Origin: an uncultured Synechococcaceae cyanobacterium
GTDB lineage: Bacteria > Cyanobacteriota > Cyanobacteriia > PCC-6307 > Cyanobiaceae
Reading direction: 5' to 3'
DNA length: 55,631 nt
Assembly: GCA_902574955.1 (NCBI GenBank)
Contig: CACGPQ010000005.1
Span: 1 to 55,631, forward strand
The notes beneath the pieces were generated by a model, which was given only the letters and a program-made list of their open reading frames with translations, did not search any database and was not told the origin of the DNA. Positions 1 through 55,631 of this stretch are shown one piece after another. Numbering within the stretch: position 1 is the stretch's first letter; every line of letters starts with the position of its first letter. The position numbers and the translations under genes were made by a program.

Positions 1-69
1 AAAGCACTTTTCTGGCGTAGGAAGAGAATAATTGTGGAATTTTTCTACAAAATTGTCAATTAATTTCAT
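1..69 (-). CDS. Start of an unrecognised gene, cut by the window edge
   Basis: On the minus strand an ATG at 69-67 opens a frame that stays open to the window edge (23 codons, beginning MKLIDNFVEKFHNY). It overlaps the last codons of the shifted DUF2834 frame by about 14 bases, an arrangement common in this compact genome. The fragment is too short to name a family. It could be a chance opening, because the codons are few, but the amino acid mix is protein-like. Confidence 0.4.
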   Translation of the reverse strand, partial: MKLIDNFVEKFHNYSLPTPEKCF

Positions 70-426
70 TTGGTTCTTTATTAGTTTTTAGTTCACGAAT
101 AAACATAAATGCCCCAAATGAAAAAGCAAGCGAAATAATAAATGTTAGCAGGAAATAAATACCCCACAAACGTAATTTTAGTCTCCTCCCTTCAGCAGAT
201 AAAAAACAAAAATAGCTATGAGAAGAACCGCTGTATCAGCGGATATAAAACCTGATGTAGGTGTTATCCATGCATCATCAAAAAAGGCGTTTTCTATATC
301 TATCGCTGACCCTTGAATGTTTCTATTTCTTACCAAATTAATAAACTGATTAATAAAATAAAATGGCCAAATTATTCCTGCTAAAGCAGTAGTTCCGTAA
401 ATGGCAAGCCTGATCTTAGACCACAT
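56..426 (-). pseudogene. DUF2834-type small membrane protein, split by a one-base frameshift
   Basis: The minus-strand frame starts at 426 and gives 82 residues with two hydrophobic segments (around residues 8-30 and 63-78), ending in LLKGGD and a stop at 178-180. Reading on in the next frame gives RRLKLRLWGIYFLLTFIIS, then a third hydrophobic segment and a charged tail, stopping at 56-58. Joined, this makes about 122 residues with the layout I recall for DUF2834: three to four membrane spans, with an E-G-R-R-L-like turn before the last. Restoring one base between 192 and 193 changes LLKGGD-stop to LLEGRRLKLRL, which joins the two parts cleanly. The function of DUF2834 is unknown. This may be a true mutation or a sequencing error. 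Confidence 0.7.
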
Positions 427-498
427 AGTTTTTAATATTTATAGCTAATGTTGACGTCTTTTTGATGTATAAAATAGTATCTATTTTTAAGAAAAATT

Positions 499-535
499 TA
501 CATAATGCATATTTAGAAAAATAATGCATTATGTA
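499..535. repeat. Perfect 12-bp inverted repeat with 13-base spacer
   Basis: TACATAATGCAT at 499-510 is matched by its exact reverse complement ATGCATTATGTA at 524-535. It lies in the 561-base gap between the DUF2834 gene (minus) and tenA (plus), about 75 bases upstream of the DUF2834 start. No T-run follows on either strand, so it is not a typical intrinsic terminator. It could be an operator or a transcript hairpin. Confidence 0.6.
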
Positions 536-641
536 TTTGCAAATTTACTCTGTTATTGATCATTATTTTCTGCTTTTGGGTTTAATTAATCACATCTTGA
601 TTTTTCCTAATCAGCTATAAATAATTAAAGATCAAATTACT

Positions 642-752
642 ATGTCTCAATATCTTTATGTTGATTTTATTTTAAGTTTTGTTGTGGTTTGTTTATACAT
701 TTTAGGTTTAAAAAAAGTTTTATTTAATGACCCCAAAAATTATCAGGATTAA
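642..752 (+). CDS. Possible 36-residue single-span membrane peptide
   Basis: An ATG at 642 opens 36 codons ending at TAA 750-752. The peptide (MSQYLYVDFILSFVVVCLYI, then LGLKKVLFNDPKNYQD) is one hydrophobic span followed by a short, basic-then-polar tail. That layout is common among the tiny membrane proteins of marine picocyanobacteria. No clear ribosome binding site is visible. The flanking 427-641 and 753-987 hold only AT-rich DNA and the inverted repeat. In such AT-rich DNA a random hydrophobic ORF is possible. Confidence 0.4.
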   Translation: MSQYLYVDFILSFVVVCLYILGLKKVLFNDPKNYQD

Positions 753-987
753 AATAAAATGGATAAAAAAATAATGCCAATTGATATTGGAATTTAATAA
801 ATTTCCATTTTCAAGTCTTGAGGATTAATACCAGACAAAATTCCCTATGATTCTAAAGAGATCTTATTGCGAAGTAAAATGGGAATTTTTTGAAAACCCC
901 TCTTAATTTGACTAATTTTAAACTAAATAATTTCTTAGGTATTAAGATTTAAGAAAGAAAAATTTTTAAACTTTTTAAGAAATATCT

Positions 988-1611
988 ATGTCAATTACAA
1001 AACAACTTTGGGAGGATAATTATGAGATTGCTTTACTAAGTTTAAATACAAAATTTGTTCAAGGTTTAAAGAATGGAATTCTCCCTAAAAATATATTTCA
1101 AGAATATTTAGCTCAAGATTATTTCTTTTTAGAGACTTTTGCTAAGGCTTATGGTCTTGCTGTTTCCAAATCAAAAGATAAGTACTCAATAAGGAAGTTA
1201 AGTGAACTGTTAATGGGAGTTTCAGAGGAATTAATACTTCATGAAACGTATGCAAAAGAATGGGATATTGATTTGACTAACAACTATATAAAAAAAGCTA
1301 CTAAAAATTATACAGATTTTCTTAATGATACTTCCAAGAGACTTAGCTCCGTTGAAATAATGTTTGCAATGACTCCATGTATGCGACTTTATTCTTGGAT
1401 AGGAAAAAGTTTGTATAAGGAGGATTTTGACATTAAATATAAAGAATGGATAATTACTTATTCTGATGAGAGCTTTGAAAAGCTAGCAGATTCACTTGAA
1501 AATCTTATTGAGACTAATAAAGAAACATATGACATTAATCAGGCCAAATATTTATACAGGAGAGCTATGGAATTGGAGTTAGATTTTTTTAATGCATATT
1601 CAGATTTCTGA
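988..1611 (+). CDS. tenA: TenA-family aminopyrimidine aminohydrolase (thiaminase II)
   Basis: This 207-residue, all-helical heme-oxygenase-fold protein belongs to the TenA family. TenA hydrolyses aminopyrimidine breakdown products of thiamine to HMP for reuse in thiamine pyrophosphate synthesis, in the cytosol. Family catalytic positions are visible: Asp44 in QDYFFLE, the nucleophilic Cys131 in TPCMRLYSWIG and a C-terminal Glu around 197 in MELELDFF. These point to the cysteine-type subfamily. The ATG at 988 gives the usual family length. thiD follows 49 bases downstream on the same strand, so the pair likely forms an HMP salvage unit. No TPP-riboswitch-like motif was seen in the 235 bases upstream. 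Confidence 0.88.
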   Translation: MSITKQLWEDNYEIALLSLNTKFVQGLKNGILPKNIFQEYLAQDYFFLETFAKAYGLAVSKSKDKYSIRKLSELLMGVSEELILHETYAKEWDIDLTNNYIKKATKNYTDFLNDTSKRLSSVEIMFAMTPCMRLYSWIGKSLYKEDFDIKYKEWIITYSDESFEKLADSLENLIETNKETYDINQAKYLYRRAMELELDFFNAYSDF

Positions 1612-1660
1612 TTTAAATTAAAATTTATTTATAGTACTTTCAAAAACGAGTTAATAAATT

Positions 1661-2440
1661 ATGTATTCTAAAATTGCACTTTCAATAGGCGGTAGTGACT
1701 CCGGGGGTGGAGCAGGCATCCAGGCTGACTTGAGAACTTTCATGGCCCTTAAAGTACATGGATGTTCTGTTATTACATGTATTACCGCACAAAATAGTAT
1801 AGAGGTTACATGCGTTCAACCAGTAGAGAAGAATACTTTTTTAAATCAGTTAGATACTTTATTTGCTGATTTTGGTATTGATGCCTTAAAAACTGGAATG
1901 TTATTAAATGAGACGATAATTAATGATACTGCTTCAAAATTAAATACATACAAAATAACCAAAATTATTGACCCAGTAATGGTTACAAGAACTGGTTCTA
2001 AATTACTGGAAGATTCTGCGATTAATGCTTATAAAAAACTTCTATTGCCAGTTGCAGATTTGGTAACTCCAAATATTTATGAAGCAAATCTACTTTCTGG
2101 TTTAGAAATAAGGAGTGAAGAAGATATCGAAAATTCTGCAAGAAATATTATTGGTCTTGGAGCTAAAGCGGTACTTATAAAAGGTGGCGGTTTAATAGAT
2201 ATGAAAGGGAAGGATTTTTTTCTTGACATAAATGGTAGAAAAGAGTGGCTATTTAATAATTTTATAAATACAGAAAATACCCATGGTAGCGGTTGCACTT
2301 TGAGTGCTGCTATTTGTGGTTACAAGGCTTTAGGTTTTGATTTATTTGATTCCATTAAAAAAGCGAAATTATTTGTTGAGAAATCTTTAGAAAATTCTTA
2401 CAAAATAGGATCTGGCCCTGGTCCCTTAGGTCATCATTAA
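1661..2440 (+). CDS. thiD: Hydroxymethylpyrimidine/phosphomethylpyrimidine kinase ThiD
   Basis: This 259-residue ribokinase-fold enzyme phosphorylates HMP to HMP-P and then HMP-PP, the pyrimidine half of thiamine. The N-terminal substrate loop [14 protein letters not shown] lies at residues 10-23, and the C-terminal anion-hole and catalytic region [11 protein letters not shown] lies at 207-217, with the conserved Cys212. The length is normal for the stand-alone enzyme, with no TenA fusion. It follows tenA on the same strand; TenA product (HMP) is its direct substrate. The start ATG at 1661 matches the family N-terminus. Its 3' neighbour is convergent. Confidence 0.95.
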
Positions 2441-2458
2441 TTATTTATAGAAGTGGAG

Positions 2459-2644
2459 TTAGAACCACCATTTTCTGTAGGGCTTTTTTAAAAATAAGAT
2501 TTCTTCAGTCTCCCATCCTCCCTCTAACCACTCAAGATGCTCAAGTAATAAAGACTCACTTTCCCTTTTGCTTAATTGCCCAATTCTATTAGCAATACCA
2601 TCGAACCTTACTTTCATCAATTCCTCAATCTTGATGTTATTCAT
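2459..2644 (-). CDS. Conserved-looking 61-residue hypothetical protein
   Basis: Small soluble protein, MNNIKIEELMKVRFDGIANR at the start, rich in Glu, Leu and Arg with a Trp-rich end (EHLEWLEGGWETEE, KWWF). It looks like two amphipathic helices. No signal peptide or membrane span is visible. It is convergent with thiD, 18 bases from its stop. The family is not named here; it resembles the many short picocyanobacterial proteins of unknown role. Confidence 0.6.
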   Translation of the reverse strand: MNNIKIEELMKVRFDGIANRIGQLSKRESESLLLEHLEWLEGGWETEEILFLKKPYRKWWF

Positions 2645-2826
2645 AGGTTAAATAATAAATTTTTTCTACTCTTACTTGTATACATTTTCTTGTCAACGAT
2701 TTAATTTTATTTGTTTACTATCAGTTGTTAAATATGTATTAAAGACAACTTTTTAAAATAGATAGTAATTAAGACTTATTCACATAGATTAAATTAAAGA
2801 CTAATTTATATAAAAATACTCTAACT

Positions 2827-2970
2827 ATGAATAAAGAAGAAACATCAAAGCAAAAAACTATTTTAAATGTAGGTTACTGTGAAACGACCTCTGAATGGCT
2901 CAATAGAATCATTACTGAACTGGCAGATGAAAATAAAAATTTTGTAGATTTGTCAGTTATTTGTGCTTAA
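2827..2970 (+). CDS. 47-residue hypothetical protein
   Basis: ATG at 2827 opens 47 codons to TAA 2968-2970: a polar, lysine-rich start (MNKEETSKQKTILNVGYCET), then SEWLNRIITELADENKNFVD and LSVICA. The mix of charged and hydrophobic residues suggests a folded or helix-forming peptide rather than random reading. Two cysteines are present (residues 18 and 46). The family is unrecognised. It stands alone between the 61-residue minus-strand gene and the cupin gene. Confidence 0.5.
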   Translation: MNKEETSKQKTILNVGYCETTSEWLNRIITELADENKNFVDLSVICA

Positions 2971-3052
2971 TTTTTTATAAAGTATAGTTTATTTTGATTT
3001 ATTTTCAGTTAGGACTTAAGTATAAGGGAAATTTTAAAGATATTTTTGTGAT

Positions 3053-3520
3053 GTGAATCCTAATAAAAAAAACATAGAAATAATTAAACAATTCAATTTA
3101 TCTCCTCATCCTGAGGGTGGATGGTTTAGAGAGATAGTAAGGAGTGAGAATTCTCTAATAAGGGAAGATGGCCAAAGTAGAAACTTTATTACGGGAATTT
3201 ATTATCTTTTGGAAAGAGATGCAAAAAGTGCTTGGCACAGAGTAAAAAATGCTGATGAAATTTGGATTTATCTAAGGGGCGATCCTCTGAATTTATGGTG
3301 CCTAGATAATGATAATAAGTTAATAAGAAATTTAATTTTAGATTCCAATAATCCAGTAGAAATGATCCCATCTGGATATTGGCAAGCTGCAAAAAGTACA
3401 GGCGAATTTACTTTAGTGAGTTGTTGTGTTGGCCCGGGCTTTGATTTTAAGGATTTTGAATTACTAAGAAATACAAATCATACTTCTAGATTGGATAAAG
3501 CAATTAATGAGCTTATTTGA
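3053..3520 (+). CDS. DUF985 cupin-fold protein
   Basis: This 155-residue single-domain cupin has the DUF985 signature: LSPHPEGGWFREI near the N-terminus, then TGIYYLL, SAWHRV and DEIWIYLRGDPL, which form the beta strands of a jelly-roll. Family structures show a small-molecule or sugar-nucleotide-like pocket, but no reaction is assigned. Translation must start at GTG 3053, because the ATG two bases upstream is followed at once by a stop. It stands alone on the plus strand, with no operon partner visible. Confidence 0.8.
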   Translation: MNPNKKNIEIIKQFNLSPHPEGGWFREIVRSENSLIREDGQSRNFITGIYYLLERDAKSAWHRVKNADEIWIYLRGDPLNLWCLDNDNKLIRNLILDSNNPVEMIPSGYWQAAKSTGEFTLVSCCVGPGFDFKDFELLRNTNHTSRLDKAINELI

Positions 3521-3590
3521 GACATTTTTTTGTTTATGTTTTTGAGATTATCCTTTAGATTTATAAGGCTACTCAATCAATCTATATTTA

Positions 3591-3968
3591 ATGAATCAAA
3601 ATTCTGTCAAAACAATTGGTATTAATGATGAACCAAGAAAAGATTCATACTTAGTATATGTAAATCAGGCTGATGGATTAAAAGGCATCCTTAATAGGGA
3701 TTTTGATGAATGGTCGAATTTTGATAGTTGGGAAAGCATTTCAGTTCAGCAATGGATTTTTTCTAGAGCTTTAGAGGTTTTCAGAGGTAAGAAAATTGAT
3801 ATTAAATGCGACTGTTGTGAACATAATGATTTAATCCCAACTGATTTTGAGAGTATTAAAAAAGAAAAATGTTTTGGTAAAAAAAGTGCTTACATGATTG
3901 AAAAAGTTGTAGATGAAATTGTATTAGCTAAGGCAAGAAGAGAAAGTGATGGAACATATTCTGCGTAA
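3591..3968 (+). CDS. 125-residue hypothetical protein with a Cys cluster
   Basis: Soluble protein of unknown family. Its middle holds a compact cysteine/histidine group (CDCCEH at about residues 75-80) that could bind a metal, followed by a lysine-rich region and a helical C-terminus (KVVDEIVLAKARRESDG). The start ATG at 3591 begins MNQNSVKTIGINDEP. No signal peptide or membrane segment is seen. The gene is preceded by an AT-rich gap and followed by a convergent 62-residue gene. I do not recognise its function. Confidence 0.65.
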   Translation: MNQNSVKTIGINDEPRKDSYLVYVNQADGLKGILNRDFDEWSNFDSWESISVQQWIFSRALEVFRGKKIDIKCDCCEHNDLIPTDFESIKKEKCFGKKSAYMIEKVVDEIVLAKARRESDGTYSA

Positions 3969-4004
3969 GATTCATAAATATTATTGGAGTGAAAAATCTT
4001 TTAT

Positions 4005-4193
4005 TTACCAGTGAAAATTATCAGAAGAACCAATCGTTAAATTTCTAGTGGACATCTTATGGAACTTAAAGTGTACCGAATCACTGAACTCCTTTTCATC
4101 TGAGTAATTCAAAAGATCCACTGGGTCGATGTTTTCATCGAACCATGCATCATATTCAATATGGTTTGGTTCAGCAAAATAACTCATATACAA
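4005..4193 (-). CDS. 62-residue acidic hypothetical protein
   Basis: Minus-strand ORF beginning MYMSYFAEPNHIEYDAWFDE and ending in STRNLTIGSSDNFHW. It is acidic and aromatic-rich, with no membrane segment. An alternative start is the Met at residue 3. The family is unrecognised. It is convergent with the 125-residue gene on the plus strand. The amino acid mix favours a real small gene over chance. Confidence 0.5.
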   Translation of the reverse strand: MYMSYFAEPNHIEYDAWFDENIDPVDLLNYSDEKEFSDSVHFKFHKMSTRNLTIGSSDNFHW

Positions 4194-4327
4194 TTAATAG
4201 CTTTCAAAAAACATATAAACGGTACATGCGATACCAAATTAAAATTCTTCATTTTTAGATAATCCATATTTTTAACTTGTTTATAAAGATTAGTTGCTAA
4301 AAAGATAGGAGAAATATCTATAAATTA

Positions 4328-4682
4328 ATGTCTCTAGATACAACAATGGTTTCTATCCATCCCCATTTCACAAGCAAGGATGGGAAGATAGACCAATGCA
4401 TAGCTCTTTTAGAAGAAATTTTGGTACTAACAAAAGCTAAATGAACCTGACTGCCTTTTTTTTAATATCACTAGATGCGGTTCAGATAAGGCTTATGTAA
4501 GAGAGGCATATAAAGATGGTGCCGCCGCTTTATTTCATCTCAAAAATATGGGACATATGATTCCCAAGTTTTTTGAAGTGTCAGATATTACTGTGCAGGT
4601 CCAAGGCCCTGCCAAGGAGATTGAACCCTTGAAGGGAATACTGCCAGACGCTGATTTCTATGAAGCAATATCTGGATTCTGA
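4328..4682 (+). pseudogene. Small dimeric alpha/beta-barrel (ABM-like) gene broken by a frameshift
   Basis: The first frame runs from ATG 4328 (MSLDTTMVSIHPHF...LLEEILVLTKAK) to a stop at 4442-4444. The rest continues one frame over (EPDCLFFNITRCGSDKAYVR onward, then HLKNMGHMIPKFFEVSDI) to TGA 4680-4682. The total is 355 bases, a multiple of three plus one, so one extra base near 4436-4443 explains the break. Reading GCT-AAT-GAA there gives a smooth LTKANEPDCLFF join. The restored protein of about 117 residues looks like an antibiotic-biosynthesis-monooxygenase-type barrel: EPD near the second strand, and HL..MGHM near the last helix. A strong terminator follows. Real decay and sequencing error cannot be told apart here. 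Confidence 0.75.
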
Positions 4683-4713
4683 TTTAGATTATATATATTT
4701 AGAGTCGATCGCT

Positions 4714-4735
4714 GGGGGCTTTTAGCCCCCTTTTT
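4714..4735 (+). terminator. Intrinsic terminator
   Basis: GGGGGCT at 4714-4720, loop TTT, AGCCCCC at 4724-4730, then five T. This is a GC-rich stem in very AT-rich DNA. It sits 32 bases past the stop of the broken barrel gene, which suggests that this gene is or was transcribed on its own. Confidence 0.9.
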
Positions 4736-4811
4736 ATTTAGGAATTCAAAATAATTAATCTTACCTTTACTTATATCAAGTAACTTAATTATCAGCTCAA
4801 ATATTATTTTT

Positions 4812-5159
4812 ATGGCATCAACTTTTTATATTGTTCATCACGAATTTAAGGCAGGAAAAGCTGAAAAATGGTGGGAAACAGCTTATGCTGCAATGACACC
4901 AGGTGGTGGATGGGATGATGCGGTGGCAGCTAATAAAGAAAAAGGATTTTTTAACCATTCTGCAAATGCCGTAACTAAAACTGGTCCTGTGTATTGTTTT
5001 TGGGAAGTAAAAGAGGGTATTTCAGCTGAGGAGTTTCAGGAGTTCATAGACGGTCCCACAGGTCCAGGTTTCGGACAAGATGCACTGATGAATATCTGTA
5101 AACCAATTGACATATCATTAATGAATGGACAAACACCTTATCCTCCAGTTTTTTCTTGA
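4812..5159 (+). CDS. 115-residue hypothetical protein, probable dimeric alpha/beta-barrel fold
   Basis: Small soluble protein starting MASTFYIVHHEFKAGKAEKW. The pattern is a first strand with His-His, a helix with WWETAYAAM, a glycine-rich loop (TPGGGWDD), a second pair of strands (GPVYCFWEVKEG), a helix and a final strand, which resembles a ferredoxin-like barrel subunit. No family is named with certainty. It lies between two intrinsic terminators, so it is probably a single-gene transcript. It neighbours other small barrel-like genes (4328, 5206, 6323), which hints at a local expansion. Confidence 0.75.
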   Translation: MASTFYIVHHEFKAGKAEKWWETAYAAMTPGGGWDDAVAANKEKGFFNHSANAVTKTGPVYCFWEVKEGISAEEFQEFIDGPTGPGFGQDALMNICKPIDISLMNGQTPYPPVFS

Positions 5160-5181
5160 TTATTGACAGTCTATCTAGAAT

Positions 5182-5205
5182 AGGGAGCAACTAGCTCCTT
5201 TTTTT
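5182..5205 (+). terminator. Intrinsic terminator touching the next start codon
   Basis: Stem GGAGC at 5184-5188 and GCTCC at 5194-5198, loop AACTA, then seven T at 5199-5205. The next gene's ATG is at 5206, so the T-run is also its immediate upstream sequence and no Shine-Dalgarno fits. The structure can end the 4812 transcript, and may also act as an attenuator for the gene below. Confidence 0.8.
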
Positions 5206-5484
5206 ATGTCTCTTGAAACTACCGTTTTCATATTCAAAATTAGCGTCCCTTTTGAAGAATGGGCTGCGGTTTATGACAGCGAAGAAAATATACAAATGAA
5301 CAAAGAGCGCGGAATTATTTGTTTATACAAAGGTGTAAAGAAAGATGATCCAACAAGTGTAATTCTTATTGAGCAGGGTGAAGAAGGCAAATCAATAGCT
5401 ATGTTTGAAGATCCAGCAGTGAAACCATTAATTGAGAGTGCCGGTCATATTTACGATTCAACAGTTATATCCAGTTATTTTTAA
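5206..5484 (+). CDS. DUF3764 family protein
   Basis: This 92-residue protein matches my memory of DUF3764, a small family of marine picocyanobacteria: METTVF-like start (MSLETTVFIFKISVPFEEW), the central GIICLYKGVKKDDPTSVILI, and a C-terminal HIYDSTVISSYF. The alternating strand and helix pattern fits a dimeric alpha/beta barrel. The function is unknown. The ATG sits directly against the T-run of the preceding terminator, leaving no room for a ribosome binding site outside the hairpin. The next gene's GTG directly abuts its stop codon, so the two are probably translated from one message. Confidence 0.8.
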   Translation: MSLETTVFIFKISVPFEEWAAVYDSEENIQMNKERGIICLYKGVKKDDPTSVILIEQGEEGKSIAMFEDPAVKPLIESAGHIYDSTVISSYF

Positions 5485-5988
5485 GTGAAAAGCTTAATTC
5501 TTCCTGCAATATTATTATTATTTCCTTTTTCTACTCAAGCTGGTTTTCCAGAAGGTGAGAATGGATATGATTTAAAAAAAATTGAAGAGTCTTTTAGATT
5601 ACCTTGTGATGAAATTGGAAATGATGATTGTATTGCACGAGCATTAGGAGTTGGTGCCTGTACCTGGATATTTGGAATAAACAAAGGTAAAGAAACTGCG
5701 GAAGCTTTAAAAATTTCAGATACTGTTTTAATTGCTCTTTTGAAAGGAAATAATCTTGATTTAAAATCAATGCTTGAAAAAGATGGATTAATTAAAACGA
5801 ATATAAAAAAAGAAGCTACTCATAGAATTAATTTCTGCAAAGAGGAAACAAAGAAAGCTATTCCAAAGTTAATTAAGAAATTACCAGGGGGTGTTGTATT
5901 GGATGAAGAGAGAATAGAAAATTTAACCAGAGTGTTTCCTCTACAGTATTTAAGTATGTTTGAGCGATTTAGCAAATATAAGCAATGA
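5485..5988 (+). CDS. Secreted or periplasmic 167-residue hypothetical protein
   Basis: A GTG at 5485 immediately follows the DUF3764 stop. The product starts with a classical signal peptide: Lys2, a hydrophobic core LILPAILLLFPF, and an STQA cleavage-type end near residue 19. The mature part has four spread cysteines (CDEIGNDDC, GACTW, NFCKEE), which could pair in the periplasm. The family is unrecognised. The cleavage site is inferred by eye. It overlaps the 49-residue gene downstream by four bases (ATGA), suggesting translational coupling in a three-gene unit. Confidence 0.7.
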   Translation: MKSLILPAILLLFPFSTQAGFPEGENGYDLKKIEESFRLPCDEIGNDDCIARALGVGACTWIFGINKGKETAEALKISDTVLIALLKGNNLDLKSMLEKDGLIKTNIKKEATHRINFCKEETKKAIPKLIKKLPGGVVLDEERIENLTRVFPLQYLSMFERFSKYKQ

Positions 5989-6134
5989 AACGTTTACTAT
6001 TGACTCCTATATTCAAACGTTTTAAAAAAAGTTCTTTTTTCTCCTCACTTAATCAGAATACTTGTCCTGTTTATGATGCTGAAGAAATAAAAAAACAAGA
6101 ACAAAAAGAAGCTATTAGAAAGTTATACCCATAA
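5985..6134 (+). CDS. 49-residue basic hypothetical protein
   Basis: ATG at 5985 overlaps the previous stop as ATGA and opens 49 codons to TAA 6132-6134. The product begins MKRLLLTPIFKRFKKSSFFS, a strongly basic amphipathic start, followed by NQNTCPVYDAEEIKKQEQKE, a helix-like charged tail. It may lie on the membrane surface. The family is unrecognised. The four-base overlap with the upstream gene supports it as a real third member of the 5206-6134 transcript. Confidence 0.55.
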   Translation: MKRLLLTPIFKRFKKSSFFSSLNQNTCPVYDAEEIKKQEQKEAIRKLYP

Positions 6135-6156
6135 AAAAAGGGCGATAGCTTCGCCC
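6133..6156 (-). terminator. Intrinsic terminator, best oriented for the minus strand
   Basis: Stem GGGCGA 6140-6145 and TCGCCC 6151-6156, loop TAGCT. A run of seven A lies on the low-coordinate side (6133-6139), which becomes a T-run for a minus-strand transcript. On the plus strand no T-run follows. It may also stop the 5206-6134 message weakly. Confidence 0.75.
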
Positions 6157-6190
6157 AGTCAAGACGCAGGATAATCCCCATCACCCAGCA
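6133..6190 (-). ncRNA. Candidate minus-strand small RNA
   Basis: Upstream of the minus-strand terminator lies a short segment (about 6157-6190) with far more G and C than its surroundings, containing TGCTGGGTGATGGGGAT on the minus strand. No minus-strand ORF feeds into this terminator. A terminator with a GC-rich stretch before it and no gene is the usual look of a small RNA. The 5' end is not defined. This is an inference from composition and structure only. Confidence 0.4.
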
Positions 6191-6301
6191 TTTATTAAAA
6201 TCTTATCACTACATATAGTGTTTGTAAGTAATAAAAATTTACTATTGGTGGAGTTGTTAGTTTCTAATTAATTTGTCATGATAGAGATCCCCATCACTCA
6301 G
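6174..6301. repeat. Two copies of a 15-base motif
   Basis: ATCCCCATCACCCAG at 6174-6188 and ATCCCCATCACTCAG at 6287-6301 differ at one base. Both are GC-rich for this genome and flank the gap before the barrel gene at 6323. The first lies in the candidate small RNA, the second in the leader of the barrel gene. Antisense pairing between the two transcripts would therefore be possible. Confidence 0.6.
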
Positions 6302-6322
6302 GCTCGCAAGAGTCTTTTTTTT

Positions 6323-6712
6323 ATGTCTAGTTTTGGATCAGATACTCCATTTATGCTTCTTGCAAAACTTAAAGTTAAGGAAAATAAGGTTGCAGAATAC
6401 TTAGAAATTGCAGATAAGACAGATAAAGCTGTTGAAGCTGACGAACCAGGAATGCTCCATCATACTTTTGATCAAGATCCTGATGATCCTCTTCGTTTCG
6501 TATGGTCAGAAGTTTATAAAAATGATGATGCATTACTAGCTCATTTAGCTAATCCAGCATTAAGTGTTTATCTTGAGGCTCATGCTGAACTAGGAACTGA
6601 TTTTTCTGTTGAATTTTACGGAAGTGTGGGAGATAAAGTTATTGAAGCCATGAATGGAACAGGAGTTCCATATAAGATCTTTAAAACAAAATTAGGATAT
6701 AGCAGAGTTTAA
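6323..6712 (+). CDS. ABM-domain (YgiN-like) putative monooxygenase
   Basis: From the ATG at 6323 the product is about 129 residues (MSSFGSDTPFMLLAKLKVKE...). It shows the antibiotic-biosynthesis-monooxygenase barrel pattern: FMLLAKLKVKENKVAEYLEI, a DEPGMLHHTF strand with the family's E-P-G, RFVWSEVYKND, ALLAHL and a final strand FSVEFYGSV. Related proteins oxidise quinols or act as heme/small-molecule enzymes, but no substrate can be assigned here. The frame is open up to an ATG at 6278, but that extension reads through the repeat motif and T-run, so the inner ATG is preferred. It is directly preceded by eight T. Confidence 0.75.
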   Translation: MSSFGSDTPFMLLAKLKVKENKVAEYLEIADKTDKAVEADEPGMLHHTFDQDPDDPLRFVWSEVYKNDDALLAHLANPALSVYLEAHAELGTDFSVEFYGSVGDKVIEAMNGTGVPYKIFKTKLGYSRV

Positions 6713-6740
6713 GGATAAGAGTATTAACTAATTAATTCGA

Positions 6741-6860
6741 CTAAATTATTAATAGGAATCTGAGTGCTAGAGGTAACCATAGACATAGAAGAAGCATTAG
6801 TAAAATAGTAATAGCATGGATATTTGGAATGTAATGCTCTTTTAAAATTTGTGTTTTCAT
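6741..6860 (-). CDS. Possible 39-residue membrane peptide
   Basis: Minus-strand ATG at 6860 opens 39 codons to TAG at 6743-6741: MKTQILKEHYIPNIHAITIL followed by LMLLLCLWLPLALRFLLII. A polar start then one long hydrophobic span. AGGCGAG lies about eight bases before the start and could serve as a ribosome binding site. It lies downstream of another tiny membrane ORF on the same strand, with four bases between. No family is recognised. Confidence 0.45.
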   Translation of the reverse strand: MKTQILKEHYIPNIHAITILLMLLLCLWLPLALRFLLII

Positions 6861-6863
6861 AAT

Positions 6864-6953
6864 TTATCTCGCCTTCTTAAGTTTGATTTCTCTTCTGATA
6901 AGCAATGCTATAACTACAACACACATGTTCATTAGAAATACGTCTAATGGCAT
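6864..6953 (-). CDS. Possible 29-residue membrane peptide
   Basis: Minus-strand ATG at 6953 opens 29 codons: MPLDVFLMNMCVVVIALLIR then REIKLKKAR. One hydrophobic span with a positively charged end, which by the positive-inside rule would place the C-terminus in the cytoplasm. It directly precedes the 39-residue ORF, giving a possible two-peptide unit. Size alone makes it uncertain. Confidence 0.4.
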   Translation of the reverse strand: MPLDVFLMNMCVVVIALLIRREIKLKKAR

Positions 6954-7094
6954 TTAATAAAAAAGTCTCTACTTAATTAATAGCAAGATTTTTGATCTGC
7001 GAATCAAGAAATTATTACTAATATTTATTGGCTTAATAAAACGAATTTTAAAATTAAATTTATGCTTAAATATCTCAGAACTTTTAACTATTAA

Positions 7095-7397
7095 ATGGCT
7101 TATTCTGAAACAAGAATAGTAATAGGTGGTCTAGCCCATGTACCTTTTCTTATTTTTATAGCCAATTTTATAAAAGGTAAGTTTGGAATTAAAACTGAAG
7201 AGACAAAAGATACTGTAGTTAAAGAAGAGCCTGTTAAAATTATTGAGCTAAAAAATACCGTAGTTAAAGAAGTAAAAGCAGAAACTTTAAAGGAACTTTC
7301 AAATAAGCTGGATAATATTGAACAGAAGGCTGATGAGGTTTATGAAAAGGTAAAGAAGAAAAAAAAGGATAAGAAGAAGAAAAAAAAGAATAACTAA
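7095..7397 (+). CDS. 100-residue protein with membrane-like start and lysine-rich tail
   Basis: The N-terminus (MAYSETRIVIGGLAHVPFLI, then FIANFIKGKF) holds one hydrophobic segment around residues 9-26. The middle is made of TVVKEE/TVVKEV-like repeats, then a predicted coiled coil (LKELSNKLDNIEQKADEVYE), and the end is a run of lysines. It may anchor at the membrane and bind acidic partners or nucleic acid. The family is unrecognised. Its stop overlaps the convergent minus-strand gene by four bases. Confidence 0.65.
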   Translation: MAYSETRIVIGGLAHVPFLIFIANFIKGKFGIKTEETKDTVVKEEPVKIIELKNTVVKEVKAETLKELSNKLDNIEQKADEVYEKVKKKKKDKKKKKKNN

Positions 7398-7579
7398 ATT
7401 GAGATCCTATCAAGCAGCAATATATCTTTAGCTTGGATTGTATCACTCTTATCTTCATCTTCGGGGTCTTTATAAGATTCAATTTCAGCTTGAATTTTTC
7501 TCTTGTAAACACCTTTGATATAGTCAATTTCTCTACTCTCATTATTCAAGATTGAGAATGGTGATCTTTTTAAGTTCAT
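7394..7579 (-). CDS. 61-residue hypothetical protein
   Basis: Minus-strand ORF starting MNLKRSPFSILNNESREIDY, with a charged helical middle (GVYKRKIQAEIESYKDPEDE) and end DILLLDRISI. AGGAG lies seven bases before the start codon, a good ribosome binding site and the main reason to accept it. It is soluble and unrecognised. It lies downstream of the 45-residue ORF on the same strand, so the two may share a transcript. Confidence 0.6.
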   Translation of the reverse strand: MNLKRSPFSILNNESREIDYIKGVYKRKIQAEIESYKDPEDEDKSDTIQAKDILLLDRISI

Positions 7580-7602
7580 AACTTTCTCCTAATAAGTTTT
7601 GA

Positions 7603-7740
7603 TTAGCTCCAGTTCTTATCAGATTCAACAAAGCTATCCAAAGTTTGCTGATTCCTGATTTCTTCCTCAAGAAGTTCATTTTCTGATCTTTCTTCAATCT
7701 CAGATTTATGATCTTCTTTTAGAGTGAATTTGGTAGACAT
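7603..7740 (-). CDS. 45-residue acidic hypothetical protein
   Basis: Minus-strand ATG at 7740 opens 45 codons to TAA at 7605-7603: MSTKFTLKEDHKSEIEERSE, then NELLEEEIRNQQTLDSFVES and DKNWS. It is very acidic and likely one long helix. It sits 23 bases upstream of the 61-residue gene. No family is recognised. The biased helical composition suggests selection rather than chance. Confidence 0.5.
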   Translation of the reverse strand: MSTKFTLKEDHKSEIEERSENELLEEEIRNQQTLDSFVESDKNWS

Positions 7741-7862
7741 TTGCTCATTACGACTACAAACATGTTCTAACTAGTCAGGCAATCTATCCGACTAAAAAAT
7801 ATGTACGGTTTGAGGAACTCCCATATACGGATAAAGGATCAACAATTGAATTTGAATATGGT
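7737..7862 (+). other. Protein-like open frame without a start codon (possible gene remnant)
   Basis: A plus-strand frame reads AHYDYKHVLTSQAIYPTKKY, then VRFEELPYTDKGSTIEFEYG, stopping at TAA 7860-7862. The composition is strikingly protein-like for an intergenic region, but no ATG, GTG or TTG lies in frame after the stop at 7734-7736. It may be the tail of a decayed gene whose front was replaced by the minus-strand 45-residue ORF. The rest of 7741-7967 shows nothing else. Confidence 0.35.
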
Positions 7863-7967
7863 TAAAATGGGGAAAAATTCGCTTGGTTTTTTTCCTTTAA
7901 AAATCATCAGTAAAGGCAGAGCAATAATTATAAGACTTCCATCAATTAGTAAAAAAAATATTTAGAT

Positions 7968-8159
7968 TCATTTATCCATTACTTCGGGTCTATCCTTGTT
8001 AAGTGGGATCCCTTTTTTAATGGCCTCTTTTTTCATATCATCCATCGCTTTTCTGATTTTGTTGTAGTAGGCCAACTCTTCTGCATCATCAGAACCCAGA
8101 CCATAATTCATTGTCGCTGCAAGATAAATTCTCTGCATCCGGTATGACGATAGTGACAT
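7968..8159 (-). CDS. Small hypothetical protein (47-63 residues)
   Basis: The frame opens at 8159 (MSLSSYRMQRIYLAATMNYG); later starts at Met8 or Met17 are equally possible. The C-terminal part, DDAEELAYYNKIRKAMDDMK and KEAIKKGIPLNKDRPEVMDK, is a charged helix and looks genuinely coding. It is soluble and of no recognised family. It lies just beyond the tRNA-Thr gene and is read in the same direction. Confidence 0.5.
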   Translation of the reverse strand: MSLSSYRMQRIYLAATMNYGLGSDDAEELAYYNKIRKAMDDMKKEAIKKGIPLNKDRPEVMDK

Positions 8160-8185
8160 TACTGAAGACGATCTATCCCCGCGAG

Positions 8186-8257
<72 letters not shown>

Positions 8258-8267
8258 AATTTTAAAG

Positions 8268-8349
8268 TGGGCCGGGTTGGATTTGAACCAACGTAGGCAG
8301 AGCCAGCGGATTTACAGTCCGCCCCCTTTAACCACTCGGGCACCGACCC
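8268..8349 (-). tRNA. trnY-GUA: tRNA-Tyr (anticodon GTA)
   Basis: The 82-base minus-strand molecule has acceptor GGGTCGG pairing with CCGGCCC, discriminator A, anticodon loop CTGTAAA between GCGGA and TCCGC, a long variable arm (typical of class II bacterial tRNA-Tyr) and T-arm GTTGGTTCAAATCCAAC. CCA is not encoded. It is transcribed ahead of tRNA-Thr. Confidence 0.97.
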
Positions 8350-8451
8350 CCACTATTTGAACTTATCAGTTAATGGACACTTTGTGTGAAATTGTTTTGG
8401 TTTTTTTGTTTCTTTCTAGATAGCATTTGTAAAGAAAACACTTTATTGATG

Positions 8452-8892
8452 ATGAATATTTTATTGATAAATGGACCAAATCTAAATCTTTTGGGCACAA
8501 GAGAACCTGAAATATATGGTAATAAAACATTGAGTGATATAGAAAGAGATTTAATTAAAGTTGCTAAAGAAAAAAGTATTAATCTTGAATGTTTTCAAAG
8601 TAATCACGAAGGAGAAATAGTAGATAAAATTCAGGAGTCTGTAAAAAGTATCCAAGGCATTCTTATAAATGCCGGCGCTTTTACTCATACCTCGATTTCT
8701 ATTCGTGATGCTTTAATTGGATCGAAAATTCCTTTTGTAGAGTTACATATTTCAAATATTTTTAGTAGAGAAGATTTTCGTAAAGAATCTTTTCTTACAG
8801 ATAAAGCTATAGGAATTATTAGTGGATTTGGCATATCAAGTTATTCCTTAGCTCTTGAAGGAATCATTGGATATTTAATTAGTAAGGATTAA
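8452..8892 (+). CDS. aroQ: 3-dehydroquinate dehydratase, type II
   Basis: AroQ removes water from 3-dehydroquinate in the shikimate pathway and works as a dodecamer in the cytosol. The 146-residue product begins with the hallmark [20 protein letters not shown], followed by YG with the catalytic tyrosine, [15 protein letters not shown], the catalytic-loop [19 protein letters not shown] with the active Asn, and VELHISN. The frame is open from a GTG at 8386 and has another ATG at 8449, but homologues start at the chosen Met. The stop is directly followed by the miaE start. Confidence 0.95.
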
Positions 8893-9501
8893 ATGCTAGT
8901 CGATTTTACAAGGCCCACTTCTCATATTAAATATTTATCGTCATTTACCTCAAATGAGTGGATTAAACTCGCATTATCTAATCCAATTGATATTCTTATT
9001 GACCATGCTCATTGTGAAAGAAAAGCAGCAGGAGTAGCTATTCAATTGATGTTTAGATATCCATCAGAACCAAATCTGGCAGAAGTTCTCAGTCCAATAG
9101 CGAGAGAGGAATTAGAGCATTTTGAAAAAATACTTTATTTTTTAAAGGATCTTGGACATTCTCTTGAGTCCTTAAAACCGCCTCCATATGGGGCTGAATT
9201 GTCCAAGAATATAAGAAAGGAAGAGCCCAATAGAATGCTTGATAGTTTCTTAATAGCAGGACTTATTGAAGCAAGAAGTCATGAAAGATTAAGCTTGCTT
9301 GCGCTTAATTCTGAAGATAAATCGTTTAAATCCCTTTATGAGTCTCTTCTTGAGAGTGAGGCAAGACATTTTGGAGTTTACTGGAAACTAGCGCAAACTA
9401 AATTCTCTAAAAATCAAACTTTCAAAAGGTTAGAGGAATTGTCTGAAATTGAGTCATCAATACTAGCTGAAACTTATGTATTGCCAAGGGTACACAGCTA
9501 A
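8893..9501 (+). CDS. miaE: tRNA 2-methylthio-N6-isopentenyladenosine hydroxylase MiaE
   Basis: MiaE is a diiron oxygenase that hydroxylates ms2i6A at position 37 of certain tRNAs. The 202-residue four-helix protein shows the ferritin-like ligands: Glu42 in HAHCERKAA, the EELEH group around 72-76, Glu126 in GLIEARSHER and the SEARH group around 155-159. The start ATG abuts the aroQ stop. The downstream cobI frame opens inside its last codons, and cobI probably initiates just after the stop. Confidence 0.92.
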   Translation: MLVDFTRPTSHIKYLSSFTSNEWIKLALSNPIDILIDHAHCERKAAGVAIQLMFRYPSEPNLAEVLSPIAREELEHFEKILYFLKDLGHSLESLKPPPYGAELSKNIRKEEPNRMLDSFLIAGLIEARSHERLSLLALNSEDKSFKSLYESLLESEARHFGVYWKLAQTKFSKNQTFKRLEELSEIESSILAETYVLPRVHS

Positions 9502-9517
9502 AGTTAATAAAATAAAA

Positions 9518-10273
9518 ATGATAATAAATAAGTTCTTAAGTTTACTTAATCGATATAAAACTGATTTACCAACATTCACCATCGTTGGTGTAGGACCTGG
9601 AGATCCATCGCTTTTAACAATTGCTGCTGTGGATGCAATAAAAAAAGCGAAAGTTATAGTTTTCCCAATATCGGATGATAATAAAAAGAGTTTCGCTGCG
9701 GAAATAGTCAAGAAATACACCAAATTTAAAAAAAATATTCCTATCATCTTTCCAATGGCTAGGAAGGATTTTGATCCAGATGAAATATGGTCTAATGCTG
9801 TAGAAAAAATTGTTAAATTTATACAAAATGGCGAATCAGTTGTTTTACTTTGTCTTGGAGATACTTCACTATTTGCAAGTTCTTCTAATATTTTGAGGTT
9901 AATAAAAAATAATCATGCTGAAATTATTACCAAAACAATACCTGGTATTTCCTCTATTTCAGCAGCAGCAGCTTTGAATGATTTTGATTTGGTAAAAAAA
10001 GGCGAGACATTGATCATCAAAGAATGCCCTTCTTCAGAATCTGAATTAACAACCCTAATTAGGGAAAGTAAGGCAAATAAAACGGTATTGGCAATTATGA
10101 AGGTTGGCAAAAGATGGAATTTAGTCAGGGAAATTTTAAAAAAAGAGGATATCATCAATACAACATTAATAGCTTTAAGTGTTGGGATGCCTGATCAAAT
10201 TATTAAATATGCATCACAATATAAAAAGAAATTTATGCCTTATTTTTCTTTGATTTTGATAAGGTTCGATTAA
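9518..10273 (+). CDS. cobI: Precorrin-2 C20-methyltransferase (corrin pathway)
   Basis: This SAM-dependent methyltransferase of cobalamin synthesis has the tetrapyrrole methylase fold: FTIVGVGPGDPSLLTIAAVD near the N-terminus, a GDTSLFASSS motif mid-protein and the TIPGISSISAAAA segment typical of the CobI/CbiL branch. The frame opens at 9476, but the ATG at 9518 is preferred because it avoids overlap with miaE and gives about 251 residues, a family-like length. The stop TAA shares a base with the next ATG, so translation is likely coupled to the DUF1823 gene. Confidence 0.88.
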   Translation: MIINKFLSLLNRYKTDLPTFTIVGVGPGDPSLLTIAAVDAIKKAKVIVFPISDDNKKSFAAEIVKKYTKFKKNIPIIFPMARKDFDPDEIWSNAVEKIVKFIQNGESVVLLCLGDTSLFASSSNILRLIKNNHAEIITKTIPGISSISAAAALNDFDLVKKGETLIIKECPSSESELTTLIRESKANKTVLAIMKVGKRWNLVREILKKEDIINTTLIALSVGMPDQIIKYASQYKKKFMPYFSLILIRFD

Positions 10274-10758
10274 TGTATAAAAAAGAAAAATTAGTTGAAA
10301 ATCAATTTACATGGCCAATATGTAAGGATCTATTATTTCTTGTTCTCGAAGATAAGGTTAGTGATGTTTTTGTTTGTGAATTGGTTTGGGAAAGACTTTT
10401 TTATACTAGACAACTCTCTATAAATGATTGGGCCTTTAGCGCATTAACTCCCTCTTATTGGTCAGAAAAATTTGAAAAAGCTCCTCAAATCATTTCAGAG
10501 CGACCAGCCTCAGTACATTTGACTCGATCAATTCCAAAAGACTATAAACAGGGATTGAAAAATTTTCTTAATTTTAAAGGTTATAAGATTAATGAACTCT
10601 ATCCAAGAAGAACTAGAAGAGCGACGGCAGTAAATTGGTTGATTTATTGGGCGATTGAAAATGATTGTTTTTCAAAAGATAGTGGATTAATGCCAAGTCC
10701 AAGTTCACCCCCTGTTAATCCAGTTAAAGGACATTTTGGCGATCCAGAAATTAAATAA
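10273..10758 (+). CDS. DUF1823 family protein
   Basis: This 161-residue protein of a cyanobacterial and plant family has no assigned role. Recognisable parts are VCELVWERLFYTRQLSINDW near the start, PSYWSEKF, RPASVHLTRSIPKDYKQ, and a basic segment YPRRTRRATAVNWLIYWA. The C-terminus is proline-rich (SPSSPPVNPVKGHFGDP). Its ATG overlaps the cobI stop (TAATG). der follows 74 bases on. The family assignment rests on recall of the WERL and RRTRRATA-like features. Confidence 0.75.
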   Translation: MYKKEKLVENQFTWPICKDLLFLVLEDKVSDVFVCELVWERLFYTRQLSINDWAFSALTPSYWSEKFEKAPQIISERPASVHLTRSIPKDYKQGLKNFLNFKGYKINELYPRRTRRATAVNWLIYWAIENDCFSKDSGLMPSPSSPPVNPVKGHFGDPEIK

Positions 10759-10832
10759 GTTTTTTTGAAAAAGGTAAATGATTTTATTAAAGGTATAGTT
10801 GTAATGGATACTACTTTCTTTGGAGAGAAGAA

Positions 10833-12206
10833 TTGATTCTTCCTACAATAGCAATTATCGGAAGACCTAACGTCGGGAAATCTACCTTAGTTAATCGTCT
10901 TTGCCAAAGTAATGATGCAATAGTATTTGATAAGCCTGGTGTTACAAGAGATAGAACTTATCAAAATGCTTCATGGGGAGGCAAGGAATTTCAAATAGTT
11001 GATACTGGAGGTTTAGTTTTTGATGATGATAGTGAATTTCTCCCAGAGATAAGGACACAAGTTTTCTTGGCTCTAGAAGAGGCTTCACTCGCGTTACTGG
11101 TGGTAGATGGGAATCAAGGCGTTACTGATGGTGATTTATCAATAGCAAAATGGTTAAGAAACTCAAGCTGTAAAACAATTGTTGCTGTTAATAAATGCGA
11201 ATCGACTACTCTAGGAATATCCCTAGCTTCGGAGTTCTGGAAATTAGGATTGGGCGAACCTAACCCTGTTTCGGCTATTCATGGTTCAGGTACTGGAGAT
11301 CTTTTAGATCTCGTTATTGGCGAACTCCCTGAAAATAATGTCCAGGATGATGAAGAAAAGATAATGATGTCAATTATTGGTAGGCCTAATGTTGGTAAAT
11401 CTAGTTTGTTAAATTCAATCTGTGGAGAAAAAAGAGCAATAGTTAGTGATATTAGTGGTACGACAACTGATTCAATAGATACGCTTATTAAAAAAGATGA
11501 TAATCATTGGAAAATTATTGATACTGCAGGGATTAGAAGAAAGAAAAATGTTAAATATGGCACTGAATTCTTTGGTATTAATAGGGCTTTTAAATCTATA
11601 GATAGAAGTGATGTTTGTGTTTTAGTTATAGATGCTATAGATGGAGTAACTGATCAAGACCAGAAGCTGGCTGGGCGCATAGAAGAACAAGGCAGAGCTT
11701 GCATAATTGTTGTTAATAAATGGGATCTTGTAGAAAAAAATAGTTCAACAATTTATCAAGTAGAAAAAGAACTTAGATCTAAACTTTATTTTTTACACTG
11801 GTCAAAAATGATTTTTATATCTGCCCTAACTGGTCAAAGAGTTGATAATATTTTTGAGCATGCTCTTAATGCTGTAAATCAACATAGAAGAAGAGTTACA
11901 ACATCTGTAGTTAATGAAGTACTTAAAGAATCAATCAGTTGGAAAAGTCCTCCAACGAAGAGAAGCGGCAAGCAAGGTAGGCTTTATTACGGTACTCAAG
12001 TAAAGAACAAACCTCCCACTTTTACTCTTTTTGTAAATGATCCTAAATTATTCGGAATAACTTATAGAAGATATATTGAAAAACAAATTAGAGTAAATTT
12101 AGGCTTTGAAGGCACACCCATCATTTTACTTTGGAGAGGGAAACAGCAAAGAGCTTTAAATAAAGAAGTCGAAAGAGAAAATATTGAGTTAATTCAAAAA
12201 GATTAA
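10833..12206 (+). CDS. der: Ribosome assembly GTPase Der (EngA)
   Basis: Der has two tandem GTPase domains and a KH-like domain and is needed for 50S ribosomal subunit maturation. Domain 1 has GRPNVGKST near residue 10, DTGG and NKCE. Domain 2 has GRPNVGKSS near 180, DTAG and NKWD. The C-terminal domain ends with [17 protein letters not shown]. At 457 residues the length is standard. The start is TTG 10833, with GGAGAG six bases before it; no ATG fits the conserved start of the G1 motif. The stop overlaps the next ATG by one base (TAATG). Confidence 0.96.
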
Positions 12207-13120
12207 TGAATTTGCTTACCAAATTTTCTGTTGGCCAATACGTTCATGGTAATAGAAGTTGGCTAAGAATTATAGATAGTAGATTAAAAATAATTATGGT
12301 AATGATATTTTTAATCACTCCAATTTGGGCAGGTCCAATATGGAGATTGAGTTTAGTTGGTTTTTTACTATTAATTACTTTTCTAAGTTTATTGCCATCT
12401 AGAGTATGGTGGCGATCATTATTTTTTCTCTCATGTTTGTCACTATTAGTTGGATGTATATCAATACTTGCCTCGTCTGATATTCAATCTCTTGATGGCT
12501 ACTTAAGAAATCCCAATGAGTTGGAAGTAGTACTGGAAAGCCAAAAAGAATGGAATATTTTGCAAATTCCTTCGCAGAAGATATGGTTTATTAATTTTGG
12601 TCCCTACAACTTATCAAGAAAAGCTTTTGAACTAGGAATAAAAACCTCCACTTTGATATTTACCGTTATTCATAGCGTAAATTTGATGCTTTTAACCACA
12701 TTGCAGGAAGATATTGTATGGGGATTAAGTTGGTTTATGTATCCCTTAAGAAAGATTGGATTGCCAACTAGTAAGTGGCTTTTTCAGTTGTTAATTGCAT
12801 TACGTTTTATTCCTCTAGTGCAGGAAGAACTTCAAAATATCATTAAATCAGTGTCAGTTAGATCAATTAATTTTCGAAATTTAGGATTAAAGAAATCATT
12901 TAATGTTTTGTTAATCTTAGTGGAAAGGTTATTTCAAAATATATTTCTGAGAATTGATCATGGAGCAGAATCATTACTCTCAAAGAAAAAAATTATTATA
13001 AAAACCAACAGATTTAGAACTCTTTATCCTTCAAAATCTCTCAATGTAATTGTTAATACATTATCGATTTGTTTTATTTGCATAGCAATTTTTCTTAGAA
13101 AACTGTATGGTGCATTATAA
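12206..13120 (+). CDS. ECF-type transporter transmembrane T subunit (CbiQ/EcfT)
   Basis: This 304-residue inner-membrane protein has about six hydrophobic segments and two family coupling motifs in the second half: ALRFIPLVQEELQNI and, further on, SVRSINFR (A-R-G-like positions with Ser replacing the common Ala-Arg-Gly). T subunits couple ATPases to vitamin- or metal-binding S components. No S component or ATPase lies nearby, so the cargo is unknown. It is co-directional with der (one-base overlap) and pipX (20 bases away). Confidence 0.82.
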   Translation: MNLLTKFSVGQYVHGNRSWLRIIDSRLKIIMVMIFLITPIWAGPIWRLSLVGFLLLITFLSLLPSRVWWRSLFFLSCLSLLVGCISILASSDIQSLDGYLRNPNELEVVLESQKEWNILQIPSQKIWFINFGPYNLSRKAFELGIKTSTLIFTVIHSVNLMLLTTLQEDIVWGLSWFMYPLRKIGLPTSKWLFQLLIALRFIPLVQEELQNIIKSVSVRSINFRNLGLKKSFNVLLILVERLFQNIFLRIDHGAESLLSKKKIIIKTNRFRTLYPSKSLNVIVNTLSICFICIAIFLRKLYGAL

Positions 13121-13139
13121 ATAACACAATATTTTAGGT

Positions 13140-13406
13140 TTGAGTTCTGAGCGTTATTTAAACCATCCAACATTTGGTATGTTGTACCAAGTTTCTCCTG
13201 GAAATGATGGGAGAGATATTTATGCGACTTTATACGCTCAAAAAATGTTCTTCTTGGTAGAAGTTCGACAGAGAGAAGTTTTTTTTGAAGTTATACCTTA
13301 TTTAGATGCTCGTAATCAGGCCGAATTAAACCTCCAAAAAGCAAGAAGAAAAGGATCTGAAGAACTATCTAAATGGGAGAATTTATTTACGCAAACTTTC
13401 TTATAA
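13140..13406 (+). CDS. pipX: PII-interacting protein X (NtcA co-activator)
   Basis: PipX shuttles between PII (GlnB) and the transcription factor NtcA and so links 2-oxoglutarate to nitrogen gene expression. The 88-residue product matches the family along its length: YLNHPTFGMLYQVSPG, then the Tudor-like ATLYAQKMFFLVEVRQRE, and the C-terminal helices ARNQAELNLQKARRKG ending in FTQTFL. Translation starts at TTG 13140. pipY follows after three bases, the conserved cyanobacterial pairing, so the two are almost certainly co-translated. Confidence 0.93.
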   Translation: MSSERYLNHPTFGMLYQVSPGNDGRDIYATLYAQKMFFLVEVRQREVFFEVIPYLDARNQAELNLQKARRKGSEELSKWENLFTQTFL

Positions 13407-13409
13407 AAG

Positions 13410-14045
13410 GTGAACCCTGCAAATTATTTAAAAATAAAAAATAAAATACCATCAAATGTAAATATTCTTGCGGTAAGTAAAGGATTTAAAAGTCAAGAAA
13501 TCAAGACTATTCAAAATATAGGTCAGAACGATTTTGGTGAAAGTAAGGTTCAGGAGGCGTTTGAAAAACAATTAACCTTAAAAGATCTTAAACAAATAAA
13601 TTGGCACTTTATTGGAAGAATACAAAGTAATAAAATAAGAAAAATAGTTCAAAATTTTAAATATATTCATTCAGTAGATTCATTTGAAAAGTTGCAAAAG
13701 ATTTCTAATATTTCACGTGAAGAAGAGAAAAATCCATTAATAATGTTGCAGGTTAAGTTAAGTGATGACCCTACTAAAGGAGGCTTTAATCCTGAATTTT
13801 TAATTTTGAAATGGAGAGAGATTCAAGAGTTGAAAAATATTTCATTAACTGGTTTGATGACTATCAATCCTAAAGGACTTAGCTCTAGAGAAAATTCAGG
13901 GTTGTTCAAAAAATGTCGTTCTCTCGCTGATTCTCTACAACTCCCAGATTGTTCCATGGGGATGTCAGGTGATTGGGAGGAAGCTATTGACGCTGGATCA
14001 ACGTGGTTAAGATTAGGATCATTGATTTTTGGAGCCAGATCTTAA
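13410..14045 (+). CDS. pipY: PLP-binding protein PipY (YggS/PLPBP family)
   Basis: PipY/PLPBP proteins bind pyridoxal phosphate without known catalysis and help keep PLP and amino acid pools balanced. The PLP lysine is Lys24 in LAVSKGFK. Other family marks are DFGESKVQE, NWHFIGRIQSNKIRKI, HSVDSF, GLMTINP and the phosphate-binding end MGMSGDWEEAI and STWLRLGSLIFG. The 211 residues start at GTG 13410, three bases after pipX. This pairing supports a shared role in nitrogen and PLP homeostasis, as known in other cyanobacteria. Confidence 0.93.
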   Translation: MNPANYLKIKNKIPSNVNILAVSKGFKSQEIKTIQNIGQNDFGESKVQEAFEKQLTLKDLKQINWHFIGRIQSNKIRKIVQNFKYIHSVDSFEKLQKISNISREEEKNPLIMLQVKLSDDPTKGGFNPEFLILKWREIQELKNISLTGLMTINPKGLSSRENSGLFKKCRSLADSLQLPDCSMGMSGDWEEAIDAGSTWLRLGSLIFGARS

Positions 14046-14144
14046 TTAGTTATTTTTTTATAAAAATCTTATCTATAAACTTGCAGTAAAGTTCAACTAA
14101 CGTTATTTAAGTATAGGTAGTTTATTCATTTAAAAAATGGATCT

Positions 14145-14173
14145 ATTACTCAAGGTTCTTAAACCTTAGTAAT
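14145..14173 (+). promoter_or_regulatory. Strong hairpin in the sepF leader
   Basis: ATTACT, one bulged C, AAGGTT, loop CTTA, then AACCTT and AGTAAT: 12 base pairs with a single bulge. It ends 22 bases before the sepF GTG. No T-run follows, so it is not a normal terminator. It could control translation of sepF, protect the transcript end, or bind a dimeric regulator as DNA. Confidence 0.6.
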
Positions 14174-14195
14174 CAATTTCAAGAGGATTTAAAAG

Positions 14196-14771
14196 GTGTC
14201 ACTTATTTCTAGATTAAAGGCAGTTGTTGCAGGTGATGAGTATCTCGACGATGATTTTGATGAGTTGGATTATGCTTCAGAGGATGAATTAAATGATATT
14301 AATAATTTCAAACAAAATCCAAAGAATGCAAATGCCCTTGCAAATTCAAATCCATTCGATTTTATGAATAACAACAGATCATCAAAAGTAGTTGGTATGC
14401 CTGGAATCTCAAATTCATCCTCAGAAGTAAGCTTAATGGAACCAAGAAGTTTTGATGAGATGCCTCAAGCCATACAAGCATTAAGAGAGAGAAAAACTGT
14501 AATTCTCAATTTAACTATGATGGATCCTGATCAAGCTCAACGAGCAGTTGATTTTATTGCTGGGGGCACATATGCAATTGATGGACATCAAGAGAGAGTG
14601 GGTGAAAGTATTTTTCTTTTTGCTCCAAGTTGTGTAAATGTAACTAGTTCTTCCCCAGAAGAAGCTTCTCCTTCTTCTGTGTCTACAGAAAACACACCAC
14701 AATATAGTTTGGGCAAAAATACCACTCCTGAACCAGCATGGGGTAATTCTAAATTAAGCGCTTATTCATGA
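14196..14771 (+). CDS. sepF: Cell division protein SepF
   Basis: SepF (Cdv2 in cyanobacteria) tethers FtsZ to the membrane at the division site. The 191-residue product has the membrane-binding N-terminal helix [13 protein letters not shown], an acidic disordered linker and the SepF core at about residues 85-150: [38 protein letters not shown], and [21 protein letters not shown] serine/proline-rich tail follows. It starts at GTG 14196, with AAGAGGA upstream. Its leader carries a strong hairpin. proC follows after seven bases. Confidence 0.93.
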
Positions 14772-14778
14772 TTAATCT

Positions 14779-15591
14779 GTGACAGATAAAATTGCGATTA
14801 TTGGTTTTGGAAATATTGCAAGTGCTATAGTTACCCCTCTATTAGATAACAAATTAATACAGCCAGAGAATGTTTTTTGTGTTGTAAAAACAGAAAAAAG
14901 TTTAGAAAACATAAAAAAAAATTATAAACATAATATAAACGTTTATAAAGCAGGTTCTAAAGAGTCAAAAATAATTTGGGATTGTCAATATAAACTTCTT
15001 TCGATAAAACCCCAACAATTAAATGATATAAGTGAGACCCATCATTTAAAAAATAAGGACAATTTAATAGTTTCAATTCTTGCCGGGGTTTCAATAAATA
15101 GACTTACTCAAAAGTTTCCTAATCATAAATGTGTGAGGGTGGTTACAAATATTCCAATAACTATTGGAAAAGGTTTAACAGGGATTTCTTGGGGAGAAGA
15201 AATTACAGAAGATCAGAAACAATTTACAAAAAAATTATTTGAAAATACTAGTAAAATTTATGAATTTACTGAAGATTACCTTGATATATTTTTAGCTTTA
15301 ACTTCATCTGGTCCTGCAATTATTGCTTTAATCATAGAAGCATTAAGTGATGGAGGATTAAGCGGGGGATTAACAAAAATAATTTCAGAGGAACTTGTTA
15401 TGGAAATGATACTAGGGACTATTTGTCTAATAAAGGAAAATAAACTTACTACTTCTGAGCTTAAAAATTTAGTAACCTCTCCAGGTGGAACAACCATTTC
15501 TGCTTTAAGGGTTTTAGAAAAAAAGAGTGTAAGGTCAGCATTAATGGAATCAATAGTTTCAGCTAGTAATAGAAGTAAGGAGTTTCGTTAG
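14779..15591 (+). CDS. proC: Pyrroline-5-carboxylate reductase
   Basis: ProC reduces pyrroline-5-carboxylate to proline with NAD(P)H. The 270-residue protein has the Rossmann start IAIIGFGNIASAI, the SIKPQQL loop, SILAGVSINRL, RVVTNIPITIGKG and, near the end, the family signature region LVTSPGGTTISALRVLE. It starts at GTG 14779, just after sepF. The pipX-pipY-sepF-proC order is typical of cyanobacteria and reflects the common yggS-sepF-proC neighbourhood. Its 3' end overlaps the convergent glycosyltransferase gene by four bases. Confidence 0.94.
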   Translation: MTDKIAIIGFGNIASAIVTPLLDNKLIQPENVFCVVKTEKSLENIKKNYKHNINVYKAGSKESKIIWDCQYKLLSIKPQQLNDISETHHLKNKDNLIVSILAGVSINRLTQKFPNHKCVRVVTNIPITIGKGLTGISWGEEITEDQKQFTKKLFENTSKIYEFTEDYLDIFLALTSSGPAIIALIIEALSDGGLSGGLTKIISEELVMEMILGTICLIKENKLTTSELKNLVTSPGGTTISALRVLEKKSVRSALMESIVSASNRSKEFR

Positions 15592-16754
15592 GTTTTTGAA
15601 TTATCTTTTAAGTTCATATAAACTTTTTCAAGTGAATTTATATTTTTAGTAATTGTGTATCTCTGAAGTATACGTTCTCTAGCTTTCTCTCCAAGATCTT
15701 TTGTAAATGAAGGGTGTTCTACAAGAATTGGGATTATAGTTTTTAATTGTGCAGCCACATTATCAGTTGAAATTACTATTCCTGCTCCGTTATCTAAAAC
15801 TTCACCGTCAGCTCCGGCATCTGTAGCTACACAAGCAGTACCAGCAGACATTGCCTCTAAAAGTGATAATGATAAACCTTCTACTAAGCTTGGTAAGAAA
15901 AAAACTTCTGCTATTTGCATTATTGCTATCCTAGTTTCTAAATCTAATTCGGCACCCCACCAAATTAATTTCTCCTTACCAAGGTTAGAAAAACTATTTT
16001 CAAGTGTTGGCTTCATTGGTCCATCCCCAACAATAACTAATTTGCAATTTTGAGTTTTTGTTTGGCGCCAAGAACGTAAAAGTGCCTCGATATTTTTCTC
16101 ATTTGCAATCCTTCCCATATATAAAAAGATTCTTTCATTTCCAAGTTTGTTTTTTACCTGATCATATTTTTTACTTTTTTCGCAAAAAGGTTTCCAAATA
16201 TTTTCATCAACGCCGTTTGGAATAACTATTTGTTTTTCTGTAGGTACTCCTAATTTATCAAGAACATTTTTTTGAGGTTCAGAAAAAATAATTATTTTAT
16301 CGAACTTTGCTAAAGATGGAGCATAAAGTTGATAGGTTAATTGTTGAGTGCTCGCAGTTAGATTTCTATTTTTTGCATCAAATGGTGGATGAAATGTTCC
16401 TATAAGAGGAACATTAATTTCATTACACAGCTCTGGAAGTCTAAAGTCTAAAGGAGATAAAGTTAGGCTTGCATGTACTATGTCAGGTTTTAATCTTTCC
16501 AATGATAGTCTTAGCTCTTTTTCTGCTCTTGGTGAGGGTATTGTATAAACTTGAGATTTAATTAAATATGGGAGACTTACATCAGGATCATTTGCAAGAA
16601 ATAATGGTTTTGATGAATTTGAACTAGAGGGATTGTCGAAATGAATAAAACTAATTTTATGCCCTCTGGCCTTCAATTCCTTAGTAGTTGAATTGCCATA
16701 AGTTACATTTCCGCAAAAAGGGGATTTTTTACCCAACCAGGCAATATGAACCAC
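15588..16754 (-). CDS. GT4-family glycosyltransferase
   Basis: This 388-residue GT-B fold enzyme of family GT4 has an N-terminal acceptor half (GNVTYGNSTTKELKARGH) and a donor half with FLYMGRIANEKNIEALLRSW, KLVIVGDGP and the E-x7-E signature in PSLVEGLSLSLLEAMSAGTA. It would move a sugar from an NDP-sugar to a lipid or sugar acceptor in cell-envelope or glycolipid synthesis. The acceptor is not evident. Some cyanobacterial GT4 enzymes of this kind act on digalactosyl or sulfolipids, but nothing here settles that. recO lies upstream on the same strand. Confidence 0.82.
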   Translation of the reverse strand: MVHIAWLGKKSPFCGNVTYGNSTTKELKARGHKISFIHFDNPSSSNSSKPLFLANDPDVSLPYLIKSQVYTIPSPRAEKELRLSLERLKPDIVHASLTLSPLDFRLPELCNEINVPLIGTFHPPFDAKNRNLTASTQQLTYQLYAPSLAKFDKIIIFSEPQKNVLDKLGVPTEKQIVIPNGVDENIWKPFCEKSKKYDQVKNKLGNERIFLYMGRIANEKNIEALLRSWRQTKTQNCKLVIVGDGPMKPTLENSFSNLGKEKLIWWGAELDLETRIAIMQIAEVFFLPSLVEGLSLSLLEAMSAGTACVATDAGADGEVLDNGAGIVISTDNVAAQLKTIIPILVEHPSFTKDLGEKARERILQRYTITKNINSLEKVYMNLKDNSKT

Positions 16755-16839
16755 ATTAATTGATTTAGCTATTTATAAAGTTAACAGTAAGAGCCGCTAT
16801 GATCATAATTTTTAAATTTTTTTATGATTTATGAAAATC

Positions 16840-17625
16840 TTAACTATATATTTCTCTCAACATTTTTAGTGAAGATAATTCTTTCTCTAGTTGAGCAGAG
16901 ATCCAAGTCTCAATAATAAATAATATTTTCAGCCAGACTTTTTTAGGTCCCAATAACTCTCCATTAGATTTAATTGGTAATTCGGGAAAAAGAAGTCTTT
17001 GTAATAGAGCAACTTCAGATGCATTTATTTTTAGATTACTTTGAGGATCTTCAATTAACGAAAACCCTTCACTTGGCAAATAATAACAACTCCATTCCCA
17101 ATTTCCTAAAGGCGGAATAATAGGTTCTCCAGTTTTACAGCAATGATGTATTGGTAAATTTATACCTCCAATGGCTAATAGATGGATTAAAGATTGAATA
17201 CTCATTGAGAGCATTTTAATATCTTCTTCTTTAGATTCTTCATACAAATAAATCCTATCTAGATGTGCAAGAACACAAGTTAAATAGTTTTGTTGCTTAT
17301 CATTATTACCTACTAATAAAAAAGTTAATTCAGTTATTGCTTGCGCGGCTGCAAGACATTCAATATTTTTCCCTAGACCAGAATAGCTTTTTAATATTTT
17401 AATTTGACGTACAGATTTAAGATTTCTTTTCCCAAAAATTTGCAGACTTAAATATGTTAATGGAGTAGCTGCGGCAAGACTACTTTTAGGACGTCTAGCA
17501 CCAGGTACCGCTAATCGAACAATCCCCTGCTCATCATTAAGAATAGTTATTAATCTATCATTCTCGCCTAATGGAGAAGCTTTAATACAGAGACCCTCTA
17601 GTCTGCACTCACCAGAACCAGACAT
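16840..17625 (-). CDS. recO: DNA repair protein RecO
   Basis: RecO loads RecA onto SSB-coated DNA in the RecFOR pathway. The 261 residues show the N-terminal OB fold (EGLCIKASPLGENDRLITIL, then VRLAVPGARRPKSSLAAATP, LTYLSLQIFGKRNLKSVRQI) and a helical C-terminal domain with a residual Cys motif (HHCCKTGEPI). The length is typical. The start ATG at 17625 lies one base past the stop of the DeoC-like gene, so the two are probably co-translated, an order also seen in other picocyanobacteria. Confidence 0.9.
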   Translation of the reverse strand: MSGSGECRLEGLCIKASPLGENDRLITILNDEQGIVRLAVPGARRPKSSLAAATPLTYLSLQIFGKRNLKSVRQIKILKSYSGLGKNIECLAAAQAITELTFLLVGNNDKQQNYLTCVLAHLDRIYLYEESKEEDIKMLSMSIQSLIHLLAIGGINLPIHHCCKTGEPIIPPLGNWEWSCYYLPSEGFSLIEDPQSNLKINASEVALLQRLLFPELPIKSNGELLGPKKVWLKILFIIETWISAQLEKELSSLKMLREIYS

Positions 17626-18282
17626 TTAAAAATTTACTTCTTGGAAAATCTCACAAAAATTAGAAGTTCCAACGCAACTAATTCCATTATCAAACAAATC
17701 AATAACTTGTGTCAGTTTTTTTATACCACCTACAACTTTAATTTGATTTTGAGAGCCTGTTATTTTTAGTATTTCGAGGACATCATTAGATGTAAGAGTA
17801 GATCCAAACCCGTCCCCGAATTGAAAATTTTTTATTCCTAATTCCAAACATATTTCTATCGCATTAATAAAAACTTCTTCTTGTAGTTTTGATTTATTTA
17901 TGATTATTGAAACTGGTAATCCAGATAATTTAACTTGCTCAATTTCAGCGGCGAAAGTTTCTAAATTTCTTTTGGATAAATTGATAAAGTTTGGGATATA
18001 TTCAATTCCTTTTGCACCCTTATCTTTTGCAAAACAAACTAATTCTTCAATAAATGAAACTGGTAAATCTGCTAAAGGGTAAGAAATAAGTGCGTTTATA
18101 TCCGCACTGTAATTACCTAAACAGTTTTTAAGATCAGTTAAATAATTTAGTGAAGTAGAAATATTTTTGATATTGTATTTTCTTATTAAATCGCAATTCA
18201 CACAGAAATCTTCCCATGATAAATAGGGGTTAATAATAATCGCATGAATTTTCTCGTTTAATTCATATTCAATATTGGGCAT
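17626..18282 (-). CDS. DeoC-like aldolase-fold protein lacking the Schiff-base lysine
   Basis: This 218-residue TIM-barrel protein resembles deoxyribose-phosphate aldolase in length and in the C-terminal IKVVGGIKKL (Lys182 matches the second, proton-shuttle lysine) and VGTSN phosphate site. The strand that normally reads VKTSTGFG, with the Schiff-base lysine, here reads FQFGDGFGSTL (Phe155 at the lysine position). The catalytic Asp after the third strand reads GIEYI. The first two residues of the usual active site are therefore missing, so normal aldolase activity is doubtful. It lies between hpf and recO on the minus strand and is close to both. It may have a binding or different catalytic role. 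Confidence 0.75.
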   Translation of the reverse strand: MPNIEYELNEKIHAIIINPYLSWEDFCVNCDLIRKYNIKNISTSLNYLTDLKNCLGNYSADINALISYPLADLPVSFIEELVCFAKDKGAKGIEYIPNFINLSKRNLETFAAEIEQVKLSGLPVSIIINKSKLQEEVFINAIEICLELGIKNFQFGDGFGSTLTSNDVLEILKITGSQNQIKVVGGIKKLTQVIDLFDNGISCVGTSNFCEIFQEVNF

Positions 18283-18289
18283 TTAAAAC

Positions 18290-18874
18290 TTATTTAGATT
18301 GAATCAATCCATAACCTCCATGATTCCTTTTATATATAACTTGAAGTTCATTATTTTTCTTGTTTCGAAAAACATAAAAATCATGATCAATTAGATCTAA
18401 TTGTTTTCTTGCTTCGTCTGATGAAATTGGAGTCATTTCAAAGTATTTATTTTTTATAGATGGCTCAGGCAGACTTGCTTCAGTTCCTTCTTTAAAAAAA
18501 GCTTTATCTAAAAAATTTGATTCCATACTTTCAATTGGTAAAGAATCTTTATTTTTAAATTGTTTATTATGAATTGTTTTATTGTTTCTTTCTTTGTATT
18601 TGCGTAATTTTCTACAAAGTTTATTTGAAACTAAATCAATGCTTGAGTATAGATTTTCAGTTTTTTCTTCAGCTCTAATTACTGTACCATTTGCAAAAAT
18701 AGTAACTTCTGCAGTTTGGAACGAGACTCTTGGATTCTTTTCAATTGAAAGGTGTATGTCAGCTTCTTTAACGATATCCTTATAATGATGTGTTGCTTTT
18801 TCTATCTTTGCCTCAGTATATTCTTTTAATGCTCCAGTGAGCTCAAGATTCTTTCCATGGATTAAAATTTTCAT
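18290..18874 (-). CDS. hpf: Long-form ribosome hibernation factor (LrtA/HPF)
   Basis: Long HPF proteins pair 70S ribosomes into inactive 100S dimers; the cyanobacterial form was named LrtA for a light-repressed transcript. The 194 residues split into the S30AE N-terminal domain (MKILIHGKNLELTGALKEYT, IEKNPRVSFQTAEVTIFANG), a variable linker and the C-terminal dimerisation domain (FEMTPISSDEARKQLDLIDH, DFYVFRNKKNNELQVIYKRN, GGYGLI). It is divergent from lipB, with 44 bases between, so its promoter overlaps the upstream region of lipB. Confidence 0.93.
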   Translation of the reverse strand: MKILIHGKNLELTGALKEYTEAKIEKATHHYKDIVKEADIHLSIEKNPRVSFQTAEVTIFANGTVIRAEEKTENLYSSIDLVSNKLCRKLRKYKERNNKTIHNKQFKNKDSLPIESMESNFLDKAFFKEGTEASLPEPSIKNKYFEMTPISSDEARKQLDLIDHDFYVFRNKKNNELQVIYKRNHGGYGLIQSK

Positions 18875-18918
18875 AACAAATCTAAAAATATTTACTTACT
18901 TTCTAAATCTACTTAAAT

Positions 18919-19569
18919 ATGGATAATAGAACAGCAATAATTAAACAACCTGATAATATTTCTTCTTTTAATGATGTTTATAAATTACAAAAAGAATATC
19001 AGGAGGCATTGATTTTAGATAATTCTAACCCTGATTTTATTTGGATAGGGGAGCATCAACTCTGTTATACATTGGGGAGAGGATCTAATTACGATAATTT
19101 ATTATTTTCTCTAAATGATGCTAAATATGATGTTTTTAAGATTGATAGAGGTGGTGAGGTAACTTGTCATATGCCAGGACAATTAGTAACGTATTTGGTT
19201 TTAAATTTGAAAAATTTTAATAAAGATTTAAATTGGTACTTAAGAAAAATTGAAGAAATTATTATAAAAATCCTTGGTGCTTTTAATATAGATTGTCACT
19301 CTAGAAAAGGGTTTACTGGTGTTTGGATAGGAAATAAGAAAATCGCATCAATTGGAATTGGTTGTAAAAGATGGATTACGATAAATGGATTTTCAATCAA
19401 TATTGACTGCGAATTAGAAAACTTTAATAAGATTGTTCCTTGCGGAATAGAAAATTGTCTTATGGCAAATATGATTGATTACAACAAAAATTTAAATATT
19501 CAAGAAGTCAAGAGAATTGTTAAAAAAACCATCGAGGAAGAATTTAATTTTGATTTTATATCAAAATAG
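18919..19569 (+). CDS. lipB: Octanoyltransferase LipB
   Basis: LipB transfers octanoyl from acyl carrier protein to lipoyl domains, the first step of lipoate formation. The 216 residues show [20 protein letters not shown], the central [40 protein letters not shown] with the catalytic lysine, and VPCGIENC with the catalytic cysteine of the Cys-Lys pair. The lipoyl domain of PdhC, encoded about 2.7 kb downstream, is a natural substrate. It starts at ATG 18919 opposite hpf. aas follows after 27 bases. Confidence 0.94.
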
Positions 19570-19596
19570 AAATTAAAATTTCAAAATCAATTTAAT

Positions 19597-21540
19597 ATGG
19601 GTGATTTAGCGTATTGGCCTGCAGCCAAACCTCTTTCTAAAAAAAATACATTTGCCAAAAATAGAGATTTTATTAAGAACCTTGATCACATAGATCAAAT
19701 TTGGGAAAAATTAAAATTTAAATGTGGTGATACTTTAGCTGTTTGCGATTTAAGAGGGAAATACAAAGAAAAATTTTCTTATTCTGAGCTGGCTGATTTA
19801 ATAACAAAAGTCTCTTCTTCTTTCGAAAATTATGGTTTAAAAAAGGGGGATGTAGTTACTGTAATATCTGAAAATTCTCCAAGATGGCTAGCAGTGGATC
19901 AAGGCTTAATGCGTTTAGGAGCTATAAATGCAGTGAGAGGTATTAATTCTCCTTCAGTAGAATTAGACTATATTATTGGGCACTCTAATTCAGTAGGACT
20001 AATAGTTCAATCTAAGGAAATTTGGCTAAAGTTAAACAACAAAGAAGAATTAAAAAAAAGACTGAAATTTATAATCAATTTAGAAGATGAACAATTTGAA
20101 AGTTTAATAAGTTGGAGTACATTTATAAGTTCAGTAGAAAAAGAAAATTCACAAAATAATAATCTTGAAAAATTTAATCCAGAAATTGATGACGTCGCTA
20201 CCATTCTTTACACTTCTGGGACGACCGGAAAACCTAAAGGTGTGCCTTTGACTCATGCAAATTTTTTACATCAAATAATCAATTTAGCCTATATCGCTGA
20301 TCCAGAGCCAGGTACCTCTGTATTAAGCGTTTTGCCTATCTGGCATTCTTATGAGAGAAGTGCTGAATACTTCTTTTTTTCATGCGGTTGTTCTCAATAC
20401 TATACAATTCCAAAATTTCTTAAAGATGATATTACACAAATAAAACCTGTTGTCATGGCCACTGTACCGAGACTATGGGAAGCAATACATGATGGTTTTT
20501 TTCAGGCTTTGAAAAAAATGCCTTCCAAAAAGCAAAAACTTATTAAGTTTTTGATAAGTAATAGTTCGGTTTTTAAAAGAAGTCTTAGAAAGATAAGAAA
20601 TATAGATATAAATCAAATAACTTTTAAATCAAAAATCCCCTTACTGGGTTCTGTTATTAGCCGATACCCTTTACATAAATTGTCTACTATTTTTTTATGG
20701 CCGAATATTCTTAGACAACTATGCGGAGAAAAACTGAAATTTCCTATTAATGGTGGAGGTGCATTGCCAGAACATGTAGATCTTTTTTTTGAATCTTTAG
20801 GTGTAGATGTTTTGGTGGGATATGGACTCACAGAAACTAGTCCAGTATTAACTTGTAGGAGAAGAGAATTAAATGTTAGAGGATCATCTGGGCAGCCTCT
20901 TTCATTTACTGAAATCAAAATAGTGAATGATGATAAAAAAAAGATTCTTAAGTTCAGAGAAATCGGGAAAATTCTTGTTAGGGGGCCGCAAGTAATGAAA
21001 GGTTATCTTAATAATGAAATAGCTACAAAAGATGTTTTATCCAAGGATGGTTGGTTTGATACTGGTGATTTAGGTTTTCTAATACCAAATGGTTCTCTCT
21101 TTATAACCGGAAGAGCCAAGGATACAATAGTGCTATCAAGTGGTGAAAATATAGAACCGAATCCCCTGGAGACTGAAATTCTTAGTTCAGAATTTATTAA
21201 TCAGATTCAATTAGTAGGACAAGATAAGAAATGTTTAACAGCTCTCGTAGTTCCTAATGTCGAATTGGTTAAAAGCAAGTTTTTGGAAGAAGACCTTTCA
21301 AAATTAAACCTGAATAAGAAAATTGGTACATTTTTCAAATCACAAATTAATAATTTGCTTAAAAGTCGATTAGGAGCAAGATCAGAAGAACAAATATTAG
21401 ATTGTTATTTTGTTGATGCCTTTACTCTAGAAAATGGGTTATTAACACAAACTCTTAAACAAAAAAGAAAAGAAATAGAAAAAAAGTATTCATTACAAAT
21501 AGAAAATATGTATGAAAACAAATTTAGTAAGAAAATTTGA
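19597..21540 (+). CDS. aas: Acyl-ACP/acyl-CoA synthetase (Aas)
   Basis: This 647-residue member of the AMP-forming adenylating family recycles or imports free fatty acids; in cyanobacteria the homologue is acyl-ACP synthetase. Motifs in order are YTSGTTGKPKGVPLTH near residue 205, GYGLTETSPV near 408, GDLGFLIPNGSLFITGRAKD around 495 and the C-terminal lid with a KQKRKEIEKKY end. The insertion and length fit the long cyanobacterial Aas class. It follows lipB, both dealing with acyl groups on ACP. Confidence 0.88.
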   Translation: MGDLAYWPAAKPLSKKNTFAKNRDFIKNLDHIDQIWEKLKFKCGDTLAVCDLRGKYKEKFSYSELADLITKVSSSFENYGLKKGDVVTVISENSPRWLAVDQGLMRLGAINAVRGINSPSVELDYIIGHSNSVGLIVQSKEIWLKLNNKEELKKRLKFIINLEDEQFESLISWSTFISSVEKENSQNNNLEKFNPEIDDVATILYTSGTTGKPKGVPLTHANFLHQIINLAYIADPEPGTSVLSVLPIWHSYERSAEYFFFSCGCSQYYTIPKFLKDDITQIKPVVMATVPRLWEAIHDGFFQALKKMPSKKQKLIKFLISNSSVFKRSLRKIRNIDINQITFKSKIPLLGSVISRYPLHKLSTIFLWPNILRQLCGEKLKFPINGGGALPEHVDLFFESLGVDVLVGYGLTETSPVLTCRRRELNVRGSSGQPLSFTEIKIVNDDKKKILKFREIGKILVRGPQVMKGYLNNEIATKDVLSKDGWFDTGDLGFLIPNGSLFITGRAKDTIVLSSGENIEPNPLETEILSSEFINQIQLVGQDKKCLTALVVPNVELVKSKFLEEDLSKLNLNKKIGTFFKSQINNLLKSRLGARSEEQILDCYFVDAFTLENGLLTQTLKQKRKEIEKKYSLQIENMYENKFSKKI

Positions 21541-21578
21541 TTTGTTCTATCTATATTGAAAAGGCAATTTAATTTTTT

Positions 21579-22022
21579 ATGGAAACAAAAAACTCAATAT
21601 CTATAAAGCGCTCAATAGCTATAAAAGCTGTAGTTACACCAACTTGGAAGGAAGATGCTGAAAAAGAATTAAGTAAAGCAATTTCAAACATTGATCAGCA
21701 ATTATCGCAACTGGAGCAAGAGGGGCAGCAAATAGTAAATAATATTAGATCCCAATCGGTTAATCCCCTAGATCCAAGAGTTCAAGAACAGGTTAGTCAG
21801 GTGCAACAACAAGTCGCAGCAAAACGAAATGAAATTGAAGAACAAAAAAGAAATCTTCTTCAACAACAGAGTCAAGTTCGCGAATTAAAAATGGACGAAA
21901 TTGTTGATCAAGGGCAAGTGGATAGTTTCTGTGATGTCACTGTGGGAGACAATCTAATTGAAAAAATGCAAGTATCGATTACGGTTAAAGATGGAGTTAT
22001 TCAATCTATAGATAATAATTAA
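21579..22022 (+). CDS. YlqD-family protein
   Basis: This 147-residue protein has a beta-rich start (SIKRSIAIKAVVTPTWKEDA), a long Gln/Glu-rich coiled coil across residues 30-105 (ISNIDQQLSQLEQEGQQIVN, QVSQVQQQVAAKRNEIEEQK) and a beta C-terminus (VDQGQVDSFCDVTVGDNLIE, MQVSITVKDGVIQSI). This arrangement matches YlqD, a family of unknown role found in Firmicutes and cyanobacteria. It lies 38 bases after aas and may share its transcript. The 218-base gap that follows holds the pdhC promoter. Confidence 0.8.
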   Translation: METKNSISIKRSIAIKAVVTPTWKEDAEKELSKAISNIDQQLSQLEQEGQQIVNNIRSQSVNPLDPRVQEQVSQVQQQVAAKRNEIEEQKRNLLQQQSQVRELKMDEIVDQGQVDSFCDVTVGDNLIEKMQVSITVKDGVIQSIDNN

Positions 22023-22145
22023 AGAGAAGATTTAGTATTTTTGATAAATATAAGTAAATCTTAATTTCGAAAAGTTTTAAATTCTAATCGATCTAAATTA
22101 TTACTTTCTTAAGTTTTAAGAGTTCCCACTGTGAACATGATTTCG

Positions 22146-22151
22146 TATAAT
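22146..22151 (+). promoter_or_regulatory. Putative -10 element (TATAAT) before pdhC
   Basis: A consensus TATAAT at 22146-22151 lies 89 bases before the pdhC ATG in the 218-base gap after the YlqD gene. No good -35 sits 17 bases upstream. A start near 22158 would leave a leader of about 83 bases. Otherwise the gap shows nothing. Confidence 0.45.
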
Positions 22152-22240
22152 TAAAACAAGAGTTTAAAGGATTCTTAACCATAAAAACTTTAGGAAGTTT
22201 GGTAGAAATCCCTTGAAACTTATGCAATAACAATTTTCTT

Positions 22241-23608
22241 ATGCCTCACGAAATATTCATGCCTGCCTTGAGTTCTACTATGACAGAGGGCAAGATTGTG
22301 GAATGGTTGAAAAATCCAGGAGATAAAGTTGAAAGAGGTGAATCTGTCTTGGTTGTTGAATCTGACAAGGCAGATATGGATGTTGAATCTTTTCAAGATG
22401 GATATCTTGCAGCTGTTTTAATGCCCGCTGGCAGCACTGCACCAGTGGGAGAGACTATCGGTCTTATTGTAGAAAATGAGGATGAGATAGCTTCTGTTCA
22501 AGAACAAAATAAAGGAAAACAACCTGAAGTTTCTAGTTCGGACCAACTTGAATTGGTAAGCAATAAAACGGAAGAAAAACCTGAAGTTCAAAGTGAAATT
22601 GTTGAAAAAAAAGAAAAAGAAGTTGTATTAATGAGTGAAAAGGCAGCCCCATCTTTCAGTAGCGATCAAATAAATGCTGCTACGAGTAATGTTTCTTCGA
22701 GGGTGATTGCATCTCCAAGAGCTAAAAAACTTGCCTCTCAAATGGGTGTTGATTTAGCAAAGGTTCATGGATCCGGACCTCACGGAAGGATTCAAGCCGA
22801 TGATATTTTAAAAGCTAATGGCCAACCAGTCTCTATACCATGGATAGGTGAAGGTGGTTCGCCTGCAAGTGTACCTGGTGCAAATTTGGGAGTTGAAAGT
22901 AAACCAGAAACTTCAGGAAATAGTTTTGGTAATCCCGGAGAAACAGTTCAATTTAATACTCTTCAAAAAGCGGTAAATAAAAATATGGAATCTAGTTTAG
23001 ATGTGCCATGTTTTAGGGTGGGTTATTCCATTAACACAGATAAATTAGATAATTTCTACAAAAAAGTAAAACAGAACGGAGTTACTATGACTGCTTTACT
23101 AGTAAAGGCAGTTGCAAAGACACTAAAGAAACATCCTCAAGTTAACTCAAGTTTTTCAGAAAATGGAATTTCTTATCCAGAAAATATAAATATTGCTGTT
23201 GCTGTTGCGATGGAAGATGGTGGACTAATAACTCCAGTTTTAAAAGAACCATGCAATACTGATTTATTTGAATTGTCTAGGGAATGGAAAGATCTCGTAA
23301 AAAGATCAAGATCAAAACAATTAGAACCTGATGAATACTCAACAGGAACCTTCACTTTATCTAACCTTGGGATGTTTGGCGTTGATAGATTTGACGCAAT
23401 TCTTCCTCCAGGTACCGGTGCTATTTTAGCCATAGCATCATCGAAACCAACCGTTGTTGCTAATAGTGATGGTTCAATATCTGTTAAAAAAATAATGCAA
23501 GTAAATCTAACAGCTGATCATAGAGTGATCTACGGAGCTGATGGAGCTTCATTCTTAAAAGACTTGGCTTCCCTAATTGAAGATGAGCCAGAGACTCTTG
23601 TCTCCTAA
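22241..23608 (+). CDS. pdhC: Dihydrolipoamide acetyltransferase, E2 of pyruvate dehydrogenase
   Basis: E2 passes the acetyl group from the E1 component to CoA. The 455 residues hold one lipoyl domain (residues about 1-80, lipoylated Lys43 in VESDKADMDVE), an acidic linker, the peripheral E3-binding domain (VIASPRAKKLASQMGVDLAK, GSGPHGRIQADDIL), a Gly/Pro-rich linker and the catalytic domain ending with ADHRVIYGADGASFLKDL, the HRxxxGA active site. One lipoyl domain is usual in cyanobacteria. queA starts seven bases after its stop. Confidence 0.94.
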   Translation: MPHEIFMPALSSTMTEGKIVEWLKNPGDKVERGESVLVVESDKADMDVESFQDGYLAAVLMPAGSTAPVGETIGLIVENEDEIASVQEQNKGKQPEVSSSDQLELVSNKTEEKPEVQSEIVEKKEKEVVLMSEKAAPSFSSDQINAATSNVSSRVIASPRAKKLASQMGVDLAKVHGSGPHGRIQADDILKANGQPVSIPWIGEGGSPASVPGANLGVESKPETSGNSFGNPGETVQFNTLQKAVNKNMESSLDVPCFRVGYSINTDKLDNFYKKVKQNGVTMTALLVKAVAKTLKKHPQVNSSFSENGISYPENINIAVAVAMEDGGLITPVLKEPCNTDLFELSREWKDLVKRSRSKQLEPDEYSTGTFTLSNLGMFGVDRFDAILPPGTGAILAIASSKPTVVANSDGSISVKKIMQVNLTADHRVIYGADGASFLKDLASLIEDEPETLVS

Positions 23609-23614
23609 ATTTAA

Positions 23615-24745
23615 TTGATTTCTCAAATTAATAATGAAGAAAAAGATTATAAGCTTGAAGCTTATGATTATTTACTTGATCCTTCATTAATTGCTAGTAA
23701 ACCTTCTGCAATTAGGCATGAATCAAGATTGATGATAGTTAGAAATAGTTTTTTAGAAGAAGATTGTTTAACTAATAAATTTACCAAGAATCTTTTAGAT
23801 GAATTTAGAGAAGGGGATCTTGTAATTGTAAATAATACTAAAGTTATGAAAGCTAGGTTAAAGGTTGAATTAGAAAATAAGACATTAGTTGAATTATTAG
23901 TTTTAGAAAGATCCCATGAATGTGTTTGGTTATGTTTGGCAAAGCCAGCAAAAAAGTTAAAAATAAATAGAAAATTAAAATTAAAATCTCCATTAGCACA
24001 AGATATTAATTTGATTGTTGATGGAGTTGATGAAGAAACTGGAGGGAGATTTATTAAATTTCCGGAAAATATAACTTGTCTCAATTCAATGAATGAACTT
24101 CTTGATAAATACGGGGAAATCCCTCTTCCTCCTTATATAAAAAATTCCGAAGAAGAATTTTTTCATGAGAAAAGTTATCAAACTGAGTATGCAACTAATC
24201 CGGGGGCAGTTGCTGCACCAACAGCTGGTTTACACTTAAGCAAAAGTCTTATTTCCAATCTAAAAAAAAAAGGCGTAAAAATCTTACCGATAACTTTGCA
24301 CGTGGGTTATGGAACATTCAAACCAATTGATCAAGAAGATTTAAGTAACTTAAAACTTCACAAAGAATGGGTAAGTGTTAATAAGGAAGTAGTGGAGGAA
24401 ATAAAAAGAATAAAGAAAACAGATAGAAAAATAATTGCTATTGGTACAACTAGCGTAAGAGCTCTTGAAAGTTGTTATTCTCACGAAATTAATGACTTTA
24501 TTCCCATAGCTAAATACGTAGATTTAGTAATTAAGCCAGGTTATAAATTTAAGGTAGTTGATGGATTATTAACTAATTTTCATCTCCCTAAAAGTTCATT
24601 ATTACTTTTAGTAAGTGCAATGATTGGTAGAGAAAGATTATTAGATCTATATAAAAAAGCCATAAAAGAAAAATTTAGATTCTTCTCTTATGGCGATGCG
24701 ATGTATATTTCACCAGATTCATTACTGGAGAAAAAATTGATTTAG
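23615..24745 (+). CDS. queA: tRNA preQ1(34) S-adenosylmethionine ribosyltransferase-isomerase QueA
   Basis: QueA builds epoxyqueuosine on tRNA by moving a ribosyl unit from SAM onto preQ1 at position 34. Motifs in the 376-residue protein are [44 protein letters not shown], the hallmark [42 protein letters not shown] and [16 protein letters not shown]. The start TTG 23615 is seven bases after pdhC and suits the family N-terminus. The 3' end overlaps the convergent cysK by four bases. Confidence 0.95.
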
Positions 24746-25728
24746 GCTTTGACTGGTTCTTGAATGATTCCGCTTGGAACTTCAGTAAACATAATTGATG
24801 ATAAATACCTCTCTGCTAAATCAGGTAGAACAACTACAATTGTCTTTCCAGCATATTCATCTTGTTCAGCTAATCTAACCGCAGCTGCAGCAGCGGCTCC
24901 ACAAGATATTCCTACTAATAGACCTTCCTCTTTGGCTAATCTAAGAGCCATCTCTATTGATTCGTCATTTGTTACTTGTTCAACCTTGTCAACAATTGAT
25001 AAGTCAAGGTTCTTAGGAATAAATCCTGCTCCAATTCCTTGGATTTTATGTGGTCCGGATTTAACCTCCTCTCCATTCATTGTCTGTGTAATAACAGGAC
25101 TATGTGATGGTTCAACAGCTACAGAAGTGATATTCTTGCCCTTCTCTTGCTTAATGTATCTTGAAACTCCTGTAATTGTGCCGCCAGTTCCAACCCCTGC
25201 AACTAGGACATCAATTTCGCCATCACAATCATCCCAGATTTCTGGTCCAGTAGTTTTGAAATGAATTTCAGGGTTCGCTGGGTTATCAAATTGACCTGGC
25301 ATGAAATATTGAGAAGGATTACTTTCTGCAATTTCTTTAGCCTTAGCTATTGCTCCAGGCATACCTTTAGATGCCTCTGTTAAAACAATTTCAGCACCCA
25401 ACACTGCCATAACCCTTCTTCGTTCAATTGACATGGATTCTGGCATTGTAAGGATCAGTTTATAACCTCTTGCTGAAGCAGTAAAAGCTAAAGCAATTCC
25501 TGTATTTCCAGAGGTTGGCTCAACAATAGTTTTGTCTTTTGTAAGTTTCCCACTTTTCTCTGCATCCCAAATCATGTTTGCGCCAATCCTACATTTGACA
25601 CTATAAGCGGGGTTTCTACCTTCAATTTTTGCAAGTACTGTAGCTTTCGCGTTTTTAGTAACTGATTTTAATTTTACTAATGGAGTGTTTCCAATAGCAA
25701 AACTGTTGTCCTCATAAATTTTTGCCAT
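24742..25728 (-). CDS. cysK: Cysteine synthase A (O-acetylserine sulfhydrylase)
   Basis: CysK makes cysteine from O-acetylserine and sulfide with PLP. The 328 residues show the PLP lysine Lys45 in [12 protein letters not shown], the substrate loop [12 protein letters not shown], the phosphate-binding [14 protein letters not shown] and the C-terminal [13 protein letters not shown] with the PLP-ring serine region. It is followed upstream, on the same strand, by two further sulfur amino acid enzymes at 25813 and 27286. The sequence TATATATTAAG in the gap at 25730-25740 may belong to the promoter or the 5' leader. Confidence 0.95.
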
Positions 25729-25812
25729 TTATATATTAAGAAAATATATATTAATACTAACTATTATTCAGAAAAAGAGTATATAAGTTTCTATACGGTA
25801 AATACTAGGAAT

Positions 25813-27282
25813 TTAGAAATTATTTAGTGCTTCAGAAAAGCTTTTCCATAATTGATCTTGGTCTTCTAATCCAACTGATACTCTAATAAGGTGCGAGGGT
25901 ATACCAAAACTTTCAGCCCAATCCAACTCGTCATAATGAGCTAGTAAAACATAAGGACAAACTAGAGTAAATTTTGTACCTAAACTAGGTCCTTTAGATA
26001 CTCGTAGAGAATCATAAAATTTCTTGGCTTTTTTCAATCCTCCATTTAATTCAAATGATAATAAGCAGCCGTATCCTCCATCAGAAGTAAGTAAAGAATT
26101 AAAATTTGGACAATTTTCAGGATGGAAAATATTCTTAATCTCACTATGAGTCTCTAATCTTTTTTTTAATTCTAAACATGCTTTATTTTGTTCAAAAACT
26201 CTTTGATTTACATCTCTACTAACTTTCTCTAGATAAACTATATCTCCATCGGAAAGTATTGGAATATTAATCTCGTTTAATGCATTTCTAAACTGATCAA
26301 TCCATTTGCTTTTTGGATTTAGTATTAATGATCCGGCAAGAATATCACCACTACCTGAAAAAATTTTTGTAAGTGAAGTAAAAACTATATCTGCATGTTC
26401 TATGGAATTTATATTTAAATTCGAACCAATTGTATCGTCAACAATTAACGGAATATTGAGCTTTTTTGCAATTTTTGAAATTTTTTTAATGTTTACACAT
26501 TTGAGCATTGGATTACTTGGAAGTTCAATAATTAATGCTGATGGATTTATTCTTTTGATTTCTAATTCAATATCCTCGCAATTTTCTTCTGTAATTAACT
26601 TTGCTCCGTGAAAGATTTTCATTGGTAATTTAAGTACATCTACATATGGAAAACCAACTTGGAGTGTTGGTTTAGCTGGAAATAATTTATATATGATTTC
26701 TAATGATGTATGCAATGCAGACATTCCAGATGAAGTTAAGTGAATATCATTAGAGTGAATTTTTGTAGATTTAGAAATTCTATTTTTTATTCTTTGAGAA
26801 CATTCATTTACGTAAGATTTTGGAGGGCAATCTTCAAGACCTAGTTCTATAGCGGCAGCTCTTGAAGATAGACCAAGACCAGTATGTTGCCAAAAATATT
26901 TTGCATAAATACTTCCTTCTTTTTCAGTTATTAAGAAAGCTAAATTATTTCTTTTTTCTATTAACGAGAATTGTTCAGAAGTATTTCTATCAATGTATTT
27001 TTTAGCTTTAAAAGCTATTCTTTCATTCGGATATGGCCAGATACTTTTATTGTTGTAGTAATTTTGTTTTTTTACTTTTTCGCATAATCTTTTCACTATG
27101 GGGTTTAGCCCGAATCGTGGGTAAATGGACTTCAATAAATTCATACATTCTTGATCTTTTTCCTCGTAATTTATTACATCATTCCAAGTTGGTAATGCTA
27201 CAGAAACAGCATGAATACTATCAGGAATTGCATATCCCAACTCTAAATTTTTCCATATAGGTTTTTTAAGTAAATCTCTCAA
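25813..27282 (-). CDS. Long cystathionine gamma-synthase-like PLP enzyme (fungal Str2-like)
   Basis: This 489-residue Cys/Met-metabolism PLP enzyme is about 100 residues longer than bacterial MetB. The N-terminal stretch AIPDSIHAVSVALPTWNDVI, followed by YEE and SIYPRFG, closely recalls the start of fungal Str2-type cystathionine gamma-synthases (HAVSVSLPTW, GYPRFF). The PLP fold follows: SSGMSALHTSL, LIVDDTIGSNLN with the PLP aspartate, and the PLP lysine in FTSLTKIFSGSGD. It probably joins cysteine to an activated homoserine to form cystathionine. It lies four bases after the neighbouring 387-residue homologue and is co-directional with it, so the two act together. Confidence 0.8.
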   Translation of the reverse strand: MRDLLKKPIWKNLELGYAIPDSIHAVSVALPTWNDVINYEEKDQECMNLLKSIYPRFGLNPIVKRLCEKVKKQNYYNNKSIWPYPNERIAFKAKKYIDRNTSEQFSLIEKRNNLAFLITEKEGSIYAKYFWQHTGLGLSSRAAAIELGLEDCPPKSYVNECSQRIKNRISKSTKIHSNDIHLTSSGMSALHTSLEIIYKLFPAKPTLQVGFPYVDVLKLPMKIFHGAKLITEENCEDIELEIKRINPSALIIELPSNPMLKCVNIKKISKIAKKLNIPLIVDDTIGSNLNINSIEHADIVFTSLTKIFSGSGDILAGSLILNPKSKWIDQFRNALNEINIPILSDGDIVYLEKVSRDVNQRVFEQNKACLELKKRLETHSEIKNIFHPENCPNFNSLLTSDGGYGCLLSFELNGGLKKAKKFYDSLRVSKGPSLGTKFTLVCPYVLLAHYDELDWAESFGIPSHLIRVSVGLEDQDQLWKSFSEALNNF

Positions 27283-27285
27283 TTT

Positions 27286-28449
27286 TCAGAATTTATTTAA
27301 AGCAAATAAAATGTCTGAGATTAAATCGTTTGTATCTTCACATCCAATTGATAATCTGACAAGAGCATCATCTATCCCTAGTAAATTTTTTGTTTTGTCA
27401 TCAACAGAAGCATGAGTCATCGTTGCAGGGTGACAAATTAAACTTTCAACTCCTCCAAGGCTTTCTGCTAGAGAGAAATATTTGAGAGATTTGCAAAATT
27501 TAAAAGTATCCTCTTTATTTAAATTTAATTTTAGGGTGATCATTGAACCTCCAGATTTCATTTGCGATTTTGCTAAATTAAATTGCTGATGTTCTTGATT
27601 AAAAGGGTAAATTACTTTACTAATAATTTTATGATTACCTAATTCTTCAGAAATAAATTCTGCACTTTTAGTTTGTTGTTCGATTCTTAAAGGAAGAGTT
27701 TTTACTCCTCTCGTAATGAGCCAACTATCAAAAGGAGATGGTTGAAGTCCGAGAGCTTTTTGAGAGAAACGCATCTTACTATTCCATTCCTCATTATTTG
27801 TAAGTACTGCTCCGCCAAGTGCATCACTATGTCCATTAATGAATTTTGTGGTGCTTACAAGCGATAGTGTTGCACCAAGGTCCAATGGTTTTTGAATAAG
27901 TGCAGTAGAGAAGGTATTGTCTACAACCACTGGTATTTCGAGTTTATTCGCTTCATCACAAATCGCCTTAATATCGAGTACCTTCAAAAGTGGATTAGTT
28001 GGACTTTCTAGCCATATCAAGGTTGGCTCGAAGGTTGAAATCTTTTTGACATTATTTTCGTTTGTAAAATCTGTGTATAAAACTTCTAGTCCAAATTTCT
28101 TGAAAACTTTTTCGAACATCCTCACTGTACAACCATAGAGATTTGACTCGCAGAGTATCTTGTCACCTGATTTCAGTGTTGATGAAATTGCAGTTACCGC
28201 GCTAATTCCAGATCCAAAAACTGTACAGTATTTAGAATCTTCTATTGATTTAAGGATGTTTTCTAGAATTCTAAAGTTGGGATTGCCTGATCTGGTGTAG
28301 TCGAAATTATCTTTATTTCCATGTTTGAAAGTAGATGTAGAAAAAATAGGAGGCATAACGCATCCAGTTTCTTCAGCAAATGTTTCCCCATGGTGAATAG
28401 ATAAGGTCTTAAAACCTGGCTTTTTTATATTATTTTCCTTATTTCCCAT
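27286..28449 (-). CDS. Cys/Met-metabolism PLP enzyme (MetB/MetC type)
   Basis: This 387-residue trans-sulfuration enzyme has TLSIHHGETFAEETGCVMPP at the start, DYTRSGNPNFRILE, FGSGISAVTAIS, VVVDNTFSTALIQKPLDLGA and the PLP lysine in SLVSTTKFINGHSDALGG. The C-terminus ends LVRLSIGCEDTNDLISDI. It could be cystathionine beta-lyase, gamma-synthase or a direct sulfhydrylase; sequence alone does not decide. With the Str2-like neighbour providing gamma-synthase, beta-lyase is a reasonable role, giving a route from cysteine to homocysteine. Confidence 0.85.
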   Translation of the reverse strand: MGNKENNIKKPGFKTLSIHHGETFAEETGCVMPPIFSTSTFKHGNKDNFDYTRSGNPNFRILENILKSIEDSKYCTVFGSGISAVTAISSTLKSGDKILCESNLYGCTVRMFEKVFKKFGLEVLYTDFTNENNVKKISTFEPTLIWLESPTNPLLKVLDIKAICDEANKLEIPVVVDNTFSTALIQKPLDLGATLSLVSTTKFINGHSDALGGAVLTNNEEWNSKMRFSQKALGLQPSPFDSWLITRGVKTLPLRIEQQTKSAEFISEELGNHKIISKVIYPFNQEHQQFNLAKSQMKSGGSMITLKLNLNKEDTFKFCKSLKYFSLAESLGGVESLICHPATMTHASVDDKTKNLLGIDDALVRLSIGCEDTNDLISDILFALNKF

Positions 28450-28472
28450 TATTTTTTAAAAATAAGAATTAA

Positions 28473-28507
28473 ATTAAATCTCTCATTTTTTAAAAGAGAG
28501 ATTTAAT
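28473..28507 (-). terminator. Hairpin after rpsD, possible terminator
   Basis: ATTAAATCTCTC at 28473-28484 pairs perfectly with GAGAGATTTAAT at 28496-28507, a 12-bp stem with an 11-base loop. It lies 20 bases past the rpsD stop on the minus strand. The following T content is moderate (TTAATTCTTATTTTT), so termination may be partial. Confidence 0.5.
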
Positions 28508-28526
28508 AATCCAAAGAAAAGTAGTA

Positions 28527-29135
28527 TTAAACTTTTCTTGAATAATATTCAACAACTAGTAGTTCGTTTATTTCAAGAGCCACCCACTCTCTATCGCATT
28601 TCCCATTTATTTTTCCCGTTAATTTTGGCTTGTCTAAATCAAGATGAGGTGGGACATTTGCTAAGCCAGGGAATTCTATATTACCTTCTACAAGTTTTTT
28701 GCTTGCTTTGTTTTCTTTAATTCCGATTACATCGCCTGATTTGCATTGATAACCAGCAATATCAAGAACCTTTCCATTAACGGTTACATGGCCATGATTT
28801 ACTAATTGTCTTGAGCCTGGAATGGTGCCTCCAAAACCTAATCTAAAACAAACATTATCAAGTCTGTTTTCTAAAAGTCTTAGTAGGTTAGTACCTGTAG
28901 ATCCTTCTTGAGCTCTAGCTTTTTTCACATAACGTACTAGTTGTTTTTCAGAAACTCCATAATTAAACCTAAGTTTCTGCTTTTCTTCTAGACGAATTGC
29001 ATATTCTGATCGCTTGCGACGGGCTTGGCCGTGCTGACCTGGAGGATTAGACTTCTTTGAAGCTTTCCTGGTGAGACCTGGTAGTTCTCCCAAGCGACGC
29101 GTAACCCTTAATCTGGGGCCGCGGTATCTTGACAT
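28527..29135 (-). CDS. rpsD: 30S ribosomal protein S4
   Basis: S4 binds 16S rRNA early in 30S assembly. The 202 residues begin [20 protein letters not shown] and include [40 protein letters not shown], the S4 domain with [20 protein letters not shown] and the C-terminal VVEYYSRKV. This is the normal cyanobacterial length and lacks the zinc-type N-terminal cysteines. It is divergent from yidD over a 95-base gap. A long hairpin lies after its stop. Confidence 0.98.
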
Positions 29136-29230
29136 AATTTCAAATTAAATAGAAAATTGCAATAAATTGGATAATTGATTAAATTCAATTAAACTAATTA
29201 CTACTGGAAATATTATTTTACATCATTAAA

Positions 29231-29467
29231 GTGTTCAAAACTATTAATAAATCAATTACTTCTATACTTCTTTTTATGATTTCGTTTTATCAAAAGTGGT
29301 TTTCTCCTTTTTTTGGACCAAGATGCAGATTTATTCCAAGTTGCAGCTCTTATGGATATGAGGCAATTATTAGACATGGTCCTTGGAAGGGAGGGTGGTT
29401 AACTTTAAAAAGATTAAGCAGATGTCATCCTTTAACTCCCTGTGGATGTGACCCTGTGCCTGACTAA
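29231..29467 (+). CDS. yidD: Membrane protein insertion efficiency factor YidD
   Basis: YidD is a small peripheral membrane protein that aids YidC-dependent insertion. The 78-residue product has an amphipathic start, [40 protein letters not shown], and the conserved end [14 protein letters not shown]. Starts at GTG 29231. The pairing with rpmH-rnpA-yidC seen elsewhere is absent; here it heads a plus-strand run with a glutaredoxin-like gene and murE. Confidence 0.93.
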
Positions 29468-29471
29468 ATGA

Positions 29472-29774
29472 ATGAAAATATTTATTTTTGTTAGGCAGGG
29501 ATGTTGCCTTTGTGATTCATTAAAAAACAAACTGGCAAAAATAAATCTTAATGAGTTATTCCCTAATCTAGAGGAGCTTAAAGAAATTGATATTGATAGG
29601 GTCGATTTATATAAAGATAAATATAAAAAATATGATTATGAAGTACCTGTTATTGCTGTTGAAAGAATTAGGTACGAGGAGATCATAGAATTGCCTCGCA
29701 TTTCTCCAAGATTAAAAGATGATCAATTAAAGAATTGGTTTCAAAAAAATATTAGTACCATTCTGGAGAAATAA
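29472..29774 (+). CDS. Glutaredoxin-like (DUF836) protein
   Basis: The 100-residue thioredoxin-fold protein has the family's N-terminal strand and redox motif FVRQGCCLCDSLKNKL, with Cys-Cys-Leu-Cys giving a C-x2-C pair (residues 11 and 14), the cis-proline in YEVPVIAVE and a short C-terminal helix. Such DUF836 proteins likely reduce disulfides, but no partner is established. A few bases separate it from yidD and murE, so all three may be one transcript. Confidence 0.85.
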   Translation: MKIFIFVRQGCCLCDSLKNKLAKINLNELFPNLEELKEIDIDRVDLYKDKYKKYDYEVPVIAVERIRYEEIIELPRISPRLKDDQLKNWFQKNISTILEK

Positions 29775-29783
29775 TTTTTTTAT

Positions 29784-31319
29784 ATGAGATCTATAAAATT
29801 ACATAAACTTTTAGATTTGGTAGGAATTATTCCTTCATCAAATCTTATCGATCAAGATATCAATAATATTTCTTTTAACTCTAAAGAAGTACAAAAAGGA
29901 ACTTTATTTTTAGGAATGCCTGGTTTAAATGTTGATGGAGGAAAATTTTGTATTGAGGCAATTGAAAATGGCGCAGAGGCTGCCATTATTGGCCCCGCTG
30001 CAAAACAGAAAATTGGATCTATTGATCGAAAAAGGATTTTGGTTTTAGAGGATAATTTAGATTATATTTTTGGTCAAATAGTCGCTGAGTTTTGGAATAG
30101 GCCTTCAAGAAAACTTAAACTTATTGGTGTTACTGGTACAAATGGAAAAACGACAATTACTTTCTTATTGGAATACCTTTTAAAAAAATTAGGGAAAAAG
30201 ACTGCATTATTTGGGACCTTGTTTAATAGATGGCCTGGCTTCTCAGAAGTTGCTTCTCATACAACTGATTTCGCCGATAAACTTCAAAAGAAATTAAATG
30301 CTGCTGTTGAGGCAGAATCTGAATTCGCGATATTAGAAGTAAGTTCTCATTCTATTGCTCAAAAGAGGATATCAGGATGCGAATTTGAGGCGGCTATTTT
30401 TACTAATTTAACTCAAGATCATCTTGATTATCACTCAGATATGGAATCTTATTTTCAAACAAAAAGAAAATTGTTTTTACCACCTTATTTAATAGAAAAG
30501 GATGGAATTTCTGTATTAAATCACGATGACCCTTGGATATCTAAATTATCATCTGATCTTGAAAAAAGATCTTCATTAGTGTCTACAAAGATTACTGAAA
30601 ATGAATTTAAAAATCATGATTTTTTTTTCGTAACAGATAAAAAATTTACTGAAAATGGCTCAACCTGCATTTTTCATACACCCAAGGAAAAAATTCAACT
30701 TTTTGTTCCACTCGTTGGAGAATTTAATTTAATGAATGCGATTCAAGCAATAACAATTTTGTATAAACTTAATTTTTCTTTAAAAGATCTATCAAAGTTA
30801 ATACGATCTTTCCCTGGCGCTCCTGGGCGAATGGAGAAAATAGAAATTGATAATGATGACGTTTCAAGATCACTCCCAACAGTAATTGTTGATTATGCCC
30901 ACACTCCTGATGGATTAAAAAAAGTTTTGCAATCAATTAAAAAACTTTGTAAGGGAAAACTCATTACTGTTTTTGGCTGTGGAGGAGATCGAGATCTTAG
31001 TAAAAGGCCTTTAATGGGATCAATAGCTGAAGAGTTTTCTGATCAACTTTTTATAACTTCAGATAATCCAAGATCAGAAGAACCCCAAAAGATAGTAAAT
31101 GATATTTTGATGGGTATAAAAAAAAGAGAAAAAATAACAATTGAGATTGATAGATTTAAAGCAATAAATGAATCTATTAAATTTGCCAATAAAGAAGATA
31201 TTGTTTTAATTGCAGGCAAAGGACATGAAGACTACCAAATTCTCAATGATAAAGTTATTAATTTTGATGATAGAAAAATAGCTTATAAATTATTAAAAGA
31301 AAAAAGAAAATCTCAATAA
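29784..31319 (+). CDS. murE: UDP-MurNAc-tripeptide synthetase MurE
   Basis: MurE adds the third amino acid, normally meso-diaminopimelate in cyanobacteria, to the peptidoglycan precursor. The 511 residues have the N-terminal UDP-binding domain (FNSKEVQKGTLFLGMPGLNV), ATP motif IGVTGTNGKTTITFLLEYLL, a carbamylated-lysine region, and SDNPRSEEPQKIV, whose DNPR motif is the mark of the diaminopimelate-type enzyme. The end IAGKGHEDYQI is standard. It follows the glutaredoxin-like gene after nine bases. Confidence 0.96.
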   Translation: MRSIKLHKLLDLVGIIPSSNLIDQDINNISFNSKEVQKGTLFLGMPGLNVDGGKFCIEAIENGAEAAIIGPAAKQKIGSIDRKRILVLEDNLDYIFGQIVAEFWNRPSRKLKLIGVTGTNGKTTITFLLEYLLKKLGKKTALFGTLFNRWPGFSEVASHTTDFADKLQKKLNAAVEAESEFAILEVSSHSIAQKRISGCEFEAAIFTNLTQDHLDYHSDMESYFQTKRKLFLPPYLIEKDGISVLNHDDPWISKLSSDLEKRSSLVSTKITENEFKNHDFFFVTDKKFTENGSTCIFHTPKEKIQLFVPLVGEFNLMNAIQAITILYKLNFSLKDLSKLIRSFPGAPGRMEKIEIDNDDVSRSLPTVIVDYAHTPDGLKKVLQSIKKLCKGKLITVFGCGGDRDLSKRPLMGSIAEEFSDQLFITSDNPRSEEPQKIVNDILMGIKKREKITIEIDRFKAINESIKFANKEDIVLIAGKGHEDYQILNDKVINFDDRKIAYKLLKEKRKSQ

Positions 31320-31400
31320 AATTTCCTAATCAAATAAGAAAGATCTTTACGCAAATCACAGGAAAAGTTTCTTAGAATTGATTGAGTTATTTTTAATAAA

Positions 31401-32105
31401 ATGAAAGGCTTAGCCTTAGTTGTAGGCGCAGGTGGAATTGGAACCCAAATAGCTAAAGATCTGATTGAAAGTGAAAAAGATTTAGAAGTTGTTTTGTGCG
31501 GAAGAAAAAGTGAATTTAATTCTTTTTGGAAATTAGATATAGAGGATTCTCAATCCCTTTTGCAGTTGAAAAATAAAATATCAAATCAGCCTTCAAAATT
31601 AAGGCTAGTTGTTAATGCTACAGGTAGACTTCATAGTGATTCTCTTCAACCAGAAAAAAGATTACAACATCTTGATAAAAAAAATATGATGGAAAGTTTT
31701 TCAATAAACGCCTTTTCTCCTATTTTATTAGCTAAAGCGATTGAAGAATTTATACCAAAAGATTTGGATTTTAATTTTGCAAGTATAAGTGCAAGAGTTG
31801 GTAGCATTGGAGATAATCAAACTGGAGGTTGGTATTCATATAGAGCTGCAAAATCTGCGCAAAATCAGTTTTTTAAATCTCTAAGTATTGAATGGGCTAG
31901 ACGTTTCCCAAAGGCTACTATCACATTGCTTCATCCAGGAACAGTAGATACTGATTTATCTAGACCTTTTCATAAATTTGTGCCAGAACATAAATTATTT
32001 AGTAAAGAAAAATCCTCCCAATTTTTGATCAATATTATTAAAAATCAATCCCCGGAATGTACTGGAAAATTTATTGCTTGGGATAGCTCAGAAATACCCT
32101 GGTAA
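31401..32105 (+). CDS. Short-chain dehydrogenase/reductase family protein
   Basis: The 234-residue Rossmann protein starts MKGLALVVGAGGIGTQIAKD, with the cofactor loop GAGGIG, then VVNATGRLHSD (NAG-like position), SFSINAFSPILLAKAI, a catalytic Ser in ASISARVGSIGDN, and the Tyr-x3-Lys pair in WYSYRAAKSAQNQF. PGTVDTDLSRPF follows. The pattern resembles C-factor-like SDRs. The substrate is unknown. Its 3' end overlaps the convergent gene at 32088 by 18 bases. Confidence 0.85.
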   Translation: MKGLALVVGAGGIGTQIAKDLIESEKDLEVVLCGRKSEFNSFWKLDIEDSQSLLQLKNKISNQPSKLRLVVNATGRLHSDSLQPEKRLQHLDKKNMMESFSINAFSPILLAKAIEEFIPKDLDFNFASISARVGSIGDNQTGGWYSYRAAKSAQNQFFKSLSIEWARRFPKATITLLHPGTVDTDLSRPFHKFVPEHKLFSKEKSSQFLINIIKNQSPECTGKFIAWDSSEIPW

Positions 32106-33269
32106 TTTTTTAATTTCTTCAGAAAGTAAATTAATCTCAGCTTCTGTAGTCATTTGATGTACGCATGCTCTAAACCATTTTGGATCTTCTAAAACTCTAA
32201 TCCAAATTTTCTTTTCTCCAAGTTTATTTACAAATTTATCCTTATCTTTAATATTTTCGATATTAAAACTAACTATCCCATTTAAGTACTTTTTTTCTAA
32301 AACTAATTCAACACCCTTTAATTGATTTAATTCATCCCAAAGTTTCTCACTTAATCTTTTGATATTTTCGCTTTTTTCTTCTTCATGGCAGTCTTTATCC
32401 AAAAGATCTATAGAATTACGAAGCCCTGCTAGTAAAGGAATGCAAGATGTAGCTACTTCAAACTTCCTTGCATCATCATGAAAAAGATTATCTGAAGGCT
32501 CATAAATGCCTTGTTCTTTTTTTAATGATTTCCAACCAATTATTGTTGGATCTGTTTCATGAATAAATCTATCTGAGACATAAATGGCTCCAAGTCCTTC
32601 TGGTCCACATGCCCATTTATGAGAAGTTATTGAATATAAATCAGAATAAAAAACTTCTTTTTCAATATTTATGTGCCCAAAGGTTTGAGCACCATCAACA
32701 AGTAAATAAGAATCTGCTCGATTATTTTTTAATTCGATAGAAATTTGTTTTAAAGGAATTTTATATCCAAAGTTCCATAAGATATGAGAAATAATTAGTA
32801 TCTTAGTCTTACTATTTAGATTTTTCAAAATCTCTAAAATTATATTTTCGTCGTTTAGATTTTTAAATTTTTGGATCGGCAAAATTTTGAATATTAATTT
32901 ATTTCTTCTGCAAAATTCTCGACTTGCAGCCACTACTCCAGGATGTTCACAGTCACTTATTAACAGCTCTTCTCCCTCTTCTACTTTTATTCCCCAAAAG
33001 GGCAAAATCATACCGGAAGAGATATTCTCGGTTAAAGCTACATTCTTTGAATTTACACCTAATTTTTGTGCAATGAGCCTTTTTGTGGTCAATATTTCTT
33101 TGTAAATAAAAGGCCACATATTGTTAGTAAATGGTCCTAAATCTTGGATAATTTCCCACGTTTTAACTATGGCTTCTAAAGAAGATTTTGGTAATGGTCC
33201 TTGACCTCCATAGTTGAAATAATACTTATTTTTTAATGCTGGTATTTGATCTCTTAGATTATTTCTCAT
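32088..33269 (-). CDS. Class V aminotransferase-fold enzyme, cysteine/cystine lyase-like
   Basis: The 393-residue PLP enzyme has the NifS fold: NYGGQGPLPKSSLEAI, TENISSGM, DCEHPGVVAASREFCRRN, the PLP aspartate in LLVDGAQTFGHINI and the PLP lysine in SITSHKWACGPEGLG. The cyanobacterial homologue studied in Synechocystis is the cystine lyase C-DES, which can feed sulfur to Fe-S clusters. It lacks the long loop with catalytic cysteine typical of true desulfurases. It is co-directional with arsM, whose start lies upstream. Confidence 0.8.
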   Translation of the reverse strand: MRNNLRDQIPALKNKYYFNYGGQGPLPKSSLEAIVKTWEIIQDLGPFTNNMWPFIYKEILTTKRLIAQKLGVNSKNVALTENISSGMILPFWGIKVEEGEELLISDCEHPGVVAASREFCRRNKLIFKILPIQKFKNLNDENIILEILKNLNSKTKILIISHILWNFGYKIPLKQISIELKNNRADSYLLVDGAQTFGHINIEKEVFYSDLYSITSHKWACGPEGLGAIYVSDRFIHETDPTIIGWKSLKKEQGIYEPSDNLFHDDARKFEVATSCIPLLAGLRNSIDLLDKDCHEEEKSENIKRLSEKLWDELNQLKGVELVLEKKYLNGIVSFNIENIKDKDKFVNKLGEKKIWIRVLEDPKWFRACVHQMTTEAEINLLSEEIKKLPGYF

Positions 33270-33305
33270 GAAAATTTAAGTTATATTTTTAAACTCTTGA
33301 ATTTT

Positions 33306-34100
33306 TTAAATATTGCCTACTAAAGTTACTGTTCTAAATTCTATATCCTCAATTACTTTCCAAGGTTCAGCGCTCCTTTCTGCAAATTCTAAATTTTTAA
33401 ATCCTAGTTCTTTAAAGTCACTTATAAACTCTGGCTCATACCATGCTCCACTAATACATCCTGTCCATAGATCATGATCATTTTGCAATCTTAAAGGAAC
33501 TTTTTTGTTAGAGACAATATCGCTAATTGCAATTCTTCCATTATCGTTTAAAACTCTTTTTATATTTCTTAGGAGGTTATTTCTAGATTCTGGACTTACC
33601 AAGTTTAAAACGCAATTACTTAAAATAATATCAACTGATTTGTCGGCGATTAATGGACTTAAATCTTTATCTAATTCATCAAGTTTTTCAATTGAACCTT
33701 CTAGAAATTCTGTATTGTTGAAACCTATATTTTTTGTAACTTCTTTAGAGGCTGATCTAGATAAAGAAAGCATATCAGGATTCTGATCAACTCCAATAAC
33801 TTTCCCTTCTTTCCCAACAATTTGGGCACAAATAAAAGCATTTTTGCCGCTACCACTTCCAAGATCTAAGACTATATCATTTTTTTGAACATATTTAGTT
33901 GGATCCCCACATCCATAGTCTCTATCTATAACCTCTTGAGGAATTGCTTCAAGTAAAACGGAATTAAACCCAACTGGTGTACAAAGACAACTTTCTTTTT
34001 CTAGTGCGGCTGAACCATATCTTTCTTGAATAGCATCTTTATGATCGAATTGATTAGATGCTTTATTAGATGTGGTTGTATTACAGCAACTTTCAGACAT
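33306..34100 (-). CDS. arsM: Arsenite S-adenosylmethionine methyltransferase
   Basis: ArsM methylates trivalent arsenic. The 264-residue product (from ATG 34100; a GTG at 34118 is also possible) has the SAM motif VLDLGSGSGKNAFICAQIVG and the four cysteine positions of the family: the CLCTP pair near residue 38-40, DYGCG near 64, SNCVLNL near 163 and TGCISGAWYE near 215. An extra N-terminal ESCC pair may help bind metal. The four sites make ArsM much likelier than a plain methyltransferase. No arsR, arsB or arsC lies beside it. Confidence 0.82.
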   Translation of the reverse strand: MSESCCNTTTSNKASNQFDHKDAIQERYGSAALEKESCLCTPVGFNSVLLEAIPQEVIDRDYGCGDPTKYVQKNDIVLDLGSGSGKNAFICAQIVGKEGKVIGVDQNPDMLSLSRSASKEVTKNIGFNNTEFLEGSIEKLDELDKDLSPLIADKSVDIILSNCVLNLVSPESRNNLLRNIKRVLNDNGRIAISDIVSNKKVPLRLQNDHDLWTGCISGAWYEPEFISDFKELGFKNLEFAERSAEPWKVIEDIEFRTVTLVGNI

Positions 34101-34131
34101 ATTTTTTAAAGGACTCACGATAAATATAGCC

Positions 34132-34162
34132 CAAAAAAAAAGCCCCTGAAAAGGGGCTTTTA
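34132..34162. terminator. Bidirectional intrinsic terminator
   Basis: AGCCCC at 34141-34146, loop TGAAAA, GGGGCT at 34153-34158. Nine A precede it, giving T for the minus strand, and four T follow. It ends the minus-strand DUF4278 transcript just before arsM, so arsM needs its own promoter or read-through. Confidence 0.9.
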
Positions 34163-34177
34163 ATTTGTTTAATTAAA

Positions 34178-34351
34178 TTATTTAGTGTAATTAACACCTC
34201 TATAATTTAATTCTGCTTTTTCATTACTTGAAGAAGCGTCATCCATTCTATTGGTGTATACGTTTCTTCTGTAGGTAAGTTCAACAAGTTGCTTTTTAGC
34301 AGCTTCTTTGTTTTGAACGTAGTTTTTACCTCTGTAAGTTAAAGTAGTCAT
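34178..34351 (-). CDS. DUF4278 family small protein
   Basis: The 57-residue product begins MTTLTYRGKNYVQNKEAAKK and ends AELNYRGVNYTK. Two copies of the LxYRGxxY element mark DUF4278, a small cyanobacterial and cyanophage family of unknown role, often stress-induced. The frame stays open upstream to 34447, but the residues there come from a GC-rich leader, and the family starts at this Met. A terminator follows directly. The leader carries a TATAAT and a hairpin at its 5' end, suggesting regulated single-gene expression. Confidence 0.85.
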   Translation of the reverse strand: MTTLTYRGKNYVQNKEAAKKQLVELTYRRNVYTNRMDDASSSNEKAELNYRGVNYTK

Positions 34352-34456
34352 GTTTCGATGTGACAACACGGCCATCCCCCGTTCCATGGTATGACTCGAA
34401 CTGCGCCCTAAAATGAGGGTGAACGAAAAAGTAGCGATTGCTACCAAATTATTATA
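34352..34456 (-). promoter_or_regulatory. Promoter and GC-rich structured leader of the DUF4278 gene
   Basis: On the minus strand TATAAT lies at 34456-34451. About seven bases on begins a hairpin GTAGC-AATC-GCTAC (34444-34431), followed at once by TTTTT (34430-34426), an attenuator-like structure at the very start of the transcript. The remaining leader of about 75 bases is well above half G+C by eye, unlike the AT-rich surroundings. It has no clear ORF of its own. Confidence 0.6.
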
Positions 34457-34606
34457 AGCGTATTTTTAACTTCATGTCTAGCTTTTACAAATAGAAACGA
34501 AGATTTAATGTTTTTTTAATTATTATCTTAGGTAAATTTTTTTATAAATAGTCTCTAAAAAGGTTTATGTTTATATTTGGTTTAATCTTCATGTAACTAT
34601 TTATTT

Positions 34607-34864
34607 ATGACAGGTTTTTTATATTTCTTGGGAAATACTTTAAGGTGGCCAGTTTTAAAGCCAAAAGAATTTTTTTCACTACATGCTTATTTTTCAATTA
34701 TTTATTTGATAACTTTTACTTTGAGTAAATATGATGTAAGCCAATCAAATTTAGTTTTTACTTTAGGAATTCTTGCACCTCTTTTAATCGCTATTGGCCA
34801 AGGACTTCCAATTGATTGCCTTGATATGGAATCATCTTTGTTGAAGGAATTAAAAACTAAATAA
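34607..34864 (+). CDS. 85-residue membrane protein, unknown
   Basis: The product MTGFLYFLGNTLRWPVLKPK continues with hydrophobic stretches at about residues 24-38 (LHAYFSIIYLITFTL) and 46-65 (LVFTLGILAPLLIAIGQGLP), giving two membrane spans and a soluble acidic tail. No family is recognised. It stands between the DUF4278 promoter region (divergent) and the convergent nfu gene, whose stop is 22 bases away. The 34457-34606 gap shows nothing but AT-rich DNA. Confidence 0.65.
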   Translation: MTGFLYFLGNTLRWPVLKPKEFFSLHAYFSIIYLITFTLSKYDVSQSNLVFTLGILAPLLIAIGQGLPIDCLDMESSLLKELKTK

Positions 34865-34886
34865 TATATATTTCAGTTAAAAATTT

Positions 34887-35132
34887 TTATAAAACCTGGA
34901 CAACTTCGCTTATTTCAGGAATCATTTCTTTTAACTTTCTTTCAATACCCATTTTGAGAGTCATAGTGCTACTTGGGCAACTACCACATGCTCCTTGAAG
35001 TCTGACTTTGACAATTGGACCATCTATTTCTGCAATCTCTACATTACCTCCATCAGAAATTAAAAAAGGTCTTAGCTCGTCAAGGACTTTTTCTACATTT
35101 TCGTTTGTCAGCGAGAGTGTTTCAGTACTCAT
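34887..35132 (-). CDS. nfu: NifU-like C-terminal domain Fe-S scaffold protein
   Basis: This 81-residue protein is the stand-alone Nfu domain that carries and hands over Fe-S clusters, used in cyanobacteria for photosystem I and others. The key motif [20 protein letters not shown] contains the two cluster cysteines (C-x2-C). The N-terminal [20 protein letters not shown] is standard. It is divergent from mqo, 70 bases away. The family is highly conserved, so the call is firm, although the gene name varies. Confidence 0.94.
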
Positions 35133-35202
35133 AATTTTGGATTAACTTTATAATAAGCCTAGAAAGAAATCTGATTAATTGCAAAAAAGATAATTTTCTG
35201 TT

Positions 35203-36699
35203 GTGACTTCATCTAAAAATCCCACTAATGATAATAGCTACTTTGATGCAGTCTTAGTAGGAGCAGGGATAATGAGTAGTACTTTAGCCCTCCTAATTTC
35301 AGAAGTTTTACCAGATATAAAATTTCTTATTATTGAAAAATTAAATGCTCCAGGAAGTGAAAGTACTGGCGCTTTTAATAATGCAGGTACAGGACATGCG
35401 GCTAATTGCGAATTAAACTATACCCCTTTAGATGAAAAAGGAAATCTAAAAATAGATAAAGCGCTCTCAATAAATCGTTCTTTTGAAACATCCATGTCTT
35501 TATGGGCCTCATTGTATGAAGCAGGGAAAATTGATATTAAGAAGTTTCTAAAATTTATTCCTCATATTAGCTTTGTTTCTGGTCAGGATAATATTTCTTT
35601 TTTAAAAAAAAGATTTCAGAAAATGATCGAAAATCCTGAATTTATCGATATGGAATTTTCTACATCTTTTGATGAAATTTCATCATGGGCTCCTCTAATA
35701 ACAAAAGATAGAAATCCATCTACTCAAATTGCTGCTACCAGAATAGGTAGAGGAACTGATATTAATTTTGAGGCTTTAACTAAAGAGTATTTGTCTTTAG
35801 TTTCCTTAAATAAAAATGTTGAAATTAGATACAAAACAGAATTAGTAGATTTAAAGAAAATTGATAAAAAACAATGGGAACTAGAAATCAGTTTTGAAGG
35901 AAGTAAAACTTCAATTAGAACTGGCTACGTTTTTCTTGGTGCTGGTGGAAAAACAATTAATTATTTACAAAAATCAAAAATTCCAGAAGCAAAAAGTTAT
36001 GGTGGATTTCCAGTAAGTGGGAAATGGCTTATTTGCGAGAAAAAAGATCTAACAGAAAAACATAACTCAAAAGTTTATGGTAAAGCTGATATTGGATCGC
36101 CACCAATGTCTGTGCCTCATTTAGACACCAGATGGATTGATAATAAAAAACTTCTTTTATATGGACCTTTTGCTGGATTTACAACGAAATTTCTAAAACA
36201 AAGTTCATACTTTGACTTATTTAGTTCAATTAAAAAGAATAATATTTTTTCTATGTTAGACGTCGGTTTCAAGAACAACGATTTAATTAATTACCTAATA
36301 TCACAATCATTAAAGAACCATAACTCAAGAGTTGAGAATTTAAAGAATATGATGCCATCAGCTAATCCTTCTGATTGGTATTTAAAGAATGCTGGTCAAA
36401 GAGTCCAAATAATTAAAAAAACTAAAAGTGGTGGTTCTTTGAAATTTGGAACTGAGATTGTAAATTCATCTGATGGATCATTATCTGCTTTGTTGGGAGC
36501 CTCTCCTGGAGCAAGTACTGCAGTTTCAATTATGATTGAGGTTCTAGAAAAATCTGTTTTATTTTTAAACGATAAGCATAATCTTCAGAAAAAAATAAAT
36601 GACTTAATTTATCCAGGACTATCAGTCTCTGAAAATTACAGTACCTTCATAAAAGAAATTAAAAAAAGAAATAATTCCATTTTTGGTTTCCATCCATAA
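35203..36699 (+). CDS. mqo: Malate:quinone oxidoreductase
   Basis: Mqo is a peripheral membrane FAD enzyme that oxidises malate to oxaloacetate and passes electrons to quinone. The 498 residues start [20 protein letters not shown] with the FAD dinucleotide fold, then [28 protein letters not shown]-like [11 protein letters not shown], and the C-terminal [16 protein letters not shown]. It starts at GTG 35203. The gene is single and separated from lepA by 55 bases. In such reduced cyanobacteria Mqo can stand in for malate dehydrogenase. Confidence 0.93.
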
Positions 36700-36754
36700 T
36701 TCTAATTAGCTAATATTAATCAAGATGTAATAAGAGGAGAATTTTTCTTTCTAT

Positions 36755-38563
36755 ATGACTGATATATCGGTTTCAAAAATTAGAAATTTCTGCATAATCG
36801 CTCATATTGACCATGGTAAATCTACCCTTGCAGATAGGTTGCTTCAAGATACTGGTACTGTGCAGCAAAGGGATATGCAAGAACAATTTTTGGACAGTAT
36901 GGATCTTGAAAGAGAGAGAGGAATTACTATCAAGTTACAGGCCGCTAGGATGAAATATAAAGCTGACGATTCCCAAGAATATGTTTTGAACTTAATAGAT
37001 ACTCCTGGGCATGTTGATTTCTCTTATGAGGTTAGTAGATCTCTTCAAGCTTGTGAAGGCGCCTTACTGGTTGTTGATGCAAGTCAGGGAGTAGAAGCTC
37101 AAACCTTAGCTAATGTTTATCTTGCCTTAGAAAATAATCTTGAAATAATTCCTGTTTTAAATAAAGTTGATTTACCAGGGGCTGATGCTGAAAAAATAAA
37201 ACAAGAAATAGAGGAAATTATTGGACTTGATACATCTAATGCAATAAATTGTTCAGCAAAAACTGGAGTTGGTATTAAAGATATTTTGGAAGCAATCGTA
37301 AGAAGAGTACCTCCTCCTCAAGATGAAATTAGACTACCTACAAAGGCACTGATTTTTGATTCTTATTATGATCCGTACAGGGGAGTTATTGTTTATTTCA
37401 GGGTGATATCTGGGTCTCTAAATAAGAGAGAAAAAATATTATTAATGGCAAGTAAGAAAAATTATGAACTAGATGAGATAGGAATAATGGCTCCTGATCA
37501 GCAGCAAGTTGATGAATTACATGCAGGAGAAGTTGGTTATTTAGCTGCTTCTATAAAATCAGTTGCTGATGCGAGAGTGGGAGATACGATTACTCTTTTA
37601 AATTCGCCTGCCAATGATCCTTTGCCTGGATACAAGACAGCAAATCCCATGGTTTTTTGTGGCTTATTCCCGACTGATGCTGATCAATTCCCAGATTTAA
37701 GAGTATCACTGGAAAAATTACAATTATCTGATGCAGCTTTAAAATATGAGCCCGAAACTAGTAGCGCAATGGGCTTCGGATTTAGATGCGGATTCCTAGG
37801 ACTTCTTCATATGGAGATTGTTCAAGAAAGATTAGAAAGAGAATATGACTTGGATCTAATCGTCACGGCACCATCAGTTATTTATAAAGTAAATTTAAAT
37901 CAGCAGGAACATATCTTTATTGATAATCCTTCTACAATTCCTGATCCACAACTTAGAGAATCAATAGAAGAGCCTTATGTGAAAATGGAAATTTATGCTC
38001 CCAATGAATTTAATGGAACATTAATGGGTTTATGTCAGGAAAGAAGGGGAGTATTTATAGATATGAAATACATAACAACAGATCGAGTTACATTGATTTA
38101 TGAAATTCCATTAGCAGAAGTTGTAACAGATTTCTTTGATCAAATGAAAAGTAGAACCCAAGGTTATGCATCAATGGAATATCATTTGATTGGCTATAGA
38201 AAAAATGACCTTGTTAGATTAGATGTTCTAATAAATTCAGAAAGAGCAGATCCATTAACTTCTATTGTTCATAAAGATAAGGCTTATGGAATTGGCAGAA
38301 GTTTAGTTGAGAAATTAAAAGAACTTATTCCAAAACAACAATTTAAAATACCTATTCAAGCATCAATCGGTAGCAGGATTATTGCAAGTGAAAGTATAAG
38401 TGCTTTGCGAAAAGATGTTTTATCTAAATGTTACGGAGGGGATATTTCTAGGAAAAAGAAACTTTTAAAAAAACAAGCCAAAGGTAAAAAGAGGATGAAG
38501 GCAATGGGTAAAGTTGAAGTCCCTCAAGAAGCTTTTATGGCAGTCTTGAAATTAAACCAGTAA
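36755..38563 (+). CDS. lepA: Elongation factor 4 (LepA)
   Basis: LepA is a ribosome-bound GTPase that acts on stalled or pre-translocation ribosomes and initiation complexes. The 602 residues have [20 protein letters not shown] (G1), [23 protein letters not shown] (G3), NKVDLPGAD (G4), and the LepA-specific C-terminal domain ending [20 protein letters not shown]. The ATG at 36755 is preceded by AGAGGAGA about 16 bases upstream. The length is exactly that of the family. Confidence 0.98.
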
Positions 38564-38642
38564 TTTCTTTTAATTTAAAATTTACAGCTATTTATTTTTA
38601 AAATAATTGGGTATATTTCATTTATATCTTTAAAAAAAGATT

Positions 38643-39488
38643 TTGGATATTAACTCATTTAATCGTGTCGGCGCGAATATCAGAAAAGCTGGATTTTTAA
38701 TTGTACTTCTTTATCTTCTTGTCGTTTTAATAATGAAATTTTTAGAGGCCAATAATTTTTTTGGCTATTCATTTTCAATGTTAAGCAATGATATATTTGC
38801 CCCTCCTTCTCTTAATCATTTTTGTGGCACAGACAGATTAGGAAGAGATGTTTGCTTAAGAACTTTGCAAGGATCATCATTAGCGATAGAAGTTGTATTC
38901 TTAGCTATTCTTTTTTCATTAAGTTTGGGTTTGCCATTGGGATTATTAAGTGGATATTTTGGTGGTTTCTTTGATAAATGCTTATCACTAATAATGGATA
39001 CTATTTTTTCAATACCTGTAATTTTGCTTTCAGTTGTTGTGGCTTTTGTATTGGGTAAGGGTATTCTTAACGCGGCTTTGGCATTGTGTATCGTTTACTC
39101 TCCTCAATATTTTAGATTAATTAGAAATCAGACAATATTGGTTAAATCCGAAACTTATGTGGAGGCAGCTCAAGTTGCAGGAGCTGATGTTAAAAAAATT
39201 ATTTTTAAATATATTCTCCCAAATGTAATAACACCATTACCTATTCTGCTTACCCTAAATGCTGCAGATGCTGTTTTGGTATTAGGAAGTTTAGGATTTT
39301 TAGGCCTTGGCGTTCCTGCAGATGTCCCAGAGTGGGGAAGTGATTTAAATCTGGCTCTTGCCGCTTTACCTACAGGTATCTGGTGGACGGCTTTGTTCCC
39401 AGGTTTGGCAATGTTTTTTTTAGTTTTAGGTCTTTCTTTTATAGGAGAGGACCTTGAAGAAATTTTTGATAGTCAAAATTCTGAATAA
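38643..39488 (+). CDS. DppC/OppC-type ABC transporter permease
   Basis: The 281-residue inner-membrane protein has the DppC layout: one N-terminal span, a periplasmic loop with PPSLNHFCGTDRLGRDVCLR, then five spans and the EAA coupling motif EAAQVAGADVKKIIFKYILP. The partner DppB-like permease, ATPases and binding protein are not in this window, so the substrate (peptide, nickel or other) is unknown. It starts at TTG 38643. Its stop is two bases from the convergent trmH stop. Confidence 0.88.
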   Translation: MDINSFNRVGANIRKAGFLIVLLYLLVVLIMKFLEANNFFGYSFSMLSNDIFAPPSLNHFCGTDRLGRDVCLRTLQGSSLAIEVVFLAILFSLSLGLPLGLLSGYFGGFFDKCLSLIMDTIFSIPVILLSVVVAFVLGKGILNAALALCIVYSPQYFRLIRNQTILVKSETYVEAAQVAGADVKKIIFKYILPNVITPLPILLTLNAADAVLVLGSLGFLGLGVPADVPEWGSDLNLALAALPTGIWWTALFPGLAMFFLVLGLSFIGEDLEEIFDSQNSE

Positions 39489-39490
39489 AT

Positions 39491-40162
39491 TTAGTTATCT
39501 GTAATAGGATCAAGTTCTCCTTGATCATTCAACTTTGGATATTCTTTAGCTGATTTTTTATACACCGCAGCTAATTCTGGGTAACACCATTCAAAAAGTG
39601 TTTTTTGATATTCATCCATATTTAATCCTTCTCCATTAGCGGGCAATATACCTTTATTTTTTCTTTGGCGAACAGCTTCAAATAATAATATAGAAGCAGC
39701 AACTGAAACATTCAGAGATTGAACCATACCTCTCATAGGTATAAAAATTGATTGATCAACCATTGATATAAGTTCATTACTTAGTCCCCATTTTTCTGCT
39801 CCTAAAACAAAACATGTATTTTGTGAATAATCAAAATTTCTATAATCTACTGATTCACTATTAAGAGTCGTTCCATATAATTTAAAACCTTTATTCTTTA
39901 AATCAGATATTGCCTTGATAGTGTTTTCATGATTATTCAGTTTTACCCATTTTTGACTTCCTTGTGCAGTACTATTAAAAGTCTTAACGACATTCGATTT
40001 GCTAATAAAATTTGCTTCGAAAACTCCTGCTGCATCACATGTCCTTAATATCGCAGATAAATTATGTGGTTTATTGACATCCTCAACTAAAACAGTCAAG
40101 TTTTTCATTCTGCAATCTAAAACACTTTTGATTCGTTCAAATCTTCTTGGCAAAATTGACAT
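39491..40162 (-). CDS. trmH: tRNA (guanosine-2'-O)-methyltransferase TrmH (SpoU family)
   Basis: TrmH methylates the ribose of G18 in the tRNA D-loop. The 223 residues of this SPOUT enzyme hold VLEDVNKPHNLSAILRTCDA (written here as VLVEDVNKPHN), the knot strands CFVLGAEKWGLSNELI and SIFIPMRGMVQSLNVSVAAS, and a C-terminal tail. N-terminal RRFERIKSVLDCRMKNLTVL fits TrmH rather than RlmB. Convergent with the permease. It is divergent from the 67-residue gene at 40260. Confidence 0.9.
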   Translation of the reverse strand: MSILPRRFERIKSVLDCRMKNLTVLVEDVNKPHNLSAILRTCDAAGVFEANFISKSNVVKTFNSTAQGSQKWVKLNNHENTIKAISDLKNKGFKLYGTTLNSESVDYRNFDYSQNTCFVLGAEKWGLSNELISMVDQSIFIPMRGMVQSLNVSVAASILLFEAVRQRKNKGILPANGEGLNMDEYQKTLFEWCYPELAAVYKKSAKEYPKLNDQGELDPITDN

Positions 40163-40259
40163 TTATAATTTTTTTCACACTTTTAAATTATATTCAAAAA
40201 ATATTGATTACCTATTAAATCTCTTGGTTTATAATATTTTGGTAGTTTAAATTAACTCA

Positions 40260-40463
40260 ATGGCATACATAGAATGGGACTATACAGTAATAACAAGTAT
40301 GGTAGAAAAACAAGGGTGGGATTTACCTGATCGTGAATCGGAAGAATGGAATAAATTTAACGATGAATTAGGAGAAAAAATGAGAGGTGTTGGACTTATT
40401 TTTGAAAAATATTGTAAATTTACTCCTGACGTAGGAGAAGGAGTTCATCTTCTAGATGATTGA
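40260..40463 (+). CDS. 67-residue hypothetical protein
   Basis: Soluble acidic protein MAYIEWDYTVITSMVEKQGW, continuing LPDRESEEWNKFNDELGEKM and a FEKYCKFTPDVGEGVHLLDD end. Tryptophan- and Glu-rich helices. No signal or span. The family is unrecognised; similar short proteins are widespread in picocyanobacteria. It precedes the photolyase-associated cluster by 180 bases, with a hairpin between, so it is probably a separate transcript. Confidence 0.65.
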   Translation: MAYIEWDYTVITSMVEKQGWDLPDRESEEWNKFNDELGEKMRGVGLIFEKYCKFTPDVGEGVHLLDD

Positions 40464-40481
40464 TCATAAATAGTTTTTAAA

Positions 40482-40507
40482 CCATTGATGTATCCCTTTA
40501 TCAATGG
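40482..40507 (+). terminator. Possible terminator hairpin
   Basis: CCATTGAT at 40482-40489 pairs perfectly with ATCAATGG at 40500-40507, loop of ten bases. It lies 19 bases past the stop of the 67-residue gene. The following bases (CTTATTAATAAA) lack a T-run, so termination is uncertain. Confidence 0.35.
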
Positions 40508-40641
40508 CTTATTAATAAATAAGATAATATAATTTCATTAAATTAGAACTGGCAATTATTAAGGCTTTATAAAGCTTATACTCTAAAAAAAAATTTTTAG
40601 TCCACAAAAAAGTTATTTAATTTCTATATTTGAATAAAAAT

Positions 40642-41034
40642 ATGAAAAAAAAATTAACCTTTTTATTCGATGGTGGTTGTCCACTTTGTTTGAGAGAAAC
40701 AAATTTTCTTAAAAAAAGAGATACCTTAAATCAAATTGCATTTATAGATATTAATAGTAAGGATTATGATCAATTTCTTTTTAATGACATCTCATATTCA
40801 GAAGCTATGTCAAACCTGCATGGGATTATTGACAATGGTGAAATTATTAGGGGACTAGATGTACTTGCATATTCTTATGAATTAGTTGGTTTAGGTTGGG
40901 TTTATTATCCCTTGAAGATTAAACTATTATCTCCCTTATTGAGATTGGTTTACAGATATTGGGCAAAATATAGACTTCAAATTACAGGTAGATCCGATAT
41001 TGAAAAACTTTGTACCTCACAATGTGAACAATAA
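40642..41034 (+). CDS. DUF393 (DCC family) thiol-disulfide protein
   Basis: The product of about 130 residues starts MKKKLTFLFDGGCPLCLRET, with the family's D-G-x-C-P-x-C motif near residue 9-15. The family is a predicted thioredoxin-like oxidoreductase. The rest includes IAFIDINSKDYDQF, HGIIDNGEIIRGLDVLAYSY and a basic C-terminal half. A TTG at 40630 is also open, but the ATG at 40642 fits the family better. The following DUF2805 gene starts two bases after its stop, so it heads a four-gene run ending in the photolyase-like gene. Confidence 0.88.
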   Translation: MKKKLTFLFDGGCPLCLRETNFLKKRDTLNQIAFIDINSKDYDQFLFNDISYSEAMSNLHGIIDNGEIIRGLDVLAYSYELVGLGWVYYPLKIKLLSPLLRLVYRYWAKYRLQITGRSDIEKLCTSQCEQ

Positions 41035-41036
41035 AT

Positions 41037-41273
41037 ATGGAAAGTATCGATATAGATAGAATAATAGAAATGTGTTGGGAAGATAGAACACCCTTTGAAG
41101 CTATCGAGTATCAATTTGGTTTAAGAGAGGAAGATGCGATAAAAATTATGCGTCAAAATCTTAAACCCAAATCTTTCAAAGTCTGGAGAAAGAGAGTTTC
41201 GGGAAGAAATACAAAACATATGGCCCTTAAAGATTCAACTAGATTTAAATCTACTCATAAAAGAAAATTATAA
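41037..41273 (+). CDS. DUF2805 / TIGR03643 family protein
   Basis: The 78-residue product has IDIDRIIEMCWEDRTPFEAI and EYQFGLREEDAIKIMRQNLK, then SFKVWRKRVSGRNTKHMAL and a basic tail with KSTHKRKL. This matches TIGR03643, a small family that I recall being found near photolyase-like genes. The helix-turn-helix-like middle and basic tail suggest nucleic acid binding, but that is inference. It lies two bases after DUF393 and three before DUF2256. Confidence 0.88.
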   Translation: MESIDIDRIIEMCWEDRTPFEAIEYQFGLREEDAIKIMRQNLKPKSFKVWRKRVSGRNTKHMALKDSTRFKSTHKRKL

Positions 41274-41276
41274 ATT

Positions 41277-41408
41277 TTGAAAAATCTTTCTACTAAAACT
41301 TGTCCTGTTTGCAATAGGCCGTTTGAGTGGCGTAAAAAATGGAAAAACTGTTGGGATGATGTTATCTACTGTTCAAAAAGATGCAGTAACAGGAAGTCGC
41401 AAAGATGA
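41277..41408 (+). CDS. DUF2256 zinc-ribbon-like small protein
   Basis: TTG at 41277 opens 43 codons to TGA 41406-41408: [20 protein letters not shown] then [20 protein letters not shown]. The four main cysteines (C-x2-C and C-x3-C) and FEWRKKW are the DUF2256 signature, a presumed zinc ribbon. The stop overlaps the photolyase-like start (ATGA), so the two are co-translated. No ATG is available in frame. Confidence 0.85.
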
Positions 41409-42895
41409 AACAAGTATCAATTATTTTCCCGAATCAACTTTTTAGAGAAAGCCCAATCTTAAAAATAAATTGTGAAGTTTTGATTTTGGAAGACTCATTA
41501 TTTTTTGGAAATGATAAATTTCACAAATTAATTAACCATAAAAATAAGTTAGTTTTTCATAGAGCATCTATGCTCGCTTATAAATATTATTTAGAAATAT
41601 CTGGCTTTAAAGTTTTATATATCGAAAACAAGAATAATGTTTCTACAGTTGATTACTTATCGGAATTTATTAAAAATAAATATCAGAAAATAAATCTCAT
41701 TGACCCTCATGATTTTTTAATAATGAAGAGGATTAATAATTTTGTTGAAAGTAATAATTTAGCTTTAAATATCTTGCCTTCTCCTATGTTTATGAGTAGT
41801 GAAGATTTAAAAGATTTATTCGCATCAAATGCAAAAAAACCTCTTATGGGGAGATTTTATGAGAACCAAAGAAAGAGCCAAAAGATATTAGTTAATCCTG
41901 ATGATACACCTGAAGGTGGTAAATGGAGTTTCGATGAAATGAACAGAAAAAAAATACCAAAAAAAATAAATATACCCGATAAACCTAAATTGCAAAAAAA
42001 TAAATTTGTAGTTAATGCAGAAAGGTCATTAGCCAATTTTGATATTGAGTTTATTGGAGAAAGTAATAATTTTTTATATCCAACTAATTTTGAAGAGGCA
42101 GATGAATGGTTAAATGATTTTTTTAAACATAGATTTTTCTTATTTGGAGATTATGAGGATGCTATTTCTAAAGAAAATTCTTTTTTATGGCATAGTTTAC
42201 TTTCTCCTCTTTTAAATAGCGGCTTATTAACCCCAGATGTAGTAGTAAATAAAGCGTTACTCTTTGCAAAAAATAATAATGTTCCTATTAACTCTTTAGA
42301 GGGTTTTATTCGTCAAATTATTGGATGGAGAGAATTTATTTGCCTCGTCTATAAAAAGTACGGAACAAAGATGCGAAATAGTAATTTTTGGAATTTTGAA
42401 GATAAGCCAATTCCAAAATCTTTTTATCAAGGAAATACAGGAATTGAACCAGTAGATGTTGTTATAAAAAATATTATTAAATTTGGTTATTGTCATCATA
42501 TTGAGCGGCTAATGATTGTTGGCAACTTTATGCTTCTATGTAGAATTCACCCCAACCAAGTTTACAAATGGTTTATGGAAATGTTTATTGATTCCTATGA
42601 TTGGGTTATGGTCCCAAATGTTTACGGAATGAGTCAGTTTAGTGATGGTGGTATCTTTTCAACAAAGCCATATATATCAAGCTCTAATTATGTAAAAAAA
42701 ATGTCTAATTTTAAAAGTGGCCCATGGTGTGAAATATGGGATGGCTTATTTTGGAAATTTATTAAAGATAATGAAAGCTTTTTTAGAAAGCAATATCGTC
42801 TGGCAATGTTAACGAGAAATCTCGATAAAATGTCAGAGGAAAAATTAAATAATCACTTAAAAACGGCCGATAAATTTTTAAAAGATATTCAATGA
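41405..42895 (+). CDS. Photolyase/cryptochrome-related protein of the bacterial (6-4) type, without Fe-S ligands
   Basis: The 496-residue protein belongs to the deoxyribodipyrimidine-photolyase-related group that includes Agrobacterium PhrB. The N-terminal antenna domain begins SIIFPNQLF and [10 protein letters not shown]. The FAD/DNA domain shows [20 protein letters not shown], the twin-His [17 protein letters not shown] near 362-378, [20 protein letters not shown] and [20 protein letters not shown]. In PhrB four cysteines hold a 4Fe-4S cluster: one just before the twin His, three after SNYVKKM-like. Here those places read GIEPVDVV and [19 protein letters not shown], with at most one Cys, so the cluster is probably gone. 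It likely repairs UV lesions or senses light. Confidence 0.88.
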
Positions 42896-43000
42896 ATTAA
42901 GAGTAATAACCTACAGTTGTTTTTGAAAAATTAAAAGAATATTATGTTATGAAGAAATATTAAGTACGGATGTTAACTTACAAAAAATTAGATTTATCTA

Positions 43001-43180
43001 ATGGAAATTGGAACACTTTATTTAAAAAGTAATTCGACGGGAATTATCACATTTTCTGAATTAGATTGGATAACTACTCATCAATCTAATTTCACTAGGT
43101 TGGAGGAATCTATAGCAATTAAATTAGGCAGAATGCTTGATGCAGGATCTATCAATATTGGTTGCCGTTTGAAATCCTGA
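43001..43180 (+). CDS. 59-residue hypothetical protein
   Basis: ATG at 43001 opens 59 codons to TGA 43178-43180: MEIGTLYLKSNSTGIITFSE, then LDWITTHQSNFTRLEESIAI and KLGRMLDAGSINIGCRLKS. Strand-rich front and a helix in the middle suggest a small folded domain. The family is unrecognised, but the balanced composition makes it a likely real gene. It lies 105 bases after the photolyase-like gene and 19 before another small gene. Confidence 0.65.
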   Translation: MEIGTLYLKSNSTGIITFSELDWITTHQSNFTRLEESIAIKLGRMLDAGSINIGCRLKS

Positions 43181-43199
43181 ATAAGTTTTTATTTTAATA

Positions 43200-43343
43200 A
43201 TGAAGTATCAAAAAGAGAAAAAAATATTTTTTCGGGAAAGAATTCATTCTTTTAATATCTTTCTTTTTTTAGGATTTAATCTTTCACTTATTTCTATCTT
43301 AGGTTTTATTTGGTTTAATTCTGCAATTGAAAAAGTAGTTTAA
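43200..43343 (+). CDS. 47-residue membrane peptide
   Basis: ATG at 43200 opens 47 codons to TAA 43341-43343: a basic front MKYQKEKKIFFRERIHSFNI, then one long hydrophobic span FLFLGFNLSLISILGFIWFN and a short SAIEKVV end. The positive-inside rule places the N-terminus in the cytoplasm. No family is recognised. It precedes rsmB by 51 bases and may share its transcript. Confidence 0.5.
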   Translation: MKYQKEKKIFFRERIHSFNIFLFLGFNLSLISILGFIWFNSAIEKVV

Positions 43344-43394
43344 ATTTTCAAATTTTTTGTATATTAAAGTTATCTTTAAAAAATTAATTATATT

Positions 43395-44711
43395 TTGAGC
43401 ATAGGATATTTACAAAGAAAGGCAGCTTGGGAAATTTTATTAAAAGTTAGTTCTGGTGATTTTTCTGATCATGCTCTTGAAAAGGTTTTAAAAAATTATC
43501 AATTTAATCCTCTTGATATAGCTTTTATTACGGAATTATCTTTTGGATGTATAAGGTATAGAAAATTTCTTGATCTTTGGACGGATCATACATCAAAAAT
43601 TAATCATAAAAAGCAGCCTCCAAAGTTAAGATGGCTTCTACATATAGGTTTGTATCAACTATTAAAAATGGATAAAATCCCATTTCCTGCTGCTATTTCT
43701 ACCACTGTAGAAGTAGCTAAAAAAACAGATTTAAATGGTTTAGCGGGAACTGTAAATGCGATATTGAGAAATGCATCAAGAAAATTAGAACAAAAAATCT
43801 TTCCGGAATTAACTTCTGATAGAAAAGAAAGAATTTCATATCTTGAATCATTTCCATTATGGCTTGTGAAGGATCTTTATAAATGGGTCGGCAATAGCGA
43901 GGGTGAAAATATCATTAAGGCATTTAATAAAAAACCATCAATTGATTTGAGAATTAACCAATTAAAAACTAATTTAGATAACTTTTTGAAAGTACTTCAT
44001 GAAAATAAAATTGATGCTGAAATTATTAATGATTTACATAATGGAATTACTTTAAAATCTAATCCAAGATCTATAATAAATTTACCAGGATATAGTGATG
44101 GACTTTGGACAATTCAAGATAGATCCTCTCAGTGGATAGCACCTCTTTTAAATCCAAAAGAAGGTGAAAAGATTTTGGATGCTTGTGCAGCTCCAGGAAG
44201 TAAGTCTACCCACCTTGCAGAATTAACAAATGATAGTGCTGAAATCATTGCCGTAGATAGATCAGCAAAAAGATTGAAAATACTACAATCAAATTTAGAA
44301 AGGTTAAATTTAAAATCTGTTAATACCCTTAAGGCTGATGCTACGAGTTTGATTGAATTAAATCCTAAGTTTATATCTTATTTTGATAAGATTTTATTAG
44401 ATGCTCCATGTTCAGGCATTGGAACTCTCTCTAGGAATCCAGATTCTAGATGGTCTTTAAGTAAAGAAAAAATAAAATCTTTGACTTTAATACAGGAAAA
44501 ACTTTTGGAGAGTATTTTCCCTCTTTTGAAAAAAGATGGCACTTTAGTCTATTCAACTTGTACTATTTGTCCCGATGAAAATAATCTATTAATAGAACGA
44601 TTTATTGAAAAAAACAAAACTTTAAAATTGGTAAGCCAAAAGCAAATTTTACCTAGCTTGGATTATCCTGGTGATGGATTTTATTCTGCAATAATTTCTT
44701 ATAAATCTTAA
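43395..44711 (+). CDS. rsmB: 16S rRNA m5C967 methyltransferase RsmB (Sun)
   Basis: RsmB methylates C967 of 16S rRNA. The 438 residues have an N-terminal NusB-like domain (RKAAWEILLKVSSGDFSDHA, FGCIRYRKFLDLW) and a C-terminal methyltransferase with ILDACAAPGSKSTHLAELTN, LLDAPCSGIGTLSRNPDSRW (general Cys near 338) and VYSTCTICPDENNLLIERFI (nucleophilic Cys near 388). It starts at TTG 43395, where the family's N-terminus fits. Its 3' end is nine bases from the convergent PBP gene. Confidence 0.94.
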   Translation: MSIGYLQRKAAWEILLKVSSGDFSDHALEKVLKNYQFNPLDIAFITELSFGCIRYRKFLDLWTDHTSKINHKKQPPKLRWLLHIGLYQLLKMDKIPFPAAISTTVEVAKKTDLNGLAGTVNAILRNASRKLEQKIFPELTSDRKERISYLESFPLWLVKDLYKWVGNSEGENIIKAFNKKPSIDLRINQLKTNLDNFLKVLHENKIDAEIINDLHNGITLKSNPRSIINLPGYSDGLWTIQDRSSQWIAPLLNPKEGEKILDACAAPGSKSTHLAELTNDSAEIIAVDRSAKRLKILQSNLERLNLKSVNTLKADATSLIELNPKFISYFDKILLDAPCSGIGTLSRNPDSRWSLSKEKIKSLTLIQEKLLESIFPLLKKDGTLVYSTCTICPDENNLLIERFIEKNKTLKLVSQKQILPSLDYPGDGFYSAIISYKS

Positions 44712-44720
44712 AAATATAAT

Positions 44721-46499
44721 TTATTTTTTAATTGGAATTTTATAAATTTCAGATATGAACTTCTTCCATAAATAAGCTGCATTCCCACTAGATAATTCAG
44801 ATTCCTTGTTATCGTCGTAACCTATCCAGATCCCTGTTGTAAGGTTATCAATGGAACCAATAAACCAGAGATCTTTATTTCCATCAGATGTTCCTGTTTT
44901 CCCATAAATTTTCTTTCCTTTTATAGAGGCTGCTTTTGAAGTGCCTTCTTTTACAGATTTTTCAAGAAGTTTATTTATTTTCTTGTTTATTTTTAAATCT
45001 AATATTTTCTTGGAAATAGATTTATTTTCCCAAATAGGTTGTTTTTTAAATGATTCTATTTTTTCTATGATTTCAGGGCTTTGAATATTCCCATTATTGT
45101 TTATTGCAGAATATGCATTTGTGATGTTTAAAAGATTATCTCCGTAGGCGCCAATAGCTAATGATGGGAATTCCTCAAACTCTTGCTCGTAACCTAGTCC
45201 AAATGAATTCGCTAAATTAATAATATTTTTTAAGCCGATTTTTTTTGTTATTGATATTGGAACGATATTTGATGAACTTTTAAATGATTCAATCAAAGAT
45301 ATTGAACCTCTATAATCTTCTGAAAAATTTTTTGGGCAATAACTTTCCCAGCATATTGGTAAGTCTTCAAATTTATCGTTTAATTTTATTCCTTCTATTA
45401 ATGCAGCAGCATAAGGGATTATTTTAAAAGTAGAACCTAAAGGTCTTACAGATGAAATCACTCTATTGTATTCATTAATTGATGGATTTTTGCTAGTTAT
45501 CATTGTCCTGATTAGTCCTGTGTTTGATTCGATAGATAACAGACCAAATTCAAGTTCTTTAGGCCCTGCATATCTTGATATTTTTTGACCTTTTTCTTGC
45601 CAATCTTTGTTTATAGAAGATTTAATTCTTAAAAACTTAAAATCATTTTTGCTTCCAATTTTTTTATCTGTTTCCTGAAGAATAAAGTTTATTAGTAATT
45701 TATCATCTAAAAAATTATCAGCTGTTTGATAATTTAACTTTATTTTTTCTTTAATAGCTTTATTCTTATTTGTAAGAGAAATATATCCATCAACATACAT
45801 TGATTCAATAACTTTATTTCTATTTTTAATAGCTAGTTCTAAATTTTGATAAGGTGAATAAATTGATGGAGCTGGAGCTAATCCTGCAATTAATGCGATC
45901 TCTGATAATGTCAATTCTTCTATAAATTTTCCAAAATAAACTTGGGCAGCCTCGTCTACCCCGTATGCTCCTGATCCTAGATAAATATTATTTAAATATA
46001 ATTTTAAAATTTGATTTTTGTCATATCTAAATTCAAGTATGAGTGAGATTAATATTTCTTTGATTTTTCTTTGAAAACTTAAATCATTATTTAGAAAAAG
46101 TAATCTAGCAACTTGTTGTGTAATCGTACTTCCTCCCTCTTTAACATAACCACTTCTAATATTTTGAATAAGGGCACGTGAAATACTTTTTAAATCTATT
46201 CCATTATGTTTAAAAAATCTTTTATCCTCAGAAGATATAAATGAATGTTTAAGAAAAAATGGAATTTTATGATAACTATTATCTATTTCAAATTTGCGGC
46301 TTAATTTGCTTAGTATCTTATTATCAGAAGATGATATTACATAAGAATATTTGGTTTCCCGAAACTTTTTATTTTTAGATACGTCGAATTTTAACGTACT
46401 AAATATTAAACTAAAAAAATAAAATGATATTCCAGAAAAAATTAATATTGGAATTATTAAAACAAAAGATCTTAATTTAATCTTTTGCACCTTAAGCAA
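44721..46499 (-). CDS. Class A penicillin-binding protein (transglycosylase/transpeptidase)
   Basis: The 592-residue bifunctional cell wall enzyme has an N-terminal membrane anchor (LIPILIFSGISFYFFSLIF), a GT51 transglycosylase with EDKRFFKHNGIDLKSISRAL, EGGSTITQQVARLLFL and GSGAYGVDEAAQVYFGK, and a transpeptidase domain with Ser-x-x-Lys in GSTFKIIPYA, SSN in SFKSSSNIVP and the KTGTSDG motif. It would extend and cross-link glycan in the periplasm. Its start overlaps the chlG end by eight bases. The size is at the small end for the family. Confidence 0.92.
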   Translation of the reverse strand: MLKVQKIKLRSFVLIIPILIFSGISFYFFSLIFSTLKFDVSKNKKFRETKYSYVISSSDNKILSKLSRKFEIDNSYHKIPFFLKHSFISSEDKRFFKHNGIDLKSISRALIQNIRSGYVKEGGSTITQQVARLLFLNNDLSFQRKIKEILISLILEFRYDKNQILKLYLNNIYLGSGAYGVDEAAQVYFGKFIEELTLSEIALIAGLAPAPSIYSPYQNLELAIKNRNKVIESMYVDGYISLTNKNKAIKEKIKLNYQTADNFLDDKLLINFILQETDKKIGSKNDFKFLRIKSSINKDWQEKGQKISRYAGPKELEFGLLSIESNTGLIRTMITSKNPSINEYNRVISSVRPLGSTFKIIPYAAALIEGIKLNDKFEDLPICWESYCPKNFSEDYRGSISLIESFKSSSNIVPISITKKIGLKNIINLANSFGLGYEQEFEEFPSLAIGAYGDNLLNITNAYSAINNNGNIQSPEIIEKIESFKKQPIWENKSISKKILDLKINKKINKLLEKSVKEGTSKAASIKGKKIYGKTGTSDGNKDLWFIGSIDNLTTGIWIGYDDNKESELSSGNAAYLWKKFISEIYKIPIKK

Positions 46500-47439
46500 C
46501 TAAAAAACTATGTCCTATCGCTAAAGCTGTAACTAACATTCCAGTTATAAGGAAAGGTTGGGCACTTGCTTGATATTTGACATCAAACTTTAGAGGGTCT
46601 CTTAGTAACCACATATCTTGAAATGTAATTTGTGGAATTACCAATAAAACCAAAATTACTGAGGCTAAATGTTGACCAATAATGACTAATACTACAACCA
46701 TTGCTAATTGAAAAATGTCAATCAGTCCTGCACTTATTCTACTTGCATTTTTAATTCCAAATACTACTGGTAGAGAATTTAAGCCTAGCTTTGAGTCTCC
46801 TTCAACACTTTTGAAATCATTAATAACAGCAATACCAAGTCCTGAGAGGCTATAAGCAAGTGTTAGTATCGCTGTCACGATAGTTAATTTCCCAAACAAG
46901 GCTTGCCCTGCCCACCAAGGTAAAGCTATATAAGATGCTCCTAATGCATAATTTCCAAGCCAACCATTCTGTTTTAATTTGAGTGGTGGAGCAGAATATA
47001 TATAACTAACAAAGGAACCTCCTAATGCCAAAAGCAAGACGGAGGGGAAACTGTGCTTAGCATATAAATCTAACAGAAAAGCAACTATTAAACCCGCTAT
47101 AAGTAATACCCAGATTTGTATTTTTACATCTTTAATTGAAATTTTCCCAGAAGGAATTGGTCTATTTGGTTCATTAATTGCATCAATTTCTTTATCAAAA
47201 AAATCATTTATGGTTTGGGTATAACCTGCTAGAAGTGGCCCACTCATTAACATACATGCTAGTGAAGCTAAAACATTACTAAATGTCCATTCAAAATTCC
47301 CACTTGCAGCTGCTCCACAAATCACTCCCCATATTAAAGGGATCCACGTTATGGGTTTCATTAACTGTATACGGAGTTTCCATATACTTGATGTTTCAGA
47401 GGCACCCTTAATTCCTAATAGTTGTTTTGGATCATTCAC
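46492..47439 (-). CDS. chlG: Chlorophyll synthase
   Basis: ChlG is a membrane prenyltransferase that adds phytyl or geranylgeranyl to chlorophyllide, the last step of chlorophyll formation. In Prochlorococcus the products are divinyl chlorophylls. The 315 residues have many membrane spans, the prenyl-diphosphate motif NDFFDKEIDAINEPNRPIPS and a second NDFKSVEGDSKLGL. The front WKLRIQLMKPITWIPLIWGV is typical. It precedes the PBP gene with an eight-base overlap, and the DUF2862 gene lies upstream on the same strand. Confidence 0.96.
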   Translation of the reverse strand: MNDPKQLLGIKGASETSSIWKLRIQLMKPITWIPLIWGVICGAAASGNFEWTFSNVLASLACMLMSGPLLAGYTQTINDFFDKEIDAINEPNRPIPSGKISIKDVKIQIWVLLIAGLIVAFLLDLYAKHSFPSVLLLALGGSFVSYIYSAPPLKLKQNGWLGNYALGASYIALPWWAGQALFGKLTIVTAILTLAYSLSGLGIAVINDFKSVEGDSKLGLNSLPVVFGIKNASRISAGLIDIFQLAMVVVLVIIGQHLASVILVLLVIPQITFQDMWLLRDPLKFDVKYQASAQPFLITGMLVTALAIGHSFLVA

Positions 47440-47447
47440 TTTACTCT

Positions 47448-47672
47448 TTAACCTTTCTCAATTTCTTCTGGGAAAAACCAATTTTGCTCACCATTCTGAA
47501 ATTTTGCGGTGATTCCAATACTTCTGCCGTCTGTCATTTTATAGCCTGTTATTACGGCTTTAGGATTCGAGGATATTTGATCGATTAATTTAGCTGGTAG
47601 TCTATCTTTTACTTTGTTAATGTTAATTTTGATTTTACTACCGATTTTGGGTAATAATTTTGTTTCAGCCAT
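47448..47672 (-). CDS. DUF2862 family protein
   Basis: The 74-residue cyanobacterial protein has GSKIKININKVKDRLPAKLI, then AVITGYKMTDGRSIGITAKF and the end NWFFPEEIEKG, a beta-rich small barrel. The function is unknown, though homologues are conserved next to photosynthesis genes in cyanobacteria. It starts at 47672, with chlG following after eight bases on the same strand, and is divergent from hisF. The family is named from the GYKxTDG..GI and WFFxxE pattern. Confidence 0.82.
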   Translation of the reverse strand: MAETKLLPKIGSKIKININKVKDRLPAKLIDQISSNPKAVITGYKMTDGRSIGITAKFQNGEQNWFFPEEIEKG

Positions 47673-47731
47673 AAGAGGTAAAATGGAAGCTATTATGCAA
47701 GATTAACAGCATTTGGACAATTTTTACTAAA

Positions 47732-48502
47732 ATGGTAGCTCTTCGTTTAATTCCTTGTTTAGATGTCGCCCATGGCAGAGTGGTTAAAGGGGTAAATTTT
47801 GTTAACTTGAGAGACTCAGGCGATCCTGTTGAATTGGCTTGTAGGTATTCTGATGAAGGCGCAGATGAATTAGTATTTTTAGATATTAGAGCTAGTGTAG
47901 AAAATAGAAATACATTAGTTGACCTTGTCTCTAGGACCGCAAAATCGGTAAAAATCCCATTTACAGTAGGTGGAGGAATAGATTCTCTTTCTTCAATTAA
48001 TGATCTTTTAAGAGCTGGAGCGGACAAAGTGAGTTTGAATTCTTCTGCTGTTAGAAATCCAGATTTAATTTCTAAAAGTTCTAGAGAATTTGGTAATCAA
48101 TGTATCGTGATAGCAATTGATGCTAAAAGAAAAGTTAACAAGACTGATGAATGGGAGGTTTATGTCAAAGGCGGGAGAGAAAATACTGGAATAGATGTAT
48201 TAAGTTGGGCAAAGAAAGTTGAGGAGTTAGGCGCAGGGGAAATTTTGCTTACATCAATGGATGGTGATGGCACGCAGAATGGATATGATTTACATCTGAC
48301 TGAATCTATTACCAATATTGTTAACATCCCAGTGATTGCTTCTGGAGGAGCGGGATGTTTAGAAGACATCTATGATGTTTTCAATGAAGGCAAGGCATCT
48401 GCTGCACTTTTAGCATCATTACTTCATGATAAGAAACTTTCTTTAAGAGAAATAAAGACTTTCCTCCTCGAAAAAAAACTTCCAATTAGACCCTATGAAT
48501 AA
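47732..48502 (+). CDS. hisF: Imidazole glycerol phosphate synthase subunit HisF
   Basis: HisF forms the TIM-barrel cyclase half of imidazole glycerol phosphate synthase, working with HisH in histidine synthesis. The 256 residues begin [20 protein letters not shown] with catalytic Asp11, then [29 protein letters not shown] with the second catalytic Asp near 131, [20 protein letters not shown] and [15 protein letters not shown]. The length is standard. menG follows after 45 bases on the same strand. Confidence 0.97.
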
Positions 48503-48547
48503 AATATTTAATTTAATAACAAAAAGAAATAAGTTAAAAATTTAAAA

Positions 48548-49246
48548 ATGAAATTCACAAAAACTATCGAAGTCAAAAATATATTTAATAAAATTTCTTA
48601 TAAATATGACTTTTTAAATAATCTATTAAGTTTTGGGCTGCACAGATTATGGAAAAGGAAATTAGTGAATTTATTGGAACCTTTAAATGGTGAAGATTGG
48701 GCTGATTTATGCTGCGGAACTGGAGATTTAGCATTCTTAATTTCTGAGAGAGTTAGTCCCAGGGGTTCAATTACTGGGATTGACAGTGCAGAGGATATAT
48801 TAAATATTGCAAAAAAAAAATCAGAGCTTAAAAAAAATAAATTTATTAAGTGGGAAATTAAAGATGTATTAGAAATGAATGATTATTCAAAAAATTTTGA
48901 TGGGATTTGTATGTCATATGGACTAAGAAACTTAAATAATGTTGAAGAAGGAATAAAAAAAGTTTTTTATCTTTTGAAGGATAAAGGAAGGGCAGGATTT
49001 TTGGATTTTAATCACTCAACTAAAAGTTCATTATCCAATATTTTTCAGAAAATATATTTGAAATTTATTGTAGTAACCATTTCGCGGCTTTTTAATTTAG
49101 GTCCAGAGTACGCATATATTGAAAAAAGTATTAGAAATTTTCCAAAGAAAAATGAGCTTATAGATATTGCTAAGGAAGTTGGATTTAAAAAAGCTGAATA
49201 TAGGACTATTTGGGGGGGGGCAAATGGGAATACTAATTTTAACTAA
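48548..49246 (+). CDS. menG: Demethyl-naphthoquinone/benzoquinone methyltransferase, C-terminus frameshifted
   Basis: This UbiE-type enzyme methylates the phylloquinone precursor for photosystem I. The 232 residues start FTKTIEVKNIFNKISYKYDF and have the SAM motif DWADLCCGTGDLAFLI, then GICMSYGLRNLNNVEEGIKK and GPEYAYIEKSIRNFPKKNEL. The last codons pass a run of nine G at 49212-49220. As written, the protein ends WGGANGNTNFN. With eight G it would end WGGQMGILILTK at about 49250, which is the expected family tail. So a one-base insertion in the run is likely, by slippage or sequencing error. Confidence 0.92.
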   Translation: MKFTKTIEVKNIFNKISYKYDFLNNLLSFGLHRLWKRKLVNLLEPLNGEDWADLCCGTGDLAFLISERVSPRGSITGIDSAEDILNIAKKKSELKKNKFIKWEIKDVLEMNDYSKNFDGICMSYGLRNLNNVEEGIKKVFYLLKDKGRAGFLDFNHSTKSSLSNIFQKIYLKFIVVTISRLFNLGPEYAYIEKSIRNFPKKNELIDIAKEVGFKKAEYRTIWGGANGNTNFN

Positions 49247-49259
49247 ATAAAGAATTTAG

Positions 49260-49787
49260 TTATTTAATTTTTCTCCAACAAAAAGAACACTTTCCCCATC
49301 TTTTGATTTCGCCCTCAGGAGTCGGGGAATTACAGAGAGTACAAATGCACATATTATTTTGATGGATTCTGCTTGGATGCTTTGCCCAAACTATCTTTGC
49401 ATTAGTAGCTTTGATATTTTTATTTTTAATTTCATAATTTTGTATTATTTTGATTTCATTTAAAGTTATTCCTATTTTTTCGATTCTCTCTTTTAATTTA
49501 TGCTTGTTATAAATTAAGGCTTGGCGCCACTGTGGATGATTTACTGCAATAGTAAATATTTTTTTTTCAATATTTAATGGTTTACATTCTTGAAATAGTT
49601 CCAAACCGATTAAGTTCTTCCAGTTTTCGTTGATTTTAGAAAGTTTATCTAAGTCTCCACATGATTTTTTGAAATTATCAAGACAATTTTTTAATAGATG
49701 TGCATTCCTTCTATTCACTATTGGCAAATACTTTCTGTCCAATTTGTAAAATTTACTTATTAAGACTAAAGTTAATCTAATCTTCAA
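49260..49787 (-). CDS. DUF721 protein with C-terminal zinc ribbon
   Basis: The 175-residue product has a DUF721 (DciA-like) middle: LSKINENWKNLIGLELFQEC, FTIAVNHPQWRQALIYNKHK and LKERIEKIGI. It ends in a four-cysteine ribbon, CTLCNSPTPEGEIKRWGKC then CWRK, with C-x2-C at 149-152 and 167-170. DUF721 relatives include the helicase loader DciA, so a role in DNA replication is possible. The zinc ribbon is typical of cyanobacterial members by recollection. It is convergent with menG and divergent from birA. Confidence 0.78.
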   Translation of the reverse strand: MKIRLTLVLISKFYKLDRKYLPIVNRRNAHLLKNCLDNFKKSCGDLDKLSKINENWKNLIGLELFQECKPLNIEKKIFTIAVNHPQWRQALIYNKHKLKERIEKIGITLNEIKIIQNYEIKNKNIKATNAKIVWAKHPSRIHQNNMCICTLCNSPTPEGEIKRWGKCSFCWRKIK

Positions 49788-49817
49788 AAAGATGCTCGTT
49801 GTTTTAATAAAGAATTT

Positions 49818-50567
49818 GTGAAAGTTATTGGATCTGCATCTAAGACAGTTTTTTACTTAAAAAAAATCCAGGGTCAATATCCCACCTGGAGAATTCTTTA
49901 CAAAATAAAATGTAAAAGTACCGAAAATGAGCTAACAAACTTCCTTGGAAATTCTGAAATAAGGAAAAATCAGCCAGTAGCGATAATTGCAAGAGAACAG
50001 TTCTCAGGGGTTGGCCAAAACTCAAAAACTTGGGTTTCTCCAAAAGGCGGGATTTGGTTAAGTGCGGCTTACCCAATATTTTCAAAAGAATTTACATGTC
50101 AAATATTTAATTTGTCTTTAGGTATTAAGTTATGTGAAATGCTTAGACAAGAGAATATAAATGTTTGTTTGAAATGGCCAAATGATATTTTTTTTGGTTC
50201 AAAAAAGTTGATTGGATTTTTACCAAGGGTGATAACAAGAGGCAAAGAAATTATCTATGTAAGAGTAGGAATTGGCATGAATGTTTTAAATTACACTCCA
50301 TCAGAGGGTATTTCATTATCAAAAGTACTTCAAACTAAGAATATTAATAAACATTATTGGACAGCTAAAGTTCTTAAAGCTTTTTATGATTCAATTAAAT
50401 GTAATAAAAAGAAAGAATATGTGATTAAATCTGCAAATAAGTTTCTTACTAAAAGTTTTTTACCTAGTGGTTATTGTCCTCGTACATGGAAAATTAAAGA
50501 TATTGATTCCAATGGGAATTTAAGAATTGAAAATCAAACTCAACTGAAGGTAATTAGAGGGTTCTGA
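49818..50567 (+). CDS. birA: Biotin-protein ligase BirA, catalytic domain only
   Basis: BirA attaches biotin to the carrier protein of acetyl-CoA carboxylase. The 249 residues lack the N-terminal helix-turn-helix of repressor-type BirA. Motifs are VAIIAREQFSGVGQNSKTWV, SPKGGIWLSAAYP, LKWPNDIFFGSKKLIGFLPR and VRVGIGMNVLNYTP. The ATP/biotin loop is SGVGQNSKTW in place of the common GRGRxGRxW, a modest change. It starts at GTG 49818. Its stop is two bases from the convergent ABC ATPase. Confidence 0.9.
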   Translation: MKVIGSASKTVFYLKKIQGQYPTWRILYKIKCKSTENELTNFLGNSEIRKNQPVAIIAREQFSGVGQNSKTWVSPKGGIWLSAAYPIFSKEFTCQIFNLSLGIKLCEMLRQENINVCLKWPNDIFFGSKKLIGFLPRVITRGKEIIYVRVGIGMNVLNYTPSEGISLSKVLQTKNINKHYWTAKVLKAFYDSIKCNKKKEYVIKSANKFLTKSFLPSGYCPRTWKIKDIDSNGNLRIENQTQLKVIRGF

Positions 50568-50569
50568 AT

Positions 50570-51256
50570 TTAATTAACTTTCAATTCAACTATTCTTCCA
50601 TCCTTAAATTTGGCTATTTTTTTTGCACGATTTGCGACTTCATCTTCGTGCGTAACTAAAACTATAGTTATTCCAGATTCATGCAGTTTGTCAAAAAGAT
50701 CTAAAACATCTTCAGTGGTTTTTGAATCTAGTGCTCCAGTAGGTTCGTCTGCTAACAAAATTGCAGGATTATTGATAATGGCCCTCGCAATAGCAACTCT
50801 TTGTTGTTGACCTCCGGATAATTGGTTTGGGCGATTATTCATTCTTTCTGAAAGGCCAACTTTTTTTAAGGCATTCTTACCTCGCTCTAATCTTTGTTCA
50901 GGCTCAATACCAGCATAAATCATCGGCAAAGTTACGTTTTCAAGTGCAGTTGCGTCTGAAAGAAGATGAAATTGTTGAAAAACAAAGCCTAATTTTTGGT
51001 TACGTATTTCCGCGAGCTCATCATCAGATAAATTCTCAACAGGAATTCCATTTAATTTATAAATACCTTCAGATGGTCTATCTAGACATCCAATAATATT
51101 CATAGCTGTACTTTTGCCTGAGCCACTTGCGCCCATTACAGCTAAATAATCACCTTTATAAATTTCTAAGTTTATTGAGTCTAAGGCTTTAACAGTTAGA
51201 GCCTCTTTCCCATATGTTTTAGATATATTTTCTAAACTAGCGACTTTCTTAGACAT
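50570..51256 (-). CDS. ABC transporter ATPase (MacB/LolD/DevA type)
   Basis: The 228-residue ATPase has Walker A GASGSGKSTAMNIIGC, the Q-loop FVFQQFHLL, the signature LSGGQQQRVAIARA, Walker B ILLADEPTGALDS and the H-loop VLVTHE. The front SLENISKTYGKEALTVKALD and the ADEPTGALD pattern mark the MacB/DevA class that works with FtsX-type permeases. No permease is adjacent, so the cargo is unknown. It precedes ndhB (read upstream on the same strand) by 16 bases, possibly sharing its message. Confidence 0.88.
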   Translation of the reverse strand: MSKKVASLENISKTYGKEALTVKALDSINLEIYKGDYLAVMGASGSGKSTAMNIIGCLDRPSEGIYKLNGIPVENLSDDELAEIRNQKLGFVFQQFHLLSDATALENVTLPMIYAGIEPEQRLERGKNALKKVGLSERMNNRPNQLSGGQQQRVAIARAIINNPAILLADEPTGALDSKTTEDVLDLFDKLHESGITIVLVTHEDEVANRAKKIAKFKDGRIVELKVN

Positions 51257-51272
51257 CTATTAAAAAATTCTT

Positions 51273-52793
51273 CTAAGAAATATTGTTTGCTGTAGCAATA
51301 ATATCTTTTAAGAAAGGAGTTTCTGAAACAGCTGTATTAGCTAACTTAAAGAGAGGATTAGATAGGATTCCTCCAAGAGCAGTTACCGCCACGCAAGTAT
51401 AAAGTGCAATTCTTAAGGGAGGTAATCCTACAATTCCCCAATTAATTTCAGGATATGATTTGACTATTTCAGAAGCTTCCTGTGGTTCTTTAACTACCAT
51501 CATTTTTATCACTGAAATGTAGTAATAAATAGATATAACTGAAGTTACTAATCCAACTATTACTAATAGATATTGATGATTTGCCCAGCCTGCAAAGAAC
51601 AAGTATATCTTTCCAAAAAATCCTAACATTGGTGGTAAACCTCCAAGAGATAGAAGACATAGGCTTAAGCCTAATGTAATGAGAGGATCTTTTTGGTAAA
51701 GTCCTGAGTAATCAAGAATTCTATCAGAACCAGTTCTTAGTGAGAAAAGTATTACACATGAAAATGCACCTAAATTCATAAACAAATATGCAGCTAAATA
51801 TAAAACAGCTGATGATAAACCATCTTGTGTGCCAGATACTATTCCAATCATTACAAATCCCGCTTGCCCAATAGAACTGTAGGCTAGCATTCTTTTCATT
51901 GAGGTTTGAGCTAAAGCTACAACATTTCCTAGCGCCATACTCAATATGGCCAAAATGGTAAATAAAAGTTTCCATTCTTCGTCAAAAGAAGAGAAAGTTG
52001 TGCTTAATATTCTTATTGCAAATGCAAAGCCTGCTGTTTTTGAACCAACAGATAAAAAAGCTACTACTGGTGTAGGTGATCCCTCATATACATCAGGAGT
52101 CCATTGATGAAAGGGAACAGCAGCAATTTTAAATGCAACAGTTGATAAGACAAATACAAGAGCTAAAGAAGTTATGAATGATGGCTTATTAATAATCTCT
52201 AAACCTATTGTCGCTAAGTTTGTTGAACCACTTAATCCATAAAGAAAAGAGGATCCATACAAATAGACAGCAGCAGCAGCTGATCCAACAAGGAGGTATT
52301 TTAAAGCCGCTTCTGAACTTCTTGGATCCCTCTTGAGGTAACCAGATAGTAAATAGCTTGCTACAGATAAAGTTTCCAGAGATATAAATACACTAATAAG
52401 GTCAGTAGATCCACACAAAAGCATTGCTCCTAGAGTGGCAGAAAGAACAATCGCAGCGAATTCGCCTATAGGGCTACCACTTTGTTCTGTATATCGCCAA
52501 CTTATAAGTAAAGATACTAAGGTTGATAAAGATATTATTGCTCTAAATGCGATTGCCAAATTATCTGAATTAAAGGACCCAAGGAATGCGCTTTCTACCG
52601 GATTACTCCATTGCAAAGCCAAACTAAGAAGAGAGCTGCCAATTGATAAATAGCAAATTATTGGTGCCCATTTAGAGGCTGTTTTTTCTCCAGCTAAATC
52701 TACAAGAAGTGTCCCAACAATACCTAGTAAAATAAAAGCCTCAGGAATAATAGCTTGAGCATTTAAATTAATTGTAAAGATTTCGTTGGGCAC
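51273..52793 (-). CDS. ndhB: NAD(P)H-quinone oxidoreductase subunit 2 (NdhB)
   Basis: NdhB is a proton-pumping membrane subunit of the cyanobacterial NDH-1 complex, which supports respiration, cyclic electron flow and CO2 uptake. The 506 residues have about fourteen spans, the antiporter-like core with [40 protein letters not shown] and [20 protein letters not shown]. The C-terminus has [20 protein letters not shown]. It starts at 52793, divergent from topA over a 175-base gap that should carry both promoters. Confidence 0.97.
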
Positions 52794-52901
52794 TTTATTA
52801 AATTGGATTAAATTAGATGTTTGATTGTAAGGGTCTAAGAGTTAATCTTAACTTGATTATAATTTGTGGGTATGTTTTTTGAAATTTTCAGAAGAAATTA
52901 C

Positions 52902-52929
52902 TTGAAAAAGCTTCAAATAATCATAATAT
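52902..52929 (+). promoter_or_regulatory. Candidate topA promoter
   Basis: TTGAAA at 52902-52907, then 16 bases, then TAATAT at 52924-52929, in the gap between divergent ndhB and topA. The spacing is acceptable for a sigma-70-type promoter and the elements are near consensus. The transcript would start about 32 bases before the TTG at 52969. A separate TATAAT lies at 52858-52863. Confidence 0.35.
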
Positions 52930-52968
52930 GCCCTAACTGAACAAAAACACCAATTTTTGAAATAAACC

Positions 52969-55575
52969 TTGGATCACACACTTGTTATTGTTGAAAGTCC
53001 CACCAAAGCAAAAACTATAAGAAAGTTTTTGCCTTCTAATTATGAAGTTCTTGCTTCAATGGGACACGTAAGAGATCTTCCAAAAGGAGCTGCTGAAATA
53101 CCTGCTGCGGTTAAAAAGGAAAAATGGTCAAGGATAGGAGTAAATACAACAGAAGATTTTGAACCACTTTATATTGTTCCAAAAGATAAGAAAAAGGTTG
53201 TTAAAGAGCTTAAAGATGCATTAAAAGGTGCCACCCAACTTTTACTGGCAACTGATGAAGATAGAGAGGGAGAGAGTATTAGCTGGCATCTTCTTCAAAT
53301 ACTGAAGCCTAAAATACCAACTAAGAGAATGGTTTTTCATGAAATAACAAAAAAGGCAATTAATAAAGCTTTAGATAAAACAAGAGAAATTGATATGGAA
53401 CTTGTTCAGGCTCAAGAAACCAGAAGAATCTTGGATAGGCTTTTTGGATATGAATTATCTCCTTTACTTTGGAAGAAGGTAGCCCCCAGATTATCTGCTG
53501 GTCGTGTTCAATCAGTTTCTGTAAGACTTCTTGTTAGGAGAGAAAGAGAAAGAAGATCTTTTAAAAAAGCTAGTTACTGGGGGATTAAAGCTTTACTAGT
53601 AAAAGATAATGTTACTTTCGAAACTAAATTATTTAGTTTAAAGGGTCAAAGAATTTCTAATGGTTCCGATTTCGATGAACAGACCGGTAAATTAAAACAA
53701 GGAAATAAATCTTTAATAATTGGAGAAGATAAAGTTAAAGATTTATTGAAGACTCTTTCCTCCGAGGATTGGAGAGTCTCAAAAATCGAAAAAAAGCCAT
53801 CCACTCGTAAGCCAGTTCCTCCATTTACAACTAGCACATTACAACAAGAAGCAAATAGGAAGCTTCGTTTGTCTGCAAGAGAAACTATGAGATGTGCACA
53901 AGGGCTATATGAGAGAGGTTTCATAACATATATGAGAACTGATTCAGTTCATCTCTCCGAACAAGCCACAAGAGCTGCTAGAGAATGTGTCAGTTCTATG
54001 TATGGAAAAGAATATTTATCTAACTCACCAAGACAATTTAATTCAACTGCAAGAAATACTCAAGAAGCTCACGAAGCTATTAGGCCGGCAGGTGAAGTAT
54101 TTAAAACACCAAAGGAAACTAATCTAACTGGTAGAGACTTATCACTTTACGATTTAATTTGGAAAAGAACAGTAGCTAGTCAAATGGCGGAAGCTAGGCT
54201 AACAATGATTAATGCTGAAATTAGAGTAGGGGATGGATTATTTAAATCGAGCGGGAAAAGTATTGATTTTGCAGGATTCTTCAGAGCTTATGTCGAGGGA
54301 AGTGATGACCCAAGTTCATCACTTGAACAACAAGAAATTATTCTCCCAAACTTAACAACTGGAACATGTCTTGAAGTTACTAATAAGGAACCTACTTTTC
54401 ATGAAACTAAACCTCCTGCAAGATATACAGAGGCTGCATTAGTTAAAGTTCTTGAAAAAGAAGGGATTGGAAGACCTTCTACCTATGCAAGCATTATTGG
54501 GACCATAGTTGATAGAGGTTATGCGAATATATCTTCCAATACTTTGGCTCCAACGTTTACAGCTTTTGCTGTTACTGCTCTATTAGAAGAACATTTTCCT
54601 GATCTGGTTGATACTACTTTTACTGCAAAAATGGAATCTTCATTGGATGAAATATCTTCAGGCAATCTTGAGTGGCTACCATACCTCGAAACTTTCTATA
54701 AAGGTAAAAATGGTTTGGAGGTAAAGGTTCAGAAAACAGAGGGTGATATTGATGGTAAAGCTTATAGACAAGTTGATTTCGAAGACCTTCCTTGCGTAGT
54801 CAGAATAGGCTCTAACGGACCTTGGCTAGAGGGTACAAAAATTGACGAATCTGGTAATGAAATTCAGGCTAAAGGTAATCTTCCAATGGATATTACTCCT
54901 GGAGATTTAGATATAAAACAAGTTGATCAAATCTTAAGTGGCCCATCGGATCTTGGAACTGATCCAAAAACTGGGGAAAAAGTCTTTTTAAGATTTGGCC
55001 CTTATGGACCTTACGTACAATTGGGAAATAATGATCAAGATAAAGCTAAACCAAGAAGAGCTTCATTACCCAAAGAGTTGAAAACTGATGATCTAACTCT
55101 AGATGAGGCTCTTGTACTTTTAAGTTTGCCTAGATTGTTAGGAGTTCATCCTGAAGGAGGAGTTGTTGAGGCTGATAGAGGAAGATTTGGCCCGTATATC
55201 AAATGGATTAAAAATGAAAATGAATCTGAAAACAGATCCTTAAAGAAAGAGGATGATGTTTTTACAGTTGATATAGAACGAGCATTAGAAATTCTTGCGA
55301 TGCCAAAAATGGGTAGAGGTGGTCAAGAGGTACTTAAAGACTTTGGAAAACCGAAAGAATTTAAAGAAAAAATTCAAATATTAAATGGAAGATATGGCGT
55401 CTATTTAAAATGTGGCAAAACTAATGTTTCGATTGCTAAAGATACTGATGTAGAAAAAATTACTATAGATGACGCAGTATCTCTTTTAGAAGAAAAACTA
55501 AAAGATAAAAAAGGCGCAATTTTAAAAAAAACAAAGATTAGTAATAAAAAAACTACCAGGAAAAAGAAAAGTTAG
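52969..55575 (+). CDS. topA: DNA topoisomerase I
   Basis: TopA relaxes negative supercoils by cutting one strand through a tyrosine. The 868 residues begin with the TOPRIM domain (VIVESPTKAKTIRKFLPSNY, LLATDEDREGESISWHLLQI), then RLSAGRVQSVSVRLLVRRER, the active-site GFITYMRTDSVHLS near residue 318, and PPARYTEAALVKVLEKEGIG. The C-terminus has several short repeat units (LRFGPYGPYVQLG, GRFGPYIKWI, GRYGVYLKCG) in place of zinc fingers, then a basic tail KKTTRKKKS. It starts at TTG 52969. Confidence 0.96.
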   Translation: MDHTLVIVESPTKAKTIRKFLPSNYEVLASMGHVRDLPKGAAEIPAAVKKEKWSRIGVNTTEDFEPLYIVPKDKKKVVKELKDALKGATQLLLATDEDREGESISWHLLQILKPKIPTKRMVFHEITKKAINKALDKTREIDMELVQAQETRRILDRLFGYELSPLLWKKVAPRLSAGRVQSVSVRLLVRRERERRSFKKASYWGIKALLVKDNVTFETKLFSLKGQRISNGSDFDEQTGKLKQGNKSLIIGEDKVKDLLKTLSSEDWRVSKIEKKPSTRKPVPPFTTSTLQQEANRKLRLSARETMRCAQGLYERGFITYMRTDSVHLSEQATRAARECVSSMYGKEYLSNSPRQFNSTARNTQEAHEAIRPAGEVFKTPKETNLTGRDLSLYDLIWKRTVASQMAEARLTMINAEIRVGDGLFKSSGKSIDFAGFFRAYVEGSDDPSSSLEQQEIILPNLTTGTCLEVTNKEPTFHETKPPARYTEAALVKVLEKEGIGRPSTYASIIGTIVDRGYANISSNTLAPTFTAFAVTALLEEHFPDLVDTTFTAKMESSLDEISSGNLEWLPYLETFYKGKNGLEVKVQKTEGDIDGKAYRQVDFEDLPCVVRIGSNGPWLEGTKIDESGNEIQAKGNLPMDITPGDLDIKQVDQILSGPSDLGTDPKTGEKVFLRFGPYGPYVQLGNNDQDKAKPRRASLPKELKTDDLTLDEALVLLSLPRLLGVHPEGGVVEADRGRFGPYIKWIKNENESENRSLKKEDDVFTVDIERALEILAMPKMGRGGQEVLKDFGKPKEFKEKIQILNGRYGVYLKCGKTNVSIAKDTDVEKITIDDAVSLLEEKLKDKKGAILKKTKISNKKTTRKKKS

Positions 55576-55582
55576 AAAAAAT

Positions 55583-55631
55583 ATGATTTTTAAAAAAAAA
55601 GAATTTTTTTTATTAATTTTTTTAATTTTCT
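55583..55631 (+). CDS. Start of a membrane protein, cut by the window edge
   Basis: ATG at 55583 opens MIFKKKEFFLLIFLIF to the end of the window: a basic front and a hydrophobic stretch, as at the start of a membrane protein or signal anchor. It lies seven bases after topA, so it probably continues that transcript. The family cannot be judged from 16 residues, and the AT-rich homopolymers here make a chance reading possible. Confidence 0.45.
   Translation, partial: MIFKKKEFFLLIFLIF

Follow-up and report, generated by a model that had tools for sequence, protein, structure and literature searches.

The window analysed here, a 55,631-nucleotide stretch from an uncultured Synechococcaceae cyanobacterium, carries a photolyase of the PhrB branch that has none of the four cysteines of the family's Fe–S cluster and whose gene overlaps that of a small protein of the DUF2256 family. 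The enzyme itself is already known; the new part is its partner. DUF2256 was found in 165 of 491 genomes (194 from the cyanobacterial phylum, 148 from Bacteroidota and 149 from Pseudomonadota; whole-genome family counts, matches at E 0.001) and 164 of the 165 also have a photolyase match, the exception (G290) being a DUF2256 match of 22 residues. We propose that the window encodes an Fe–S-free PhrB-branch photolyase together with a zinc-binding accessory adaptor, DUF2256, and a looser partner, DUF2805, an explanation to which, taken whole, we give an even chance. The accessible parts of the open literature that we searched contained no report tying DUF2256 or DUF2805 to photolyases.

The four-gene unit and its photolyase

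Four genes lie on the + strand in the order DUF393–DUF2805–DUF2256–photolyase, with gaps of 2 nt and 3 nt and then a 4-nt overlap, so that the tight packing described in the earlier note is plain in the DNA and its open reading frames. The first gene (40642..41034, with an alternative TTG start at 40630) encodes a DUF393 or DCC1-like thiol-disulfide oxidoreductase (PF04134, 85.5 bits). It is followed at 41037..41273 by the gene for a 78 amino acid DUF2805 protein (PF10985, 110.4 bits; TIGR03643, 122.8 bits) with predicted HTH-like helices and a basic tail. The range 41277–42895 holds DUF2256 (41277..41408; 43 amino acids from a TTG start; PF10013, 66.1 bits against a cut-off of 25) and the 496 amino acid photolyase (41405..42895), the stop of the one and the start of the other sharing an ATGA at 41405..41408. 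Ahead of the unit, a pattern scan gave a weak terminator-like stem–loop at 40482..40507 on the + strand (2 found against 1.2 expected from shuffles), between the unit and a preceding 67 amino acid ORF (40260–40463) that has no Pfam or NCBIfam match. An Rfam scan of 39400–43500 returned no match.

This layout is conserved. In a set of 36 Prochlorococcus-type loci (L021–L025 and L061–L091, the window's being L021), DUF2256 is present in 35, the exception being L089. Among the 34 loci on the + strand, the step from DUF2256 to the photolyase is −4 in 30 (the others being −28, −28, +2 and +365), and the gap between DUF2805 and DUF2256 is 3 nt in 33; L023, on the − strand, stands outside this count and has an identical layout. 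All four genes have dN/dS values of 0.04–0.26 against five Prochlorococcus relatives (0.12–0.19 for DUF393 alone), the ratios for L088 and L091 being rough since dS exceeds 0.8. In L085, DUF393 and the photolyase are both split and DUF2805 and DUF2256 are whole; a broken or fragmentary photolyase gene is also seen at G179:C1:925749-926394, and a 48-position PF04244 piece at G048:C496:13758-13904 adjoins a whole DUF2805. All three may reflect sequencing error. A second Prochlorococcus-type form (L095, L026) has the order DUF2805–DUF2256–photolyase followed by a 371 amino acid photolyase-like gene, with a peroxiredoxin-like ORF, identified by eye, lying between the two photolyase genes in L095. 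One whole four-gene unit of the Prochlorococcus kind is filed under a Rhodobacteraceae MAG (L061, JABSSB010000278.1), its photolyase being 99% identical to the window's; binning contamination is likely. The window's own genome, which is 60% complete, has one other FAD_binding_7 match among the matches listed, on a separate contig (G000:C16).

By profile and by modelled fold, the gene at 41405..42895 is that of an Fe–S-free PhrB-type photolyase, annotated here as a prokaryotic (6-4)-type enzyme of the PromaPL/Phr2 kind. PF04244 (146.2 bits) and PF03441 (FAD_binding_7; 32.5 bits) are found in one chain, exceeding their cut-offs of 22.1 and 27, and a phmmer search of solved structures returned eight PhrB-family sequences at E ≤ 1.5e-58 and, after these, only a class III photolyase at 1.8e-5. 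The AlphaFold2 model, built from an alignment of 40 Fe–S-free sequences, reached a pLDDT of 90 and a pTM of 0.91, with residues 401–406 below 50. The 11 PDB chains most similar to it are without exception PhrB-family photolyases or cryptochromes (TM 0.87–0.90, 27–29% identity), and the next rows lie at 0.52–0.60. None of the four cluster ligands is kept, either in phmmer alignments with Fe–S (6-4) photolyases or in an alignment of 40 photolyases of the cyanobacterial phylum that includes the window's. GIEPVDVV aligns opposite the first cysteine site (TDMxC), the CxxC...CP loop is 10 residues shorter ([12 protein letters not shown]), and the sole nearby cysteine (PWC) is Q, T, D, E or another residue in relatives. 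The earlier note had read this protein as a PhrB-like photolyase without its Fe–S ligands and had suggested alignment with Fe–S photolyases and structural modelling: the motifs that it quoted are present, the modelled fold agrees, and the alignments gave no four-cysteine set.

The 194 PF04244-type ORFs of the fetched loci (near-duplicates counted) divide into 82 with the full set of four cysteines and 112 without any; there are no partial sets. In the five window-genus genomes searched, PF04244 gave one match per genome in every case. Viral contigs, searched for phage carriage of the gene, yielded a single distant relative (35% identity). The photolyases of L027 and L028 (and, judged by length, L102) are short of ~27 residues between the two domains. 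A locus filed under a Microbacteriaceae MAG (L104, CAKZKU010000207.1), perhaps misbinned, encodes an Fe–S-free photolyase that is 50% identical to the window's and shares its loop with L100 and other Verrucomicrobiota rows.

A tree of 132 of the 194 ORFs, 66 with and 66 without the cluster and with the cysteine columns removed, has a single change of Fe–S state (SH-aLRT 100), a number as low being reached in 0 of 500 shuffles; the direction of the change is not given by the tree. L141, L089, L085, L217 and near-duplicates were left off, and the tree program flagged long branches (L029, L032) and rows of odd composition. The window photolyase groups with other Fe–S-free members, on a side that spans five phyla: cyanobacteria, Bacteroidota, Verrucomicrobiota, one Acidobacteriota and one Leptospiraceae MAG, as filed. 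A starred clade (100/99) holds five Prochlorococcus-type sequences; around it is an unresolved, unstarred group of 20 rows (94/88), in which Verrucomicrobiota and the marine-Synechococcus-type L027 are also found. Three further members of the cyanobacterial phylum (L031, L033, L034) make up a separate starred group.

DUF2256 and the other partners across genomes

In two phyla, Bacteroidota and Pseudomonadota, DUF2256 goes together with the PhrB family. In Bacteroidota, where 50 genomes have DUF2256 (one below the cut-off and one partial match included), 49 have PF04244, 93 FAD_binding_7 (84 over the cut-off) and 43 DUF2805, DUF2256 and PF04244 occur together in 46 genomes, DUF2256 alone in 4, PF04244 alone in 3 and neither in 95 (p 8e-30); limited to photolyase-bearing genomes, the same four counts are 46, 3, 3 and 42. 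The corresponding Pseudomonadota counts are 25, 1, 4 and 119, and 25, 1, 4 and 36 among photolyase-bearing genomes, G194 having been left out because this MAG carries a Prochlorococcus contig. Put another way, 46 of 49 PF04244 carriers have DUF2256 in Bacteroidota, against 4 of 99 other genomes, and 25 of 29 in Pseudomonadota, against 1 of 120. These statistics treat genomes as independent and ignore kinship. They uphold the co-occurrence of DUF2256 with the photolyase family that the earlier note had proposed looking for, without the special tie to Fe–S-free members that it had in mind: in Bacteroidota DUF2256 is present in 16 of 17 genomes with an Fe–S-free PF04244 protein and in 30 of 32 with an Fe–S-bearing one, and among 15 genomes chosen for an Fe–S-free or related enzyme it is present in 11, the other four having an Fe–S-free photolyase and no DUF2256 (L092, L093 and L111, all Verrucomicrobiota, and L138; MAGs may be incomplete).

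In the cyanobacterial phylum, family overlaps were compared by eye and then entered for counting. DUF2256 is present in 89 of the 194 genomes, FAD_binding_7 in 96, PF04244 in 58 and DUF2805 in 38. Every one of the 89 DUF2256 genomes has FAD_binding_7 and DUF2256 is absent from all 98 genomes that have no PF03441, with seven FAD_binding_7 genomes having no DUF2256; PF04244 occurs without DUF2256 in 3 of 58 genomes and DUF2256 without PF04244 in 34 of 89. Three genomes of the window's family (G114, G141, G165), in which neither PF03441 nor PF04244 gave a match, are likewise without DUF2256 and DUF2805. Among 14 named control genomes, DUF2256 is found in Caulobacter and Synechococcus elongatus alone, both PF04244 carriers; controls without it include Haloferax, which has PF04244, and E. 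coli, Corynebacterium, Sulfolobus and Methanosarcina, which have FAD_binding_7 matches (one of the seven such control matches is below the cut-off).

On the chromosome, a listed photolyase domain is found no more than 2 kb from DUF2256 in at least 36 of 50 cases in Bacteroidota and in 16 of 26 in Pseudomonadota, the latter figure resting on 23 FAD_binding_7 matches picked as relevant to DUF2256 contigs; about a third of the DUF2256 genes in these two phyla are not near a listed photolyase. Gene order varies: DUF2256 is directly 5′ of an Fe–S-free enzyme with 4-nt overlaps in Bacteroidota L114, L118, L119, L123, L124, L134 and others, 5′ of a DASH cryptochrome in L120 (a position 5′ of a DASH-type or other photolyase being among the orders seen), 3′ of an Fe–S enzyme in Pseudomonadota L157, L159 and L164, and between two photolyases in L158 and L163. 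The differing orders point to repeated linkage of the two genes. Among the non-cyanobacterial loci, DUF2256 is present in 18 of 47, with 0 of 14 for the Verrucomicrobiota loci. Of 40 photolyase loci from the cyanobacterial phylum, taken with as much as about 4 kb of flank, six have DUF2256 nearby, all six in the window's family, and no photolyase was found within about 1.5 kb in any of eight cyanobacterial DUF2256 loci read by eye; in two further genomes, G032 and G038, DUF2256 and a FAD_binding_7 match are at most 1.3 kb apart, among the matches listed. DUF2256 and DUF2805 genes lie far from the photolyase in G139 and G189. Long open frames fetched as candidates for a natural DUF2256–photolyase fusion (L150–L154, read by eye) contained none. 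Some photolyase islands in Bacteroidota and one in Pseudomonadota (L118, L119, L120, L158, L205) hold flavin-reductase-like, short-chain-dehydrogenase-like or peroxidase-like ORFs, again by eye.

The tie of DUF2805 is looser. In Bacteroidota it is associated with PF04244 (37 genomes with both, 6 with DUF2805 alone, 12 with PF04244 alone and 93 with neither), and at least 16 of 47 DUF2805 matches lie within 2 kb of a photolyase, several beside a photolyase-like gene of about 370 amino acids. In the cyanobacterial class the same counts are 25, 13, 28 and 23 (p 0.38, not significant). Co-occurrence of the two small partners with the photolyase, as the earlier note expected it, thus holds for DUF2256 and, more weakly, for DUF2805, which associates in Bacteroidota and not significantly in the cyanobacterial class. 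DUF2805 adjoins Fe–S photolyases in L036, L037 and L038, all of the cyanobacterial phylum, and where no photolyase adjoins, its neighbours vary. DUF393 was considered as a general partner and set aside as weak: of 20 further cyanobacterial DUF2805 loci, one (L239, which is the L020 place again) has DUF393 as a neighbour of DUF2805 with no photolyase there, and of 20 Bacteroidota DUF2805 loci none does. In L165 DUF393 is directly 3′ of an Fe–S photolyase.

Possible roles of the small proteins

DUF2256 proteins resemble small zinc fingers. Four cysteines (C9, C12, C32 and C36 in the window protein) are invariant in 50 DUF2256 sequences, which are basic and have conserved W, R and K residues, and we infer zinc binding from this pattern and from the family's listing in the TRASH clan (see below). 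A profile search of the PDB with DUF2256 gave nothing below E 0.074. The family is described, in the accessible text of one survey, as frequent among very small bacterial proteins (PMC11796252). The AlphaFold2 model of DUF2805 (pLDDT 80) has helices at residues 3–15, 20–27, 31–41, 44–54 and 60–63 in an HTH-like order. Its structural matches are weak, the best at a Z of about 4 and below significance, and include LsrR, SorC, IstA, a resolvase, sigma region 4 and unrelated helical proteins; Foldseek returned no match at E ≤ 0.001 and a PDB profile search nothing usable.

We take the window enzyme to work by the established photochemistry of its family, in which blue light drives an electron from reduced FAD to the lesion beside the twin His and no cluster is needed. 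That the DUF2256 gene overlaps the photolyase start suggests a joint action of the two proteins, through docking of DUF2256 to DNA or to the enzyme itself. Made just upstream, with overlapping stop and start, DUF2256 would be an accessory to many PhrB-family photolyases, with or without Fe–S, most likely as a small DNA- or protein-docking adaptor that helps, for example, in reaching lesions or in turnover on cellular DNA, and would take no part in catalysis or cluster chemistry. DUF2805 would probably be an HTH DNA-binding protein of the same light-damage module. Translational coupling, contact between DUF2256 and the photolyase, and the adaptor and DUF2805 roles are what we infer from these observations, as is the helper or regulator role that the earlier note had suggested for both small proteins. 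Such help would not be absolute, as Phr2 is active alone in E. coli and DUF2256 is absent from three Verrucomicrobiota. In its general form, the proposal is that a zinc finger of 40–60 residues, DUF2256, is an accessory protein dedicated to bacterial light-driven DNA repair and so far overlooked, used for full activity of PhrB-family photolyases on cellular DNA in Bacteroidota, Pseudomonadota and picocyanobacteria, and perhaps of other photolyases in other cyanobacteria, genomes tending to gain or lose both together. We rate this general form as less likely than not.

The main rival is that DUF2256, and DUF2805 with it, control transcription, either of the photolyase unit or more widely of a light-stress regulon, and are not repair partners. 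DUF2805 is small and basic with a modelled HTH-like layout, its weak structural matches are mostly DNA-binding domains, and DUF2256 is often unlinked yet in the same genome, as a regulator could be. However, those matches are below significance and include unrelated proteins, and DUF2256 overlaps the photolyase start in Prochlorococcus and many Bacteroidota and follows the enzyme family closely; we consider a purely regulatory role rather unlikely. The association might also arise from nothing more than common ancestry and life in the same light-exposed habitat, with the small genes functionally unrelated. The sampled genomes are indeed not independent, DUF2256 is found in 85 of 89 genomes of the cyanobacterial class, mostly unlinked, and, in the accessible text of PMC3597751, DUF2805 correlates with translation-linked domains in marine metagenomes. 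Against this, DUF2256 still separates PF04244 carriers from other photolyase-bearing genomes in two phyla, and it lies close to a photolyase in most Bacteroidota and Pseudomonadota cases and in several gene orders, which makes coincidence of this kind improbable.

That DUF2256 partners both branches of the family and is encoded just before the enzyme in many genomes would also suit a cofactor or maturation chaperone, acting on FAD or the antenna. This is very unlikely, however, as E. coli has no DUF2256: SePhrB obtained from it held FAD and its Fe–S cluster (PMC9178010, accessible text), and Phr2 acted in it (PMC9426592, likewise). Least credible of all is that the cluster was lost under iron poverty in the open ocean, with the zinc finger possibly making up for it; this last part is our own extension of the idea. 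Prochlorococcus lives in iron-poor water, and the abstract of Ma et al. 2019 reportedly includes the same argument. The earlier note had likewise thought that loss of iron would suit such an ocean, but the tree speaks against this as the origin of the state: with one change, and an Fe–S-free side that takes in four non-cyanobacterial phyla, a marine iron adaptation born in Prochlorococcus is not likely. DUF2256 is equally frequent with Fe–S enzymes, which rules it out as a substitute for the cluster. Iron poverty may help to keep the Fe–S-free state; as a simple reason for the branch, it is weakened.

To return to DUF2256 as an accessory of the photolyase, photolyases are usually studied as one-protein machines. 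If a small partner follows one photolyase family in several phyla, a component would be missing from the in vitro studies made of PhrB-type enzymes; DUF2256 gains a testable role, and attention is drawn to an unstudied helper in UV repair.

Comparison with known systems

The absence of the cluster from the Prochlorococcus-type enzyme is already published (PromaPL, Phr2, subgroup M), and the suspicion in the earlier note that Fe–S-free relatives had been reported from Prochlorococcus was well founded (PMC9426592, PMC9178010; both from accessible text, as is what follows from them). Phr2 is identified with Prochlorococcus PromaPL and has no cluster; a phr2 mutant of Synechococcus RS9916 survived UV-B about 1,000 times less well than controls, and E. 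coli expressing the RS9916 protein survived UV-B nearly 10-fold better in the light (PMC9426592). PMC9178010, which cites Ma et al. 2019, assigns PromaPL to ‘subgroup M’; this comprises 20 of the 110 sequences there, and none of the 20 has the four cysteines. From PromaPL's place in it we take the Fe–S-free side of our tree to correspond to that subgroup. Both papers name PromaPL a (6-4) photolyase; the mBio authors predicted CPD repair for Phr2 from the missing cluster (PMC9426592). For the window photolyase, descent and modelled fold lead us to favour the (6-4) lesion. The window enzyme is like PromaPL and Phr2 in family, genus and absence of the four cysteines, and no difference was found on these points. 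The neighbours DUF2256, DUF2805 and DUF393 go unmentioned in the accessible portions of both papers.

The FeS-BCP or CryPro enzymes used for comparison were Agrobacterium PhrB (4dja), Rhodobacter CryB (3zxs), the Caulobacter (9hnk) and Vibrio (7ykn) enzymes and Synechococcus elongatus SePhrB (8ijy). The window protein shares with them the near-full-length fold, the twin His and the KPY motif, but has no cluster ligands and the 10-residue-shorter loop; it reads HHIERLM where nearly all the Fe–S members aligned have HHIQRLM. At residue 402 it has Met, in contrast to Glu in the Caulobacter enzyme, and Met is also found at this site in many Fe–S members outside subgroups A, B and G (PMC9178010, accessible text).

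For the small protein, the nearest named relative is DUF329, which we take to be YacG, a small zinc protein that inhibits gyrase. DUF2256 has been placed beside DUF329 in the TRASH clan, and shared membership of that Pfam clan is what likens the two (PMC4047054, accessible text). Such membership would make DUF2256 a zinc-binding treble clef. As a gene arrangement, the phr cluster of Photobacterium profundum 3TCK is comparable: it too joins a photolyase to a small upstream gene, and when moved as a unit it confers light-dependent UV resistance. It differs in having an ECF sigma factor and in that its small upstream hypothetical gene was dispensable (PMC4019646, accessible text).
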